DNA of 64,000 nt from Calothrix anomala FACHB-343 (GTDB lineage Bacteria; Cyanobacteriota; Cyanobacteriia; Cyanobacteriales; Nostocaceae), in contig NZ_JACJQG010000004.1 in the NCBI RefSeq assembly GCF_014696435.1, positions 1 through 64,000 of the forward strand. The letters run 5' to 3'. Below the pieces are notes generated by a model. The model worked only from the letters and a program-made list of their open reading frames with translations, was not told the origin of the DNA and ran no database searches. Below are positions 1 to 64,000 of this stretch, piece by piece (the stretch's first letter is position 1; each line of letters starts with the position of its first letter). Made by a program: the position numbers and the translations under genes.

Positions 1-1349
1 ATCAAACTAGTTTCTGTGCGAATGATGAAGCTGTTAATCTTATACCCAATGTGACGGGTGGTACATTCCAAGTGCTAGATGCACAAGGTAAAGTGATTAA
101 AAATGCGCTCGCCGTAGACGTGGGCGCAGCCATCGCTAATTCTCAATTCCTCCCCAAAGCAGTCACAATCGACGAAGCTGAAACATCAACACAGGTTACA
201 TTAAAATACACCATCACCAGCAGTCAAGGTTGTACCAACTCTGCACAGAAAACTTTGACAATTTTCGCCGTACCAGATGCGAGTTTCCAAGTAGGTAGTG
301 AAGCAGAAAATCAAACTAATATCTGTGAGAATGCTCTACCTGTGGAACTTATACCCAAAGTTGCGAGTGGTAAATTCCGAGTATTAATTGGCGACAAAGA
401 TATTTCTGATGATGCACTTGATTACCAATCTAATCCTCCGCATTTGATTCCTAGTGCAGTGAAAATCGGTGATGCACGACAAGTGACACTTACCATTGAG
501 TATACAATCGTCAACGAAAATAACTGTACTAGCCAGCACGTTGAAAACCTCACCGTACATCGAGTTCCTGTAAGTGACTTTGAAGCAGAAATTTTCCAAA
601 TCAATGCTAATGGATTTTCCGTGCGAGTATTCGATATTTTACCAGCACAAAATAGTTCCATGAGGTTAGAGTGGGAACATCCCAACGGAGAAGCTAACAC
701 CAGCAATCCTGATGATAATGAGTTCTTAATTAGCTATAACTATGATTTCAATAATTGGCAAGCTGGCGCACAGGTTTCTATTACATTGCAGGTAATTACA
801 CCAGAAAATCTTGGTGGTTGTAGCAGCAATCCAGTTACCAAAAACGTTGCTATTCCCTTTGGTGCTGTACAAGGGTTTAATTTAGTGATTCGTAGTGGTA
901 CAAATGTACTTGACGAAATCTCATTGGGAAGCAATAACAGTTTTATATTAGGAGAGTTAGAGAAACAGAGTGAATCTCCAGCTGAATATACGATCGAAGC
1001 GGTAACTATCCCTGCTACCTTAGACAGCATAGTATTTACTTATACTGCTCCTGGTGATGAAGAGATGGTTAGTAGTCCAATGAATACACCCTACCGCCTA
1101 CCCGATGGCTGGTTCAATATTGTCGGCGACCATATTATTCAAGCACAACCCGTTAAGGAAATTAACAACGTACTCTGGTTAGGGGTAACTTCGACTACAA
1201 TCATTCACATATCTGACGGTGACACTGGTACAAATACCCCTACCCCATCTACACCTAAGTCCGCTACATTACTTAATCGCCTACGTGTCCTATTTGACAC
1301 TAAAGAGTGGAATATTCAGGAGATCAAAGGCGTTAATCCTAATGGATAA
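1..1349 (+). CDS. Ig-like repeat protein, 3' part, eCIS-linked
   Basis: The frame is open from the left edge, so the N-terminus lies outside the window; a GTG at 51 is only an internal codon. At least two Ig/PKD-like units of about 110 residues are visible. Each begins with a Cys-containing stretch (FCANDEAVNLIPNVTGG, then NICENALPVELIPKVASG) and carries a second Cys near a T-I-x-x-x-x-x-C-T segment, which suggests one disulfide per unit. A less repetitive C-terminal region ends in a Thr/Pro-rich linker. No enzymatic motif is seen. The stop lies 76 bp before the tape-measure gene on the same strand. It may be a fibre, adhesin or structural component of the eCIS locus, but that role is inferred from position only. 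Confidence 0.6.
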   Translation, partial: QTSFCANDEAVNLIPNVTGGTFQVLDAQGKVIKNALAVDVGAAIANSQFLPKAVTIDEAETSTQVTLKYTITSSQGCTNSAQKTLTIFAVPDASFQVGSEAENQTNICENALPVELIPKVASGKFRVLIGDKDISDDALDYQSNPPHLIPSAVKIGDARQVTLTIEYTIVNENNCTSQHVENLTVHRVPVSDFEAEIFQINANGFSVRVFDILPAQNSSMRLEWEHPNGEANTSNPDDNEFLISYNYDFNNWQAGAQVSITLQVITPENLGGCSSNPVTKNVAIPFGAVQGFNLVIRSGTNVLDEISLGSNNSFILGELEKQSESPAEYTIEAVTIPATLDSIVFTYTAPGDEEMVSSPMNTPYRLPDGWFNIVGDHIIQAQPVKEINNVLWLGVTSTTIIHISDGDTGTNTPTPSTPKSATLLNRLRVLFDTKEWNIQEIKGVNPNG

Positions 1350-1425
1350 ACTGCTCAATCTTTGGGTAACTACTCCCAATACCCACAAAGGAGAGAATTG
1401 TAGCCTCTAGCCCCTAGCCCCTGCT

Positions 1426-4400
1426 ATGACTAAACAACGCCACATCATTGGAAAAACTGTATTAGAACTCGATACTGGGCAAATAGCTGATGTATGGAGT
1501 TTACAGGAAGATATGAGCCGCTTGTTGCAGCAGCAGGGCGTGCAGGAAATGGAGCGTCTTTTTGATCAATTGCTGGGGGATGAGCAGGTGATTCGCCTGG
1601 ATCGGGTAGTGGTGGAGATAGGTTATATTGACCGCAGATTTTTAGCTGATGAATTTATCCGCAATTTAATCAAAGCACTTAGGGAGACTTTAGCAGATCA
1701 TTTAGCGGATAGGTTGGTTGGTAGTGCAAAAACCGAAAAAATTACCCGCGATCGCTCTGGCTCAGATTGGGAGGTGTTACTCTACTTTTTACGCTATGGG
1801 CGCTTACCTTGGTGGTGTCCTTCAGGAGACTGGCTTACTTGGTTTCCACGTTGGGCAGCCGTGATGCAAAATGATACCAGTTTGCAACAGTCTCTGCGGG
1901 AATTACTGATAAATAACCAAGCAGCAAAGCAACGCTTAATTGAGCAGTTACCAGAATCTTTCCTACACCAGTTAATATTACAACTACAACCCGCCTGGGT
2001 AATTTGGTCTACCCGACTAGCACAAGCTCAAGGGCTGATGCAATCCGGGAAATTAGATAGTAGTGCTATTCGCTACCTAAATCGGCAAGCTTGGCTATTA
2101 TTACTCAGCGAAATTAGTGCAGATAACGCACCTACCAAACCATTTCCCGCAAATTGGACTCGTAACTGGTTAGCCCAACTGTTGAAAATCTGGCAGCAAT
2201 CAGCTAATTTTACAGATTATCAGCCGCAAATCTCCCAGTTTAACCAAATTAGTCAACAAATCAGCGCCGATCTGCAAGGATTTCCCAGTGAAGAGCAGAG
2301 AATTTGGCTGACAGCACTAGAACAGGTGCTAACTGCTATCTCAGATCCTACAGCGCGATCGCCTGAACTGCCACAAACCCACCTGCAAACAGATTGGCAA
2401 GTTTTACTGTACTTTTTAGAACATGGTCGTTTACCCAATGAGGCAGCATCAACAACTTGGCAAACTTGGTTACAACGCTGGGAAACCGTCATCCAAACTG
2501 AAACCGCTTGGCAAATACCTCTGCGGCCATTACTGAATAATAATGTAGCAGCACGCCAGAGATTAATTATTCAGTTACCGCCAGCCTTACGCCATCAGTT
2601 GATATTGCAATTACAGCCAGCTTGGACAAATTGGTACACCCTGCTAGCTCAAGCTCAACAATTAATGCAGTCTTTGAGCCTCAACAGTGATAGCTTACAG
2701 AAATTAAACACACAGGCTTGGGAATTACTCTTAGCCGAAATCAGCAGCGATAACCCATCACTAAATCCCTTACCCGCCGCAAATTGGACAAGTAACTGGC
2801 TTGCTCAATTAGTGCAAAACTGGCGCTGGGGAGACAAGGAAGCAGGGGAGCAGGGGAGCAGGGGAGCAGGGGGGGAAAGTGATGAGTTGGCGGTTGATGT
2901 CAACGTCAAGCAAATTGCTTGGGAACGATTACGTAGTAGTATTGATGCTATATCTCGTGCTGAAAGAAACCTGTGGTTGAATGCCTATAACCAGGTGCTA
3001 AATTTAACTGCTACTGAGAAAAAAGAGCGATCGCCTCAGCTACCTCAAACCACTCCACAAACAGATTGGCAAGTTTTATTGTACTTTTTAGAACATGGTC
3101 GATTACCAGATGAGCAAGCATCAACAACTTGGCAAACTTGGTTACAACGCTGGGAAACAGTCATCCAAACTGAAACTACTTGGCAATTACCTCTGCGGCA
3201 ATTGCTGATTAATAATGTAGCATCAAGACAGAGATTAATTACTCAGTTCCCGCCAGCCTTACGCCATCAGGTGATATTGCAATTACAGCCGGCTTGGACA
3301 AATTGGTACACCCTGTTAGCTCAAGCTAGAGAAATCATCCAATCTTTAAACCTGAGCAATGATAACTGTGAGCAATTAGAACAACAAGCTTGGCTGCTAC
3401 TCTTAGCAGAACTGAGCTTTGATAACCCATCACTAAATCCCTTACCCGCAGCCAATTGGACTCGCAACTGGCTTACCAAACTTCTGCAAATCTGGCGATT
3501 AACACCGAACACAAATCAATTAACCGCAACTTCTCCCCCAGTGGAAGCAGCAGCACCGACACAAAACCAAGATGCAGTTCCCCCAGAAATAGCCAATCAG
3601 AAGCCGCAGCAAAACCTGCGTCAGCGCATCGCTGCATTCCCAATTAGCGACAGCACCCTGTGGCAAAATGCCCTTGAGCAGATGCTCACTGCTACACTTA
3701 TTGATATCAGCACACCACCCTTTGAGACAAAAACCTCCGCCTTACCCCCAATTCCCCAAGAATCGACAGGTGTTCCTGCGCCATCTTCCCCAGAAACAAA
3801 CATATTCACATACGCAACCCCAACACCACAGCAAAACCCATCGGTTGAGCAAGTAGAACTCCCGACACCAGAACCAACCAATCCCCTGAGCATACCCCCC
3901 CGACGGGCTAGGGGTTCGAGATTATCGAAGTCTGAAGAAACTGCGGGGTTGTATGTCAACCAAGCCGGAATCGTGCTGTTACATCCGTTTTTAACTGTCT
4001 ATCTCGATGCAGTGGGGCTATTAGATGGCGAATCATTCCGGGATGAATTGGCACAGCAAACAGCAATTTACCTGTTGCATTACCTAGCTACCAAGCAAAC
4101 CGACGCACCAGAATACGAACTAGTGCTACCCAAACTGCTTTGCGGCTGGCCTTTAGATGAGCCAGTTTCCCGTGGCTTAGATTTACCTGCAACCGCCTTA
4201 ACAGAAGGCGAAAACCTGTTACAAACTGTCATCAACTACTGGGAAGCCCTGAAAAGCACCAGCCCCGACGGTTTGCGGGAGGGTTTTTTACAGCGTGCAG
4301 GGAAGCTTACCCAAGCTGATGGTAACTGGAAGCTTCAGGTAGAGCAACAGGCGATCGATATTTTGCTGGGTCGTCTACCTTGGGGACTCAGCATGGTGAA

Positions 4401-4443
4401 ATTGCCGATGATGGATGACATTCTGATTGTGGAATGGCATTAG
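1426..4443 (+). CDS. eCIS tape-measure protein (Afp14-like, CIS_TMP family)
   Basis: This 1005-residue protein is expected to set the length of the inner tube of a phage-tail-like extracellular contractile injection system. The N-terminus (MTKQRHIIGKTVLELDTGQ, then a region rich in LDRVVVEIG) and the C-terminus (LLHPFL..., PKLLCGWPLDEPV, ending DDILIVEWH) match what is known of the CIS tape-measure family. The middle holds three long repeats starting with (S/T)DW(E/Q)VLLYFL(R/E)(Y/H)GRLP near residues 113, 322 and 546. They are followed by a Pro/Thr-rich linker at about 700-830. A Gly/Glu/Ser-rich insert at about 470-485 comes from a short tandem DNA repeat. The ATG at 1426 is chosen for its family-like N-terminus. 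The nearest good Shine-Dalgarno sequence is about 33 bp upstream. Confidence 0.85.
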   Translation: MTKQRHIIGKTVLELDTGQIADVWSLQEDMSRLLQQQGVQEMERLFDQLLGDEQVIRLDRVVVEIGYIDRRFLADEFIRNLIKALRETLADHLADRLVGSAKTEKITRDRSGSDWEVLLYFLRYGRLPWWCPSGDWLTWFPRWAAVMQNDTSLQQSLRELLINNQAAKQRLIEQLPESFLHQLILQLQPAWVIWSTRLAQAQGLMQSGKLDSSAIRYLNRQAWLLLLSEISADNAPTKPFPANWTRNWLAQLLKIWQQSANFTDYQPQISQFNQISQQISADLQGFPSEEQRIWLTALEQVLTAISDPTARSPELPQTHLQTDWQVLLYFLEHGRLPNEAASTTWQTWLQRWETVIQTETAWQIPLRPLLNNNVAARQRLIIQLPPALRHQLILQLQPAWTNWYTLLAQAQQLMQSLSLNSDSLQKLNTQAWELLLAEISSDNPSLNPLPAANWTSNWLAQLVQNWRWGDKEAGEQGSRGAGGESDELAVDVNVKQIAWERLRSSIDAISRAERNLWLNAYNQVLNLTATEKKERSPQLPQTTPQTDWQVLLYFLEHGRLPDEQASTTWQTWLQRWETVIQTETTWQLPLRQLLINNVASRQRLITQFPPALRHQVILQLQPAWTNWYTLLAQAREIIQSLNLSNDNCEQLEQQAWLLLLAELSFDNPSLNPLPAANWTRNWLTKLLQIWRLTPNTNQLTATSPPVEAAAPTQNQDAVPPEIANQKPQQNLRQRIAAFPISDSTLWQNALEQMLTATLIDISTPPFETKTSALPPIPQESTGVPAPSSPETNIFTYATPTPQQNPSVEQVELPTPEPTNPLSIPPRRARGSRLSKSEETAGLYVNQAGIVLLHPFLTVYLDAVGLLDGESFRDELAQQTAIYLLHYLATKQTDAPEYELVLPKLLCGWPLDEPVSRGLDLPATALTEGENLLQTVINYWEALKSTSPDGLREGFLQRAGKLTQADGNWKLQVEQQAIDILLGRLPWGLSMVKLPMMDDILIVEWH
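1762..3501 (+). repeat. Three long repeats inside the tape-measure gene
   Basis: Units begin at about 1762, 2389 and 3061, with periods of 627 and 672 bp (209 and 224 codons). Each encodes about 147 conserved residues followed by a variable linker. Units 2 and 3 are nearly identical in protein, while unit 1 is more diverged, which points to a recent duplication of one unit. Confidence 0.85.
2833..2876 (+). repeat. In-frame (GGGGAGCA)n short tandem repeat
   Basis: Repeats of GGGGAGCA-type octamers lie inside the tape-measure gene and keep the reading frame. They encode a Gly/Glu/Gln/Ser/Arg-rich stretch in the linker between the second and third long repeats. Similar purine-rich repeats recur at 38951-38975 (intergenic) and 55718-55753 (NRPS). 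Confidence 0.8.
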
Positions 4444-4478
4444 CAACTCAAGATTACTTTTATATTTAGGGGAAATTT

Positions 4479-5666
4479 ATGAAAACCAACGAGAACCAAA
4501 AAAGCACAAATTCTCAGCCAGCGACGCAAAAGCCTTTTTTCGGAGCTAAACCAGAGCAAGCATTTTTTTCGTTAGCAAAAGAGCAGTCTACACCCTTTTT
4601 CCAACGGTCGGCTACTAGCGATGCTGATGCTATAAGTGAGTCAGTAGTGCAAAGAATGCCTGCTTTTGAAAGTGAAGTTAAGGATAATGGGGCAGTACAG
4701 AGAAAGTTTGTTAACCCATCACCGATACAGGCAAAATTGACTATCGGTGAGCCAGGGGATAAGTACGAGCAGGAAGCAGATCGGGTAGCATCCCAAGTGG
4801 TAGAACAAATAAATGCACCAGCACCCGTGCAGTCAAATCAAGGGCAGTCAGTACAGCGTCAGGAAGAAAAAAAAGAGGAACTTCAGGCAAAACCTGATAT
4901 TACCAGTCTGCAAAGACAGGAGGAAAAGCCAGAAGAACTACAAGCGAAGTTCACTATCCAAAGACGCGAAGATATCGCAGGCGGGGAAGCTTCACCAGAT
5001 TTGACATCAGCCATTAACAGCGCCAGGGGAGGAGGACAACCTCTAGATGCTAGTCTGCAAAAATCAATGGGACAAGCAATGGGGGCAGATTTTAGTGGGG
5101 TGCGGGTGCATACAGATACGCAATCAGACCAGTTGAATCGGTCGATTCAGGCAAAGGCGTTTACTACAGGACAGGATGTTTTCTTTCGGCAGGGGGCGTA
5201 TGAGCCAGGGAGTCGTGGAGGTCAGGAGTTGATTGCCCATGAGTTGACCCATGTGGTGCAGCAGAATGGTGGGGCAGTGATGCGATTGCCTCTAGTAGAG
5301 GCGAGAAATTCGACGGTAATCCAGCGATTAATTGAGCAAAACACATCACACTGGAACCAGGGAGCGGCTGCGGGACCGGATATACACGCACACGCGGCTG
5401 CCTATAATATCCCCAATTTGGGTGCAGATCTGAATAATCGTGCAATCAACCAAGGACTAGCGAGCGACACAAAGATAGTCGTCAGCTATCCGCGAGCTGG
5501 TGCTCCCTATTTATCACATATAGTAATTGTTGCATTTTGGCATCAGGGAGTAATGCCTGCACAAAATCGAATTCGATACCATACAGCATATTACCACCGC
5601 GGTCATGCTCAACAAGGTGTACCAAACACACATTACTGGCAAAACGCTGCTGTAGTCAACGTATAG
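4479..5666 (+). CDS. DUF4157 protein, probable eCIS cargo/effector
   Basis: This 395-residue protein combines an N-terminal region typical of eCIS-loaded proteins with a DUF4157 domain. The first 160 residues are disordered and carry repeated (V/L/I)QR motifs and duplicated EELQAK segments. The DUF4157 domain spans about residues 180-270 and has the zincin-like motif HELTH at 254-258, in the context LIAHELTHVVQQ. The remaining 120 residues are His- and Tyr-rich and match no family I recognise. DUF4157 proteins are known to be enriched in eCIS loci. The gene follows the tape-measure gene after 35 bp and has a good RBS (TAGGGGA). I infer that the C-terminal domain is the delivered activity, but its function is unknown. 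Confidence 0.75.
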   Translation: MKTNENQKSTNSQPATQKPFFGAKPEQAFFSLAKEQSTPFFQRSATSDADAISESVVQRMPAFESEVKDNGAVQRKFVNPSPIQAKLTIGEPGDKYEQEADRVASQVVEQINAPAPVQSNQGQSVQRQEEKKEELQAKPDITSLQRQEEKPEELQAKFTIQRREDIAGGEASPDLTSAINSARGGGQPLDASLQKSMGQAMGADFSGVRVHTDTQSDQLNRSIQAKAFTTGQDVFFRQGAYEPGSRGGQELIAHELTHVVQQNGGAVMRLPLVEARNSTVIQRLIEQNTSHWNQGAAAGPDIHAHAAAYNIPNLGADLNNRAINQGLASDTKIVVSYPRAGAPYLSHIVIVAFWHQGVMPAQNRIRYHTAYYHRGHAQQGVPNTHYWQNAAVVNV

Positions 5667-6083
5667 AGGTATTCAACAATTTAACCCATAGCGAGTAGTG
5701 CGATCGCCTGATCTTGTAGGGTGCGTTAATGAAATGTAACGCACCTTCAACGTACCAATTCCGGTGCGTTACGCTGTCGCTAACGCACCCTACTGGCGCG
5801 ACAAGGCTAAAATGGTGCATTAATAAACCGCAGAGGCGCAGAGAACACAGAGAGAAGAGAAGAAATTTATTGCAACATTTTAGCTGTGTCAGTCCACTAC
5901 GTGGATTTGCGTAAATGGGTGATTGGTTTTTGCAAAAGTGCGATCGCCGATCTTGTAGGGTGCGTTAAATTAAAATACGACACCATGATGATATTGCTTT
6001 GACTTTTGGGCGATCGCCTAAAAACCTGCTCCATCCCCTGGAATATATCATAAACTCTACAATAGCAGGCAAGGATAAAGATA
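5667..6083. other. Non-coding gap with nested hairpin repeats
   Basis: No gene is seen in these 417 bp. They hold the nested inverted repeat at 5716-5793, a fragment of the common cyanobacterial CGCAGAGGCGCAGAG repeat near 5830, several HIP1-like sites, and a partial second copy of the first repeat's left arm at 5937-5968. Confidence 0.7.
5716..5793. repeat. Nested inverted repeat (GTAGGGTGCGTTA family)
   Basis: The outer arms are GTAGGGTGCGTTA (5716-5728) and its reverse complement (5781-5793). The inner arms are GTAACGCACC (5736-5745) and GGTGCGTTAC (5763-5772). Four alternating copies of GGTGCGTTA can therefore fold into stacked hairpins. This is the layout of small non-autonomous elements common in cyanobacteria. 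Confidence 0.75.
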
Positions 6084-6374
6084 ATGGCTGAACTCAAACT
6101 TAGGTCAAAAGATCCAGATTCCCTCAGACGAATTATTCAAAGTGCTTTGTCAGAAAGATTACAAAGTGTGACAGCAGGAATTAAAAGAACACAAGAACGT
6201 CTTCAAGAATTTGAAACTAAATATCAATTATCGACGGGGGAATTTATCATCCGCTTTAATAATGATGAATTATCCCATAATTTTGACTTTGATGAATGGA
6301 TCGGAGAAGCTCGAATGTTGGCACATTTACAACAAACAAAAGAATCGATAGAGGAGATTCATTTTGTTGATTGA
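6084..6374 (+). CDS. TumA-like antitoxin
   Basis: This 96-residue protein is mostly charged and helical, with a likely coiled coil at about residues 25-50. It shows no DNA-binding motif I can name. It is translationally coupled to the downstream TumE-family gene, which starts inside its last codons, and a partner of this size directly upstream is the usual antitoxin arrangement for TumE. An AAGGA site about 10 bp upstream supports the ATG. The call rests mainly on the neighbour and on length. Confidence 0.6.
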   Translation: MAELKLRSKDPDSLRRIIQSALSERLQSVTAGIKRTQERLQEFETKYQLSTGEFIIRFNNDELSHNFDFDEWIGEARMLAHLQQTKESIEEIHFVD

Positions 6375-6759
6375 AGACTACTTTCAGCAGATTCAGATTC
6401 TCATTGAATCCTCGCAAATAGTTCAATTATTTAATATTGAACCTGAAAAAAGAGGAATGTATGAAGGTTTTATTAGGGGAAAGCTGGAATTTGAAGATAA
6501 TTCATTGCTGCATTTGAGAGAATTTGTTTATGTGGAAATATCCATAGATAGAAAAATGTATAGTTATCAATATATGAGTTCAGAGAATAATCTAATTTTT
6601 CGCTATGACAATACTGAGCATCACCGGAAATTAAATCTAACTACCTTTCCTCATCATAAACATGATGGAAGTGAGGATAACGTTGTTAAATCAAATGCTC
6701 CTTTTTTAGCTGATGTGCTAAAGGAAATTGAAAAAATATTAGTGCGATCACTTTGTTGA
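6364..6759 (+). CDS. TumE-family toxin
   Basis: This 131-residue protein resembles the TumE toxin-like family (DUF6516). The features are an N-terminal DYFQQI segment, a central G-x-L-x-F...L-x-L-x-E-F-V strand pattern, a Y-S-Y-Q-Y-M segment, F-R-Y-D-N, and a late P-H-H-K-H segment. No start codon other than TTG allows a full-length product. TTG at 6364 or 6367 overlaps the end of the upstream gene, consistent with coupled translation. The target of TumE toxins is not well established. With its partner it may help stabilise the mobile DNA that contains it. Confidence 0.7.
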   Translation: MLIEDYFQQIQILIESSQIVQLFNIEPEKRGMYEGFIRGKLEFEDNSLLHLREFVYVEISIDRKMYSYQYMSSENNLIFRYDNTEHHRKLNLTTFPHHKHDGSEDNVVKSNAPFLADVLKEIEKILVRSLC

Positions 6760-6886
6760 TGATCATACAAAATGCGATCGTAAAACTTGGTCAATGGTTT
6801 TCAGTGCGATCGCCTGAAATAACCATTGAATCACGCAAAATCCAGATAACATCTCTCCGTCTTCCAGAGAGTGCCTATCATTTCAG

Positions 6887-6916
6887 CAAATGCTTAGGCG
6901 CAGCTCGCCTTAGGCA
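6887..6916. repeat. Small hairpin repeat
   Basis: TGCTTAGGCG and CGCCTTAGGCA form an imperfect inverted repeat around a short CAGCT loop. It lies in a 220-bp gap without a gene and resembles a hairpin repeat common in Nostoc-type genomes. Confidence 0.55.
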
Positions 6917-6979
6917 TCGCAGGTAACAGAAATTTTTTGCTGGCACACTAACCTAAAAATAGAACGCCACAGAAAAATC

Positions 6980-7189
6980 ATGCCGCAAAGAAAAACCGAA
7001 TTTGATGTGTCTCGCTACATTCCCAGGAAGAACGAAACTCTATCTGAAAAACTGCTCAGGCTAGCTATGTTATTTCGTTTGGTGAAGCCGTTAAATGTAG
7101 ATAAAGCAACAAAAAAAATGATCATGACAAACCCAGAGTTGTTACCGCAGTATCTCAACCAACAACACGGCGATGACATTGCCATTTAG
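6980..7189 (+). CDS. Small hypothetical protein convergent with recombinase
   Basis: This is a possible 69-residue basic protein of unknown function. Its last 48 bp overlap the 3' end of the serine recombinase gene on the opposite strand. The ATG has no strong ribosome binding site. The composition (Arg/Lys/Leu, helical) is plausible for a real product. It could be a small accessory factor of the element, such as a directionality factor, but nothing in the sequence shows that. It may also be a chance reading frame. Confidence 0.35.
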   Translation: MPQRKTEFDVSRYIPRKNETLSEKLLRLAMLFRLVKPLNVDKATKKMIMTNPELLPQYLNQQHGDDIAI

Positions 7190-8518
7190 AACTTTTACTT
7201 CCTTGACAAATTTTTTGTACAAATCCTTCTTGCTTTCATCTGGCATAACCTCAAGGAACTCAACATCACCGAAGGTGTCTATCAATTCTTTTTGCAAACT
7301 TGCCCCAACAAAAGCGAATTGAATGTTTTGTTGCTGAAGTTGCTGAATCTTGACTACTGTTCGGTCGATTGCTTCTTCAATAATCGAATCTCTGGGAAGT
7401 TTTCGCAGTACCTCAAGACGGGATTTAAGCTCGATAATTTCCGGGGTATCTTGGTTCGATGGCTGGCTGCTGACAACATAGTCCCTGAGTTTGATCGCTC
7501 TTGTTGTTAAGGCAGCATCAACGGCATCGACAACCTTTTTCAGTGAAACTGCGGTTCTATTGCTACAAGCAGTTTCGCCGTAAACCCGGCGACGTTTGCA
7601 TCGCAATCCCATAGATCTTTTAGCATCATGGACATAACATTTCCCTCCGCAGGAACCGCAGATAATTTGCCCAGACAATAAACGCCCGCCAATATCTGTT
7701 TGTGTGGCACCCTCAAAGTTCTTACCCCACAGGCGTTGATTTTCTCTCAGCCGAGTTTCAATCTGTTGGTAAACTTCTTTTGAGATCAAAGGCTGATGGG
7801 TATTTTCTCGAATATCCCATTTTTCGGGGTTAACGCGATTAAATTTGACGTTATACCTAGTGTGACCTCGCAGCACTGGGTTCAACAACCAAGAGCGTAG
7901 CCCTGGAGGGGAAAACTGAATATTGAATTCTTTGATAAAGTGTTGAATAGTATTTCGCAGCGAAGTTTTTTGAGATAAAAAATATTGAATAATTTCCTGG
8001 GCTATTGCCCAATTAGTTTTTCCACTGGGCTGATGTATAGTCAGATCGGGAACATACTTACCGTCAACTCTAGCGAACCCGAACGGTGGCTGATAAGCTT
8101 TGTTTTGTTCGCGAAAATGCTCTAATCCGTGGTTTACTCTGCTCTGTAACAACCGAGATTCAAACTCAGCTAGTCCTGCCATTTGATTTAGAGAAAACCA
8201 CCCAAATGGGCTGGATGCATCTTCTACGGGGGCATCTAAGATGACAAGTTTGATATTCAATTTTTCGAGTAGTGCGATTGTTTTAGCGATGGTCATCACA
8301 GACCTAGCCAGTCTATCGATTCGAGTGATCGCGATTTCTTTGATTTGTCCTTCGCGGCACATCGCGAGCATTTTGTTGAAGTTTTTCCGGCTGTCGCTTC
8401 GCCCAGATTCGATGTCAGAAAAAATCAAGCTACAGCCAGCTTTTTCAATTCTGGCGGTTTGTTGAGTCAGCGCGTCACTCTGTTCAAATTTCGATACTCT
8501 AACGTAACCGACCCGCAT
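7142..8518 (-). CDS. Large serine recombinase (XisF-like)
   Basis: This 458-residue site-specific recombinase would join or excise DNA at a short core site. The N-terminal resolvase domain has nucleophile Ser9 in the YVRVS motif and the active-site arginines of R66-I-D68-R69-L-A-R72. A recombinase domain follows at about 155-260. A zinc ribbon contains CGSCGGKC and a later Cys pair near residues 290-320, and a coiled-coil tail follows. This layout matches large serine recombinases such as XisF of the heterocyst fdxN element. The start codon lies 30 bp from the truncated end of coxA and reads away from it, as expected for a recombinase at the edge of its element. Confidence 0.88.
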   Translation of the reverse strand: MRVGYVRVSKFEQSDALTQQTARIEKAGCSLIFSDIESGRSDSRKNFNKMLAMCREGQIKEIAITRIDRLARSVMTIAKTIALLEKLNIKLVILDAPVEDASSPFGWFSLNQMAGLAEFESRLLQSRVNHGLEHFREQNKAYQPPFGFARVDGKYVPDLTIHQPSGKTNWAIAQEIIQYFLSQKTSLRNTIQHFIKEFNIQFSPPGLRSWLLNPVLRGHTRYNVKFNRVNPEKWDIRENTHQPLISKEVYQQIETRLRENQRLWGKNFEGATQTDIGGRLLSGQIICGSCGGKCYVHDAKRSMGLRCKRRRVYGETACSNRTAVSLKKVVDAVDAALTTRAIKLRDYVVSSQPSNQDTPEIIELKSRLEVLRKLPRDSIIEEAIDRTVVKIQQLQQQNIQFAFVGASLQKELIDTFGDVEFLEVMPDESKKDLYKKFVKEVKVLNGNVIAVLLVEILR

Positions 8519-8600
8519 AAACCTCTAAAACTCAATGTCAGCGCAGTTTAACATAAAATGTCCGATGTTAGTTCATCTAGAGAGGGAAATGTCCACAAAA
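8519..8600. other. Putative element end / attachment junction in coxA
   Basis: Reading the minus strand, the coxA homology runs through LFLWTFPS and stops at about 8570-8590. Non-homologous codons and a TAA (8548-8550) follow. The 30 bp between this stop and the recombinase start would belong to the element. The exact crossover cannot be fixed because the partner end is outside the window. Confidence 0.6.
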
Positions 8601-8865
8601 ACAGCATCACTGTGCCGTGCATGGTGAACATACCGTTGTATACAGTACGATCGATGAGGTCTGATTCGGGGGTAATAAGTTCGCCGCGAATCACCATTGC
8701 AAAGATACCGCCCACGAGAAAGAAGATAAATGCGGTTACGAGGTATTGGATACCAATAACTTTATGGTCTGTACTAAAGCTAAAGTATCGCTTCCAATCA
8801 CCTGGGGATTCGTGTTGAGGCTTGCCACTAGGAAGGGTGACGCCTTCAATTGAGATATTTGTCAT
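8548..8865 (-). pseudogene. coxA: coxA (ctaD) N-terminal fragment, interrupted
   Basis: Only the first 105 codons are present, of about 550 expected for the catalytic subunit I of a haem-copper oxidase. The start (MTNISIEGV) is preceded by AAGGAC and lies 14 bp after coxB. The residues SPGDWKRYFSFSTDHKVIG, the first transmembrane segment (IQYLVTAFIFFLVGGIFAM) and YNGMFTMHGTVMLFLW, which carries the first haem-ligand His, are intact. After FPS the sequence departs from the family and ends at a TAA. None of the later helices or copper-ligand histidines occur elsewhere in the window. The gene is either a permanent remnant or, more interestingly, a gene restored by excision of the neighbouring element. 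Confidence 0.85.
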
Positions 8866-8879
8866 CGGTTCTTGTCCTT

Positions 8880-9821
8880 TCAACCAGGATAGTTGACTAG
8901 TGGGGCTGACCCAGGTGCGACAGTAGCCCAACCAGTTTTAACTGATTGACTAGCGGCTTGGGCATACTCGTAAGCTGCTTGATTTTTTGCGGGTGCAAGT
9001 TTGTTGGTTGCAGCTTGGGCTAGCCATTGCTGGTATTGTTCGGGAGATTCAACTACCACATCTGCGTACATGGTTGCAAAGTATGTACCGCTATATTGAG
9101 AATCGGTGAGTTGGTACTTACCTGGGCGAATGGGTGTAAATTCAAAGTCAATGTTGTGGTTGGGAATGATGTCTTGCTTGAGGCGAAATGCGGGAATATA
9201 GAAGCCGTGAAGCACATCTTCGGATTTTAATGCCAAACGGATACGGCGATCGCTTGGCAGATGTAGTTCGCTACTGGTAACATCTGTTTCTGGATAGTGG
9301 AAGACCCATGCCCATTGTTTGGCAATTACGTCTATTTTTTCCACTGGTGCGGTTACAGCCTTTACTGGGGCATTTTTATCTTTAGGTGCTGCATAGGCTG
9401 ATTCCATACCTACAGGATTATGCAGGTGTACCAATGCCATTGGCCCTTGAATCCCCATTTGTTCGTAGATTTGGTAGCTGTAACTGGCAATCCAAAATAC
9501 TAAGAGGATGGGAATGGCTGTCCAAACTACTTCTAGGGTAATATTACCTTCAATTGGCGGGCCGTCGCTGTAATCACCCTTTGGTGCCCGATGGAAAAGA
9601 ATCGAATACATGAGAGTAGCAGTCACTCCCAAAAAGATAAAGGCACCTAAGGTAACTAAGAAGCTGATTAAATCATCGATGAGGATAGATTCAGCCGCAG
9701 CTTGTGGAGGAAGCCAGGTATAAGCCTGCTTTCCAATCCAGAAACTGATAGCAGTGATGATGGCGATCGCGATCGCGACTGCTATTAGTGCGAAAATATT
9801 GAATGTCTTCTGGGATTTCAT
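8880..9821 (-). CDS. coxB: Cytochrome oxidase subunit II without CuA (ARTO type)
   Basis: This 313-residue subunit II has two transmembrane segments (about 10-30 and 48-72) followed by a periplasmic/lumenal cupredoxin domain. The motifs LEVVWTAIPILLVFWIA and KQWAWVFHYPE are typical of CoxB. The CuA loop is altered: at the positions of C-x3-C-x3-H-x2-M it reads D240...S244...F248...M251, so both cysteines and one His are lost. This is the signature of cyanobacterial alternative oxidases (ARTO, cox3 in Anabaena), which probably take electrons from quinol rather than a cytochrome c. It lies in one minus-strand operon after two DUF2231 genes. Confidence 0.88.
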   Translation of the reverse strand: MKSQKTFNIFALIAVAIAIAIITAISFWIGKQAYTWLPPQAAAESILIDDLISFLVTLGAFIFLGVTATLMYSILFHRAPKGDYSDGPPIEGNITLEVVWTAIPILLVFWIASYSYQIYEQMGIQGPMALVHLHNPVGMESAYAAPKDKNAPVKAVTAPVEKIDVIAKQWAWVFHYPETDVTSSELHLPSDRRIRLALKSEDVLHGFYIPAFRLKQDIIPNHNIDFEFTPIRPGKYQLTDSQYSGTYFATMYADVVVESPEQYQQWLAQAATNKLAPAKNQAAYEYAQAASQSVKTGWATVAPGSAPLVNYPG

Positions 9822-9842
9822 GATCTATGAGGCGTTAATCGT

Positions 9843-9920
9843 TGGTCAAGAGTCAATAGTCAAGAGTCAATAGTCAAAATGCATTACTTTGGACTGTGGA
9901 CTTTTGACTTTGGACTCTGC
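9843..9920. repeat. Heptamer repeats forming an inverted repeat
   Basis: Direct repeats of the type GTCAA(G/T)A on the left face GACT(T/G)TGGACT-type copies on the right, so the segment can fold back on itself. It sits between the oxidase genes within the operon and resembles the (AAGTCAA)n repeats at 43110-43170 and inside the PKS gene. Confidence 0.6.
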
Positions 9921-9929
9921 AAAGCATAA

Positions 9930-10535
9930 CTACTTAAACGCTGTGTTTAGGTCTTGGCCTAATCGCAACAATTTATCTGCTGTGTTGTGGACGCCAAATT
10001 CGGCGGCTAGTTGTGCGCCTAAAGTGCCGTGAAGATACAAGATAAACATGACTACGACACCTGTTAACAGATAGCGCCATTGCACTTGTTTCTCTTCATC
10101 CCGGCGAGTAATAAAGCGCTGGTATCCTCTCCAAACTGTCATACCAATCATGATTGCTAGTAACAACACACCACCGACACCATGCCAAATCATGGTATCT
10201 ATGGCGGGTAATCCCCAAGCGCTTTTCACATCAGCTGGTGGTTGTGCTAGCAACATTTCGTAAAAGCCAGCAGCGACTGTAAAAAAGGTAATGGTAGATG
10301 CGGCTACCATGTTGTACCAGCCAACATCAAATAGGTTATTACGTTCAACAGAAATAGCGAAAAATTTAAAGACCCATTTTTGGAAGGGAAACAGCGCCCC
10401 AACGATATCAAAGGTAATCCCAATGATGAATAAACCTAAAGTTAGATGGACTAAGTTGGGATGAACTGGAATACTGTAAGGTAAGCCGTTTGGGCCGAGT
10501 TGCCCGCTAAATTGGTTAATTAGTTCTGAGTTCAT
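9930..10535 (-). CDS. DUF2231 membrane protein of the ARTO operon, second
   Basis: This 201-residue protein has four predicted membrane segments. It starts with a conserved P-x-H-P-x-x-V-H-x-T region followed by helices with well-placed His residues, as in DUF2231 proteins that may bind haem. The start codon overlaps the stop of the upstream DUF2231 gene by 4 bp (ATGA). Paired genes of this kind are known ahead of coxB in cox3-type operons of heterocystous cyanobacteria. A role as an electron-input or assembly partner of the oxidase is inferred from position. Confidence 0.75.
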   Translation of the reverse strand: MNSELINQFSGQLGPNGLPYSIPVHPNLVHLTLGLFIIGITFDIVGALFPFQKWVFKFFAISVERNNLFDVGWYNMVAASTITFFTVAAGFYEMLLAQPPADVKSAWGLPAIDTMIWHGVGGVLLLAIMIGMTVWRGYQRFITRRDEEKQVQWRYLLTGVVVMFILYLHGTLGAQLAAEFGVHNTADKLLRLGQDLNTAFK

Positions 10536-11032
10536 GGCAAAAGACCGTCTCTGAGTGCTTCAACAACTGGTACTGTATGCAGTCCATATACCCAAACCAG
10601 TTCATCTCCCAGGTATACTTGCAAGCCAACTATTGCGGTTAAAATCGCCCCAGCACCGAGATAATAAATTGTTAATCTCTGAGGGTCGCGGGCACGAATT
10701 ACGTAGCGCCAAGCGGTAATGGCGGCAATAATTCCTGATAGTGACCAGCCAATCAGTGTATGGACGTTGAGAACTGATTTAGCTGCTTCATAAGGATGGG
10801 CTAAACCTGCTTCAAATTGACCAAAAATGATGGCAACAAAGATGGAAATTGTCGCAATGAGCATATTCCACCAACTTACCTCATATAGGCGAAAGTTGCG
10901 CGTAAAATAGCCAATTACATCACAACAAAAGGCGAATAGCACCATCGCAATGACAAAGTGAACTACGATTGGATGGAGCGTATCCGGATAGGGTAAATTG
11001 TGGTCATTCAAATTTGTTAGATAATCAAACAC
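10532..11032 (-). CDS. DUF2231 membrane protein of the ARTO operon, first
   Basis: This 166-residue protein is the first gene of the minus-strand oxidase operon. It has four hydrophobic helices and the DUF2231 start motif YPDTLHPIVVHFVIAMVLFA, in which two His residues are possible haem ligands. It is related to the following gene but shorter. A long non-coding region upstream, about 800 bp to the next gene, suggests that the operon promoter lies there. Confidence 0.75.
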   Translation of the reverse strand: MFDYLTNLNDHNLPYPDTLHPIVVHFVIAMVLFAFCCDVIGYFTRNFRLYEVSWWNMLIATISIFVAIIFGQFEAGLAHPYEAAKSVLNVHTLIGWSLSGIIAAITAWRYVIRARDPQRLTIYYLGAGAILTAIVGLQVYLGDELVWVYGLHTVPVVEALRDGLLP

Positions 11033-11845
11033 GGCATTCTCCTAGTCATATTTGCTTAACCTCAAACAAACTCGCACGATTGACACTCAAGAGCTTTAAC
11101 CACAATTTTTCTACCATTACCGGAATATAGAATTACATATATTTGGGGCGATATCCGGTTGTTTAAATATTAGGTTAGTGGTAGAGGAACTGAGTGCTGG
11201 AGTTCAATCGTGAGTTTGGGATTTTAGTCTTGATTCATTGGTTCATGGGGATTTTTTGAGATAACGGCTCTTGATGTTCACCAAAGAAAATCGCCGTTTT
11301 CTCTTTGATTAATTAAACCTATCTATTAGCTTAAGGATTTTTTTACTAGTTGTCAAAACAGTGAAAATAAAAATCTTTGGAGTAGTTTTTTTATCAAAAA
11401 GTTGTTTTGTGATATGTAGCGCAACTAGCAGCTTGATAAAACTTAAATGTAACTATCAAAAAAATTGTTTAATTGCGCACAATTTAATATTATTAATTTG
11501 TGATTTTGAGTACAAAAGCTTTGAAAGAGAGTAATTTATTGCAATTAATGTGCGCAAATGAATCGGCAATATATATGTTGATTATAACTGAGAGAAAATT
11601 CTGCAAATGCGGTTAATTATAGGATGTGATATTAAGCTTTTACAATTTATCGCCACCTGTAGAGAAATAATATATCTGAAGATAGGATTATTTAGCAATA
11701 AATAAAAAGTGCGATCGCGCGCTGCTATAATTTTATTCCCCACTAGGGGATGTAAGCAGTTAATAGGCAAATCTTCAACCAAAATCGGAATAAGCTTCTT
11801 CCAGCTACCTGTATGATGAAAACAACTCATCACCGGGAAAACAAC
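11033..11845. other. Non-coding region upstream of oxidase and CRISPR operons
   Basis: This AT-rich divergent region is not crowded by convincing reading frames. Reading toward the oxidase operon there are two CCGG-centred sites, CCGGAATAT (11120-11128) and ATATCCGG (11151-11158), which form a near-perfect inverted repeat. On the minus strand the first reads TTCCGG, loosely like the TCCGGA element of early heterocyst promoters. No GTA-N8-TAC NtcA site was found near the gene by eye. The right half holds a palindrome, CCCCACTAGGGG, near 11738. Confidence 0.45.
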
Positions 11846-12151
11846 ATGACTACTTACAAAATCAACTTCCAAGATGGGGTTTTACGAGTTAATTTTGGCG
11901 AACCTTCCCAAAATGACCAAATTGTCAAAGATGCAGCCGCGCGACTAGAGGAAATGGCTAACGCTGGGGAATTGCAAGGAGGTTCGTTATTAAAAATTAA
12001 CGGGCCCATCTCCATACCTGTAGCGTTTGTTTTAGCACACAAACTTGCCCATATTTACGGTGCAGTTGGTTTTTTCGATCCTAAGATTGGTAAATATGTG
12101 ATTTCTATCACACACAATCCCGCGTATAAATTAGGAGACTTGGTTGATTGA
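11846..12151 (+). CDS. csx3: Csx3, CRISPR ring nuclease family
   Basis: This 101-residue protein matches Csx3/Crn3. It has GPISIPVAFVLAHKLAH, then YGAVGFFDPKIGKYV and a terminal HNPAYKLGDL. Csx3 is known to bind and cleave cyclic tetra-adenylate, switching off the type III CRISPR signal. The ATG at 11846 is preferred because GGGA lies about 10 bp before it; another in-frame ATG at 11813 would add 11 residues unlike the family. It is the first gene of a plus-strand run that continues with cas10, 150 bp downstream. Confidence 0.85.
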   Translation: MTTYKINFQDGVLRVNFGEPSQNDQIVKDAAARLEEMANAGELQGGSLLKINGPISIPVAFVLAHKLAHIYGAVGFFDPKIGKYVISITHNPAYKLGDLVD

Positions 12152-12301
12152 GTAGCCAATTTAACTCTCTGCTGTTGCATAAATTTGGGGATTTACGGTG
12201 ATGATACAGGGGGAGTAGTCGCATTTAAGCAAATTCACCCATGAGATGTATGCTTGCGTTTCTTGGTGGGGTGTGGTTGAGAATTGCTGGAGTATGTACA
12301 A

Positions 12302-14602
12302 ATGACAACACAGATGGATAAGACAAATTCTATAACAATTGCTATTACTTGGTGTTTGGCTTGGGGCGATAAACGCGAACCTCAATATAGCTTGGAAGTG
12401 TTGCGGCAAATGTGTGAGGCTTTGAATGATGGGAAAGAAGTACCTGAAGAAGTTCAGGCGTTAGTGAAGCAAGCGCAGGAATTACAACATTTAGAGTTTC
12501 CAGACACCCTAGAAAAATTAAAGCAATTACCAGAGAAATATCCTCTGCTATGGAATTCTAAAATTGGTTTAGTTTATGGTGGTGCTACTAAGATTAAGCA
12601 ATATGTTTTTGAAGAATCTAAACTCCCCGATATTCGTGGTGCTTCTGGACTTTTAGATAAAATTAACTTGGTTGAATTGCCTGCTTTTTTTAATGTCATC
12701 CCAGAGTCACCTCATTACAATTACAATATTGAATGCAGAGAAATAAAAAGATGGGTTAATGAAAATTTTGATAAAAAGCCCAATTTATCAGATGCTTTAA
12801 TTCCTGAATTGATTATTTATTCAACTGGTGGTAATATCCTTGCTTTTTGTCCAGCAGATTTTGGAGATGATTTAGCTAATGCTATAGAAAAGCGTTATAC
12901 GCAAAGAACCCTCACTGCTAATTCTTGTGCCGTTGGAGAAACTTTTAGAATTTTAGAAACTAGCTTAGGGTTGCTTAGAGATAATATTGAAAAAACATTT
13001 TGGCTGGAAAAATATCAGCAAGAGTATCAAAATAGCATTGTTGAAGCGTATTTCGGCAAAATTGATGATATCTCAAAAATTGAAGAGACATTTATAAAGC
13101 ATAAAAGTTTTAACGAATTAACCACAAAATTAGCAATTCGTTTTAATCAACGCCGTAGTGGAAATTATAGCGAAAACCGTCCGACTCGTCGCTATCCGCC
13201 AATGTTTGAAACTCATCCTTACCTCAGAAGAGATGAAGGTGAGAAACGTTCTGCTATTGCTCATATACATCAACTAATTGGTAAACCTCATCTTTCTGAA
13301 AGTGTAATTTATAAACGCAGAATCGGCGATAGAGCAAAAACTGGGATTTCTGAAACACCCAAATGGTATCAAGATACTGGGTTAGAATGGGAACCGGGAA
13401 TAATTGAAAGTTGGCTCGATAAATTTGAGTATTTTTTGCATAATAATTCCGAACAACGGCAGAAATATTATGGTAGTCAAAATGCTCAGACTAAAGAAAT
13501 TAAAATTGCCCAATCTTTAACTCATTTGGGTAAAGTAAGCAATAACTATGTAGCATATATATATGCAGATGGTAATAACATGGGTGGTTTTATTCAAAAC
13601 ATCCGCACACCGCAAGAATATCAAGAATTTAGCCAAGATGTGGAAAATGCCACAAAATATGCTGTTTATCAAGCTTTAGCATACAATCTGCATCCGCGTG
13701 AAATTAAAGGTATCAGTGAAGCAGAATCAAAAGTTAAAGATGGAGATTTAATTCATCCATTTGAGATTATTACCATTGGCGGTGATGACATTTTCTTGAT
13801 AGTACCAGCAGATAAAGCTTTACAGATTGCTAAGATGATAGGTGAGCAATTTGAAAACATACTTTTAGAGAAAGTCAAAATATCAGGTGTAAAAATCAAA
13901 GGCAAATATAAGGTAGATAATAATCTGCTAGTTGCTAATAAACACCATCGCTTTGCTGAAACGATATCTGAAGAGGCTCAATGTAAACTTAGTATGTCTA
14001 CTGGTGTATTGATTACTGCTTACAATACGCCAATTTACTATGCAGAAGATTTGACAAACCAGTTGATGAAATCTGCAAAAAAATATGCTAAGTCTCTCAA
14101 AGAAAATGGCTATTATGGTGGAACGATAGATTTCTTTACTATGAAATCAGTCACAATGATTTCATCAAATATCGAAGAATTTCGCAAACAAGCATTAACT
14201 ATTGATAACAGAGGTGCAAAACTTAAGCTTTACTCTGCACCTTATACAATACCAGAACTAGATAAATTTTTGAAATCTATTTACGCACTGCAAAAAGCTG
14301 AATTTCCTAAATCACAACTTTATCAAATTCGTGGTTTTCTAGAACGAGGTAAGCGAACTGCTAGTTTAAATTATTACTATTTTCGTCACCGACTGAAAAA
14401 AGGACAAGATGCACTGAAAGCCGACTTTGAAGATAAATGGTGTCCAGCTAAAACCAACAAAGGTAATATTGCACCTTGGATGTACGACTTAAAAGAAGAA
14501 ACCTATGAAACTATCTGGCGAGAAATTGTAGATTTGTTTGATTTAATTAGATTTTCAGATACCGAATCTCCACAAACATCACATCAGGAGATTGCACGAT
14601 GA
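12302..14602 (+). CDS. cas10: Cas10, type III-D, without HD domain
   Basis: This 766-residue large subunit of a type III effector complex would synthesise cyclic oligoadenylates when target RNA is bound. It has a first palm-like region (LVYGGATKIKQYVFEES...GASGLLD) and a second palm with the intact nucleotidyl-cyclase motif GGDD at about residues 493-496, in the context FEIITIGGDDIFLI. No N-terminal HD nuclease motif is seen, so the DNase activity of many Cas10 proteins is probably absent. The ATG at 12302 follows TGGAGT at a good distance; a TTG at 12284 would add six residues. The stop overlaps the next start (ATGA). Confidence 0.85.
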   Translation: MTTQMDKTNSITIAITWCLAWGDKREPQYSLEVLRQMCEALNDGKEVPEEVQALVKQAQELQHLEFPDTLEKLKQLPEKYPLLWNSKIGLVYGGATKIKQYVFEESKLPDIRGASGLLDKINLVELPAFFNVIPESPHYNYNIECREIKRWVNENFDKKPNLSDALIPELIIYSTGGNILAFCPADFGDDLANAIEKRYTQRTLTANSCAVGETFRILETSLGLLRDNIEKTFWLEKYQQEYQNSIVEAYFGKIDDISKIEETFIKHKSFNELTTKLAIRFNQRRSGNYSENRPTRRYPPMFETHPYLRRDEGEKRSAIAHIHQLIGKPHLSESVIYKRRIGDRAKTGISETPKWYQDTGLEWEPGIIESWLDKFEYFLHNNSEQRQKYYGSQNAQTKEIKIAQSLTHLGKVSNNYVAYIYADGNNMGGFIQNIRTPQEYQEFSQDVENATKYAVYQALAYNLHPREIKGISEAESKVKDGDLIHPFEIITIGGDDIFLIVPADKALQIAKMIGEQFENILLEKVKISGVKIKGKYKVDNNLLVANKHHRFAETISEEAQCKLSMSTGVLITAYNTPIYYAEDLTNQLMKSAKKYAKSLKENGYYGGTIDFFTMKSVTMISSNIEEFRKQALTIDNRGAKLKLYSAPYTIPELDKFLKSIYALQKAEFPKSQLYQIRGFLERGKRTASLNYYYFRHRLKKGQDALKADFEDKWCPAKTNKGNIAPWMYDLKEETYETIWREIVDLFDLIRFSDTESPQTSHQEIAR

Positions 14603-15339
14603 TAAAACTTCAAGCTTTATTAGATAATAATAAACCTAATCAAGTTGAAACCTTCACCATTACCGCCATAATTGACTCAGCATTATGTGTAGGTGCGGGA
14701 GGTTCTTCTGGTTCCTTAGCAGATAAACCGATTATCAGAAATTCACAACGTAATTTACTAATTCCTGGTTCACAGATAAAAGGCCGTGTACGTCATGAAT
14801 GTGAAAAATTACTGCGTGGTTTAAGATGGGAAATTTCTGAATCTCCTCATGCAGGAAAAATGGTTATTCGTAGAGATAATGCACCTTCTACATTTAATCG
14901 TGATGAATACAAAATTACCGGATATGAAAATACATATCACTGTTTAATCAGTCAAATTTTTGGCGATCCAGTTTTACCTTCACGGGTAATTTTTGACGAT
15001 TTAGTATGTACAGAAGAACCTGAAAATCTACCTGAAGTCTTGCGTCCTGGTGTGACAATTAATCGCCGTCGTCGCACCGCAGAAGAGCAAAAGCTTTATT
15101 TTCTAGAAACCTCACCCGCAAATGCAAAACTTCGGTTTCAGGGAGAAATTCACATTCAACCTAGCTTAACACCTGAACGACCAGATTATGCCAAATTATT
15201 AATTTGGGCAGGTTTACGACAAATTCATGCATTGGGGGGAAGTAAGTCAGCAGGTTTAGGATGGTTGCATTGGGAATTACCAAATATTGATGTAGGCGCT
15301 GAAGTTTGGCAATTTTTAGCAAAAGGAGAGATTAAATGA
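14599..15339 (+). CDS. Cas7-like RAMP (Csm3-like)
   Basis: This 246-residue RAMP-fold protein is probably a backbone subunit of the type III-D complex that binds crRNA. It has a Gly-rich segment with an Asp (GAGGSSGSLADKP), at the position of the target-RNA cleaving Asp of Csm3. The family motif IPGSQIKGRVRHECE and the late Gly-rich loop LGGSKSAGLGWL follow. It overlaps cas10 by 4 bp upstream and csx10 downstream, so the three are co-translated. Confidence 0.75.
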   Translation: MIKLQALLDNNKPNQVETFTITAIIDSALCVGAGGSSGSLADKPIIRNSQRNLLIPGSQIKGRVRHECEKLLRGLRWEISESPHAGKMVIRRDNAPSTFNRDEYKITGYENTYHCLISQIFGDPVLPSRVIFDDLVCTEEPENLPEVLRPGVTINRRRRTAEEQKLYFLETSPANAKLRFQGEIHIQPSLTPERPDYAKLLIWAGLRQIHALGGSKSAGLGWLHWELPNIDVGAEVWQFLAKGEIK

Positions 15340-16604
15340 AACGTATTCAATTAGAGATTAAGGCGTTATCTCCCTTAGCAATTTCTCGACAAAAACCAGG
15401 CGGTTCGGTAAGTGAATGTGAAGATTATATTCCTGGTAGTGTGATTCGTGGGGCGATTGCGAGTGAAATTTTAAAACAATCTGGTCAAACATTTGCCAAT
15501 CTTAATAAAAATGGTGATGATTTTCAGGCTTTATTTTTAAGTGATGAACCTGCGATTTTTCAAAATGCTTATCCTAATGTTTACAAAATTGATAAAAATA
15601 ATTTTAGAATTGAAGAAGAAGTCAAAATATTACCAGCTACTGCCCTAAGTTCAAAGACAAATCCAGGGTTCACTACAGATGATAAAGGAAATGGTGTTTT
15701 TGATACTCTTTTTGATCGCTTTTGTGCAGATTACTACGGTTATGCATACGAACCAAATTGTCCTACTGATGGAAGTAGAGTAGATTCTCCTGGAATTATT
15801 TTCTATAGTGTATTTAACGATGAATACTATAAAATTTCGTCACAAAAGCGTTTATTAACTAGAGTAGGTATCAATAGAAGACGTGCTACCTCAGAAGAAG
15901 AAATTTTATATAGCATTGAGGTATTAAGTGAATCAGAATCAAGGGGTAAAAATCCAAAGCCAGTCAGTTATTTATCATCTATTATTGTTCCAGATAACTT
16001 ATCAGATTTACTCGGTAAATTTATTGATAAAAATTCATTAAATTTTCGTTTAGGAGGTTCAATTTCACGCGGTTTAGGAAAAATCGAAATTCAGTCTAAT
16101 ATTTTAGAAATTCAAGATAATAGCAGCGAAATCATTAAAGAAAAAATTGAGGTATTTACTCATAAACTCTATACACGTTGGAAAAATCAATGGTCAATTT
16201 TTGGTCAACCACTTCAGGATTTATCAGAAAACCGTCAGTATTTCACATTAAATTTACAAGCAGATACAATCTTAACTGAAAAATGGCAACGTACAACTGT
16301 TATTACTGAAAAAATGTTAAAGGAATTTACAGATGTTGACGATGAATCATTAAAACTGGAAGCAGCTTATAGTAGTTATGACTATCGTTCTGGTTGGAAT
16401 TCTGCGTGGGGTTTAATGAAAGATGTGGAGTTAGTAACTAATAAAGGTTCTGTTTACTTATTTAGCACTACTCAACCAAAAAAATGGTACTTAAATTTAG
16501 CAGAATTAGAGTTGCGAGGAGTCGGGGAAAGAACTTATGAAGGTTTCGGTAAAGTTGAAATTTGTAATGCGTTTCATTTAGTAATGAGAGAGGAGTTTGT
16601 TTAA
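15336..16604 (+). CDS. csx10: Csx10, type III-D Cas5-like RAMP
   Basis: This 422-residue protein carries the marker features of Csx10. It has an N-terminal RAMP strand ALSPLAISRQKPGGSVSE, then EDYIPGSVIRGAIA, and a central Gly-rich loop GGSISRGLGKIEI near residue 245. A C-terminal second half has a GVGERTYEGFGKVEI loop. Csx10 is known as the Cas5-like subunit that defines subtype III-D and probably binds the 5' handle of the crRNA. It overlaps the preceding RAMP gene by 4 bp and touches the next gene. Confidence 0.82.
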   Translation: MKRIQLEIKALSPLAISRQKPGGSVSECEDYIPGSVIRGAIASEILKQSGQTFANLNKNGDDFQALFLSDEPAIFQNAYPNVYKIDKNNFRIEEEVKILPATALSSKTNPGFTTDDKGNGVFDTLFDRFCADYYGYAYEPNCPTDGSRVDSPGIIFYSVFNDEYYKISSQKRLLTRVGINRRRATSEEEILYSIEVLSESESRGKNPKPVSYLSSIIVPDNLSDLLGKFIDKNSLNFRLGGSISRGLGKIEIQSNILEIQDNSSEIIKEKIEVFTHKLYTRWKNQWSIFGQPLQDLSENRQYFTLNLQADTILTEKWQRTTVITEKMLKEFTDVDDESLKLEAAYSSYDYRSGWNSAWGLMKDVELVTNKGSVYLFSTTQPKKWYLNLAELELRGVGERTYEGFGKVEICNAFHLVMREEFV

Positions 16605-16605
16605 T

Positions 16606-17127
16606 ATGGAAGATAATTTAGATTCGTTTTTGCAACATCAGCTTGAATTTAGAATTCAAAAGGCAATTGCGGAGCAAATGGACGATGTTATTGGAAAAAT
16701 TCAAGAATTATCTAAGAAATTTTCTATTGGTACGAAAGATAAGAAATCTCCTTTCAGAAATGTGTTATCTGTTGCAATTAGTTCTACTTCTTCACTGGAA
16801 GAAATTAAAGTTTTTATCAGAACTCAGATTGGTAGGAGTGGAGCAAGCCCTATTTGGAGTACAAAAATAGGTAATGAATTATTTGCAACAGCACTTGTGA
16901 ATGAGATTGACAGCTTGAAAGCCGATACAAGTAATATTGTTAGAAATCTAAGAAGTTCTATCCCAAAAAACAATCCACTAAATAACTATGTCGATAATCC
17001 AGATAATCAGAAAGAGCTTACACAAAAAATTCATCTTAAACTCACTCAACTATACTTAGGCTACCTTGCTAGAGAACATACTGCGTTAGTTGGAGAAGCC
17101 AAATTTAATTCTAATTCTCAAAATTAA
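16606..17127 (+). CDS. Unknown type III-D associated protein
   Basis: This 173-residue, mainly helical protein matches no family I recognise. The ATG at 16606 directly follows the csx10 stop and is preceded by GAGGAG; an in-frame TTG at 16597 is less likely. The N-terminal 50 residues could form a coiled coil. A small helical protein in a type III operon could be a Cas11-like small subunit, but a better Cas11-like candidate lies at 22284, so its role is open. Confidence 0.6.
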   Translation: MEDNLDSFLQHQLEFRIQKAIAEQMDDVIGKIQELSKKFSIGTKDKKSPFRNVLSVAISSTSSLEEIKVFIRTQIGRSGASPIWSTKIGNELFATALVNEIDSLKADTSNIVRNLRSSIPKNNPLNNYVDNPDNQKELTQKIHLKLTQLYLGYLAREHTALVGEAKFNSNSQN

Positions 17128-17154
17128 TAGGTCATATCAAGGAGTAAGTATAAT

Positions 17155-18303
17155 ATGCCTAGTCTTGTAATTTCTACTGTAGGTACTAGTTTACTGACAA
17201 ATGAGATAGATGAAAGAAAAGACCCTAAAACTTGGATTCTGGATTTAAATAAAACTGCAAACTGGAATCAAGAAAAAATTGAAAAAAGTTCAGATTATTC
17301 TCATGTATTCTCTAAAATAATTAGACCTTTACGAAGTAGAGTAGAAAACAAGTTAAATAATAATAATATTTTAGAAATAAGAGAAATGAGTGCTGAGTTA
17401 AATGGCATTTATGGATTATATGATGAGCAATTGAGTAAAGGCAATCAAGATATACATTATTTAATTGCTACCGATACGGCACAAGGACAAGCCACAGCAG
17501 AAATAGTGCAGAATTTCCTCCGTGCTAAAGGAATCAATATTAATATTTTTACCCCAAAAGGATTTTCCACTGACAATAATGAATCTTTTAACAATGGTAT
17601 TGATGAATTGTTAAATTGGATTGAAGATACAATTCCTGGTTATCAAGATAGCGGTTATGAAATTTACTTTAATTTAGTTGGTGGCTTCAAAGCTATTCAG
17701 GGCTTTGCTAATACTATTGGTATGTTTTATGCCGATAAAATTATTTACATATTTGAAGGGAGTAATGAAATTATTACTATTCCTCGTTTGCCGATCAAAA
17801 TTGATACTTCAATTATTAAACCTATTCAATTTGCACTAATGGCAGAAGGAGCATGGATTAATATATCTGAACTTCAGGGAATCCCAGAAACTCTGATATT
17901 TGCAGTAGATAAGAAAGCAATATTAACTAGCTGGGGTAGATTAATTTGGAATCGTAGTAAAGAATATTTTCTATCTGAAGATTTGTTAAGTTTCCCTAAA
18001 ATAAAGTATGAGACTTCTTTTGAAAAAGACTACAAGAAGATAACAGATAAAAAAGAAAGATTGAAATTGCAGGAAACTATCGCTAAAGTATCATATCTTC
18101 TTGTTAAATATAATGGTGATATGGCTCCGCTTAAAGGTGATGGTGGTGTACAACTAGAAACTTACACAAATACCGTCATTGACCATTTTCGCGTTACTCT
18201 CAGCCTGCGAGTTAGTTGCAAAATCGTAGGGAGTAATTTGTCATTGCGATATTACGGTACTCATGCTCATGTTGAACGAAGTGAAGGAATTAAAAGCAGA
18301 TAA
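17155..18303 (+). CDS. CARF-RelE fusion, Cami1-like effector
   Basis: This 382-residue protein starts with a CARF sensor domain: STVGTSLLTNE at residues 7-17, a second nucleotide-binding part with DTAQGQATAE, and FNLVGGFKAIQGFA near 173-186. This is the Csm6/APE2256-type fold that binds cyclic oligoadenylate. The last 95 residues look like a RelE/ParE-superfamily toxin: FEKDYKKI, an LKGDGGVQLET segment, FRVTLSLRV, and the ending YYGTHAHVERSEG. CARF-RelE proteins (Cami1) are known mRNA interferases activated by type III signalling. It lies in the operon with Cas10 and Csx3. Confidence 0.78.
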   Translation: MPSLVISTVGTSLLTNEIDERKDPKTWILDLNKTANWNQEKIEKSSDYSHVFSKIIRPLRSRVENKLNNNNILEIREMSAELNGIYGLYDEQLSKGNQDIHYLIATDTAQGQATAEIVQNFLRAKGININIFTPKGFSTDNNESFNNGIDELLNWIEDTIPGYQDSGYEIYFNLVGGFKAIQGFANTIGMFYADKIIYIFEGSNEIITIPRLPIKIDTSIIKPIQFALMAEGAWINISELQGIPETLIFAVDKKAILTSWGRLIWNRSKEYFLSEDLLSFPKIKYETSFEKDYKKITDKKERLKLQETIAKVSYLLVKYNGDMAPLKGDGGVQLETYTNTVIDHFRVTLSLRVSCKIVGSNLSLRYYGTHAHVERSEGIKSR

Positions 18304-18309
18304 ATTATT

Positions 18310-19182
18310 ATGTTTGACACTTTCAAAAATCGCCTAGAAATTACAGGTAAACTCAAAACAATTACAGCACTACGTATTAGCGCAGGTCGTTCTAGTGAAC
18401 CCATAGGTTCGGATTTACCTGTAATTAAAGACAGTTTGGGTAATCCATTAATACCAGGTTCTAGCTTTAAGGGTGCAATGCGATCGCGCTTAGAAAGTTT
18501 CCTCAGAGGTATCAATCCTAATTTAGCCGCAAATCCCGCTATAGAAGCTGAATGGTCAATTACTTCCCAGGCAATAAAACAACTAAAAGAGGATTATGAT
18601 AACGATGAGGCTTTCACTAAAGAACTGATCGCGCAAACTGATTTAACTTCTCTGCTATTTGGTTCACCCTGGATTGCTAGCAAATTCCAAGTCCGAGATT
18701 TAACTGTAGTCCCTGATACTTGGTTTGGACAGTACCAAGAAAGAGACGGGGTAGCTATTGATAGAGACACGGAAACCGCAGCAGATGGGAAACTGTACGA
18801 TTTTCAAGTTGTACCAGCAGGGACGCAGTTTGAATTTAAAGCGGTGGTAGAAAACGCTGAGAATTATGAACTGGGACTGTTGATGATTGGGTTACATCAG
18901 TTTGAGACAGAACAAATACCTCTGGGTGGAGGGCGATCGCGTGGCTTGGGTGTGGTTAAACTAGATATTGACAAAATGTACTGGTTAGATGTCAGCAACA
19001 ACCCAGAAAAATTACTGACATATTTGCAAGAATTGGTAAATAGTAATTCATCAGATAAACTACCCAGCTATCAAGATGTCAAAGAGTCCAATTTAAAGCA
19101 AGATTGGACAAATTCGCTGATTCATTATTTACGAAAAAATCAAGCTAAGACTCAAACAACTGAAGTCACGCCAAATTCTTGA
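18310..19182 (+). CDS. Cas7-like RAMP (Csm3/Csx7-like)
   Basis: This 290-residue RAMP has the classic Csm3/Csx7 start, with a Gly/Ser loop containing the putative catalytic Asp in GSDLPVIKDSLG. The motif IPGSSFKGAMRSRLE, a central RNGVAIDR-like segment (RDGVAIDRDTETA) and the C-terminal loop GGGRSRGLG follow. It is expected to form the filament that protects the crRNA and cuts target RNA at 6-nt intervals. It starts 6 bp after the CARF-RelE stop. Confidence 0.8.
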   Translation: MFDTFKNRLEITGKLKTITALRISAGRSSEPIGSDLPVIKDSLGNPLIPGSSFKGAMRSRLESFLRGINPNLAANPAIEAEWSITSQAIKQLKEDYDNDEAFTKELIAQTDLTSLLFGSPWIASKFQVRDLTVVPDTWFGQYQERDGVAIDRDTETAADGKLYDFQVVPAGTQFEFKAVVENAENYELGLLMIGLHQFETEQIPLGGGRSRGLGVVKLDIDKMYWLDVSNNPEKLLTYLQELVNSNSSDKLPSYQDVKESNLKQDWTNSLIHYLRKNQAKTQTTEVTPNS

Positions 19183-19193
19183 GGAGGGTAACT

Positions 19194-19814
19194 ATGGCTT
19201 TCAGCAGTTTTAAAACTATCGGGGAAGTTCTCAAAGAGTTTCAAGTTACTTATACTGAAGCAAATTTTGTCAGTGAAATTGCTTTTACTATTCCTGACTA
19301 TTTCCGCGAAGATTTAGAACTGATGATGCGGGATGCTGTTATTAATAATTCAGAGTTTGCGATTTGTGAAAATTTGATTTATTCCGTAATTAAAGAGGTT
19401 TGGAAGACTTACCGCAGTAAGTTTATTTTATGGGGTCATCAATCATTAAATTACAATCGAGATTTATCTGGGTATCCTGAATATATTTTGGCTCAACGTT
19501 CACCATTAGGTAAAGTCGTATTTGACAAACCTTATTTCATTTTAGTAGCAGCCAAGCAAGATGATTTTGTAACAGGTTGGGCGCAATGTTTAGCAGAAAT
19601 GATTGCATCACAAAAACTGCATGAAAAAGATGAAATAGTGATTTTTGGTATTGTTTCTAATGGAGATGTATGGCAATTCGGTAAATTAGAGGCAAATAAA
19701 TTTACTAAAAATATCATCTTTTACACTATTTATGAACTAGATAAACTTTTTGCTATTGTTAATTTTGTATTTCAACAATGTGAATCGCAGCTAAATAATT
19801 TAGTTGCAGCCTAA
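19194..19814 (+). CDS. Unknown protein with degenerate PD-(D/E)XK-like core
   Basis: This 206-residue protein sits among RAMP genes. It has a region resembling a restriction-endonuclease fold: GYPEYILAQ, then PYFILVAAKQDDF and GWAQCLAEM, then IFGIVSNGDVWQFGK. In related cyanobacterial proteins, from memory, the strand before Lys reads V-E-A-K. Here it is V-A-A-K, so the acidic residue of the E-x-K motif appears to be lost. The ATG at 19194 follows GAGGAGGG. It could be an inactive nuclease-like accessory or a scaffold. The function is not known. Confidence 0.6.
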   Translation: MAFSSFKTIGEVLKEFQVTYTEANFVSEIAFTIPDYFREDLELMMRDAVINNSEFAICENLIYSVIKEVWKTYRSKFILWGHQSLNYNRDLSGYPEYILAQRSPLGKVVFDKPYFILVAAKQDDFVTGWAQCLAEMIASQKLHEKDEIVIFGIVSNGDVWQFGKLEANKFTKNIIFYTIYELDKLFAIVNFVFQQCESQLNNLVAA

Positions 19815-19840
19815 ACAAAATTTCTCAATTAAATATAGAT

Positions 19841-20785
19841 ATGCACAAAAGATTTGTTAACCATTGTACTATTGATTTAACCCTAATTCCTGACGGGCCG
19901 ATGCTGATTAAATCTGGTAAGGAAGGAGCCGATCCGACTAAGCCGGATATGGAATTTGTGGAAACATATCATGCTGGTGGGCGTTCTATATATTTACCTG
20001 GAAGTAGTTTAAAAGGTGCAATTCGCGCCCATGCGGAAAGAATTGTCAGGACTGTAGGTGAAGATAAACCAAACTCTAAAAAATTACCTTGGGCTAACGA
20101 TCCGTTAAGCGATAAATACACTTATCTGGAGAATAAATCAGCAACGGATATTTACAAATTATCTAGTTTTACTGACCAAATATTTGGTAATACTTCTATT
20201 GCTAGTAGATTGAGAATTGAAGATGCTTATCCAGATAAATCTCAGCCTCTCAAAATTGAAGAACGGAATGGTGTAGCAATTGATAGGGTTTTTGGTTCGG
20301 TAGCTGTGGGGCCTTTTAATTATCAAGTTTGTACTGCTGGGGAATTTAAAACTAAAATTCATCTTAAAAACTTTACTCTCTCCCAATTGGGTTTAATTGG
20401 TTTAGTCTTGCGCGATTTAGATGACGGTTGGTTTGGTTTAGGGTTTGCGAAATCTCGCGGTTTGGGTACTGTACAGGTGAAATTGAATCAAGCAATTGTG
20501 CAATATCCTGGTTGTGTTTTATCGGAAGATAAACGTCAAATTCAGGCTATAGGTAGTCAAAAACAATGGAATCATACTTTTCTTTTGGGTGCGGGAGAAT
20601 TTTTAGCAGATGAAGACGCACAATTATATGGTTTCTCTAAACCCGATTATCAAGATACTCCTGTAGCAGCACAAGAGATGAATTTAGGTTTTGGTGTGCA
20701 ACTTACTTGGCGAGATGGTACGGTTACAGATTTATTTGAACGTGCTGTTAAATCTTGGAGTAGTTTATTAGGGGTATCAAGATGA
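19841..20785 (+). CDS. Cas7-like RAMP, third
   Basis: This 314-residue RAMP has SGKEGADPTKPDMEF at the place of the Asp loop, LPGSSLKGAIRAHAERI, RNGVAIDRVFG near residue 145, and the C-terminal loop LGFAKSRGLGTV. It is related to the gene at 18310 but longer, with a C-terminal extension after residue 225. It is expected to be another backbone subunit of the same complex. Its last codons overlap the next start (ATGA). Confidence 0.77.
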   Translation: MHKRFVNHCTIDLTLIPDGPMLIKSGKEGADPTKPDMEFVETYHAGGRSIYLPGSSLKGAIRAHAERIVRTVGEDKPNSKKLPWANDPLSDKYTYLENKSATDIYKLSSFTDQIFGNTSIASRLRIEDAYPDKSQPLKIEERNGVAIDRVFGSVAVGPFNYQVCTAGEFKTKIHLKNFTLSQLGLIGLVLRDLDDGWFGLGFAKSRGLGTVQVKLNQAIVQYPGCVLSEDKRQIQAIGSQKQWNHTFLLGAGEFLADEDAQLYGFSKPDYQDTPVAAQEMNLGFGVQLTWRDGTVTDLFERAVKSWSSLLGVSR

Positions 20786-21225
20786 CGGCTTTTGTTGGTG
20801 TAAAAGAAAAACTTTTATCAGTTGCAGAATTACTTGATTTAATTCAAAAATTTGCAATTGAACCTAGTTACTACTTCCTCAGATGGACTCATAAGGTTAG
20901 CGATAATTGGAAACAAGTACCCACAGAAAATGACTTCCCGATGCTGGAAGGACAGATGTTTAATAAAAATTGTGAATTGCGGTGGAAGTATAAACGTCAA
21001 GATAGTTATGAAGTGCTGCTTTTAAGTGTTGCTGGTGAGTATGCTGATTTTAGCCCTGTGGGTAAAGATTGGGATATTCAAGATAGAAATGCTCATTTAT
21101 ATACATCTACCGAAACTCGTTTTCCTAAAGGATTTCCTGAGAAAGCAGCAAATATCGCCCAGCGTTATTTTATCGATAAACAAACTTCTACAGTTCACTT
21201 TGTCGCTTTGACAATTACAGAGTAA
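20782..21225 (+). CDS. csx19: Probable Csx19 (TIGR03984-like)
   Basis: This 147-residue protein contains EGQMFNKNCELRWKYKR and VLLLSVAGEY, which resemble what I recall of Csx19, a small protein found with Csx10 in type III-D systems. It has no motif for catalysis. It overlaps the preceding RAMP gene by 4 bp and ends 2 bp before the next gene. A structural role in the effector complex is likely. The family assignment is from memory. Confidence 0.55.
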   Translation: MTAFVGVKEKLLSVAELLDLIQKFAIEPSYYFLRWTHKVSDNWKQVPTENDFPMLEGQMFNKNCELRWKYKRQDSYEVLLLSVAGEYADFSPVGKDWDIQDRNAHLYTSTETRFPKGFPEKAANIAQRYFIDKQTSTVHFVALTITE

Positions 21226-21227
21226 TT

Positions 21228-22280
21228 ATGACTGCAAATTTCCCTAAAAAACCTCAACCACCTAACCGTTCTAGCGGTGGGGGTTCATCTTCAGATTTTG
21301 TCCCCAAACCTTACGAATTTGTTTCCTTTCCAACTGAACGCCCTAATTTACAGCGTCCTGCTGGACATCATAAATATTTTAGCGATCGCCTGCATGGTAC
21401 TTTGTATCTTACCCTAAAAGTGCAGACTCCTCTCCATGTCTCTACAGGGGTGGTAGTTATGGGTAGCGATATCGGTCAAAAAATTCCCTTAATTAAAACT
21501 ATGGTACAGGGTGTTGACCAAAAACTCTCGATTCAAGGTAGTTCACTGAAAGGTTGTATTCGGTCTGTATATGAGGCGATTACTAATAGTACTTTAGCAG
21601 TTATTACTAATAGATATAGAGATAAAATCCCCCAAGAACGCTTACCTTGTCGCCAGAAAGAACAACTTTGTCCAGCTAGTAGAGTTTTTGGTGCTTTAGA
21701 TTGGCAAGGTTTGCTAGATTTTAACGATGCGAAGTGTGAAAATATCAGCTTTTCTACGGGGTTTATGCCTTCATTATATCGTCCTCGTCCTGATGAACGT
21801 GGGGCATATTTTATTCGCGGTAAAGTTGCCGGACGCAAGTTTTATTATAATACTATCAAGGCAATTGATAAAGGTCAAAATTCAGGAATTCCCGTACAAC
21901 AAGCTGGTAGAGAATATATTTTTACGACTCAATTACATTTTAAAAATTTGACAGCCGAAGAATTAGGTACTTTATTAATTGTCTTAGGACAAGATGCTAA
22001 ATATCCGATGGCTTTAAAAGTTGGCGGTGGTAAACCCATAGGGATGGGAACAATGACTGTTAATATCGATAAAATCCATCAACCGCAAAACCTGAAACAG
22101 CGTTATTCATCATATAATCTCAATCAATCTGATGAGTTGATTGGGGAAAAATTACAACAATTTATCCAAAAAAATATTCAAGCAGCACATTCACGCTTGA
22201 TTCAAAAACCGCAATTAGAAGAACTGGCTGCAATTTTACGCTATCCCACCGACCGCGAACCACCATCGGGAATGTATTAA
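21228..22280 (+). CDS. Cas7/Csm5-like RAMP (TIGR03986-like)
   Basis: This 350-residue RAMP has a Pro/Gly/Ser-rich N-terminal tail. It then has GTLYLTLKVQTPLHVSTG, IQGSSLKGCIRSVYE, CPASRVFGALDWQG and the loop GGGKPIGMGTMTV. This set is typical of the large, divergent Cas7-type subunits near the 3' end of the crRNA. It ends with a helical tail and the residues TDREPPSGMY. It starts 2 bp after the csx19-like gene. Confidence 0.7.
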   Translation: MTANFPKKPQPPNRSSGGGSSSDFVPKPYEFVSFPTERPNLQRPAGHHKYFSDRLHGTLYLTLKVQTPLHVSTGVVVMGSDIGQKIPLIKTMVQGVDQKLSIQGSSLKGCIRSVYEAITNSTLAVITNRYRDKIPQERLPCRQKEQLCPASRVFGALDWQGLLDFNDAKCENISFSTGFMPSLYRPRPDERGAYFIRGKVAGRKFYYNTIKAIDKGQNSGIPVQQAGREYIFTTQLHFKNLTAEELGTLLIVLGQDAKYPMALKVGGGKPIGMGTMTVNIDKIHQPQNLKQRYSSYNLNQSDELIGEKLQQFIQKNIQAAHSRLIQKPQLEELAAILRYPTDREPPSGMY

Positions 22281-22283
22281 ATT

Positions 22284-22928
22284 ATGACAATAGCTGAGTT
22301 ATCTTCCGAATCTCTCACAGATGCACAGTGGGAAATTGCTCATGCGATCGCCCAAATTTTAGTTAAAGAAAATACAGATGTCAATGAGTTGGGTAAAGCT
22401 GTCGCTTATCTCCGCGCTTCTGTAAACCAGCCAAATGCTACCTCTCGGTTCTTCCAATATCTGAAAACTCTCGTCAGTAATGGTAGACAAATTGGACACA
22501 GTGGTAAAACTACCGATTATTACCGCAGTATTGAGAAAGCTTGTAGCGATTATCTCAAAGGCGTAAGCGATGCTGATACGATGCTGCAAATTTTAGGTTG
22601 GGTATCGCGTCTGATGCGTTATTACAGAGATGCTGGTGTCCCAATTGGGGAAATTGCGACTCCGAAAGCGCTACCTGTTGAGTCAGCGCGTCAAGCGGAA
22701 ATTGCGAAAGCTACTAATACTCAGAAGTTTACAGTTGGTCAAATTGTAGAAGCTACAGTTACTGCTATTAAAGGGAATAAGGTAACTTACGAAATCCTGG
22801 GAGCTATAAAACTAACTGAAAAAGAACCAAAAAAAGCACAATTACTTAGTGAAGGGCAAACCGTTAAGGTTGAGATTTTAGATCTCAAAGAAGATGGAAG
22901 CATAAAGAAAGTTAAATGTATTGAATAA
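22284..22928 (+). CDS. Cas11-like small subunit with S1/OB-like tail
   Basis: This 214-residue protein has two parts. Residues 1-120 are helical, with GKAVAYLRAS, FFQYLKTLVSNG and LGWVSRLMRYYRD, a pattern like the Csm2/Cas11 small subunits that line the complex groove. Residues 145-214 begin KFTVGQIVEATVTAI and look like an S1/OB nucleic-acid-binding fold, a short beta barrel ending GSIKKVKCIE. It is the last clear cas gene of the run. Both parts are inferred from sequence pattern. Confidence 0.55.
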   Translation: MTIAELSSESLTDAQWEIAHAIAQILVKENTDVNELGKAVAYLRASVNQPNATSRFFQYLKTLVSNGRQIGHSGKTTDYYRSIEKACSDYLKGVSDADTMLQILGWVSRLMRYYRDAGVPIGEIATPKALPVESARQAEIAKATNTQKFTVGQIVEATVTAIKGNKVTYEILGAIKLTEKEPKKAQLLSEGQTVKVEILDLKEDGSIKKVKCIE

Positions 22929-23045
22929 TACAAAAATAATTGCTTGTTATTTTCATGTTGCCAAAGTAACATTTAAGATAGTACTCAAAGTTTAATATTT
23001 TGGGTGCTTAAACTTTAGATATCTGAACTCAAGGAGAAAAAAAAT

Positions 23046-23432
23046 GTGTCATTAACCCGAAATAATCACAACAAACTGATTCAACCGTATCCACAACCTC
23101 TAGTTAGCGTATTTAATACAAAGAAGGTAGTCATGCTCAATATATCTGTGTCAGTACAAGTCACAGTCTGTTCTGGTATATCTCAAACCCAATCAATTGA
23201 TCGTCACCCCTCTGCTCTACAAAGTGACGAAGTGGGTAAAAAACTAATCAAATCTCACCATAATTATAAAAAACTTCCTCAACTGGTAGGAATATTATCT
23301 GCATTTCTTGTTGCCGCTAATAATGGTGTACAGGTCTGGCAGAATTTACGCAACAACGTAAATATAAACTCTCCTTCTGATCAGTTATCTAGCGTTGAAA
23401 AAGTCCAGCTAGGTTCTAGAAAAACTGACTAA
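23046..23432 (+). CDS. Small hypothetical protein after cas operon
   Basis: This possible 128-residue protein starts at GTG 23046, about 10 bp after AAGGAG. The same RBS also serves an ATG at 23044 in another frame that encodes only M-C-H before a stop. A shorter start, ATG at 23133 after AAGG, is possible. One weakly hydrophobic helix is seen (LVGILSAFLVAANNGV). It matches no known family, and a strong terminator follows directly. Confidence 0.45.
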   Translation: MSLTRNNHNKLIQPYPQPLVSVFNTKKVVMLNISVSVQVTVCSGISQTQSIDRHPSALQSDEVGKKLIKSHHNYKKLPQLVGILSAFLVAANNGVQVWQNLRNNVNINSPSDQLSSVEKVQLGSRKTD

Positions 23433-23439
23433 AAATACG

Positions 23440-23466
23440 AAAGCCTTGCTTTTGCAAGGCTTTTAC
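23440..23466 (+). terminator. Rho-independent terminator of the cas operon
   Basis: The stem AAAGCCTTGC and GCAAGGCTTT with a TTTT loop, followed by a short T run, lies just after the stop of the small gene at 23046. It would end the long type III-D transcript. Confidence 0.8.
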
Positions 23467-23590
23467 TACACTATTTGTCAGTATTAAAGACAAATTAGTT
23501 ATAGCAGTAAGCCAACTTTTTCTTATCTTGAGACTGACTTGACTTTCTTAGGCTATAAAGATATTGTCTTAATTACTAGGATAAATATGT

Positions 23591-23707
23591 GTTTCAAATA
23601 CCTAAAAAAGATATATCTTACCCCGCAAGGGGATTGAAACACGCTCCTAGACGTTGATATTACTGTTGATTCAGTTTTTTCAACTTCCCCGCAAGGGGAT
23701 TAAAAAT
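23591..23707 (+). CRISPR. Two-repeat, degenerate CRISPR mini-array
   Basis: Two copies of a typical cyanobacterial repeat 3' half are seen. The first is CCCCGCAAGGGGATTGAAAC (23621-23640). The second is CCCCGCAAGGGGATTAAAAA (23687-23706). The spacing of 66 bp fits one repeat of about 36 plus one spacer. Each core can form a CCCC/GGGG hairpin with a GCAA loop. The second terminal has lost GAAAC, as is common for the last repeat of an array. The array is near the type III-D operon, 2 kb before cas6. Confidence 0.72.
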
Positions 23708-24001
23708 TAGGTATGATATTTATTCAGATTGTTAACCTATAAACTTAGGTTGAAAAAGAGCGATCGCATTTCCTTGAAATTTTCTAATTGATTGGTAGAA
23801 ATAGGAATCTCTGAAGGAAAATAATCTGATTAAATTATGTGATATCAATTTAATTAATGATTGTGTTTTGTGGATTGTCGTTAAGGGTGGGGATACTCTG
23901 GCGGGGAGGGGCGGGGAGACCCCGCCCCTACGAATGTATGTGTCACATTCTTTTTTAAAATGGGGTTTGAATACCTATTTAAACTGATATGAAAGGTAAA
24001 G

Positions 24002-24310
24002 ATGAAAACAAAACCTTTTAGCGAATTGCGCCAGAGAATGACACCAGAACGCCGGGAAAAGAGCAAGACTCTTGCTAAACTCGCACTAATTCATATTAAT
24101 TTGATGGAACTTCAAGAGTCGTTAGGTTTGACAGAGGATGATTTGCCAAAAGACCTTGGTATTGAATCTATTTTTGCTCAGTTAGAAAGCCAAGAAGATA
24201 TTCAAGTTGTCACTCTTTCACGTTGTATTCAGGCTCTTGGTGGAAGTTTAAAATTAGTAGCTAATTTTCCGAATGAAGAGAAAGAAATTGTTCTTGCTCA
24301 ATTCGATTGA
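24002..24310 (+). CDS. Orphan HigA/XRE-like antitoxin
   Basis: This 102-residue protein resembles XRE-family antitoxins of HigBA-type systems. It has helices at TLAKLALIHINLMELQESLGLTEDDLPK and a recognition-helix region around LSRCIQALGGSLKLVANFPN, a common antitoxin ending. No toxin gene is present upstream (the 300 bp before it are non-coding) or downstream. It is therefore an orphan regulator or a remnant. G+C-rich hairpins flank it on both sides. Confidence 0.6.
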   Translation: MKTKPFSELRQRMTPERREKSKTLAKLALIHINLMELQESLGLTEDDLPKDLGIESIFAQLESQEDIQVVTLSRCIQALGGSLKLVANFPNEEKEIVLAQFD

Positions 24311-24380
24311 GGGTTAATTATTTGCCATGAGTAAATACCAAAATATCAATTATCCCACATCGTAGGGGCGGGGTCTCCCC

Positions 24381-24530
24381 CATTGGTGTCAACTTAACGT
24401 GAAACCCCGATTCCATCTAGCTCCCATGCTCTGCGTGGGAGCTTAGATTTATGAGGCTCTGCCTCAATTTATCAGAAGACGAGGCGGAGCCTCGCAATCC
24501 GCATTTCCAGCCAGAGGCTGGAAACGAGAT
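24381..24530 (+). repeat. Repeat A, copy 1 (three-hairpin element)
   Basis: It contains GTGTCAACTTAA at the left, then three hairpins in order: GCTCCCATG...CGTGGGAGC, GAGGC(T/G)...GCCTC, and TTTCCAGCC...GGCTGGAAA, ending in CGAGAT. A second copy lies at 26712-26862. The copy here lacks the right inverted terminus seen in copy 2. Confidence 0.8.
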
Positions 24531-24590
24531 AAATGGATGGTAGGGGCATGGCACTGCCATGCCCTCTAGAATATATTGATATCACCTCGC

Positions 24591-24735
24591 TATCCCGAAA
24601 TATCGCCGTCACCCTAGAAGGGTGCGGCTAATTCTACAAAGCCTGCAAAAGCAGGCTAAATTTCCTTAGCCCACAAAGGTGGGCTTGGTAACGATAGCCC
24701 CAGGCTTCTAGCCTGCGGGCGTTATTTCGGGTATG
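24591..24735 (+). repeat. Repeat B, copy 1
   Basis: Bounded by CCCGAAATA and its inverse TATTTCGGG, this element contains GCCGTCACCCT, AAGGGTGCGGCTAA, an AAAGCCTGC/GCAGGCT hairpin, a second GCCCAC/GTGGGC hairpin and TAGCCTGCGGGC. A copy in the opposite orientation lies at 35341-35480. Confidence 0.78.
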
Positions 24736-25348
24736 CGAGACAACATTTATCCCAATATTGAGCGCAGAAACCCATAATTTGCTAATTGAACCGGCAAAAG
24801 AGCGATCGCTTTGACCGCTCAGTAATTTTTGTAACAAATACCGCAGACTACACTATAGTAATTCTCCAGTAGCCAATCGCTACAGTATGGGGAATTACCA
24901 ATCCAATTGGGGAAAATTTGCGCATAAAGCGAATTTAAACCCTAAATATGCTAATAAAAGCGCAAATCAATTCAATTATCTCTTAACAAGAAAGTATTTC
25001 TCTCACCATAAAAAAATATTTGCAACAGTATGAATGAGATTATTTTACAATTTGTAATATTTCTCCAAACACCTGCTAAATCAGCAAGTTCAGCCATTAA
25101 TACTTGGGTAAAAACGCAATTTTCGCTTTACAAAACTCAACATTTGTAGAGTTAATTACTAATTAGCAATTATGTTGAAATTGATCCCCATTTATTTTTA
25201 ATTCAATGTATGTAATGTGATTATTCTTAATTTCATAAAAAACTCTACCCACACTTCCCCTTAGTCCCACAGACTCAGGAAACGCAGGGTAAATCACTCA
25301 GTAACCACCAGGGGATAATTTCTGGGCAACATTGTGAAAACTCCCAAT

Positions 25349-25377
25349 GCCCAATGCCCAATGCCCCATGCCCCACA
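25349..25377. repeat. (CCCAATG)n short tandem repeat
   Basis: Tandem heptamers CCCAATG, drifting to CCCCATG, lie about 30 bp upstream of cas6. This is the cyanobacterial STRR type. Confidence 0.75.
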
Positions 25378-25406
25378 CAGTACAATTATTTGCATAGCAA
25401 GCAGCG

Positions 25407-26555
25407 ATGGCAAGATCAGCTACATCTACCAATCGCAAAGCCAAGTCTAAAACCCTGTCTCCCACAATTCCCAAGTGGGCAGATAATACAGAATTGGTGG
25501 GATTGGTGTTTGACCTAGAGGCGACTAGTTCGACTTCCCTCTATTCCCAGTACACAATTGGACTTCATGCTTGGTTTCTCGACCAAGTCAGACAATTTAA
25601 TCCGGAACTTTCGGCTTACCTCCATGATGGGGAGTCAGAAAAGCCCTTCAATATTTCGGCGCTGGAAGGTCAACTCCTCCCTAGTGGTAGACAACTGCAT
25701 CTAGAAGCCAAGCAAATTTACCATTGGCATGTTAACGCCCTTTCTCCCAGGGTGGCACAGTTTCTCGTGCAATGGTTGACCCAATTGCCCCAAACTTTAG
25801 CTTTACGAGATGCACCTTTGCAAATTAAACAGGTGAGTCTCGCCCATCCCCCCACCACCTACGCCCAATTGTTAGATTCAGCTTTAGAGAAACAAACTAA
25901 CGTGACTCTTAGCTTTGTTTCCCCTACCAGCTTTCGCCGTAAAGGTCATCATTTCCCCCTCCCGGTGCCGGTGAATTTGTTCCACAGTTATTTGCGGCGC
26001 TGGAATGACTTTTCGGGAATGGCTGTAGAAACGGAAGCTTTTCTCGACTGGATAGATGAAAGCGTGATTATCCATCAGCACCGCATCGAGTCGGTGAAAG
26101 TAGCGGCGGGTAAACGGGGTTCGGTGACTGGGTTTGTTGGGGCGATTTCCTGTGGTTTGAGTAAAACTGCTTTAGCTAATACAGAATTTACTAAATTATT
26201 TTATGCGCTAGTCAAACTCGCACCATACTGCGGTACGGGACATAAAACTACTTTTGGCTTAGGACAAACGCGCTTGGAATGGGTGGAACCGGAAGTTAAT
26301 ACATCTACCCAGGTATTAACAAATCTTTTGGGGGAACGGATTGCAGAATTAACAGCGATATTTACTGCCCAACGCAAACGCACCGGAGGCGATCGCGCTG
26401 ATAAAATAGCTGCAACATGGGCAACTATTCTCGCCCGTCGGGAAATGGGGGAATCATTACAAGCGATCGCCCAGGATTTAGAAATGCCCTATACTACGGT
26501 GAAAACCTACGTTAAGTTAGCGCGACGGGCGTTGAAACAGGAAGATGAAGTTTAA
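25407..26555 (+). CDS. cas6: Cas6 crRNA endonuclease with C-terminal HTH
   Basis: This 382-residue protein would cut the pre-crRNA within each repeat. The Cas6 part shows TNVTLSFVSPTSFRRKGHHF, then FPLPVPVNLFHSYLRRWN, VTGFVGAISC and the Gly-rich loop YCGTGHKTTFGLGQT near residue 280. After this, residues 310-382 form an extra segment with a helix-turn-helix-like end (ESLQAIAQDLEMPYTTVKTY, followed by KLARRALK), resembling sigma region 4. It is separate from the main cas operon by 2.5 kb but serves the same array by inference. No clear RBS precedes the ATG. Confidence 0.82.
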   Translation: MARSATSTNRKAKSKTLSPTIPKWADNTELVGLVFDLEATSSTSLYSQYTIGLHAWFLDQVRQFNPELSAYLHDGESEKPFNISALEGQLLPSGRQLHLEAKQIYHWHVNALSPRVAQFLVQWLTQLPQTLALRDAPLQIKQVSLAHPPTTYAQLLDSALEKQTNVTLSFVSPTSFRRKGHHFPLPVPVNLFHSYLRRWNDFSGMAVETEAFLDWIDESVIIHQHRIESVKVAAGKRGSVTGFVGAISCGLSKTALANTEFTKLFYALVKLAPYCGTGHKTTFGLGQTRLEWVEPEVNTSTQVLTNLLGERIAELTAIFTAQRKRTGGDRADKIAATWATILARREMGESLQAIAQDLEMPYTTVKTYVKLARRALKQEDEV

Positions 26556-26711
26556 AAAGTGCGATCGCTAGATTGTAGGCGATAATTTGAGCATTTTGCC
26601 AATCTACTATTTGATACATTCAAATCTTAGTAGAGATTGGGTTTTGTACCTAATACCGATTTAGATTATGTTGGCGATACATCAATATATTCTAGAGGGC
26701 ACGGCAGTGCC

Positions 26712-26891
26712 CATTGGTGTCAACTTAACGCCAAACCCTTATCCTAACTGGCTCCCATGCTCTGCGTGGGAGCAATGATCTGTGGGCTGCTGCCTAAATT
26801 TATTCAGAAGACGAGGCGGAGCCTCGCAATACGCATTTCCAGCCGGAGGCTGGAAACGAGATATAGAAAAGTTTTTAGCTTAAGTTGACAC
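26712..26891 (+). repeat. Repeat A, copy 2, with inverted termini
   Basis: GTGTCAACTTAA (26717-26728) and TTAAGTTGACAC (26880-26891) form 12-bp inverted termini around the same three hairpins as copy 1. The element sits inside another inverted repeat whose halves are GGGCACGGCAGTGCCC (left) and GGGCACTGCCGTGCCC (right). It therefore appears inserted into an older hairpin element. Confidence 0.8.
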
Positions 26892-26999
26892 GTATGGGCA
26901 CTGCCGTGCCCCTACAATTATCTTTAATTAACCTGTATTGCGATATACTCCATACTTTGACATCTGAAGTCTAATATTCGAGTTCAGAAGGGAAAGTTT

Positions 27000-27235
27000 C
27001 CGGTTTTGAAGTCGAAATTTCTTGTTCTAAAGTACAAGGTTGCTGTTTGGAAGGCGAAGTTTCTAGCTTTTTACGCGGATGTTGGTGTTTGGAAGGCGAA
27101 ACTTCCTGTTCTGAGGTGGAATGATGGTGTTCGGGAGGCGAAACTTCGAGATTTTTACTCGGATGTTGGTGTTCTGAAGGTGAAGCTTCGAGCTTTTTAC
27201 TCGGATGTTGGTGTTCGGGAGGCGATCGCTAATAT
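27000..27235 (+). repeat. 42-bp tandem repeat, about five units
   Basis: GGATGTTGGTG recurs at 27077, 27161 and 27203, giving a 42-bp period with diverged units between. The units are open in one frame from a TTG (14-residue repeats such as FYSDVGVLKVKLRA), but no RBS or natural start is seen. I treat this as a minisatellite rather than a gene. Confidence 0.7.
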
Positions 27236-27318
27236 TTTCTTACCCAAGTTTTATTATTAAAATAAATTCAATCTCATTTAACATCAATTGATAACCACAG
27301 TTAAACAAGACAACTAAA

Positions 27319-27576
27319 GTGAGTATTAATCTTAATTTGCCGCCAGAGCTAGAAAACGAACTTTCTCAAGAAGCTTCTCAGCTTAACTTAACTGTTTCCG
27401 AATATATTCTTCAGATTCTTACTGTCAGGCGTATAGCAAACCCACCCAAGACTGGATCTGAACTGGTTGCTTATTGGCAAAGTGAAGGTGTTATCAATTC
27501 TCGACCTGATATTACAGATAGTCAAGCCTATGCTCGTCAGTTGCGTCATGAAGCTGAAACCCGCGAACGAGCATAG
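27319..27576 (+). CDS. Small antitoxin-like protein (RHH type)
   Basis: This 85-residue protein starts at GTG. The N-terminal NLNLPPELENELSQEASQLNLTVSEYILQIL is typical of ribbon-helix-helix antitoxins: a strand, then two helices. The acidic/polar tail would contact a toxin. The next gene is a Uma2-type protein rather than a classical toxin, so the partner is uncertain. Confidence 0.55.
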   Translation: MSINLNLPPELENELSQEASQLNLTVSEYILQILTVRRIANPPKTGSELVAYWQSEGVINSRPDITDSQAYARQLRHEAETRERA

Positions 27577-27610
27577 GTAAAATAGAAAATTGAGTTTGTC
27601 TAATTCCTAA

Positions 27611-28174
27611 ATGCTACAAGCAGCATCCAGAACTCTAACGCTGGAAGAGTTTCTGCAATTACCAGAAACTAAACCTGCCAGTGAGTATATTGATGGTCAA
27701 ATTATCCAAAAACCAATGCCACAAGGCAAACATAGTGCGCTACAAGGAGAACTTGTACCGGCGATTAATTTTATAGTCAAGCCAAAACGTCTGGCTCGTG
27801 CGTTTCCTGAGTTACGTTGTACTTTTGGCGGACGTTCAATTGTTCCTGATATTGCAGTTGTCGTTTGGGAGAGGATTCCCCGTGATGAGAATGGGGAAGT
27901 TGCAAATATCTTTCCTATTGCTCCCGATTGGACAATTGAAATTTTGTCTCCCGATCAAAGCCAAACTAAGGTAACCAAAAATATTCTCCATTGTCTCAAA
28001 CATGGAACGCAAATGGGATGGTTAATCGATCCAGATGAGCAAACTGTGTTTGTTTATCGTCCTAAGCAAGAAACTGAGGTGTTTGACGATTCAGATGCAA
28101 TCTTACCTACGCCAGCTTTTGCAAATGATTTACAGCTTACCGTTAAGGATTTGTTTGCTTGGTTGTTGGAGTGA
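27611..28174 (+). CDS. Uma2 family protein (DUF820 nuclease fold)
   Basis: This 187-residue protein of the Uma2 family is very abundant in cyanobacteria and has a predicted restriction-endonuclease-like core. Seen are the start TLEEFLQLPETKPASEYIDGQI, the core SIVPDIAVVVWERIP, then WTIEILSPDQSQTKV, HCLKHGTQMGWLIDPDEQTV and FVYRP. The acidic residues of PD...E-x-L/S are present. The biological role of the family is not established. It begins 34 bp after the RHH-like gene. Confidence 0.8.
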   Translation: MLQAASRTLTLEEFLQLPETKPASEYIDGQIIQKPMPQGKHSALQGELVPAINFIVKPKRLARAFPELRCTFGGRSIVPDIAVVVWERIPRDENGEVANIFPIAPDWTIEILSPDQSQTKVTKNILHCLKHGTQMGWLIDPDEQTVFVYRPKQETEVFDDSDAILPTPAFANDLQLTVKDLFAWLLE

Positions 28175-28192
28175 TGGCAAGTGGAGGTTTAG

Positions 28193-28414
28193 ATGAAACC
28201 AGACTTTGATAGTATGAGTATTGCTGAACTGCGAGCTTATCTACTTTTACATCGAAATGATGATGAGGCTTTTTACAAACTTGCCGATCGCCTAGAAGCC
28301 AGTTCTGAGGATACTGACTTATACCCAATTCCAGATACACCAGAAAACATTGCCATCATGGAAGCAGCGATTCAAGAACAGGTGAGGAAGTTGGAACAGA
28401 AGCGACAAGGTTAA
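28193..28414 (+). CDS. DUF6887-like small protein
   Basis: This 73-residue protein has MKPDFDSMSIAELRAYLLLH, RNDDEAFYKLADRLEA and a helical tail, which matches a common cyanobacterial small-protein family (DUF6887, from memory). The function is unknown. It starts 18 bp after the Uma2 gene, on the same strand. Confidence 0.6.
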   Translation: MKPDFDSMSIAELRAYLLLHRNDDEAFYKLADRLEASSEDTDLYPIPDTPENIAIMEAAIQEQVRKLEQKRQG

Positions 28415-28430
28415 GCGATCGCTCAATCGC

Positions 28431-29171
28431 TTAACTCTCAATTTTTTGTGCGTGAACAGGTAAACTTTTATTGGCGAAAACCTCTGCAATCATTTGTGCG
28501 CGGGAGGAAACTTCTAGCTTGCGAAACATCCGCTTTAAGGCTTGCTTGACTGAATTTTCTGTAATCCACAGTTGAGCGCCAATTTCTGCGTTGGTGTATC
28601 CTTGTGCAACTAATTCCGCAATTTGCATTTCTCTAGGCGTGAGGCGATGAATTGCTAAAGTTTGCTGTGGAGAACGCACGGTTGCTACCCAAGTTGATAA
28701 GTGCAAACAAAGGGCACTTAAATCTAACAGATTTTGTGTATCAAAGGCTGGCTTTCCTTGCTCGCGGGTTAAGCCGACACCACCTATTAATTTACCATTG
28801 GTAACCAATGGCCCTGCCATCACATGCCAATGATCCTGGCGCGGACAAATCAATCGCCAGGTTTTAGGCGATACTACTAATGCTTCGTGTACGGGAGTAT
28901 GTCGCTCAACTATGTGACGCAAAACTGGGTTGTGTTCAATGGATAAGGCGAGTTGAAAGGTTTGTTGTAGCTTGCTGTCTACTTTGGGAAGGCGATCGTA
29001 AAAGAATAAGCCGCAGCGTTTTGCGGCAAAGTAGTCTTTGAATTCTAGCAATACTTGCGATCGCAATTCTTGTTCGTTTTTGGCTTGGGCAATGGCTGCA
29101 AATAATGCTTGTAAGTTCGCCATGATGGCAAGTTGTACTCGTTCGAGGACTAGGCGCATTCTGGTAATCAT
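28431..29171 (-). CDS. GAF-LuxR transcription regulator
   Basis: This 246-residue regulator has a GAF-like sensor region at about residues 20-160 and a LuxR-type HTH at about 180-235 (RLTPREMQIAELVAQGYTNA, ITENSVKQALKRMFRKLEV). The gene is divergent to the sulfurtransferase at 29210, so it could control that gene. A shorter start (MANLQALF, 29123) is possible. No phospho-acceptor domain is seen, so the signal is probably a ligand bound to the GAF part. Confidence 0.8.
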   Translation of the reverse strand: MITRMRLVLERVQLAIMANLQALFAAIAQAKNEQELRSQVLLEFKDYFAAKRCGLFFYDRLPKVDSKLQQTFQLALSIEHNPVLRHIVERHTPVHEALVVSPKTWRLICPRQDHWHVMAGPLVTNGKLIGGVGLTREQGKPAFDTQNLLDLSALCLHLSTWVATVRSPQQTLAIHRLTPREMQIAELVAQGYTNAEIGAQLWITENSVKQALKRMFRKLEVSSRAQMIAEVFANKSLPVHAQKIES

Positions 29172-29209
29172 TTTAATCTTAGCCTGTGTGCAAATGCAGG
29201 AGAAATCTT

Positions 29210-30043
29210 ATGTCTCAGTATGCTCATCCTGAAGTTTTAGTTGATACCCAATGGCTGTTAGAACATTTACACGATCCTCAGGTGCGGATAGTAGAAGTTG
29301 ATACTAATCCTCAACTATACAAAGATGCTCATATCCCCGGTGCTGTTTTCTGGAATATCTTCTCTGATTTACTTTTACCCAATTTGCAAATTAATTTTGA
29401 CCCCGCAGCTATGGCAAAATTACTATCTCGTTCGGGTATAAATAATGATACAACTGTAGTAGCTTACGGTAGTTATCCAGGTACGGGAGCTTGGATTTTT
29501 TGGTTGTTAAAAGTGCTTGGACATGAGAATGTCCTGGTGCTGAATGGGGGATATCAAAAATGGATGGCGGAAAATCTCCCGGTAGCAACAGGTTTATCAG
29601 ATTTTCCACCTAGTGAGTATTTTATCTCAGATATTGATACAGAAAAGCGAATATTTTTGGAAGAAGTTCAAGCTTCGATTGGTAACCCAAATCGGGTATT
29701 GTTGGATGTGCGATCGCTTGCAGAATATCGCGGTGAATTCTTTTTCGATCAACCGCCTGTGGGGAAGGAACGTGCTGGACATATTCCCGGTGCTGTACAT
29801 GTTGAGCATCTGCTGACTTTAAATGAGGATGGAACTTTTAAGTCTTTTGCCCAGTTACAAGCACTGTACGCTAGTCAGGGAATTACACCGGATAAAGAAA
29901 TTATCCCTTACTGCGCCATTGGTGGGCGATCGGGTTTTACATGGTTTGTTTTGAAATATTTACTGGGTTATCCCCAGGTGAGAAATTATGATGGTTCGTG
30001 GAATGAATGGAGCCGAATTCCTGATGTAGCTATTGAGAGATGA
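29210..30043 (+). CDS. Two-domain sulfurtransferase (rhodanese)
   Basis: This 277-residue protein with two rhodanese domains would transfer sulfur from thiosulfate or 3-mercaptopyruvate to an acceptor. The first domain has VRIVEVDTNPQLYKDAHIPGA and WIFWLLKVLGHENVLVLNGG. The second has LLDVRSLAEY, GHIPGAVH and the active-site loop PYC235AIGGRSG, then NYDGSWNEWS. The ATG at 29210 is chosen because AGGAG lies 8 bp before it; a TTG/ATG further upstream would add unlike residues. It is divergent from the GAF-LuxR regulator. Confidence 0.88.
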   Translation: MSQYAHPEVLVDTQWLLEHLHDPQVRIVEVDTNPQLYKDAHIPGAVFWNIFSDLLLPNLQINFDPAAMAKLLSRSGINNDTTVVAYGSYPGTGAWIFWLLKVLGHENVLVLNGGYQKWMAENLPVATGLSDFPPSEYFISDIDTEKRIFLEEVQASIGNPNRVLLDVRSLAEYRGEFFFDQPPVGKERAGHIPGAVHVEHLLTLNEDGTFKSFAQLQALYASQGITPDKEIIPYCAIGGRSGFTWFVLKYLLGYPQVRNYDGSWNEWSRIPDVAIER

Positions 30044-30627
30044 AAAAAGGCAGGGGGAAGAGGATTTTGGGGTTTTTGCACAGATGAGGGAATTATAACT
30101 AGTACAGCACGGCGTAAATAAACAGACCATTCAAAATCAACAAAACGCTTACTCTGTCTTAATTTTGAATTTTGAATTTTGAATTTTGAATTCCGCCTTG
30201 CGGTACTAGATTGAACCGCCAAGACGCCAAGGACGCCAAGAGCACGCTGTAGGGGCACGGCACCGACAATCTTTTGGTACATACAATAATTTTACTGGTG
30301 CCGTGCCCCTACTACTACGACAGATGTGGTTTAAATAGGTGAAAACTGCTGTAATCAGAGGGGATTTCCAGAGAATAAATTACCCAACTTATTTAAGGAG
30401 ATTTTTCTTTACTTCCCCCTGCCCCCAGCCCCCCTGCTTGCATAGCAATTGGTTATTTTTTTAATTGGAAGTCCTGAGGCGTTTCTAATTCACCTGAGAC
30501 GAGATTACCTTTCCTACTAATGAGAGAGAAAGTAAAAATCTATTCTGTTCTATAGTTATTCACATTGCTGCGGATTCGGAAATGGTTGTTACTTTGTCAG
30601 GAAGTAGCAACTTTAATTTAATGCATT
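30044..30627. other. Repeat-rich non-coding region
   Basis: No gene is seen. It holds (TTTTGAA)n heptamers at about 30160-30192, a CGCCAAG-type repeat near 30215-30240, an inverted repeat with arms GTAGGGGCACGGCACC (30249-30264) and GGTGCCGTGCCCCTAC (30297-30312), C-rich tracts near 30410-30440, and one copy of a TTGGAAGTCC element end (30449-30478). Confidence 0.7.
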
Positions 30628-32019
30628 GTGAAAAAGCTAGATGTCTTTATTGATAGCTGGGTTTATCGTGACATCTGGTTAATTTTGCCTTGGCTGTTGG
30701 AGGGTGAGCCAGTGGAGACGCCGAAGAGTGATCATTTTATTCCCAAAAAGCTTTCGGGTAAACAGGGGTTGTTGGTGGGGTTGGGGCTAGGTTTGGTTTT
30801 AGCTATTGGCGGAATGAGTATATTTTCTCGTTTTGGCAATCAGCGTTCGGCTGCTCCGCCTGCTGCTCCTGCTGCGGCGAAAAATTCGGCTTTACCTGTG
30901 GAAGTTCAACAAGTTGGTACGAGTACGACAGAGGAAAGTTCGGATTTTGTGGGGGCGTTGGAAGCGCAGCAAAAGGTGACGTTACAGCCGCAAATTCAAG
31001 GACGGATTGAGACGATTTTTGTGTCTAGCGGACAACGGGTGCAGAAGGGTACGCCGATTGCTGCTTTAAGTTTAGATCAAACTCAGGCGAATGTGGCGAG
31101 TGCGATCGCGGCTGCGAATGCGTCTCAAGCTGGGTTAAAAACGGCTCAAGCTCAACTCCAGCAAGCCCAGGCGCAACGCACTAAGGCGGCGGCAAATGTG
31201 GAGTTGCAACGTACCCAATTTAACCGCACGCAACAATTGGTGGCTGAGGGCGCACAAGCAAGACAGCAGTTAGATTTGGCAAGAAATAATTTACAAGCCG
31301 CGATCGCGGATTTACAAGCGGTTGATAAGGAAGTGGCGGCGGGAAATGCGGCGATTCGGCAAGCGGAAGCGAATGTTCGCGCGGCGCAAGCTGATACGGC
31401 GGCGGCGCAGGTGAATGTGAATCAGAAACAAGTGGTATCACCGATTACTGGTGTTGTCGGTGAATTCCCGGTGAAGGTGGGGGATTTTGTGAATACTGGG
31501 CAAACAATTACTACAATTACTCAAAATGATGCCCTGGATTTGAATTTGTCTGTTCCTTCCAATCGCTTGAAACAATTGCGAGTTGGTTTACCGGTGCAGT
31601 TAATCGATCCTACCACTCAAAAAGCGATCGGTACGGGGTCAATTAACTACATTTCACCCACAGTCAGTCCTAATCAGCAGTCGATTTTGAGTAAGGCTCG
31701 CTTTGCGAATTCCCAAGGTAGATTACGGGATGGGCAATATGTGCAAGGGCGGGTGATTTGGAATCGTCAACCGGGTATTTTAATTCCGACTGTGGCGATT
31801 TCTCGGATTGGCGGACAAAGTTTTGTGTTTGTGACGGAAAATACGACGGTGAATGGCAAACCGCAGCAAGTTGTTCATCAACGCTTAGTCAGGCTGGGCG
31901 ATATTCAAGGGACAAATTACCAAGTCCTCGAAGGACTAAAACCAGGGGAAACAATTGTTACCTCTGGAATTCTCAAATTACGAGAAGGCACACCAATTCA
32001 ACCACAATCTGAAAATTAG
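30628..32019 (+). CDS. RND efflux periplasmic adaptor
   Basis: This 463-residue membrane-fusion protein links an inner-membrane RND pump to an outer-membrane channel. It has a hydrophobic segment at about residues 48-67 (GLLVGLGLGLVLAIGG). A lipoyl-type half (VTLQPQIQGRIETIFVSSGQ) and a long Ala/Gln-rich coiled coil at 155-265 follow. The second lipoyl half is VVSPITGVVGEFPVKVGD, with a beta-barrel domain after it. GTG at 30628 is used. The pump gene starts 11 bp downstream. Confidence 0.88.
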   Translation: MKKLDVFIDSWVYRDIWLILPWLLEGEPVETPKSDHFIPKKLSGKQGLLVGLGLGLVLAIGGMSIFSRFGNQRSAAPPAAPAAAKNSALPVEVQQVGTSTTEESSDFVGALEAQQKVTLQPQIQGRIETIFVSSGQRVQKGTPIAALSLDQTQANVASAIAAANASQAGLKTAQAQLQQAQAQRTKAAANVELQRTQFNRTQQLVAEGAQARQQLDLARNNLQAAIADLQAVDKEVAAGNAAIRQAEANVRAAQADTAAAQVNVNQKQVVSPITGVVGEFPVKVGDFVNTGQTITTITQNDALDLNLSVPSNRLKQLRVGLPVQLIDPTTQKAIGTGSINYISPTVSPNQQSILSKARFANSQGRLRDGQYVQGRVIWNRQPGILIPTVAISRIGGQSFVFVTENTTVNGKPQQVVHQRLVRLGDIQGTNYQVLEGLKPGETIVTSGILKLREGTPIQPQSEN

Positions 32020-32030
32020 GACAAACGCTT

Positions 32031-35000
32031 GTGTCGATTGCGAATAATTTTATCAAACGTCCGGTATTAACTACCGTTTGTTCTCTGCTAATTCTGATTT
32101 TGGGTGGTGTGTGTATTCCTTTACTACCCTTGAATTATTTACCTGATATTGCGCCGATTCGCGTCCAGGTGTCAGCTAACTATACTGGGGCGGATGTGGC
32201 GACGGTGGAAAGTGCTGTGACGACTACGTTAGAACGTCAGCTTAATGGTGTCGAGGGGATGCAGTACATGACCTCGAATAGTTCTGCGGGAAGTAGTCAA
32301 ATCTCCGTATATTTCGGGTCGGAAACTGATAAAGATATTGCCCAGGTAAACGTACAAAATCGCCTTGCTAGGGCGACACCACGCTTACCCACCAGCGTGC
32401 AACAATTGGGGGTAACTGCACAAACGGCTTCGACTAGTATTTTGTTGGTATATACCTTTTATGCGGAAAATAACGAGTACGATCCGCTATTTATTAGTAA
32501 TTATATTGATTTAAATTTACGCGATCAACTGCTGCGTACCCCTGGGGTGGGAGATTTGACGATTTTTGGCGAAAAACGCTATGCGATGCGGTTATGGCTT
32601 GACCCCAATGCGTTAGCGAGTCGCCAATTAACTGTGGCGGATGTGGCGACAGCATTGCGATCGCAAAATATTCTCGCTGGGGCGGGTACTATTGGTCAAG
32701 CACCCATCCCCCCCGGACAAAGTTATGAAATTCCCCTGCGGGTGAACGGACAATTTAAGGATGCGTCGGAGTTTGAGAATTTAGTTATTAAAGCTGGAAG
32801 TGATGGTAATTTAATTAAACTTAAAGATGTGGGTCGGGCGGAACTCGGCTCGGAAACTTATAGTAGTAATGCGCGAAATAATGGTAAACCCGCCATTGGG
32901 GTGGCGATTTATCAGTCACCGGGAAGTAATGCGCTAGATGTGGCGAAGAATATTCAAGCGCAAATGAATGAACTGATTAAGGACTTTCCCCCTGGGTTAA
33001 AAACTCAAATTGTTTACGATACGGTGGGATTTGTCCAAGCTTCTTTGGAAGAGGTGGTAAAAACTCTAGTAGAAGCGATCGCATTAGTTGTCTTGGTAAT
33101 TTTTCTGTTTCTCCAAGACTGGCGTGCTACAGTGATTCCGATTATTGCGATTCCTGTTTCTTTAATTGGGGCGTTAGCATTTGCCTATGTATTTAGATTT
33201 TCCCTGAATAATTTAACTTTATTTGGCTTAATCTTAGCCACCGGGTTAGTTGTTGATGATGCGATTATTGTTGTGGAAGCGATCGCGGGTAAAATTGAAC
33301 AGGGTGTGAGGCCTTTACAAGCTTCCTTTGAAGCTATGGAGGAATTGAGTGGTGCGATAATTGCCACATCTCTGGTATTAATGGCGGTGTTTCTTCCTGT
33401 AGCCTTTTTCCCTGGTTCCACCGGAAAACTGTATCAGCAATTCGCCTTAGTTATTGCCTTTTCGATTACTATCTCCACATTTAACGCCCTCTCTTTCACT
33501 CCCAGCATGTCTGCAATCTTGCTGCGTCCCCCTCAACCCAAACGCGGCCCCTTGGGTTGGTTTTTCAATAAGTTTAATCAGATTTTGGCATGGATTATTA
33601 GGCGATATTTAGCAATTGTTAATTTCTTAATTCGCCTGCGTTATGCTGTGGTGGCTTTATTTGTTGTCGGGTTAGCTGGGACTTATTTTATGTTTACCCA
33701 TGTCCCGACTGGATTTGTCCCGACTGAGGATCAGGGGATTGTTTTGGGGATTATTCAAGCGCCAGATGGGGTATCTCTAGCTTACACTGATGAAGTAATT
33801 ACCAAGTTGGAGGCCATTCTCCAAAAAGAACCAGAAATTGATAATGTGTTTGCGACTTCCGGCTTTGGCTTTGCGGGTAGCGGCTCAAATCGCGGGGTAT
33901 TTTTCGCCAAGCTGAAACCTTGGGAAGAACGGAAAGAAAAAGAACAAAGTGCTTCAGCAATTTTAGGGCGGATTAATGGTGCATTCCAAACCATCCCCCA
34001 AGCGATTATCACCGCCGTCAATCCCCCACCAATTCAAGGTTTTAGTACTTTGGGCGGTTTTGAGTTACAGTTGGAAGACCGTACCAATGGGCGATTAACA
34101 ATTGATGATTTTTATGCCAATGCTCAAGCCATCATCGCCGAAGCTAACCAACAACCAGCCTTGAGAGGGGGAGTATTTACCCAGTTTACCGCCAGCACTC
34201 CCCAATTTCAAATTGATTTCGACCGCAATCGTCTGCAAGCGTTGAATGTAGATTTTCAACAAGCTGTAAATACCTTGGGTGCGGCGATTGGTTCCCAGTA
34301 TGTGAATGATTTTACCTTGGGACAACAAAGTTATCGGGTATACGTCCAAGCTGAGGGGAATTATAGGCGATCGCCAAATGATATTAATCAGTTGTATGTG
34401 CGATCGGCAAACGATCAAATGATTCGCTTGAGTGAGGTAGCAACGCTGACACCAATTACTGGGCCTTCGGTAATTTCTCACTATAACGGCTTCCGCTCTA
34501 TTAATATCCAAGGTAGGGAAGCTCAAGGTTACAGTAGCGGACAAGCAATTCAAGCTATGCAACAAGCTGTAAATGCTGCCGCTTTACCTGGGGTAGGTAG
34601 CAATTGGACAGGAACCGCTAGGGAAGAATTATCTGCTGGTAATTTGGGAATTCTCATCTTTGGCTTCGGGATTGTAATGGTGTTTCTCACTCTTTCCGCC
34701 CAGTATGAAAGTTATATTGACCCAGCGATTATTTTGTTAACTGTACCATTGGCGTTGTTGGGTGCGTTGAGTTCTTTAGCGTTGCGCGGTTTGGTAAATG
34801 ATGTTTACGCCAATGTCGCCTTAGTCATGTTAATCGGCTTGGCTTCCAAAAACGCTATTTTGATTGTCGAGTTTGCCAACCAAGCTTTAGAACAAGGGAT
34901 GTCAATTTCTCAAGCTGCTTTAAGCGCCGCCCAAGAGAGATTTCGCCCGATTGTCATGACTTCAGCTTCGTCATTGCTGGGATTTTTCCCCCTAGTCATC

Positions 35001-35279
35001 GCCTCAGGTGCTGGTTCTGCTTCTCGTTGGTCGTTGGGAACGGCGTTATTTGGTGGTTTACTAGTAGCAACGGTGTTAAGTTTGCTAATTGTGCCGGTGT
35101 TGTATGTGATTATTAAGAATTTGGAAGTCCGTTTCTTAAAACGCAAACCAAATCGTCCAAGTACGCCACCTGACGCCGATAGAGATGGGAATGAACCAGC
35201 AACGGTGACTGTTGCTAAATCGAGTGCGATCGCTCATCCTACTGTTGACGATCGCCATCCTCATGATGGTAATTTTTAA
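32031..35279 (+). CDS. RND multidrug efflux permease (HAE1/AcrB type)
   Basis: This 1082-residue proton-driven pump begins MSIANNFIKRPVLTTVCSLL, as in AcrB. The helix-4 proton-relay pair is present (GLVVDDAIIVVE, near residue 408), as is the helix-10/11 region (LASKNAILIVEFANQ). Two large porter loops follow helices 1 and 7. GTG is the start. HAE1-family members expel hydrophobic drugs. This one forms an operon with its adaptor but no outer-membrane gene. The C-terminal 50 residues are disordered. Confidence 0.92.
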   Translation: MSIANNFIKRPVLTTVCSLLILILGGVCIPLLPLNYLPDIAPIRVQVSANYTGADVATVESAVTTTLERQLNGVEGMQYMTSNSSAGSSQISVYFGSETDKDIAQVNVQNRLARATPRLPTSVQQLGVTAQTASTSILLVYTFYAENNEYDPLFISNYIDLNLRDQLLRTPGVGDLTIFGEKRYAMRLWLDPNALASRQLTVADVATALRSQNILAGAGTIGQAPIPPGQSYEIPLRVNGQFKDASEFENLVIKAGSDGNLIKLKDVGRAELGSETYSSNARNNGKPAIGVAIYQSPGSNALDVAKNIQAQMNELIKDFPPGLKTQIVYDTVGFVQASLEEVVKTLVEAIALVVLVIFLFLQDWRATVIPIIAIPVSLIGALAFAYVFRFSLNNLTLFGLILATGLVVDDAIIVVEAIAGKIEQGVRPLQASFEAMEELSGAIIATSLVLMAVFLPVAFFPGSTGKLYQQFALVIAFSITISTFNALSFTPSMSAILLRPPQPKRGPLGWFFNKFNQILAWIIRRYLAIVNFLIRLRYAVVALFVVGLAGTYFMFTHVPTGFVPTEDQGIVLGIIQAPDGVSLAYTDEVITKLEAILQKEPEIDNVFATSGFGFAGSGSNRGVFFAKLKPWEERKEKEQSASAILGRINGAFQTIPQAIITAVNPPPIQGFSTLGGFELQLEDRTNGRLTIDDFYANAQAIIAEANQQPALRGGVFTQFTASTPQFQIDFDRNRLQALNVDFQQAVNTLGAAIGSQYVNDFTLGQQSYRVYVQAEGNYRRSPNDINQLYVRSANDQMIRLSEVATLTPITGPSVISHYNGFRSINIQGREAQGYSSGQAIQAMQQAVNAAALPGVGSNWTGTAREELSAGNLGILIFGFGIVMVFLTLSAQYESYIDPAIILLTVPLALLGALSSLALRGLVNDVYANVALVMLIGLASKNAILIVEFANQALEQGMSISQAALSAAQERFRPIVMTSASSLLGFFPLVIASGAGSASRWSLGTALFGGLLVATVLSLLIVPVLYVIIKNLEVRFLKRKPNRPSTPPDADRDGNEPATVTVAKSSAIAHPTVDDRHPHDGNF

Positions 35280-35340
35280 TTGGGTAGCAGTGCGATCGCA
35301 TTAATTTTGCTCAGTTATCCAAACACTTTTCTCGCTTGCC

Positions 35341-35480
35341 CGACACACCGCCCGCAGGCTATAAGCCACTGGCTCATGCTACAAAACCTGCCTCCGCAGG
35401 TTAAAGAAATTTAGCCTGCGGAGGCAGGCTTTGTTCAGTTAGCCGCACCCTTATAGGGTGACGGCGGGATTTCGGAATAA
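35341..35480 (-). repeat. Repeat B, copy 2 (inverted)
   Basis: Reverse complement of the element at 24591-24735. Shared parts include CCGCCGTCACCCTATAAGGG, GTGCGGCTAA, AAAGCCTGC...GCAGGCTAAATTT and TAGCCTGCGGGC. The loops differ more than the stems. Confidence 0.78.
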
Positions 35481-35519
35481 GCGATGAGCTAACTTTAAAC
35501 GTTTAAGGTTGTAACTTAC

Positions 35520-35765
35520 TCGATAAGCCATTTCATCTTCTCGTTTTCTTGTTTCACCTACTCGATAAGGCTTTTCATCTACTCGTTTCAGTGTTTCACG
35601 CACTTGATAAAGCTTTTCATCTACTCGTTTTACTGTTTCATCTACTCGATAAGGCTTTTCATCTACTCATTTTCTTATTTCACCTACTCATTTCAGTGTT
35701 TCACGCACTCGATAAGCCATTTTATCTACTCATTTTGGTGTTTCACGCACTTGTTAAACTTTTTC
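35520..35765 (+). repeat. 21/42-bp tandem repeat
   Basis: GATAA recurs at 35522, 35564, 35606, 35648 and 35711, giving steps of 42, 42, 42 and 63 bp, multiples of a 21-bp unit of type TTTCATCTACTCGATAAGGC. An open frame through it encodes FHLLDKAFHLL-type repeats, but the array is likely non-coding. Confidence 0.75.
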
Positions 35766-35910
35766 CTCTTCCAATTTCCGTATTATCCATTAGCTATCAC
35801 CCGTATTACAACAGGTAAAAATTTAGCTCCCACTTTGGCAAATGTACAGATAATCGAAGTATCCCCTGATAAGCTAGGGGACATCCAATTTTTTAAATAC
35901 CCAATGAATT

Positions 35911-35967
35911 TGTAGTGCGAGCGTCTCGCTCGCTGGTGTTCAAAAGCGAGCAAGATGCTCGCACTAC
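35911..35967. repeat. Long inverted repeat (TAGTGCGAGC family)
   Basis: The arms TGTAGTGCGAGCGTCTCGC (35911-35929) and its near-complement ending GATGCTCGCACTAC (to 35967) form a stem of about 22 bp with a 12-bp loop. A typical dispersed cyanobacterial hairpin. Confidence 0.75.
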
Positions 35968-36012
35968 GAAAATATGGGTAATTTATTTTTTGTAAGTCCC
36001 TAGCCAAAGCTC

Positions 36013-36288
36013 ATGAATACCAAACTTATCGCTTTCTCGGCAATTGTGACTGCAGGTTTAGGTGCAGGAATCGGTTTTATTGTGGCTTATTTACTTCCTA
36101 CTCCCTACACCAGCCAAATGTATAAAGATTTAGGGCAAAAATATGCGATCGCAGGTGCGGTTGCTGGCTTGTTCATCGGTTCTAGCCAAGAAATGATTCG
36201 CGAACTCAAGCAAGAACGGGATGCAGAAGAGGAGTTTTTACGGGATTTCAACAAGGCTGTGCGCTCAGTTAGCAAACGAGAAGATTAA
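36013..36288 (+). CDS. Small two-helix membrane protein
   Basis: This 91-residue protein has two hydrophobic helices (about 5-28 and 45-60, the first GIGFIVAYLL-rich) and a charged C-terminal helix (QERDAEEEFLRDF). It resembles conserved cyanobacterial proteins of unknown function. No enzymatic motif is seen. Confidence 0.65.
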   Translation: MNTKLIAFSAIVTAGLGAGIGFIVAYLLPTPYTSQMYKDLGQKYAIAGAVAGLFIGSSQEMIRELKQERDAEEEFLRDFNKAVRSVSKRED

Positions 36289-36391
36289 GATACAGTTCTC
36301 TACCTCATACCCAGAACAAGCCACCAGATAGAGGAATTATGAGGAAACTGATGATAGCTTGAGATGATGGCAGTAAATAACAAACCCTACT

Positions 36392-36880
36392 GTGAATCAG
36401 TCATTATTAATTGCTCTTACTCTCTTAGCATCTACCCTGTTACCAGTCAACATGGCTGTGACTGTGGAAGCTTCAAGCAATCATCCAATCAAAATGTCTT
36501 CATTTAATCTGAGTTCCCAAAAATGGCAAAAGCGTGTATTACTAATCTTTGCACCATCTGTTAATCACCATGCTTATCAACAGCAGATGCAGTTATTGCA
36601 ACAGTATGATAGTGGTTTTACCGACCGGGATTTAGTTCTGGTTCAGGTTTTGACAAAAGATACAAGTTATGCTAATGGACAGTTAATCGATGAATCTTCT
36701 GCGGCTAATTTGCGATCGCGCTTTGGAGTTGACGAAGATAATTTTCGCGTCATTTTGGTAGGTAAAGATGGTGGTGTGAAGCGCCAAGATGCAACACCAG
36801 TCCAAGCCACAGCAATATTTGACCAAATTGACGCTATGCCCATGCGCCAACAAGAAATGCAACAGCAAGGTAGAAGGTAA
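36392..36880 (+). CDS. DUF4174 secreted thioredoxin-fold protein
   Basis: This 162-residue protein starts at GTG with a signal peptide (SLLIALTLLASTLLPVNMAV). A DUF4174-type domain follows: KRVLLIFAPSVNHHAYQQQM, then DRDLVLVQVL, LRSRFGV and FRVILVGKDGGVK. The last pattern is the conserved strand-turn of this thioredoxin-like fold. There is no Cys pair, so it is not a redox thioredoxin. It lies 5 bp before the GST gene and is likely co-transcribed. Confidence 0.75.
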   Translation: MNQSLLIALTLLASTLLPVNMAVTVEASSNHPIKMSSFNLSSQKWQKRVLLIFAPSVNHHAYQQQMQLLQQYDSGFTDRDLVLVQVLTKDTSYANGQLIDESSAANLRSRFGVDEDNFRVILVGKDGGVKRQDATPVQATAIFDQIDAMPMRQQEMQQQGRR

Positions 36881-36885
36881 CTATT

Positions 36886-37524
36886 ATGATCGTTGTCCAT
36901 CATCTTAACAATTCGCGATCGCAGCGCGTTCTATGGCTACTAGAAGAATTAGGTATTGAATACGATATCAAGTATTACGAACGCGACCCAAAGACGATGC
37001 TAGCACCAACTTCGCTACGGCAAGTCCATCCCCTTGGCAAATCACCAGTGATTACAGATGCACAACAGACCGTTGCTGAGTCGGGCGCTATTATTGAGTA
37101 TATAGTAGAGCGTTATGGTAATGGTCGGCTAATTCCAGAATCCGGTACACCAGAGCGTCTGCGTTATACCTATTGGTTACATTACGCTGAAGGCTCGGCA
37201 ATGCCACCTCTATTGATGAATCTCATCTTCAATCGCTTTCCATCTGTCGATAACAGTGTCAACGAAGCATTTATTATGCCCCAGATTCAGCTTCACTTTG
37301 ATTATATAGAAGCTGAACTTGGTAAGAGTACCTGGTTTGTAGGCGAAGAATTTACCGCCGCCGATATTCAGATGAGCTTTCCCCTAGAACTTGTTGCTAT
37401 GCAAGCCGAACTCATCCAAAATCGACCAAAAATTCAGCAATTTATCGAACGCATCCATGCTCGACCGGCTTACAAACGCGCCCTTGAACGTGGTGGTAAG
37501 TACAACTACGCCAACAGCATTTAA
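36886..37524 (+). CDS. Glutathione S-transferase
   Basis: This 212-residue GST has the N-terminal thioredoxin-like domain (HHLNNSRSQRVLWLLEELGI, then VHPLGKSPVITD and VAESGAIIEYI for glutathione binding). The C-terminal helical domain has a late FTAADIQMSF motif, the conserved N-capping box. The catalytic residue is likely the Ser at position 10 or 12. It follows the DUF4174 gene and ends at a bidirectional terminator. The substrate is unknown. Confidence 0.85.
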   Translation: MIVVHHLNNSRSQRVLWLLEELGIEYDIKYYERDPKTMLAPTSLRQVHPLGKSPVITDAQQTVAESGAIIEYIVERYGNGRLIPESGTPERLRYTYWLHYAEGSAMPPLLMNLIFNRFPSVDNSVNEAFIMPQIQLHFDYIEAELGKSTWFVGEEFTAADIQMSFPLELVAMQAELIQNRPKIQQFIERIHARPAYKRALERGGKYNYANSI

Positions 37525-37526
37525 TC

Positions 37527-37558
37527 AAAAACCCCACTTTAACCTGTGGGGTTTTTAT
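37527..37558. terminator. Bidirectional terminator
   Basis: The stem AACCCCAC/GTGGGGTT is flanked by an A-run on the left and a T-run on the right. It would stop transcription of the GST gene (plus) and of the peptidase gene (minus). Confidence 0.8.
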
Positions 37559-37571
37559 TGTGTCAGTAATA

Positions 37572-38858
37572 TTACTCACTAGGCAATAATTGCTTGACGA
37601 TACTTAACCCATTACTCATAGTTTCATCCAGCAATTTTGCATCAACATTTTTATCATTCGGGCTGTGATAATTCGGTTCATCACCCCGGTGGAAAAACAA
37701 CACGGGCACTTTTTTACTCGCAAATGATGCATGATCGCTGCCACCATTGTTATAGGAACCGGCTGTTTTAATATCTGGATCTATCGTTTGCGCGATCGCA
37801 GTTAATGCAGATGTCCCACTGATAAATAGCTGCTGATTCACTCCCACCATATCAAAATTTAACATGGCTTTTAACCCAGCCAGAAATTCTGGTTTAGCTG
37901 TATCTACAAACGCTTCCGATCCATGTAACCCGTCTTCCTCCCCATCAAAGGCGATAAACCAAATTTGCCGAGCAAGTTTTGTGTTCGCTAAGTTACGCGC
38001 CATCCCTAGTACAACTGCTGTACCAGAAGCGTTATCGTTTGCCCCAGGGGAACCCTCCACAGAGTCATAATGTCCGCCAAGTATCAATTTTGGCTGTGTT
38101 ACTCCTGGTAAATGGGCAATCACATTTCTACCTGTCACAACTTGCTGTTGTCCATTCACATTCAGAGTAACATTTACTGGTGTTTTTTGTTCCAGTAAGG
38201 GATTACCGCGATCGCCGGAAATTCCCAAGACGGGAATGGTAACTTTCTCCCCCAACCCAGCGCTAGTTAAATTCCCCGGTTCGTTGTTAACAACTACCAA
38301 GCCAATCGCCCCAGCAGCTATCGCATTTTTCGCTTTTTGCGAGAAGCGAATTTTACCACGCCGCACAATAGCGATCGCACCTTTAACATTAACTTTGGCA
38401 AAGTCTTCCGTTTGCCCAAAGTTGGGAACTGCTACCAATGGTGCATTCAAGTTTCCCTTAATTGTGCCATCTAGTGCCCGACCGGGAATAGTTGTACCAT
38501 TGATAACTAAGTTAGAACCTAAGTCTACAAATTTCTCGTAAGTAAAAGTCTGAATTTTGGTCACATAACCAGCCTGACGATACCTTTCCACAAGATAGGC
38601 GCTGGCTTTTTCCATGACTGGCGTACCTGCGACACGGGGGCCGAAATTTACCAAAGCTTGGACATCTGCATAAATTTGATTAGTTTGATGAGTTTGATTA
38701 GTGCGATCGCTTTCTTGTGCCTCAGCTTTGGGTAGAGATGCCACAATATTACTGACACGAGTTGATGGGAGACTGCAACCGGTTGATATTGACACTAGAA
38801 TAGCTGCTAGTGCCGTATTAAACCAAGAATTGGTAAGCTTTGGGGATAAAGGAGACAT
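37572..38858 (-). CDS. Secreted M28 aminopeptidase lipoprotein with PA domain
   Basis: This 428-residue zinc peptidase has a lipoprotein signal with a lipobox ending at Cys28 (SISTGC). A protease-associated domain lies at about 120-220. The M28 domain's metal-binding segments are GGHYDSVEGSPGANDNASG, FDGEEDGLHGSEAF, MVGVN and GGSDHASF. It probably trims N-terminal residues from peptides in the periplasm or outside the cell. It converges on the GST gene with a shared terminator. Confidence 0.88.
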   Translation of the reverse strand: MSPLSPKLTNSWFNTALAAILVSISTGCSLPSTRVSNIVASLPKAEAQESDRTNQTHQTNQIYADVQALVNFGPRVAGTPVMEKASAYLVERYRQAGYVTKIQTFTYEKFVDLGSNLVINGTTIPGRALDGTIKGNLNAPLVAVPNFGQTEDFAKVNVKGAIAIVRRGKIRFSQKAKNAIAAGAIGLVVVNNEPGNLTSAGLGEKVTIPVLGISGDRGNPLLEQKTPVNVTLNVNGQQQVVTGRNVIAHLPGVTQPKLILGGHYDSVEGSPGANDNASGTAVVLGMARNLANTKLARQIWFIAFDGEEDGLHGSEAFVDTAKPEFLAGLKAMLNFDMVGVNQQLFISGTSALTAIAQTIDPDIKTAGSYNNGGSDHASFASKKVPVLFFHRGDEPNYHSPNDKNVDAKLLDETMSNGLSIVKQLLPSE

Positions 38859-39012
38859 TTTCAGTAGATAGCAAGAGTGAGAAGGAACAATACTTTCCCT
38901 ATATTTACGAGTTCGTCTGTGATGTCAAAATGTTCCCACCTGGTGTGAAAAAGCAGGGGAGCAGGGAGCAAGGGGAATTAATCACTTTTTTATGTGTTTT
39001 GGCTGACAAACA

Positions 39013-39033
39013 AAGCCCACTTACGTGGGCTAA
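39013..39033 (-). terminator. Possible terminator for the small membrane gene
   Basis: The minus strand reads AGCCCAC-GTAA-GTGGGCT followed by TTG. A short hairpin, weak T-run. Confidence 0.4.
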
Positions 39034-39078
39034 TTAAATGTATCTTCATTAGTTTATAATTGCAGAGTTCGTTAATCG

Positions 39079-39303
39079 TCACAAATTCTTACTGGATTTA
39101 AAAATCAGAAAAACCCCTAAAAAGACGAAAAAATATCTAAATCCATAATCGATAAAATCCAAAGCAGTTTTGGTAAAGCTGAGGGATAAAAGACCAATAC
39201 CTGCAAATAAAATCCCACTAATCATCAAAGAACAGGATATTATCGTCCTTCTTAAATCTTTAATCGCTTCAACTAACTGTTTATTCTCTACCACAATCAA
39301 CAC
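39079..39303 (-). CDS. Small two-helix membrane protein
   Basis: This possible 74-residue protein starts at GTG. It has two hydrophobic helices (CSLMISGILFAGIGLLSLSF and YFFVFLGVFLIF) and no recognisable family. A charged N-terminal helix (NKQLVEAIKDLRRT) precedes them. The coding call rests on composition and the well-formed helices. Confidence 0.5.
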   Translation of the reverse strand: MLIVVENKQLVEAIKDLRRTIISCSLMISGILFAGIGLLSLSFTKTALDFIDYGFRYFFVFLGVFLIFKSSKNL

Positions 39304-39889
39304 CCTGAAATAATTAAATAATTACTTTACAACAAAGGTAACTATTGACAGCGTAGGGTTAGGATACTTTTTACTTTGACCATTGACACACTATTTCAAG
39401 TTCGTAGTCTACCCCTTTGGGGAAGCAAGCTACGCACAGTGTCTAGTTCGCCGTAGGCGTCTCGTAGAGAAGGGAGGACTTGATACCAATTCAAAATTCT
39501 CTCTTGGAAAGTTCTGAGCGCCGGAAGCCAGCGCTCAGACTTTCCGCAAAATTCAAAATTAAGAAAGCTATATGTAGCAAAGGTTTTTGAGATTGGATCT
39601 ATTGCTGCATTTTGAAGAATTGGTATTAGTCCTCAAATAAGGGCTTATACCAATTTAATATGAAGTTGCATATATATATCGAGAAGCAAACTCGGTAAAA
39701 GTTTAATAATTATGACACAGTTTGAAAAACTTCTAGACTCTGTTCGAGCTATAGCAGTCTAAGCGCGAGCGCTTTTAATTCAACCCACATCGTCAACGCG
39801 ATCGCATCTCACAAAACTTTGCAAATTGCACTTTTCATTCAACCAATATAGTAATTGTCAAGCTATTTTCAGAAATAAAAATCATACTT
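39304..39889. other. Non-coding region with hairpin repeat
   Basis: No gene seen. It contains a G+C-richer dispersed repeat near 39401-39480 (CGCCGTAGGCGTCTCGTAGAG type) and a hairpin at about 39506-39544 with arms GAAAGTTCTGAGCGC and GCGCTCAGACTTTC. The rest is AT-rich. Confidence 0.6.
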
Positions 39890-40495
39890 TTAAATGTATG
39901 GAGAAGCAATAGTCTCAGAGCCTAAGTACTTTCTTAAGTAGGGTGAGAAAACCTCATAAATTAGTGTTATGGGTTTGCCTTGATGCCAAAATAAGTAATA
40001 ACGTCCCCAAAAAGCTCCTGTGTGATTGAAAGCTGATTCTAAAAAAGCCGATTTACCGTAATGGATTCCCCATATTTCTCGATACAGTTCTGTGCGTCGG
40101 CCAGATAAACTAGACCAAATTGGTATCTTTCGGTTTTGCAAATACCTATCTACATAATTGGCTGGCCACCAAGAAGTTGCATAAGCTAATCGCTGTCCAG
40201 AAGCAGTACGCAGCCATACTTGTCGCCGCACCCTTGGCCCTGGTAGTAATTGGATTGCTTCTGGTGCATTATCTGAGTCCATACCTACGTTAGACATCTC
40301 AATTAAATCTACTTCTGTTCTTTCACCAGTGAGGAGTTGTAAATGTCTTGTTGGCGAACCATCTCCCAAGAGTAGAATTTGCCAAGTAGGTGCTAACTTA
40401 CTGTGGGGTAACCCTTGTTGAATTATTTCCCTTTTACCTTGCCAAATAGGAGTTAAGTAATGCCATCCCGTGTCTTGGAAAATTTTTGCAGTCAT
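39890..40495 (-). CDS. Chorismate lyase (DUF98 type)
   Basis: This 201-residue protein matches the cyanobacterial chorismate lyase-like family (DUF98, as sll1797 of Synechocystis). That enzyme makes 4-hydroxybenzoate for plastoquinone. Typical stretches are PTWQILLLGDGSPTRHLQLLTG, RRQVWLRT, LAYATSWWPANYVDRYL and a late GRYYLFW...TLIYEVFSP. It is single and monocistronic here, with a long AT-rich region upstream. Confidence 0.8.
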   Translation of the reverse strand: MTAKIFQDTGWHYLTPIWQGKREIIQQGLPHSKLAPTWQILLLGDGSPTRHLQLLTGERTEVDLIEMSNVGMDSDNAPEAIQLLPGPRVRRQVWLRTASGQRLAYATSWWPANYVDRYLQNRKIPIWSSLSGRRTELYREIWGIHYGKSAFLESAFNHTGAFWGRYYLFWHQGKPITLIYEVFSPYLRKYLGSETIASPYI

Positions 40496-41651
40496 TAATT
40501 TATGAAAAAAATAAAACTAATATTTATCTGGAGGTTAACACTCATATTTAGTAATTATGGACTTTTCCAGGTGAGTGCTTTTGCGAACAATAATTTATAG
40601 ACAATAGCCTAAATTAAGCTGATAGGAGATGCTGTTGATGGAATTACGTTTATGAAAATCCTCATATATGTCTGCAACATATAAATCCTCAATTTAAGGA
40701 AAATTGCCTGTTTTCTTGCAGAATTCAGGTGCAAATATTTGCAGTGATATTTGCGTTGCTTCTGGGGATGCGATCGCATATCTGATTTTCTGCAATCATT
40801 GCTCTTTTAGCATAGTATCCAGTTGTAGATATTACAAGGAAAGATAAGACAGTTAAGCAAATTATCTAGCAGACAGATAAGATATTTAGTAAATTTTTCA
40901 AAATTTCACTTTTCAACAATAAAATCTCTAATTATTAATATTATGATTTCATAACACATTATTCAAAAAATTATATTTACGATTTACTTTGCTTAAAGTC
41001 TCAAGGTAAATAAAAATTGCGGCTTTCAAAATTATCGAGCGCACTCAATTTACCTTGTCTGGTGCCGATTCAACAGTTAATTTTTTCTTAAAACTAGGTA
41101 AGTAATTTCAATAATCAAATCTCATCCTACTAGCCAATCTTGTGGATTTGATCGATGAGGCTTTGAGGCTTCTCGGATGACAATAATTTACCAATCTGAT
41201 TGGTTTTTTATTAGTCAATCAAGTGAATATATAACTTAATCTATTTTTAATCTATCTAAAGATAGATAATTTTCTCTAATTACTTTAAATTTCTTAATAT
41301 TACCTCGCTGCTAAATGAGGATTTTAATTAAAGCTACAGCTACATTTTTCTGCATATCTGCCTGAATTGAGACCTATAAAATATCCAAAATTGAAACTTA
41401 TTTTTCAGTACTCTGAAGCGTATACTATGATGTTTATACTTAGTCTAATTACTTCTAGTCAAGTATAGCCAAGGCTTATACAGTATTTTCTACTGATATT
41501 TTGGCTATTGTCAGCGTTAGTAATACCAAATACCTAGCACTTGTATCGGATGATAATAAACTGGTGTTTCTGGAATGCTCGCAAAAATTGGCTCAATTAA
41601 TACTTTAGTAAGTAGATTTTGTGTCTGGCAAGAACTTTTGGTACACACCCT
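40496..41651. other. 1.1-kb AT-rich intergenic region with shared motifs
   Basis: No gene is supported. It contains a 27-bp segment including GATAAGACAGTTAAGC (40832-40858) that recurs at 47678-47704 upstream of the biosynthetic cluster. It also contains CGATCGCATATCTGAT (40771-40786), shared with the upstream region of the WD40 gene. Promoter boxes could not be assigned with confidence. Confidence 0.5.
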
Positions 41652-43019
41652 ATGGAATTGAAGCAAAATAGAATCAAGAGAAAAAGAGGAGTTGTATTAA
41701 CTCCCAAGGGACTCAAAAAACTACAAGAAGCGATTATTTCTAGCGAAATAGTCGAAAATCAAGGAGATCGCTTTACTTTAGAGAAGCTATCGCAACGTAC
41801 CAATATTTCCCCTAGAACTATTAGCCGTTTGTGGTCTTTAAGTAAAGGTGTGGATCAAAAAACCTTAAAATTATGTTTTAATGCCTTTGATTTAGAACTC
41901 CAGGATGAATATTATAGCTTTGTCCAAGATGAGGAGGAAAATCAAACAGAAATCTCAGAGTTTGTGTCAGAGAATTCTTATACAAAAGAACAAAGTTATT
42001 GGCCATATCCAGATAGACCGGTACCTCTAGATTCTCCTTTATATATCGAACGCCCACCTATAGAAGAACAAGTATATCGAGAAATTACTCAACCAGGTTG
42101 TGTAATTCGGATTCGCTCGCCCAGACAAATGGGTAAAACCTCTTTGGTAATGCGTTTGTTAGCCTTTGCGCAAAAGCAAGAATACCATGCTCTGAATATC
42201 AATTGCGACCAACTTGACGAGCAATGTTTAACTGACTTAAATAGGTTGTTGCGTTGTTTTTGTCTGCAAATCGCTACACAATTAGGTATAGATAGTAATA
42301 TTGACGATCAATGGGATGATGAGATTGGTTGTAAATTAAGTTGTAGTTTATACATACAAAATTATTTACTAAAACAGAGTGAAAATCCGATAGTTTTGGT
42401 TTTAAGTGAAGTTGACCGCTTTTTTGAATATCCTCAACTTGGTCGGGAATTTTTTGCTTTATTACGTTCTTGGTGCGATGAAGCTAGACAAAATAACCAC
42501 TGGCAAAAATTGAGATTAGTGGTAGTTTACTCGACAGAACAGTATATTTCTTTAGATATTAACCATTCTCCATTCAATATTGGATTACCGATTCGTCTTA
42601 GGGAATTTACTGTCCAGCAGGTAGAAGAATTAGCAAGGCGATACGGTATAGAATTGACAAATCAAGAACTAAAGCAGTTAATTTCTTTGGTAGGAGGTCA
42701 TCCTGGACTGCTACAACTAGCCTTGTTTAATCTTCTTTGTGGAAGTATGACTTTACAAGAGTTGATAGCTGAAGCGATCGCCAACGGTGGCATTTACCGT
42801 TATCATTTATGGCAACATTGGGTAAATCTGCAAGCCAACCCTGGTCTAATTAAGATTTATGCTGAGTTAGTTACAGCACAAAAAGGTATAAATCTTGACC
42901 CTGTATATGCGTACAAACTTGAAAGTTTAGGATTAATTTCCTTTGAAGGCGATCGCATCGTACCCCGTTGTGAACTCTACCGCAATTATTTTGCCAAGCA
43001 GTTAGCTACAAGTACCTAA
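41652..43019 (+). CDS. HTH-AAA-like ATPase (AAA_35)
   Basis: This 455-residue protein has an N-terminal helix-turn-helix-like region (FTLEKLSQRTNISPRTISRL) at about residues 40-65. An AAA-like ATPase domain with Walker A RQMGKTSLV (residues 157-165) and a Walker B-like strand PIVLVLSEVDRF follows. This arrangement is common in cyanobacterial signalling proteins whose effector halves are variable; here no C-terminal effector is seen. ATG 41652 is preferred to a TTG 33 bp upstream. It may regulate nearby genes, but that is inferred. Confidence 0.72.
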   Translation: MELKQNRIKRKRGVVLTPKGLKKLQEAIISSEIVENQGDRFTLEKLSQRTNISPRTISRLWSLSKGVDQKTLKLCFNAFDLELQDEYYSFVQDEEENQTEISEFVSENSYTKEQSYWPYPDRPVPLDSPLYIERPPIEEQVYREITQPGCVIRIRSPRQMGKTSLVMRLLAFAQKQEYHALNINCDQLDEQCLTDLNRLLRCFCLQIATQLGIDSNIDDQWDDEIGCKLSCSLYIQNYLLKQSENPIVLVLSEVDRFFEYPQLGREFFALLRSWCDEARQNNHWQKLRLVVVYSTEQYISLDINHSPFNIGLPIRLREFTVQQVEELARRYGIELTNQELKQLISLVGGHPGLLQLALFNLLCGSMTLQELIAEAIANGGIYRYHLWQHWVNLQANPGLIKIYAELVTAQKGINLDPVYAYKLESLGLISFEGDRIVPRCELYRNYFAKQLATST

Positions 43020-43740
43020 ACAAATTACCTAGATAAAGAGAATTGTAAGTTGTAAATCCACTAGATTAGGACTTACGCACCGAACATAAAAACCCTCACA
43101 AGGGTGGTCAAAAGTCAACATTCAATGGTCAAAATTCAAGTTTTTGGACTATGGACTATTGACCATTGACAAAAAGCATGAAAAATATCTGACACTGCGT
43201 AATTCCTAATTTATTATTCAGCGTAATTAAACATAACTTGTAAGGGCTGTCATTAGTCATTAGTCAAATATTTTGGTTTGGAATTGATATTGCCGAATCT
43301 AGATTTTTAATAGCATATATATCTCGTTTTTCTATATACCGATAGTATAGCAATTACTAAATAATAATTTTATCAAGACTTTTAAAATGCTAAATATTAG
43401 CAAATCATTGGTTGGTAAAACATGTAACTATATTCTGATTTTTGACATCAAAATTCAAGGACAGTTAAGCTATTTAAGTAAAAAAATCAGCAGAAATTTA
43501 AGACATTTAAGACTGCAAAGTTAACAAGCTTAAACTTACTAAGTAGCAATTGCAACTGACAATAATTAAATAATGTGTAATGATGATTTTCTCAATGCCA
43601 GATAGCAAACAGGCGGATAACACAGCTATTGGAGTGGGAAAAAATTCTCTACAAAGAGTCAAAAGTTGTGTTAATCTCTCTATGTGAGATCGCATATCTG
43701 ATATGACACATTTATATGTAATATAAAATCCCTATATGAT
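43020..43740. other. Non-coding region upstream of the WD40 gene
   Basis: No gene seen. It contains heptamer-derived inverted repeats (GTCAAAAGTCAAC..., GGACTATGGACT, GACCATTGAC) at 43108-43172, the ending AGGACTTACGCAC near 43070, CAAGGACAGTTAAGC (43456-43470) and GATCGCATATCTGAT (43688-43702). Confidence 0.55.
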
Positions 43741-46700
43741 ATGAAATACCAAGTTGGCGGTAGTTTGCCCAGTAACGATCCAAGCTACGTTATTCGTCAG
43801 GCAGACGAACACCTTTATACTAGCTTAAAGGCTGGTGATTTTTGTTATATTTTTAATTCCCGCCAAATGGGTAAATCATCGCTGCTGCATCGTACAAAAG
43901 ATCGTCTGATGCAAGCAGGTCATAGTTGCGTTTATATCGATGTCACACGCTTGGGTAGTGAAGATACCACAACTGAACAATGGTATAAAGGAATTATTAT
44001 TTGTCTTTTTTATGGTTTAAATTTAGCTGACAAAATCAATTTTAAAAAATGGTGGGAAATGCAAGCAGGTCTTTCACCTGTGCAGAAGCTCAATCAGTTT
44101 GTTGAAGAGATTTTACTTTCACCAGAAGAAAGTCAGAGGATATTTATTTTTATTGATGAGATTGATAGTTTATTAAGTTTGAGCTTTCCAGTTAGTGACT
44201 TTTTTGCTTGGATTCGTCATTGCTATAACCAACGCGCCCACGAGCCAAAATTTCAACGTCTAGCATTTGCAATATTTGGGGTAGCTAGTCCATCCGATTT
44301 GATTGCTGATAAACGCCGCACACCTTTTAACATTGGTACAGCAATTGAGTTATATGGCTTTAAATTAGAAGAAGCAACCCCATTACTAACAGGCTTAGAA
44401 AAAGTTGTTAGCGAACCAAAAATAGTATTACAAAAAATTCTTAACTGGACGGCTGGACAACCTTTTTTAACACAAAAACTTTGTCAGATAGTTGTGCAGA
44501 TAGCAAAGGAAACACCACACAACAAAATTGATTTACCGCCAGCTACAGAAGGATACTGGATTGAGCAACTAGTAAAAAAGCATATCATCCAACATTGGAA
44601 AGCCAAGGACGATCCAGAACACCTGCGGACAATTCGCGATCGCCTTTTACATAACGAACAGCGTGCTGGCAGGTTATTAGGCATTTATCAGCAGGTCTTA
44701 CAAGCGGAGGCTGGTAATTCTCCGGTGGCGATTGATGATAGTCGAGAACAAAAGGAACTGTTGTTATCCGGCTTAGTAGAAAAACACAATGGCTACCTCA
44801 AAATTAAAAATCTCATTTATCGCCATGTGTTTAATGCGGAATGGGTAGAAAGACAATTAAATAACCTGCGTCCTTACTCGCAAATCTTTAATGCTTGGAT
44901 TGCATCAAATTATCAAGACGAGTCACGCTTGCTGCGAGGAAAAGCTTTAAAAGATGCGCAAAACTGGTCAATAGGTAAAAGTTTGAGCGATTTAGATTAT
45001 AAATTTTTTGCTGCTAGTCAAGAATACGAACAAAGAGAAATTCAAATCACATTAGAAGCAGCTAGAGCTAAAGAAATAGAAGCCAGACTAGCACAAGAGA
45101 AAAAAAGTGCTAAAGTGCAAAGATTGCTGTTAATGGGCATGTGTATTAAGTTAGTAATTTCTATTATGTTGGGATGCGGAATATATATTTTGTATCGCCA
45201 ATCCCAGAAAAGTGAAACTGAAGCCAAAAACAGCGAAATTCGCGCACTTGTATCGGCTTCTGAGGGGATGTTCGCCTCAAATCGCAGATTAGATGCGCTT
45301 GTAGCCGCAATTAAAGCTCAACAAAGACTAGAAAAACTAGAAAAACCAAACGCCAATCTTGAGCATCAAGTAAACGATGTCTTACAGCAAGCAGTGTATG
45401 GCGCTGATGAATACAATCGCTTTTCTGGCCATCAAGCAGCTGTAATGTCTGTAGATATCAGTCCTGATAGTTCTTTAATTGCTTCCGCTAGTATAGATAA
45501 AACAATCAGATTATGGCGGCGTGACGGTACAGCAGTGGCTACTCTCACAGGTCATCAAGGCGCAATTAGATCTGTCAAATTTAGTCCTAATGGTCAAGTA
45601 CTAGCTTCAGCCAGTGAGGATGGTACGATTAAACTGTGGAAGCGGCAAAGTACAGACAGTCAGTGGCAGATTTCTACAACATTTAAAGGTCATACGGCTT
45701 CAGTTTGGGGAGTCGCTTTTAGTCCTGATGGTCAGTTTTTAGTCTCTGCTGGTTGGGACAGAACAGTCAGGTTGTGGCGGCAAGATGGTAAACTTTTAAA
45801 CACATTTTCAGGTTATAAATGGGGATTTTGGGGAGTCGCTTTTAGTCCTGATGGTCAAACCGTAGCAGCTGCCAATTTAGATGGGACAGTAAAACTTTGG
45901 CAACGAGATACTACAGGTTGGCAAAACCCCAAACAGCGACAAATTTTGCGAGGCCATACAGCTTGGGTTCAGGGAGTAGCTTTTAGTCCTGACGGTCAAA
46001 TTCTGGCTTCCGCCAGTGAAGATAAGACTGTGAAACTTTGGCGGCGAGACAGCACAAATGGCAGCTATCGCCTGGATAAAACGCTACAAGGTCATACGGC
46101 GGGGGTTGCAGGAGTAGCTTTTAGTCCCGATGGCCAGACTGTTGTCTCAGCCAGTCTCGACAAAACAATGAAACTTTGGAATATAGACGGTACAGAACTG
46201 AGGACACTCAGAGGACATAATGCTTCTGTTTGGGGAGTGAGTTTTAGTCCTGATGGTAGCTTTATTGCTTCTGGGGGTGCAGAAAACCTTGTGAGACTAT
46301 GGCAAAGTGAAAATCCATTTCAAAAAAGTGTCATGGCGCACAGTGGCGGAATGTGGTCAATAGCTGTTACTGCTGACAGTTCCACCATTGGCACCACTAG
46401 TCATGAAAACGTGGCGAAATTGTGGAGTCGCGAAGGTAAATTGCTGAAAACTTTGACTGAAAAAAGTATCATCCCCGAAGTTTCATTCAGCGAAGATGGT
46501 AAATTAGTTGGTCTATTTGCTGACGATGCGATGGTGAAAATCCGCCGACGAGATGGAAGTTATGTTGCTAGTTACAAAGATACTCGTGGTAAAATTACAG
46601 GTGCAGTTTTAAGCCCCAATGGTGAAGCGATCGCAATTGCGAATGTGGAAAAGATTGCCCAGATATGGAAACGCGATCAGCCTCAATCGCAGGTTCTCCG

Positions 46701-47274
46701 AGGACATAAAGCAGAAATCTGGCAAGTTGCCTTTAGTCCCGATGGTAAAATGGTAGCAACCGCCAGTGCTGATGGGACAGCAAAGTTGTGGACAGTAGAG
46801 GGTAAACTGATATCTACCTTAGTTGGACATACTGCATCTGTGTGGAGATTGGCTTTTAGTGCTGACAGTAAAATGGTAGCTACTGGCAGTGGTGATAATA
46901 CTTTGAAGTTATGGACAGTAGAAGGTAAGTTATTGCATACCTTTAAAGCTCATAATGCTGCAATTTGGGGAGTAGGATTTAGTCCCGATAATCAAATAAT
47001 TGCTTCCGGTAGTGTAGATGGTACCATCAAACTTTGGCAGTTAGATGGCAGAGAAATCACTACTTTGAGAGGTCATACCGCCGCTATTCGCAAAATCGCC
47101 ATCAGTCGCGATGGTACTTTTTTAGCCTCAGGGGGTGATGATAACAGGTTAATTATCTGGAATTTGCCACGTATTCTCAAAACTCATCCCCTCGCTTACG
47201 GCTGTAAATTGGTGCAGGATTATTTGCAAAATAACATAGCACTGGAAGGGAGCGATCGCTCTTTGTGTCAGTGA
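43741..47274 (+). CDS. AAA-like ATPase with 14 WD40 repeats
   Basis: This 1177-residue protein has an N-terminal AAA_35-type ATPase with Walker A RQMGKSSLL (GKS at about 43-45) and Walker B FIFIDEID near 137-144. A helical linker and a single membrane-spanning helix (about 461-484) follow. The C-terminal half holds 14 WD40 repeats from about residue 560 to 1141, enough for two seven-bladed propellers. Repeats 8-10 are most diverged. Proteins of this kind are thought to be STAND-like scaffolds in signalling or defence. The ligand is unknown. Start ATG 43741. Confidence 0.82.
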   Translation: MKYQVGGSLPSNDPSYVIRQADEHLYTSLKAGDFCYIFNSRQMGKSSLLHRTKDRLMQAGHSCVYIDVTRLGSEDTTTEQWYKGIIICLFYGLNLADKINFKKWWEMQAGLSPVQKLNQFVEEILLSPEESQRIFIFIDEIDSLLSLSFPVSDFFAWIRHCYNQRAHEPKFQRLAFAIFGVASPSDLIADKRRTPFNIGTAIELYGFKLEEATPLLTGLEKVVSEPKIVLQKILNWTAGQPFLTQKLCQIVVQIAKETPHNKIDLPPATEGYWIEQLVKKHIIQHWKAKDDPEHLRTIRDRLLHNEQRAGRLLGIYQQVLQAEAGNSPVAIDDSREQKELLLSGLVEKHNGYLKIKNLIYRHVFNAEWVERQLNNLRPYSQIFNAWIASNYQDESRLLRGKALKDAQNWSIGKSLSDLDYKFFAASQEYEQREIQITLEAARAKEIEARLAQEKKSAKVQRLLLMGMCIKLVISIMLGCGIYILYRQSQKSETEAKNSEIRALVSASEGMFASNRRLDALVAAIKAQQRLEKLEKPNANLEHQVNDVLQQAVYGADEYNRFSGHQAAVMSVDISPDSSLIASASIDKTIRLWRRDGTAVATLTGHQGAIRSVKFSPNGQVLASASEDGTIKLWKRQSTDSQWQISTTFKGHTASVWGVAFSPDGQFLVSAGWDRTVRLWRQDGKLLNTFSGYKWGFWGVAFSPDGQTVAAANLDGTVKLWQRDTTGWQNPKQRQILRGHTAWVQGVAFSPDGQILASASEDKTVKLWRRDSTNGSYRLDKTLQGHTAGVAGVAFSPDGQTVVSASLDKTMKLWNIDGTELRTLRGHNASVWGVSFSPDGSFIASGGAENLVRLWQSENPFQKSVMAHSGGMWSIAVTADSSTIGTTSHENVAKLWSREGKLLKTLTEKSIIPEVSFSEDGKLVGLFADDAMVKIRRRDGSYVASYKDTRGKITGAVLSPNGEAIAIANVEKIAQIWKRDQPQSQVLRGHKAEIWQVAFSPDGKMVATASADGTAKLWTVEGKLISTLVGHTASVWRLAFSADSKMVATGSGDNTLKLWTVEGKLLHTFKAHNAAIWGVGFSPDNQIIASGSVDGTIKLWQLDGREITTLRGHTAAIRKIAISRDGTFLASGGDDNRLIIWNLPRILKTHPLAYGCKLVQDYLQNNIALEGSDRSLCQ

Positions 47275-48053
47275 AAAGAAAAAATAGCTCCTTCAAAATT
47301 GTGAATAAAGGAGTAATGATGAGATCTGTTGACAGTTAACTGTCAACAGTTAACAAGCCATATAACTAGTTATGCAATTTAAACGCGCATTAGGGAACTC
47401 CTGACAATGGGTTACCCCGCCTCTACGAGTTGCGGGTTTGGTAAGTTAATGATTGGAATATTTTTTTATTTGGAAGTCCCTTAGTTTATCTGTTTTCCGA
47501 ATGAAGAGCATTTAAAGCCATGACAACAGAAAATAGACTGTTAAAACTGATGTAGTTGAATGATTTGCAAATCTCGTTTGGAAATCTGAGCTATGTTCTC
47601 AATATCCATTAATTTTTACTTTAATAGCTAATATTTGACTCTTACAGTCATAATATTCTCTTAGTAGTTGGGCAAATATACAAGGACAGATAAGACAGTT
47701 AAGCCTATTCCTCTATGCATAATAATTAGAGTTATTAATTTTTTTTTAATGATTGTTTTAAAAAAATTATCGAAAGATTTTCACTATTTGGTTAACTGTC
47801 TTAACTGTCTCCTTAATTTTCTTAAATGGCTACTTAATTATCTTAATTTTCTTAAAATTCATAATTAACTATTTTTTATCGAGTATCTTACATATTTACT
47901 AGTATTGTATTCTGTGGATAAAGCTGAGATAATCCATGAGTCAACCTAAAAAAAAGCTAAAAAACGATTTTAAATTATAAAATTATCAATTGTCGCTATC
48001 AAAAATAAAGATTATATACAAAACTGCTGTTTTTGGGATTTTTGAGGTAGCTA
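47275..48053. other. Non-coding region before the biosynthetic cluster
   Basis: No supported gene. It has a 24-bp perfect palindrome (47326-47349), a GGAAGTCCCTTAG element end (47453-47484), the shared GATAAGACAGTTAAGC motif (47678-47704) and two tandem reversed copies TTAACTGTC (47792-47809). A strongly AT-rich stretch before the ATG at 48054 probably holds the promoter. Confidence 0.6.
47326..47349. promoter_or_regulatory. 24-bp perfect palindrome, possible operator
   Basis: CTGTTGACAGTT is followed directly by its exact reverse complement. The core GACAGTTAA recurs in the flanking intergenic regions. It could bind a dimeric regulator, or be a terminator-like stem without a T-run. Confidence 0.45.
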
Positions 48054-49592
48054 ATGTTAAATAAAAAATTAGAAGAAGTTGTTAAAAAATATCCTTATAA
48101 AACTGCGATCGCTTACGGTAACATCAGGATTACCTATCAAGAACTGTATGCTAATATTCAGGATTTAAGTAACGACTTGAGTATCGCTGGTATTGCCCAA
48201 GGTGACTGTGTAGCCTTAGTTTTACCCAATATCCCAGAGTTTGCGATCGCCTTTTACACGGTAGCCAAAATAAATGCTATAGCTTTGCCAATCAACCCCC
48301 TGCTGAAGGAGGAAGAACTTAGTTACTACATGATTGATAGTAACGCTCGTGCTATAATTACTAATAGTGATGGCGTAGATATTAGCCGAAGAATTATCTC
48401 TAAATTAGATAAAAAAATAGAATTAATTGTTATTGATGATATTAAACTGACCAATCAAGTAAATAACTCACTAATTCCACAAAGCGCCACTCATTTTAAC
48501 GGCGATGTACTTTATCAATATTCATCTGGCTCTACGGGTAGACCAAAAAGAGTATGTAGAAGCCAAAATAATTTATATCACGAAGTCAGCAACTTTACTC
48601 AAACCACTAATATCTCATCCGCAGATAATATTTTATGTTTAGTGCCACTGTACCATGCACATGGACTAGGTAATTGCTTATTAGCTGCTCTAAATAATGG
48701 CGCGACTCTGGTAATTTTAGAACAAGTTACAAATCAAGGCAAAGCTGTTGAAGTACCGTTTGTATTTAGACGCGCGCGAGTTTTAGAGCTTATAGAAAAA
48801 GAGCAGGTTACTATCTTACCTGCTGTTCCCTATATTTTTAATACTCTTGCAGAAACACCAGATAATACTCAAGTTAATCTTTCCTCGCTAAAATTATGCT
48901 TTTCTGCAGGTAACTTTTTATCAAAAGAGATTTTTGATAAATTTCTGCAAAGGTTTAATATTCCTGTGCGACAACTTTATGGTTGTACAGAAGCAGGTTC
49001 TATCGCCATTAATCTCGATTCTGATTTAACCAGCACTTATAATTCTGTAGGGTGTCCGTTAAAAAATATTGAAATTAAAATTATTGATGATGCTGGGAAA
49101 GAATTACCATTTGGTAGTATTGGCGAAATAGTTATCAAAAGTCCAGCCTTAACGAAAGGATATTGTCATAAACCAGAACTAAATCAACAGGTATTTCAAA
49201 ATGGTACGTTTTTAACTGGCGATTTAGGTAAAAAAGATGCATTTGGGCGGGTTTATATTACTGGGAGAAAACAAATCTTTATTGATACAGGTGGACATAA
49301 AGTCGATCCGTTAGAAATCGAAAAAATATTGATAACCCACAATCAAGTTAAAGAAGCTGTAGTGGTTGGTATCAAAGGCTCCTATGCAGGAGAAATTATC
49401 AAAGCAGTTATTGTACCTGAAAATCAAGATATTTGTGATGAGAAAGAGATTTTATCTTATTGCAAAGGTAAGTTAGCTGATTTTAAAGTACCGAAAGTTA
49501 TAGAATTTCGCAATGAAATACCCAAAAGTCCACTAGGTAAGATTTTAAGAAAGAATTTAATTGATAATTTCTCAGAGAGAAGAACATCATGA
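48054..49592 (+). CDS. Stand-alone acyl-AMP ligase
   Basis: This 512-residue adenylate-forming enzyme would activate a carboxylic acid and load it onto the adjacent ACP. It has A3 motif YSSGSTGRPK (near residue 160), A4/A5-like PLYHAHGLGN and LYGCTEAG, A7 TGDLGKKD, A8 YITGRKQIFIDTGGHKVDP and a C-terminal catalytic Lys in SPLGKILR. The length fits a CoA-ligase-like fold rather than a fatty-acyl-AMP ligase with an insertion. It overlaps the ACP start by 4 bp. By context it starts an acylated peptide. The acid is not predictable here. Confidence 0.82.
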   Translation: MLNKKLEEVVKKYPYKTAIAYGNIRITYQELYANIQDLSNDLSIAGIAQGDCVALVLPNIPEFAIAFYTVAKINAIALPINPLLKEEELSYYMIDSNARAIITNSDGVDISRRIISKLDKKIELIVIDDIKLTNQVNNSLIPQSATHFNGDVLYQYSSGSTGRPKRVCRSQNNLYHEVSNFTQTTNISSADNILCLVPLYHAHGLGNCLLAALNNGATLVILEQVTNQGKAVEVPFVFRRARVLELIEKEQVTILPAVPYIFNTLAETPDNTQVNLSSLKLCFSAGNFLSKEIFDKFLQRFNIPVRQLYGCTEAGSIAINLDSDLTSTYNSVGCPLKNIEIKIIDDAGKELPFGSIGEIVIKSPALTKGYCHKPELNQQVFQNGTFLTGDLGKKDAFGRVYITGRKQIFIDTGGHKVDPLEIEKILITHNQVKEAVVVGIKGSYAGEIIKAVIVPENQDICDEKEILSYCKGKLADFKVPKVIEFRNEIPKSPLGKILRKNLIDNFSERRTS

Positions 49593-49840
49593 AAACTATT
49601 GATTTAATTACAGAAGAGACTAAAAATATAGTTTTAAATGTATTACCAAATATTAGTAGAGAAGATTTGTCAGAATCTAGTAATCTTTTTAGCCTGGGTC
49701 TAGATTCTGTTAATGCTATGACACTTGTTTTGAAACTACAGAGTAATTTTGGGATTAAATTTGCAGTTAATGATATTAATGCAGAAAATTTCCAAAGCAT
49801 AGAAACGATTGTGCAGTTAATCAATACCAAGCAAGGCTGA
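49589..49840 (+). CDS. Acyl carrier protein
   Basis: This 83-residue free carrier protein has the phosphopantetheine site at Ser40 (LGLDSVNAM). It would receive the acyl group from the ligase upstream, with which it overlaps by 4 bp. It then presents the group to the first condensation domain of the NRPS, 61 bp downstream. The acidic helices around it are typical. Confidence 0.85.
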   Translation: MKTIDLITEETKNIVLNVLPNISREDLSESSNLFSLGLDSVNAMTLVLKLQSNFGIKFAVNDINAENFQSIETIVQLINTKQG

Positions 49841-49901
49841 TAGTTTTGAGCATCGGCTGTTTTGTTGCATATCCCTGAAGAAGTAAAGCCAGAAGACTAA
49901 A

Positions 49902-52900
49902 ATGAGCTACTCTGCAGAAATCAACCCATTAGAACTGAATAAATCAGCCAAAACAGGAGAAGATATTTGGCAAGCGATCGCCAATATTCTCGAATTACAA
50001 AATCAAGCGCCAATTTTGCAGCCTGTATCGCGCGATGAACATTTACCATTGTCTTTTTCTCAAGAAAGATTATGGTTCATCCACCAATTGCAGCCAAATA
50101 GCTCTACTTATAATGTCTCCTTTGCTTTTCGTCTTCAGGGTTTGCTCAACATTTCTGCATTAGAGCGTAGTTTTAATGAAATTATCCAACGCCACGAAGC
50201 ATTACGGACTAGGTTTTTCTCTGCGGATAATAAACCTGTCCAAGTTATTGCACCCAGCTTTAACTTGAAGTTACCTGTAATTAATCTTCAGGAACTTTCT
50301 CAACAAGAAAAAGAAACTCAAGTTTTACAACTAATTAAAAACGAAGTTCAACAACCCTTTGATTTAGAGCAAAATTCGCCGTTACGCTGTTCCCTATTGC
50401 AGTTAGGATCAAATGAATATGTGCTACTTCTGATTGTCCATCACATTGCTTTTGATGGTTGGTCTGAAGGTGTATTCTGGCGCGAACTCACAGCTTTGTA
50501 CACAGCTTTTGCAGATGGTGAACCTTCTCCATTACCAGAACTACCCATTCAGTATGCAGACTTTGCAGTTTGGCAGAGAAAATGGTTGCAAGGTCAAGTA
50601 ACCGACACTCAACTAAACTATTGGAAGCGACAATTAGCAGACGCACCTCCCCTGCTAGAACTTCCCACTGACAGAGTGCGTCCACCTGTACAAACAAATC
50701 GTGGTAGTATTCTGCACTTTCGGCTAGATGAACAGCTGACTCAAAAACTCAAAAGCCTCAGCGAACAGTCAGGCGCAACCTTATTCATGACTTTGCTGAC
50801 TGGCTTTGTCATCTTACTATCGCGCTACAGCAATCAACAAGATATTCTCGTCGGTTCCCCCATCGCTAACCGCAACCGTAGCGAAATTGAGTCTCTTATT
50901 GGCTTTTTCGTTAATATCTTGGTGTTGCGTACTGACGTTTCTGGTAATCCTACTTTTTGGGAGTTACTGCAAAGAGTCCGCCAAGTAGCAATAGAAGCCT
51001 ATGCTCATCAAGATGTACCATTTGAGCAAGTAGTCGAAGCGTTACAGCCAGAAAGAAACCTGAACTACTCTCCATTGTTTCAGGTAATGTTCGTATTGCT
51101 GAATACACCACCAGGAAAATTGGAATTACCTGGTTTATCTTTAACTCAGCTAGAAATAGAAAATCCCACAGCTAAGTTTGATATTACCTTGCTGATGACC
51201 GAGACTGAGCAAGGACTGACTGCAAGTTTAGAGTATAATTCCGATTTATTTGAGCCAGCTACAATTACTCGGATGGCTGGACATTTCCAAACTTTGCTAG
51301 AGGGAATTGTCAGCAATCCAGAGGAAAAGATTTGGCAATTACCACTATTAACACAGCAACAGCAACAACAGTTATTAACTCAATGGAACGATACTCAGGC
51401 GAATTATCCTGCTGATAAATGCATTCATCAATTATTTGAGGAACAAGTTCAACGCACACCTGATGCTGTAGCAGTTGTATACGAACAGCAAAAACTGACG
51501 TACCAAGAATTAAATACTCGCGCTAATCAGTTAGCACATCACATCAAAACTTTGGGTGTAAGTACAGATGTGTTAGTAGGGTTGTGTGTAGAACGCTCAA
51601 TAGAAATGCTGGTAGGACTATTGGGAATTCTCAAAGCTGGTGGTGCTTATGTTCCACTTGACCCAGATTATCCCACTGACCGTTTATCATATATGCTCGA
51701 TGATTCAAAAGTTTCAGTGCTTTTGACTCAAGAGAAATTGCTAGCAGATTTACCACAGCATCATGCCCGTGTTGTCTGCTTAGATAGAGATTGGCAAAGT
51801 ATTTCTAGAGAAAGTCAGGAAAATCCTGTTAGTAACGCCACAAGGGAAAACTTAGCCTACGTCATCTACACATCCGGTTCAACAGGTAAACCCAAAGGTA
51901 CATTAGTCAACCACTACAACGTCGTGCGGTTATTTGCTGCCACAGATAGTTGGTATCATTTCCATCAAGACGATGTGTGGACAATGTTCCATTCCTACGC
52001 CTTTGATTTCTCAGTTTGGGAAATATGGGGTGCTTTGTTATACGGTGGTAGATTAGTAATTGTGCCATATTTAGTGACGCGATCGCCTGAATCTTTTTAT
52101 CAGTTATTACTCACTCAACAAGTTACAATTCTCAATCAAACACCCTCAGCATTCCGCCAATTAATTCAAGCAGAAAACTCAGGAGTAACAACCGGGGAAT
52201 TAAACTTACGCTTGGTGATATTTGGTGGAGAAGCCTTAGAAATCCAGAGTTTACAACCTTGGTTTGAGCGACATGGCGATACCACACCCCAATTAGTGAA
52301 TATGTACGGGATTACAGAAACCACCGTACATGTTACCTATCGTCCATTAAGCAAAGCTGATTTACATAGTACAGCCAGCGTTATCGGTCGTCCCATACCC
52401 GACTTACAAGTCTATGTGTTGGATGAATATCAACAACCAGTACCGATAGGCGTTCCGGGTGAAATGTACGTTGGTGGTGCTGGGGTGACTCGTGGTTATC
52501 TCAACCGAGAACAACTAACCGCAGAAAGGTTTATTTTTCACCCTTGGGATAACTCAATATTATATAAAACCGGAGATTTAGCGAGGTATTTACCCAATGG
52601 CGATTTAGAGTATTTAGGACGCATAGATCAGCAAGTCAAAATACGCGGATTCCGCATCGAATTGGGAGAAATTGAAGCATTATTAGCTTCCCATCCTGAT
52701 ATTTGGGAAAGCGTGGTATTAGTACGCGAGGATGAACCAGGAGATAAACGTTTAGTTGCTTACATAGTAGCTAAAGAACAATCTCCCACCGCTACAGAAT
52801 TGCGCCAATACCTGAAAGCACAGCTACCAGAATACATGGTTCCCAGTGCTTTTGTGATGCTAGAGTCTTTACCTCTAACATCTAACGGTAAGATAGACCG

Positions 52901-55900
52901 CAAAGCCTTACCCACACCGGAATCATACAGCGCCAGCACAAAAAAATATATTGCTCCACGCAACCCCATTGAAGAACTGTTAGCACAAATTTGGTCGCAA
53001 GTGCTGAAAGTAGAACGAGTCAGCATTGATGATAACTTCTTTGAATTAGGGGGACATTCTCTACTAGCAACCCAATTGCTTTCACGCATTCGTACCAGCT
53101 TTAAAGTAGAACTACCATTGCGTGAGTTATTTGCTACTACAACCCTAGCCGAATTAGCACAAGCTATTGAGCAATTACAGCAACAAGATTTAGAAATATC
53201 TGCACCGCCAATCTTACCAAGGGCAAAAAATGCAGATTTACCACTTTCATTTGCTCAACAACGGTTGTGGTTTTTAGACCAATTAGAACCGAATAGTGCA
53301 TTCTACAATATCCCTACAGCTTTGCGTTTAGTAGGTAATCTCAATCAAAAAGCCTTAGAAAAAAGCTTAATTGAAATAATTGATCGCCACGAAGCATTAC
53401 GCACTAACTTCATCACTATTGATGGACAGCCAACACAAATAATTCAAACACAAATCAATTGGACATTCTCAATAGTTGACTTTCAGGATTTACCCGCAAC
53501 TGAACAAGAAATCGCCATACAGCAGTTAGCACAAAAACAACTAATTCAACCCTTTGATTTAGCAACTGAAGCATTAGTCAGAGCAACATTAATAGTGCTA
53601 AATGATACAGAACACATCTTGTTAGTATTTATGCACCATGTTGTCTCTGATGGCTGGTCAATGAGCGTGTTTATCTCTGAACTAGCAGCACTGTATAACG
53701 CTTATTCTCAGGGGCAACAGTCACCATTAGCACCATTGCTAATTCAGTATGCAGATTTTGCCATTTGGCAAAGACAATGGTTGCAAGGGGATGTACTGCA
53801 AAGCCAACTCTCCTATTGGGAAAAGCAACTAAAAGACGCGCCAACTGTATTATCTCTACCAACTGACCGACCTAGACCTGCTGTACAGACATTCACAGGG
53901 GTGCGTCAGCAGTTTACGCTGTCAGTTGATTTAACGGAGAAATTGCTCAAACTGAGTCAAGAGCAAGGCTGTACCCTCTTTATGACCCTGTTAGCGGCTT
54001 ATGATACCTTGCTGTATCGCTATACAGGACAGTCAGATATTTTAGTCGGGACACCAATTGCAAACCGCGATCGCAGTGAAATAGAAGGGTTAATTGGCTT
54101 TTTTGTCAATACCTTAGTCATGCGGAGCAATTTAGCAGGTAATCCCAGCTTTAGCGAATTGCTAAATCGCGTGCGAGAAACGGCAATGGGTGCATACACT
54201 CATCAGAATTTACCTTTTGAAATGCTGGTAGAAGCATTACAGCCAGAACGGGATTTAGCTCATACACCACTATTTCAAGTGATGTTTGTGCTGGAAAATG
54301 CACCGATGTCTCCAGTACAGTTGACTGACTTAAGTTTCCATCCCTTAGTAGTAGAAACGACAATTTCCAAGTTTGATTTAACTTTATTAATTGAGAACAC
54401 TACCCAAGGATTAGTCGGGTGGTGGGAGTACAACACTGATTTGTTTGATGCGTCCACCATTGAGCGCATGACAGGTCATTTTGTCACCTTGCTGGAAGGT
54501 ATTGTTGCGAATCCAGAGACAAAGATTTCGCAATTACCTTTACTGACAGAAGTTGAGCAACATCAATTATTAGTTGAATGGAACGAAACTCAAGCAGATT
54601 ATCCAATAGATAAGTCTGTCTATCAGTTGTTTGAGGAGCAAGTTCAGCGCACCCCTGATGCTGTGGCTGTGGTGTTTGATAATCAACAACTGACTTACCA
54701 GCAATTAAATTGTCGCGCTAATCAGTTAGCTCATTATTTGCGTTCCTTGGGTGTCAAAGCAGATACTTTGGTGGGTATTTGTGTAGAACGTTCATTAGAA
54801 ATGGTCGTAGGACTTTTGGGTATTCTCAAAGCAGGTGGCGCATATTTACCACTCGATCCAGAGTATCCAACTGAGCGTTTGCGCTTCATGCTAGAAGACA
54901 CTCAGCTACCAGTTTTATTAACTCAATCAAAACTAATAAATAAACTACCAGAACATCAAGCACAGCTTGTTTGTTTAGATACTGATTGGCAAGAAATTTC
55001 TCAATTAAATCAAGATAATGCAATTACTAATGTACAAGTTAGTAACCTGGCTTATGTAATTTATACTTCAGGCTCTACAGGTCAACCAAAGGGTGTACTC
55101 GTTAAACATGAGAGTTTGCTAAATCTAATTTTCTGGCATCAACGTACTTTTGAAATCACCCCATTAGACAAAGCCACTCAGTTAGCAGGAACAGCGTTTG
55201 ATGCTGCGGTATGGGAATTGTGGCCTTACCTCACTGCTGGTGCAAGTATTTATTTGGTGACATCTGAAATCCTTCTCTCACCAATAGATTTACAAAATTG
55301 GCTAACATCAAACAAAATCACAATCAGTTTTTTACCAACACCTCTTGCAGAGAAGTTACTTTCTCTAGATTGGAATGAAAGTACAGCTTTGCGAACAATG
55401 TTAGTAGGTGGGGATAAGCTGCACAATTACCCCTCAGCTTTCATACCTTTTGAGGTTGTGAATAATTATGGCCCTACAGAGAATACAGTGGTTACAACCT
55501 CTGGTTTGGTAGTTTCTCATGGTCAAAATACTTTCTCATCGCCTTCTATTGGTCGCCCTATTGCCAACACAAAAACCTACATTTTAGACTCAAACTTACA
55601 GCCTGTACCCATCGGTGTACCAGGAGAGTTGTACATTGGTGGTGCTTCCTTGGCTAAAGGCTACCTTAACCGTCCAGAGTTGACACAGGAAAGATTTATT
55701 GCGAATCCGTTCCCAAGAAGCAGAGGAGCAGAGGAGCAGAGGAGCAGAGGGGGAAGCAAAGACCAATTTTCTGATTCTGAACGCCTATACAAAACTGGGG
55801 ATTTAGTACGCTATTTAGCAGATGGCAATATAGAATACTTGGGGCGCATCGATAACCAAGTAAAAATACGTGGTTTCCGTATTGAATTGGGCGAAATCGA

Positions 55901-58900
55901 AGCTGCACTTAGCCAACATAGTAACGTACAAGCTTGCTGCGTGATTTGCCGCGAAGATAATGTTGGTGAGCAACGCCTAGTTGCTTATTTGGTAGCAAAT
56001 CAGGAATCTACACCCACAATTAGCGAACTTCGACAATATTTGAAAGCAAAACTCCCAGAATACATGGTTCCAAGTGCTTTTGTAGTGCTGGAGTCTTTGC
56101 CGCTAACTCCTAATGGTAAAGTAGACCGCAAAGCTTTGCCAGCACCGGAATTATACAGCAGTAACTTAGACAAATATGTCGCCCCACGCAACCCAATCGA
56201 AGAACTGTTGGTACAAATTTGGTCGCAAGTCCTCAAAGTAGAGTCAGTAGGCATTGCTGATAATTTCTTTGAACTAGGGGGACACTCACTATTAGCAACA
56301 CAATTGATTTCACGCATTCGCAACATTTTCAAAGTAGAAATACCATTGCGTGAGTTGTTTGTTACTGCAACATTAGCTGAGTTAGCACAGGTTATTGAGC
56401 AGTTACAGCAACAAGATTTGGAAATATTTGCAGCGCCAATTTTACCAAGGGCAAAAAATGCAGATTTACCACTGTCATTTGCTCAACAGCGTTTGTGGTT
56501 TTTAGACCAATTAGAACCTCACAGTGCTTTATACAATATTCCTGTTGCTTTGCGTCTTGTGGGTAATCTTAATCAAACTGCTTTAGAGCAAAGCTTAATT
56601 GAAATAATTCATCGCCACGAAGTATTACGCACAAATTTCACCACAATTGATGGACAAGCAACACAAATAATTAGGGAACAAGAAACAGTATCTATTGTTG
56701 ATTTCCAGCATTTATCTGTAACTGAACAGGAATTAGCGACGCAGCAGTTAGCGCAACAACAAGCTATTGAACCCTTCGATTTAGCTTCTGAAGCGTTAAT
56801 TAGAGTAACTTTACTGGTGTTGAATGAGACAGAATATATCTTGTTAGTCTGTATGCACCACATTGTCTCTGATGGCTGGTCAATGGGTGTGTTTATCTTT
56901 GAGCTAGCACAACTTTACAACGCTTATTCTCAAAATCAGCCGTCACCTTTAGCACCACTACCAATTCAGTATGCAGATTTTGCGATTTGGCAAAGAAACT
57001 GGTTGCAAGGTGATGTGTTGCAAAGTCAACTCTCATACTGGGAACAGCAATTAGCAAATGCACCTGCTTTATTAGCGTTACCTACAGATAGACCAAGACC
57101 TGCTGTACAAACATTTGTTGGCGCACATCTTGAGTTTACTTTGTCAGTTGAATTAACTGATAAATTGGTCAAACTCAGTCAAGAGCAAGGCTGTACTCTG
57201 TTTATGACGCTGTTGGCGGCTTATGATACTCTGCTTTACCGCTATACAGGACAGTCAGACATTTTGGTGGGGACACCAATTGCAAACCGCGATCGCTCCG
57301 AACTCGAACAGTTAATTGGCTTTTTTGTCAATACCTTAGTCATGCGGAGTAATTTAGCAGGTAATCCCAGCTTTAGCGAATTGCTGACTCGCGTTAGAGA
57401 AACAGCAATGGGTGCATACACTCATCAGAATTTACCGTTTGAAATGCTCGTGGAAGCATTACAACCAGAACGGGATTTGGGACATACACCACTGTTCCAG
57501 GTAGTGTTTATGCTGCAAAATGCACCTGTACAAGAATTAGAGCTTGCTGGGTTAACTGTTAATGCATTACCAGTAGAAACTAAAACGGCCAAGGTGGATT
57601 TAGCCTTGTCGATGGAAAACACGACTCAAGGCTTGATAGGTGTGTGGGAATACAATACTGATTTGTTCGATGCGTCCACCATTGAGCGCATGACTGGTCA
57701 TTTTGTCACCTTGCTGGAAGGTATTGTTGCTAATCCAGAACAGAAAATTGCACAATTACCTTTATTGACACAACATGAGCAACATCAATTATTAATTGAA
57801 TGGAACGATACACAAGCAAATTATCCTCAACATAAATGTATTCATCAGTTGTTTGAGGAACGAGTTAATCAGACTCCCAATGCAGTAGCAGTAGTATTTG
57901 CAGAACAAAAACTGACTTATCAACAGCTAAATATTCGCGCTAACCAATTAGCTGATTATTTACAATCTTTGGGTGTAAAACCAGATACTTTAGTGGGTAT
58001 TTGTGTGGAACGCTCTTTAGAAATGGTGGTGGGACTTTTGGGGGTTCTCAAAGCAGGTGGCGCATACCTACCACTTGACCCTGAATATCCAACCGAGCGT
58101 TTACGCTTCATGTTGGAAGATGCTCAAGTTTCAGTACTACTAACTCAACAGCGACTTGTTGAGAGACTCCCCGAACTTCAAGCAAATCTTATCTGTTTAG
58201 ATGATATATGGGAAGAAATTGCCCAAAACAATCAAGATAACCCAAATAGTGAAGTTAGAGCCTTTAATTTAGCTAATTTAATTTACACTTCCGGCTCAAC
58301 AGGTAGACCGAAAGGTGTGATGGTTGAGCATAAGGGATTATGCAACCTAGCTCAAGCTCAGATACAAACTTTTGGCGTAAATTCTGATAGTCGTATTCTT
58401 CAATTTGCATCCTTTAGTTTTGATGCTTCGATTTGGGAAGTCATCATGGCTTTGGGTTCAGGCGGAACGCTGTATTTAGGAACAAAAGATTCTCTACTCC
58501 CTGGAAAGCCATTAGTTGAGCAATTACGCAAACATAGCATTACCCATGTCACTCTACCACCATCGGCGTTAGCAGTGATGCCGAGTGACGAATTGCCAGC
58601 ACTGCAAACAATCATTGTCGCTGGGGAAGCTTGTTCGCCTGAATTAATCAAACAATGGTCTGTTGGTAGAAGCTTCTTTAACGCTTATGGCCCAACGGAA
58701 GCAACTGTTTGTGCAACGATTGCAAAATGCACTGAAGATGAGAAAATTACTATTGGAAATGCGATCGCAAATACGCAAATCCACATTTTAGACGAGTATT
58801 TACAACCCGTACCCGTGGGTGTAGCAGGAGAATTACACATTGGCGGTGTAGGTTTAGCGCGAGGCTACCTCAACCGTCCAGATTTGACGCAAGAGAAATT

Positions 58901-59678
58901 TATTCCTAATCCATTGGAGAAGGCAGAAGGGAGTAGATTATATAAAACTGGGGATTTAGCACGTTATTTATCAGATGGCACAATTGAATATTTAGGACGT
59001 ATCGACCATCAAGTAAAAATTCGTGGTTTCCGCATCGAATTGGGAGAAATTGAAGCAGCACTCAGCCAACATAATGATGTGCAGATATGTTGTGTTATTG
59101 CTCGTGAAGAAACTGGGGGAAATAAGCGTTTAGTCGCCTATGTAGGAACACAAAAGAACGTGACAATCACCACAGGCGAATTGCGGCAATTTCTGGCTGA
59201 TAAATTGCCTGGGTATATGGTACCAAGTGCTTTTGTGATTCTTGAATCTTTACCTTTAACGCCTAACGGTAAAGTAGACCGTCGCGCTTTACCAAACCCA
59301 GATTTACATCAAGAATTATCAGATTATGTCATGCCAAATACAGAGATAGAAAATATCATTGCTGGCATTTGGCAACAAGCTTTAGCAATAGAAAAGGTAG
59401 GAATTTACAATAATTTCTTTGAACTAGGGGGTCATTCCTTATTACTGGTAAGCATTAATCAGCAGTTGCAAGAAAAATTTGGGGTAGAACTATCAATAGT
59501 TGATCTGTTTAATTACCCAACTATCCATAGTTTCAGCCAATATTTGATTACTAAAATCAATCAAGAAGAGACAACTAAGCAGAATCATAACCGCACACAA
59601 GCTTATAGCGAATTGAACTCCTTAAAAAATCAAAGATTACAGTCAAGACAACAATATCGCTCGCAGAGAAAAAGGTAA
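49902..59678 (+). CDS. Three-module NRPS, predicted Thr-Leu-Phe
   Basis: This 3258-residue enzyme has the order C-A-PCP, C-A-PCP, C-A-PCP. C domains start near residues 47, 1113 and 2187 with HHIAFDGWS, HHVVSDGWS and HHIVSDGWS. A domains start near 501, 1566 and 2640. PCP serines lie in GGHSLL near 1048, 2125 and 3177. The ten specificity residues, read by eye, are DFWNIGMVHK (Thr), DAWFLGNVVK (Leu) and DAWTIAAVCK (Phe). No epimerase, N-methylase or thioesterase domain is seen, so all residues should be L and the chain passes on. The first C domain probably accepts the acyl group from the ACP. A tandem-repeat insert lies just before A7 of module 2. Confidence 0.9.
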   Translation: MSYSAEINPLELNKSAKTGEDIWQAIANILELQNQAPILQPVSRDEHLPLSFSQERLWFIHQLQPNSSTYNVSFAFRLQGLLNISALERSFNEIIQRHEALRTRFFSADNKPVQVIAPSFNLKLPVINLQELSQQEKETQVLQLIKNEVQQPFDLEQNSPLRCSLLQLGSNEYVLLLIVHHIAFDGWSEGVFWRELTALYTAFADGEPSPLPELPIQYADFAVWQRKWLQGQVTDTQLNYWKRQLADAPPLLELPTDRVRPPVQTNRGSILHFRLDEQLTQKLKSLSEQSGATLFMTLLTGFVILLSRYSNQQDILVGSPIANRNRSEIESLIGFFVNILVLRTDVSGNPTFWELLQRVRQVAIEAYAHQDVPFEQVVEALQPERNLNYSPLFQVMFVLLNTPPGKLELPGLSLTQLEIENPTAKFDITLLMTETEQGLTASLEYNSDLFEPATITRMAGHFQTLLEGIVSNPEEKIWQLPLLTQQQQQQLLTQWNDTQANYPADKCIHQLFEEQVQRTPDAVAVVYEQQKLTYQELNTRANQLAHHIKTLGVSTDVLVGLCVERSIEMLVGLLGILKAGGAYVPLDPDYPTDRLSYMLDDSKVSVLLTQEKLLADLPQHHARVVCLDRDWQSISRESQENPVSNATRENLAYVIYTSGSTGKPKGTLVNHYNVVRLFAATDSWYHFHQDDVWTMFHSYAFDFSVWEIWGALLYGGRLVIVPYLVTRSPESFYQLLLTQQVTILNQTPSAFRQLIQAENSGVTTGELNLRLVIFGGEALEIQSLQPWFERHGDTTPQLVNMYGITETTVHVTYRPLSKADLHSTASVIGRPIPDLQVYVLDEYQQPVPIGVPGEMYVGGAGVTRGYLNREQLTAERFIFHPWDNSILYKTGDLARYLPNGDLEYLGRIDQQVKIRGFRIELGEIEALLASHPDIWESVVLVREDEPGDKRLVAYIVAKEQSPTATELRQYLKAQLPEYMVPSAFVMLESLPLTSNGKIDRKALPTPESYSASTKKYIAPRNPIEELLAQIWSQVLKVERVSIDDNFFELGGHSLLATQLLSRIRTSFKVELPLRELFATTTLAELAQAIEQLQQQDLEISAPPILPRAKNADLPLSFAQQRLWFLDQLEPNSAFYNIPTALRLVGNLNQKALEKSLIEIIDRHEALRTNFITIDGQPTQIIQTQINWTFSIVDFQDLPATEQEIAIQQLAQKQLIQPFDLATEALVRATLIVLNDTEHILLVFMHHVVSDGWSMSVFISELAALYNAYSQGQQSPLAPLLIQYADFAIWQRQWLQGDVLQSQLSYWEKQLKDAPTVLSLPTDRPRPAVQTFTGVRQQFTLSVDLTEKLLKLSQEQGCTLFMTLLAAYDTLLYRYTGQSDILVGTPIANRDRSEIEGLIGFFVNTLVMRSNLAGNPSFSELLNRVRETAMGAYTHQNLPFEMLVEALQPERDLAHTPLFQVMFVLENAPMSPVQLTDLSFHPLVVETTISKFDLTLLIENTTQGLVGWWEYNTDLFDASTIERMTGHFVTLLEGIVANPETKISQLPLLTEVEQHQLLVEWNETQADYPIDKSVYQLFEEQVQRTPDAVAVVFDNQQLTYQQLNCRANQLAHYLRSLGVKADTLVGICVERSLEMVVGLLGILKAGGAYLPLDPEYPTERLRFMLEDTQLPVLLTQSKLINKLPEHQAQLVCLDTDWQEISQLNQDNAITNVQVSNLAYVIYTSGSTGQPKGVLVKHESLLNLIFWHQRTFEITPLDKATQLAGTAFDAAVWELWPYLTAGASIYLVTSEILLSPIDLQNWLTSNKITISFLPTPLAEKLLSLDWNESTALRTMLVGGDKLHNYPSAFIPFEVVNNYGPTENTVVTTSGLVVSHGQNTFSSPSIGRPIANTKTYILDSNLQPVPIGVPGELYIGGASLAKGYLNRPELTQERFIANPFPRSRGAEEQRSRGGSKDQFSDSERLYKTGDLVRYLADGNIEYLGRIDNQVKIRGFRIELGEIEAALSQHSNVQACCVICREDNVGEQRLVAYLVANQESTPTISELRQYLKAKLPEYMVPSAFVVLESLPLTPNGKVDRKALPAPELYSSNLDKYVAPRNPIEELLVQIWSQVLKVESVGIADNFFELGGHSLLATQLISRIRNIFKVEIPLRELFVTATLAELAQVIEQLQQQDLEIFAAPILPRAKNADLPLSFAQQRLWFLDQLEPHSALYNIPVALRLVGNLNQTALEQSLIEIIHRHEVLRTNFTTIDGQATQIIREQETVSIVDFQHLSVTEQELATQQLAQQQAIEPFDLASEALIRVTLLVLNETEYILLVCMHHIVSDGWSMGVFIFELAQLYNAYSQNQPSPLAPLPIQYADFAIWQRNWLQGDVLQSQLSYWEQQLANAPALLALPTDRPRPAVQTFVGAHLEFTLSVELTDKLVKLSQEQGCTLFMTLLAAYDTLLYRYTGQSDILVGTPIANRDRSELEQLIGFFVNTLVMRSNLAGNPSFSELLTRVRETAMGAYTHQNLPFEMLVEALQPERDLGHTPLFQVVFMLQNAPVQELELAGLTVNALPVETKTAKVDLALSMENTTQGLIGVWEYNTDLFDASTIERMTGHFVTLLEGIVANPEQKIAQLPLLTQHEQHQLLIEWNDTQANYPQHKCIHQLFEERVNQTPNAVAVVFAEQKLTYQQLNIRANQLADYLQSLGVKPDTLVGICVERSLEMVVGLLGVLKAGGAYLPLDPEYPTERLRFMLEDAQVSVLLTQQRLVERLPELQANLICLDDIWEEIAQNNQDNPNSEVRAFNLANLIYTSGSTGRPKGVMVEHKGLCNLAQAQIQTFGVNSDSRILQFASFSFDASIWEVIMALGSGGTLYLGTKDSLLPGKPLVEQLRKHSITHVTLPPSALAVMPSDELPALQTIIVAGEACSPELIKQWSVGRSFFNAYGPTEATVCATIAKCTEDEKITIGNAIANTQIHILDEYLQPVPVGVAGELHIGGVGLARGYLNRPDLTQEKFIPNPLEKAEGSRLYKTGDLARYLSDGTIEYLGRIDHQVKIRGFRIELGEIEAALSQHNDVQICCVIAREETGGNKRLVAYVGTQKNVTITTGELRQFLADKLPGYMVPSAFVILESLPLTPNGKVDRRALPNPDLHQELSDYVMPNTEIENIIAGIWQQALAIEKVGIYNNFFELGGHSLLLVSINQQLQEKFGVELSIVDLFNYPTIHSFSQYLITKINQEETTKQNHNRTQAYSELNSLKNQRLQSRQQYRSQRKR
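55718..55753 (+). repeat. In-frame (AGCAGAGG)n repeat in the Leu A domain
   Basis: Purine-rich octamers encode an Arg/Ser/Gly/Glu-rich stretch right before LYKTGDL (motif A7) of the second A domain. It is absent from modules 1 and 3. The frame is kept and the motif is intact. Confidence 0.8.
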
Positions 59679-59680
59679 AA

Positions 59681-62600
59681 ATGAGCTTAAATTTAAATAA
59701 TAATGAATTTAATAATTCGGAAATTGCAATTATCTCTATTGCTGGGAGATTTCCAGGAGCAAAGGATATTGCTCAATTTTGGCAGAATCTTTGTGATGGT
59801 GTAGAGTCTATCTCTTGGTTGACAGATGAGGAATTAATTAATGCTGGTGTTGCACCAGATTTAGTAAATAATCCTCATTATGTAAAAGCTAGTGCGGCTC
59901 TAGAAGATATTGAATTATTTGATGCTAATTTCTTTGGGTATAGTGCGAAAGAAGCTGAGTTAATTGACCCACAACAACGCTTATTTTTAGAATTAGCTTG
60001 GGAAGCTATAGAAAAGGCTGGCTATGACCCGCAAACCTACAACGGGTTAATTGGGGTTTATGGTGGTGTGGGAATGAATCGGTATTTACTGAATAACCTT
60101 TATCCTCATCATCAATTATCAGAAACCTTTGACCCTCTACAATTAGGAATTGCCAACGATAAAGATTTTTTACCCACAAGAGTTGCTTATAAACTTAACT
60201 TAACTGGCCCAGCAATAAATGTACAAACAGCTTGTTCTACTTCTTTAGTTGCTGTTCACTTAGCTTGTCAAAGCCTTTTAAATGGTGAATGTGACATGGC
60301 TTTAGCTGGGGGAGTTTCTCTGAGCATTCCGCAAAACAAAGGCTATTTATATCAAGAGGAAATGATACTTTCTCCTGATGGACATTGCCGTGCGTTTGAT
60401 GCTAAAGCACAAGGAACTATTGGCGGTAGCGGTGCGGCGATTGTGGTATTGAAAAGATTACAGGATGCAATAAGCGATCGCGACCAAATTTATGCCATCA
60501 TTAAAGGCTCGGCTATTAATAACGATGGTGCAATGAAGGTGGGTTACACTGCGCCTAGTGTTAGCGGTCAAGCCGCAGTTATTGGTGAAGCACAAGCTGT
60601 AGCTGATGTAGAAGCCGAAACAATTACCTACATCGAAGCGCATGGTACAGCTACACCTTTAGGAGACCCCATCGAAATTGCCGCTTTAACTCAAGCTTTT
60701 CGGCAAAATACTGATAAAAAAGGCTTCTGCGCTATTGGTTCGGTAAAAACCAACTTGGGACATTTAGATACAGCCGCAGGTGTGACAGGTTTGATTAAAA
60801 CGGTGTTAGCACTGCAACATAAAATGCTCCCTCCGAGTTTGCATTTTGAGACACCCAATCCCAAAATTGATTTTGCTAACAGTCCTTTTTATGTCAATAC
60901 AACCCTAACTGAATGGACAACAGATAATACTCCTCGCCGTGCTGGGGTTAGTTCTTTTGGGATGGGGGGGACTAATGCTCATGTAATTTTGGAAGAAGCC
61001 AAACAAGTCAAAAGTCAAAAGTCAAAAGTCAAAAGTAAATATTTACTATTGTGTTTGTCAGCGAAGACTGCGAGTGCGTTGGAGAAGGCGACAAATAATT
61101 TAGTTACTTATTTAAAAGCGCATCCAGAGGTTAATTTAGGTGATGTAGCTTATACGCTTAATAGCGGTCGTCGAGGTTTTAATCATCGGCGGATGTTGAT
61201 TTGCCAAAATTTAGAAGATGCTGTTCAATCTCTGAGCAATTTAGAGACAAAACAAGTTGTTACTAACTATACAGAGATTACAGAACGGTCTGTGGTCTTT
61301 ATGTTTCCCAGTCAAGGTTCTCAATACGTCAATATGGCGCGGGAAATTTATCAAACAGAGATAGTATTTCAAGAACAAGTTGATGATTGTGCAGAAATTC
61401 TCAAACCCCTACTAGGGTTAGATTTACGCCATATTCTTTACCCTAGTGATGACAAAATTACTGAAGCATCACAGCAACTTCAACAAACTGCGATCGCGCA
61501 ACCTGCTATTTTTGTCATTGAATATGCCCTAGCTAAATTATGGCAGTCTTGGGGAGTGGAACCACAAGCTGCGATCGGTCACAGTATTGGCGAATATGTA
61601 GCAGCAACCCTCGCCGGCGTTTTTTCCTTAGAAGATGCTTTATCTCTAGTAGCAGCACGCGGACAGATGATGCAGCAGCTTCCCACTGGCGCAATGCTTT
61701 CTGTTCCCTTGCCCGTAGAAAAGGTAAAATCCTTATTAGGCTCAGAGCTTTCTGTAGCTGCGATTAATCAACCTTCACATTGTGTAGTTTCCGGTTCCAT
61801 AGCAGCAATCGAAGCTCTACAACATCAATTAGCTGCTCAAGGTGTTGAATGTCGTCGTCTGCATACTTCCCATGCTTTCCATTCTCAGATGATGGAACCA
61901 ATATTAGAGGTATTTGCAGAGCGAGTCAAAAAAGTTACTTTAAATCCCCCAAAACTTCCTTATATTTCCAACCTCACAGGTACTTGGATTACAGTTAGTC
62001 AAGCCACAAATCCTGACTACTACGCACAACATCTGCGTTCTACAGTGCTGTTTGCTCAAGGTATCGATAAATTATTAGCAACACCGGAGCAAGTCTTATT
62101 AGAAGTAGGGCCAGGACATACACTCACGACATTAGCTAAAAGACATCCAGATAAAGCTGCAACACATACAATTTTAAATTCGGTACGCCATCCCCAAGAT
62201 CAGCAATCGGATGTAGCTGTATTATTTACAACATTAGGTCAACTTTGGCTGGCTGGTGTAAAGATAGATTGGTTGGGATTTTATAGTCAAGATGAATATT
62301 ATCGAATTCCCTTACCAACTTATCCCTTTGAACGTCAACGTTATTGGATTGAACCACCACAAAAAACGGCTTGGGGACAGTTGCAAACTGTACCAACAAC
62401 AGCAAAATTGTGGACATCGCTGATAAAAGCAGGTGAAAAACAAGCCAATGCTAAAGATGTAAAACTCAATGAGGTGACATATCAAGAAAATAAACAGTGC
62501 TTAGATAGTTTATGTACAGCCTATATTAATATAGCTTTCCAGCAATTAGAGGCTTTTAGTAGTAGCAGTGAAAAGTATTCTGGAGAAGATTTGATAGCAA

Positions 62601-63913
62601 AATGTCAAATTGTACCCCGCTATCACCAATTGTTTTCTAGATGGTTACAAATATTAGTAGAGCAAGGTCAAATACAGCAACAGCAAGGCTTATTTACTAA
62701 ATTTGTACCATGTTCGCCAAATTTTATTGATGAACATTTAGCAGCAGTTAGAGAAAAATTTGCTGCTACAACTCCTATAGATTTAGATTTAGTCCAACGC
62801 TGTGGTGAAAATTTAGCTGCTGTTGTTGTTGGTAAACAAGAACCATTAGAATTTTTCGATGAGTTGGTTTATCAAGATAAGCAAAACGGTTCGCATTTAG
62901 AATCACCTTTGGTTGCTTATTACAACTCTATTTTGCGTTCTAGTTTGGCACAAATGGTTAAGTTATTACCGCCATCAGTTCACCTAAGAGTTCTAGAAAT
63001 TGGCGGAGGAACTGGTATGTCTACCCAAGCGATATTACCTGTTTTAGCCGCGCAACAAACCAGCTATACTTTTACAGATATTGGTAGCGGTTTCTTAACT
63101 CAAGCGCAACAGAAGTTTCAAGAATATCCATTTATTGACTACCAATTACTCGACATAGATAAGTCGCCTACTGAGCAAGGTTTTGAAAAGTATAGTTTTG
63201 ATGTAGTCATAGCTTCTAATGTGTTACACGCAACTCAAAACATTGATAAAACCCTCCATCATGTGCGCTCTTTATTAGCTCCTGGTGGCTTTCTTTTACT
63301 CTGGGAAGTAACTCAGCCAAAAATCGATTTTGATATGAGTTGGGGTTTATTGCTAAAACCTTTAGATGATATAAGACGCAGCCCAGGTCAGCCTTTTATT
63401 ACTCAAGAACAATGGTTTGAAGCATTACAAGCGCAAGGTTTTGTTGAAGTTGCTGCTTTTCCTCAAAGTGAAGCTTTCGACCATCAGATAATTATGGCTC
63501 AAGCTTCTGTGCAAACAGCATTTAGTAACAACTTTGAGAGAAAAGAGACTGAGCAAAAATCACAGAGTTTTTTACAGCCGCAAGCCAGGTTATCTACAAT
63601 CTACGCCAGACCTGATTTGTCAAACTCATATATAGCTCCCAGGAATGATATTGAAGATAAAATTGCGGAGATTTGGCAAGAGTTATTAGGACTGAAACAG
63701 GTGGGAGTGAATGATAATTTCTTTGAATTAGGAGGAGATTCATTAATAGCAGTTCAAGTGATGTCTCGATTGCGGAATGCTTTTGATATCCAATTATCTG
63801 TGGCAAATTTGTTTGAGTCTCCCACAATAGCTGAAATAGCATTGAGGCTGGAGGAGCAAATAAAATTAGATACTGATTCGATTGCAATTGAGAGAGAAGA
63901 AATTGCAATTTAA
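59681..63913 (+). CDS. PKS module KS-AT-cMT-ACP
   Basis: This 1410-residue polyketide synthase module starts 2 bp after the NRPS. The KS (about 10-430) has the catalytic Cys in QTACSTSLVA and GTATPLGDP. The AT (about 535-830) has GHSIGEYVA and HAFHS, a malonyl-type signature. A C-methyltransferase occupies about 1000-1270 (LEIGGGTGMSTQAI, DVVIASNVLHATQ, LLAPGGFLLLWE). The ACP Ser is in FELGGDSLIAVQ near 1350. KR, DH, ER and TE domains are all absent. It should extend the Phe residue by a malonyl unit, methylate the alpha carbon, and leave the beta ketone. Release must be by another protein. Confidence 0.9.
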   Translation: MSLNLNNNEFNNSEIAIISIAGRFPGAKDIAQFWQNLCDGVESISWLTDEELINAGVAPDLVNNPHYVKASAALEDIELFDANFFGYSAKEAELIDPQQRLFLELAWEAIEKAGYDPQTYNGLIGVYGGVGMNRYLLNNLYPHHQLSETFDPLQLGIANDKDFLPTRVAYKLNLTGPAINVQTACSTSLVAVHLACQSLLNGECDMALAGGVSLSIPQNKGYLYQEEMILSPDGHCRAFDAKAQGTIGGSGAAIVVLKRLQDAISDRDQIYAIIKGSAINNDGAMKVGYTAPSVSGQAAVIGEAQAVADVEAETITYIEAHGTATPLGDPIEIAALTQAFRQNTDKKGFCAIGSVKTNLGHLDTAAGVTGLIKTVLALQHKMLPPSLHFETPNPKIDFANSPFYVNTTLTEWTTDNTPRRAGVSSFGMGGTNAHVILEEAKQVKSQKSKVKSKYLLLCLSAKTASALEKATNNLVTYLKAHPEVNLGDVAYTLNSGRRGFNHRRMLICQNLEDAVQSLSNLETKQVVTNYTEITERSVVFMFPSQGSQYVNMAREIYQTEIVFQEQVDDCAEILKPLLGLDLRHILYPSDDKITEASQQLQQTAIAQPAIFVIEYALAKLWQSWGVEPQAAIGHSIGEYVAATLAGVFSLEDALSLVAARGQMMQQLPTGAMLSVPLPVEKVKSLLGSELSVAAINQPSHCVVSGSIAAIEALQHQLAAQGVECRRLHTSHAFHSQMMEPILEVFAERVKKVTLNPPKLPYISNLTGTWITVSQATNPDYYAQHLRSTVLFAQGIDKLLATPEQVLLEVGPGHTLTTLAKRHPDKAATHTILNSVRHPQDQQSDVAVLFTTLGQLWLAGVKIDWLGFYSQDEYYRIPLPTYPFERQRYWIEPPQKTAWGQLQTVPTTAKLWTSLIKAGEKQANAKDVKLNEVTYQENKQCLDSLCTAYINIAFQQLEAFSSSSEKYSGEDLIAKCQIVPRYHQLFSRWLQILVEQGQIQQQQGLFTKFVPCSPNFIDEHLAAVREKFAATTPIDLDLVQRCGENLAAVVVGKQEPLEFFDELVYQDKQNGSHLESPLVAYYNSILRSSLAQMVKLLPPSVHLRVLEIGGGTGMSTQAILPVLAAQQTSYTFTDIGSGFLTQAQQKFQEYPFIDYQLLDIDKSPTEQGFEKYSFDVVIASNVLHATQNIDKTLHHVRSLLAPGGFLLLWEVTQPKIDFDMSWGLLLKPLDDIRRSPGQPFITQEQWFEALQAQGFVEVAAFPQSEAFDHQIIMAQASVQTAFSNNFERKETEQKSQSFLQPQARLSTIYARPDLSNSYIAPRNDIEDKIAEIWQELLGLKQVGVNDNFFELGGDSLIAVQVMSRLRNAFDIQLSVANLFESPTIAEIALRLEEQIKLDTDSIAIEREEIAI
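61003..61038 (+). repeat. In-frame (AAGTCAA)n repeat in KS-AT linker
   Basis: Heptamers of AAGTCAA type lie between the KS domain and the KS-AT linker domain, encoding VKSQKSKVKSK. The same heptamer occurs at 9843-9920 and 43108-43172 between genes. Confidence 0.8.
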
Positions 63914-64000
63914 AGGTTGAAATTGCCTAAAATTTGGGGCGGGCAAGATGCCCACCCCACAAGATGAATGATTTACAGCAATATTTGATAAGTTTTGAAC
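63914..64000. other. Right edge, non-coding
   Basis: A GGGGCGGGC...GCCCACCCC hairpin near 63936-63958 follows the PKS stop and may be a terminator or dispersed repeat. No start of another gene can be seen before the window ends. Confidence 0.5.

Follow-up and report, generated by a model that had tools for sequence, protein, structure and literature searches.

A predicted XisF-type excision element splits the cox3-type oxidase gene coxA3 of Calothrix anomala FACHB-343 at codon 96

In the stretch of Calothrix anomala FACHB-343 DNA analyzed here (the window; 64,000 bp, C79:1-64000 of a 198-kb contig in an assembly of 9.24 Mb and 144 contigs), a cytochrome oxidase gene loses its homology beside a recombinase gene, which raises the question of whether the gene is dead or carries an element that the cell can remove. 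The coxA3 5' part (8584..8865, minus strand) contains the 94 codons ahead of the break and matches positions 2-58 of the 436-position COX1 profile. From its start at 8865, the gene reads through to MLFLWTFPSL and is divergent after the break at 8583-8579, where a five-base core, TCTCT (8579..8583, minus strand), is formed by the Ser codon TCT and the CT of Leu codon 96. An earlier note on this DNA had placed the break after LFLWTFPS, and the reading does diverge just past it, the COX1 match ending at profile position 58. It had also described a recombinase reading into the inserted DNA from 30 bp away; the direction holds, whereas the distance does not, as xis begins 60 bp past the core, and 30 bp is the gap from 8548, the end of the read-through coxA fragment, to 8518.

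As the earlier note had said, the remainder of coxA is absent from the 8.5 kb to the left (window 1-8.5 kb), and the element continues past base 1. The search for it and for coxC, which the note had proposed, found both on a different contig, C99. The coxA 3' part is C99:41270-42439 (COX1 profile positions 57-436) with coxC next to it, and the direct repeat that had been expected near 8570-8590 is TCTCT, the second copy of which lies outside the window at C99:41273-41277. Recombination between the two copies would restore the frame: the halves joined at TCTCT give a single open CoxA frame of 557 aa that can be aligned throughout with three other CoxA proteins. Genome-wide, the COX1 profile has five matches, namely three full-length genes and both coxA halves. 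In alignment, the joined CoxA3 is far from all three full-length proteins, so that there is no second intact coxA3 among these five matches; neither a missing 3' part nor a full second copy, the two outcomes that the note had set against its own proposal, was encountered. That the gene is split by an element whose removal would make coxA3 whole again is well supported by these sequences.

The extent of the element follows from the ends of the two contigs. Over 107 bp, the start of the window (1..107) is identical to C99:1-107 in reverse complement; with this overlap, the element is ~49.7 kb long (49,748 bp core to core, positions 2418 and 52166 of the joined sequence), in keeping with the minimum of 8.5 kb given by the note. 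The direct orientation of the TCTCT copies in this strain (G000) rests on the same overlap. A 1881-aa frame passes through the C79/C99 joint, and the gene clusters of two relatives (G005 and G007) are collinear on either side, the joint itself falling in an alignment gap. Since the joint lies within a repeat-rich gene, the repeat number may be understated.

The recombinase gene, xis (7142..8518, minus strand), is codirectional with coxA and lies at one end of the element. Its 458-aa product carries the Pfam domains Resolvase, Recombinase, and Zn_ribbon_recom and scores 528.8 bits against NCBIfam recomb_XisF (cut-off, 375), which confirms the XisF-like large serine recombinase suspected from the letters. 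XisH has eight matches in the genome, none of which is on C79 or C99.

The interrupted operon also fits the cox3-type assignment of the earlier note. Upstream of coxA3 on the minus strand are coxB (8880..9821; Pfam COX2_TM and COX2) and two genes for DUF2231 proteins, assigned by domain match and operon order to the places of alr2730 (9930..10535) and alr2729 (10532..11032). The resulting order, DUF2231, DUF2231, COX2, COX1 5' part, COX1 3' part, and COX3, is that of a cox3 (ARTO) operon and of alr2729-alr2730-coxB3-coxA3-coxC3, which a review describes as expressed exclusively in heterocysts of Anabaena PCC 7120 (PMC6616624). The genome has four strong matches to the NifH family, which also includes proteins of other function, and these would agree with a nitrogen fixer. 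Type III CRISPR genes lie to the right of the cox3 operon (window 12284-16604), where Cas10/Cmr2 and Csx10 score over the cut-off and a Csx7-type RAMP below it.

To place this break among relatives, we searched the joined CoxA protein in 119 genomes (among the matches listed), its first 96 residues in 11 chosen genomes, and a 124-residue query in 218 genomes of the family, all counts being lower bounds; a rescan covered 22 genomes picked for a weak best score or a short open frame, along with known cases. Among eight congeners, coxA3 is split at the same codon in four (G001, G002, G004, and G007) and intact in the other four (G003, G005, G006, and G008), as it is in G059. At least five more distant genomes are split at this codon as well (G026, G130, G131, G156, and G029, the last four from the rescan). 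In G001 and G002, a single contig contains both halves in direct orientation, at distances of 39.8 and 55.2 kb, respectively, and a related recombinase adjoins the break in each genome split at this codon. The same association appears when the recombinase is the starting point: in a named collection of 30 recombinase loci, 10 are ≥63% identical to the window's xis, and all 10 are beside a split coxA3. Eight of these are the loci of G001 (Calothrix brevissima NIES-22), G004, G007 (Nostoc sp. T09), G026, G029, G130, G131, and G156, and the other two, seen at one end only, are from Calothrix sp. PCC 7716 and Dulcicalothrix desertica PCC 7102. A Richelia locus with a 61% identical recombinase (L082) gave no coxA match. 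Within the group that is 45-50% identical, L075 is at another coxA, and most others are accompanied, as judged by eye, by a NifH-like fragment; in the three loci tested (L063, L077, and L081), a family search bore out the split nifH next to xis.

Other breaks in coxA genes were seen during this survey. A second split of coxA3 near residue 250 is present at L031, L033, L036, and L037 (G130, G131, and G029); at this break, G130 and G131 have another serine recombinase, of 24% identity, with the Resolvase domain confirmed for G130. At L044, L045, and L046 (G040, G176, and G187), the coxA3 break is near residue 315 and holds inserts of ~1.8-2.2 kb, each with one ORF of 467-474 aa and flanked by CACCATAT repeats. 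The G187 ORF matches Pfam Phage_integrase weakly, below the cut-off (20.7 of 27.1 bits), and judging from their sequences these inserts are probably near-minimal tyrosine-recombinase elements. At L038-L043 (G019, G026, and G130), the broken gene is a coxA paralog, the break is at most a few codons from the corresponding position, and a serine recombinase that is 26-27% identical adjoins it; this segment of coxA has thus been hit repeatedly. Another break in a coxA paralog, near residue 185, was seen in G156 (L047 and L048), with one full recombinase match adjoining and a second in pieces.

Junctions were read in 10 genomes (G000, G001, G002, G004, G007, G026, G029, G130, G131, and G156) to locate the crossover. 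The attP site rebuilt from the two element ends is an inverted repeat, the right (element-side) arm of which occupies 8559..8578 (minus strand) in the window, with 15 of 20 positions paired around a CT center and none of 500 shuffles scoring as high. In all 10 genomes, the best dyad center falls on one dinucleotide, the first two bases of the Leu codon after FPS, and of 500 letter shuffles per genome, 0 to 3.6% matched the dyad score. The dinucleotide is CT in eight genomes and TT in two (G002 and G004) and is identical at both ends in 10/10; the five-base core is identical at both ends in nine, G026 differing at the third base. Intact relatives have CT (G005 and G059) or TT (G003, G006, and G008) at this place. 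The dinucleotide on the host side is therefore that of the coxA lineage, and the element carries the matching one. Owing to the shared ancestry of the 10 genomes, the number of independent events is small.

The recombinase and its target differ in their histories. Three coxA backgrounds can be distinguished (G000 with G001, G002 with G004, and G007), and between them dS is 0.07-0.19 for xis versus 0.55-0.80 for the joined coxA3; for strains of one background, the corresponding figures are 0.08-0.10 and 0.16-0.17, respectively. Since the similarity between strains is much greater for xis than for the coxA around it, the simplest reading is that the recombinase end spread laterally between strains, although conversion of xis alone would look alike. 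On these same dS values, a single element inherited vertically across the genus is unlikely. In the xis tree, strains are grouped by the same three coxA backgrounds (three of nine inner branches well supported); therefore, repeated recent transfer is unsupported. Plasmid or phage relatives of xis were all <60% identical among the matches listed, the top-ranked ones being 27.6% and 24.7%.

Taken together, we consider it highly probable that an XisF-type element excises from codon 96 of coxA3 and rejoins the oxidase gene, most likely during heterocyst formation. The recombinase would recombine attL (coxA 5') with attR (coxA 3') across one dinucleotide, the element would leave as a circle, and coxA3 would be rejoined in frame; the most likely time is the transition from vegetative cell to heterocyst, where the oxidase would help remove O2. 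We infer the excision itself, the cell type in which it takes place, and the control of xis. As xis starts just past the junction and is read in the same sense as the operon, the cox3 operon promoter may drive it, and this drive would be lost after excision. No sigma-70-like promoter was found at 8400-8700, where 0.4 were expected in shuffles, a result that is uninformative for a cyanobacterium. An operon-driven xis is no general rule, since in four genomes (G156, G029, and the single ends of PCC 7716 and PCC 7102) xis is at the opposite end and points away from coxA.

Three other explanations of the split have to be weighed. If it were a misassembly or a chromosomal rearrangement without any element, the location of the two halves on different contigs and the joint in a repeat-rich gene would be accounted for; however, G001 and G002 each show this split within a single contig, which leads us to reject the explanation, and it is extremely improbable also in view of nine other genomes split at the same codon with a related recombinase beside each break. 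A stuck mobile island, with coxA3 dead in this strain and excision never happening, would be compatible with the three other full-length COX1 genes of the genome and with excision being a prediction from sequence. Against it, between G000 and G001, both interrupted, dN/dS is 0.033 for the 5' part (90 codons) and 0.006 for the 3' part (450 codons), and it is 0.00-0.15 in the other listed pairs with usable dS, split and intact. By this measure, the split coxA3 halves remain under purifying selection; in addition, no stop interrupts any of the 12 xis stretches examined, and the same dinucleotide is kept at both ends in all 10 genomes, all of which makes a dead gene very unlikely.

It could also be that excision is real and unrelated to heterocysts, being stress-induced or random in vegetative cells, as with a prophage. 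Hilton et al. list elements in genes without known roles in N2 fixation as well as in three non-heterocystous strains (PMC4874684), and the greater similarity of xis than of coxA between strains would imply movement in cells that leave descendants. Nevertheless, the target operon is of a type that is heterocyst-specific in Anabaena 7120 (PMC6616624), and known elements of such a kind are removed during heterocyst development (PMC4874684), so that we regard an origin of the excision outside heterocyst formation as unlikely. Excision that restores coxA3 in the developing heterocyst remains our preferred reading.

The DNA that would be removed is not the same from strain to strain. In a blastn comparison of the G000, G001, and G002 elements, nothing was in common beyond the coxA flanks, xis, and the end sites, and variation in length and content within one element variant is likewise described by Hilton et al. 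(PMC4874684). On the plus strand of the window, the cargo includes the C-terminal part of a large repeat protein (3..1349), which crosses the contig joint and belongs to the 1881-aa frame, a contractile injection system tape-measure protein (1426..4443; Pfam CIS_TMP, E 9.4e-142), an eCIS core domain protein (4479..5666; Pfam eCIS_core, E 8.6e-34), a possible, weakly matching TumA-like antitoxin (6084..6374; NCBIfam TumA, 22.7 bits, cut-off 100), and a TumE-type toxin homologue (6364..6759; Pfam TumE, E 2.4e-24; NCBIfam TumE below the cut-off, 62.9 of 90). Across the whole element, Pfam matches comprise a sheath, two gp19-type tubes, a CIS tube, a spike, a gp25 baseplate wedge, and a Pvc16-type protein besides the tape measure and the eCIS core protein, together with a weak Baseplate_J match (E 2.6e-6) and an AAA ATPase match to a general family. 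The cargo has the components of a contractile injection system of the extracellular/thylakoid type. A lipoxygenase, an nSTAND1-WD40 protein with a similar large neighbor (by eye), and a 162-aa protein whose C-terminal part looks hydrophobic by eye are also encoded.

We searched the tape-measure family in 59 genomes. In G000, matches are inside the element only, and in G001 there is none; G002 has the family outside its element, G003, G005, G006, and G008 have it alongside an intact coxA3, and G004 and G007 have it on contigs without a link to the element. An empty ancestral injection-system site was not found: the right flank gene of G007 is present in 6/6 genomes and the left one clearly in G007 only. 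The G001 element carries a type I-D CRISPR-Cas system (Cas1, Csc2, Cas10d, and Cas3d, among others), and that of G002 carries psbA (L013:6872-7957; NCBIfam, 746.8 bits, cut-off 596), sucrose synthase, a glycogen debranching enzyme, and sensor kinases, according to a Pfam scan of ORFs of ≥120 aa (10 of the 29 non-xis ORFs of G001 and 10 of the 33 of G002). The psbA of G002 thus lies in DNA predicted for excision in cells lacking oxygen evolution.

A split gene could here be closed from raw sequence and its crossover placed on one dinucleotide by strain comparison, and the comparison suggests that the recombinase module spreads between hosts and that the cargo turns over. A conceivable, if rather doubtful, extension is that the coxA3 slot serves as an exchangeable developmental cargo bay, in which a recombinase and att module moves between strains, the load is replaced wholesale, and heterocysts discard, in a single step, an injection machine linked to vegetative-cell lysis while gaining an oxidase. 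The only injection system found in G000, judged by the tape-measure family, is that of the element. If this extension were true, excision would shape what heterocysts lose, besides what they regain. Whether such loads are selfish passengers or functions kept by vegetative cells and discarded by heterocysts is now testable, and the site pair is a candidate large-serine-recombinase tool for cyanobacteria.

Several known systems resemble this element in part. The fdxN element of Nostoc/Anabaena PCC 7120 also uses an XisF-family large serine recombinase, and its repeat is 5 bp long, as is TCTCT; it differs in its target gene and in that the window's element is without xisH on C79 or C99. XisH is required for fdxN excision (PMC4874684). 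The nifH elements with serine recombinases, the nearest other recombinase group found (45-50% identical), also have a different target gene. In Bacillus subtilis, excision of the SP-beta prophage from spsM during development rebuilds the gene, as is predicted here, but SP-beta is an active prophage and acts at sporulation in a different host (PMC4191935). The thylakoid-anchored contractile injection system of Anabaena shares the sheath, tubes, spike, baseplate parts, and tape measure, whereas the window's injection-system genes sit inside a predicted excisable element (PMC8894136); no openly available paper title or abstract opening, among the matches listed, reports such a system inside an excision element. 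The closest precedents are the coxA3 elements of Hilton, Meeks, and Zehr (2016), who catalog 101 elements, with three coxA elements in three variants in Table 1 and two coxA3 variants in the text (PMC4874684). These elements share with ours the target gene, a recombinase within the element, and a predicted excision restoring coxA3. In the excision drawn in Fig. 1 for coxA3 of Calothrix sp. PCC 7103, xis is opposite to the gene and near the element end, whereas the window's xis leads and is codirectional (PMC4874684). Elements in coxA3 were therefore already published in 2016, and the window's element joins them; what is added here is the closure of the element, the evidence from the dinucleotide, the signal of lateral spread, and the content of the cargo.
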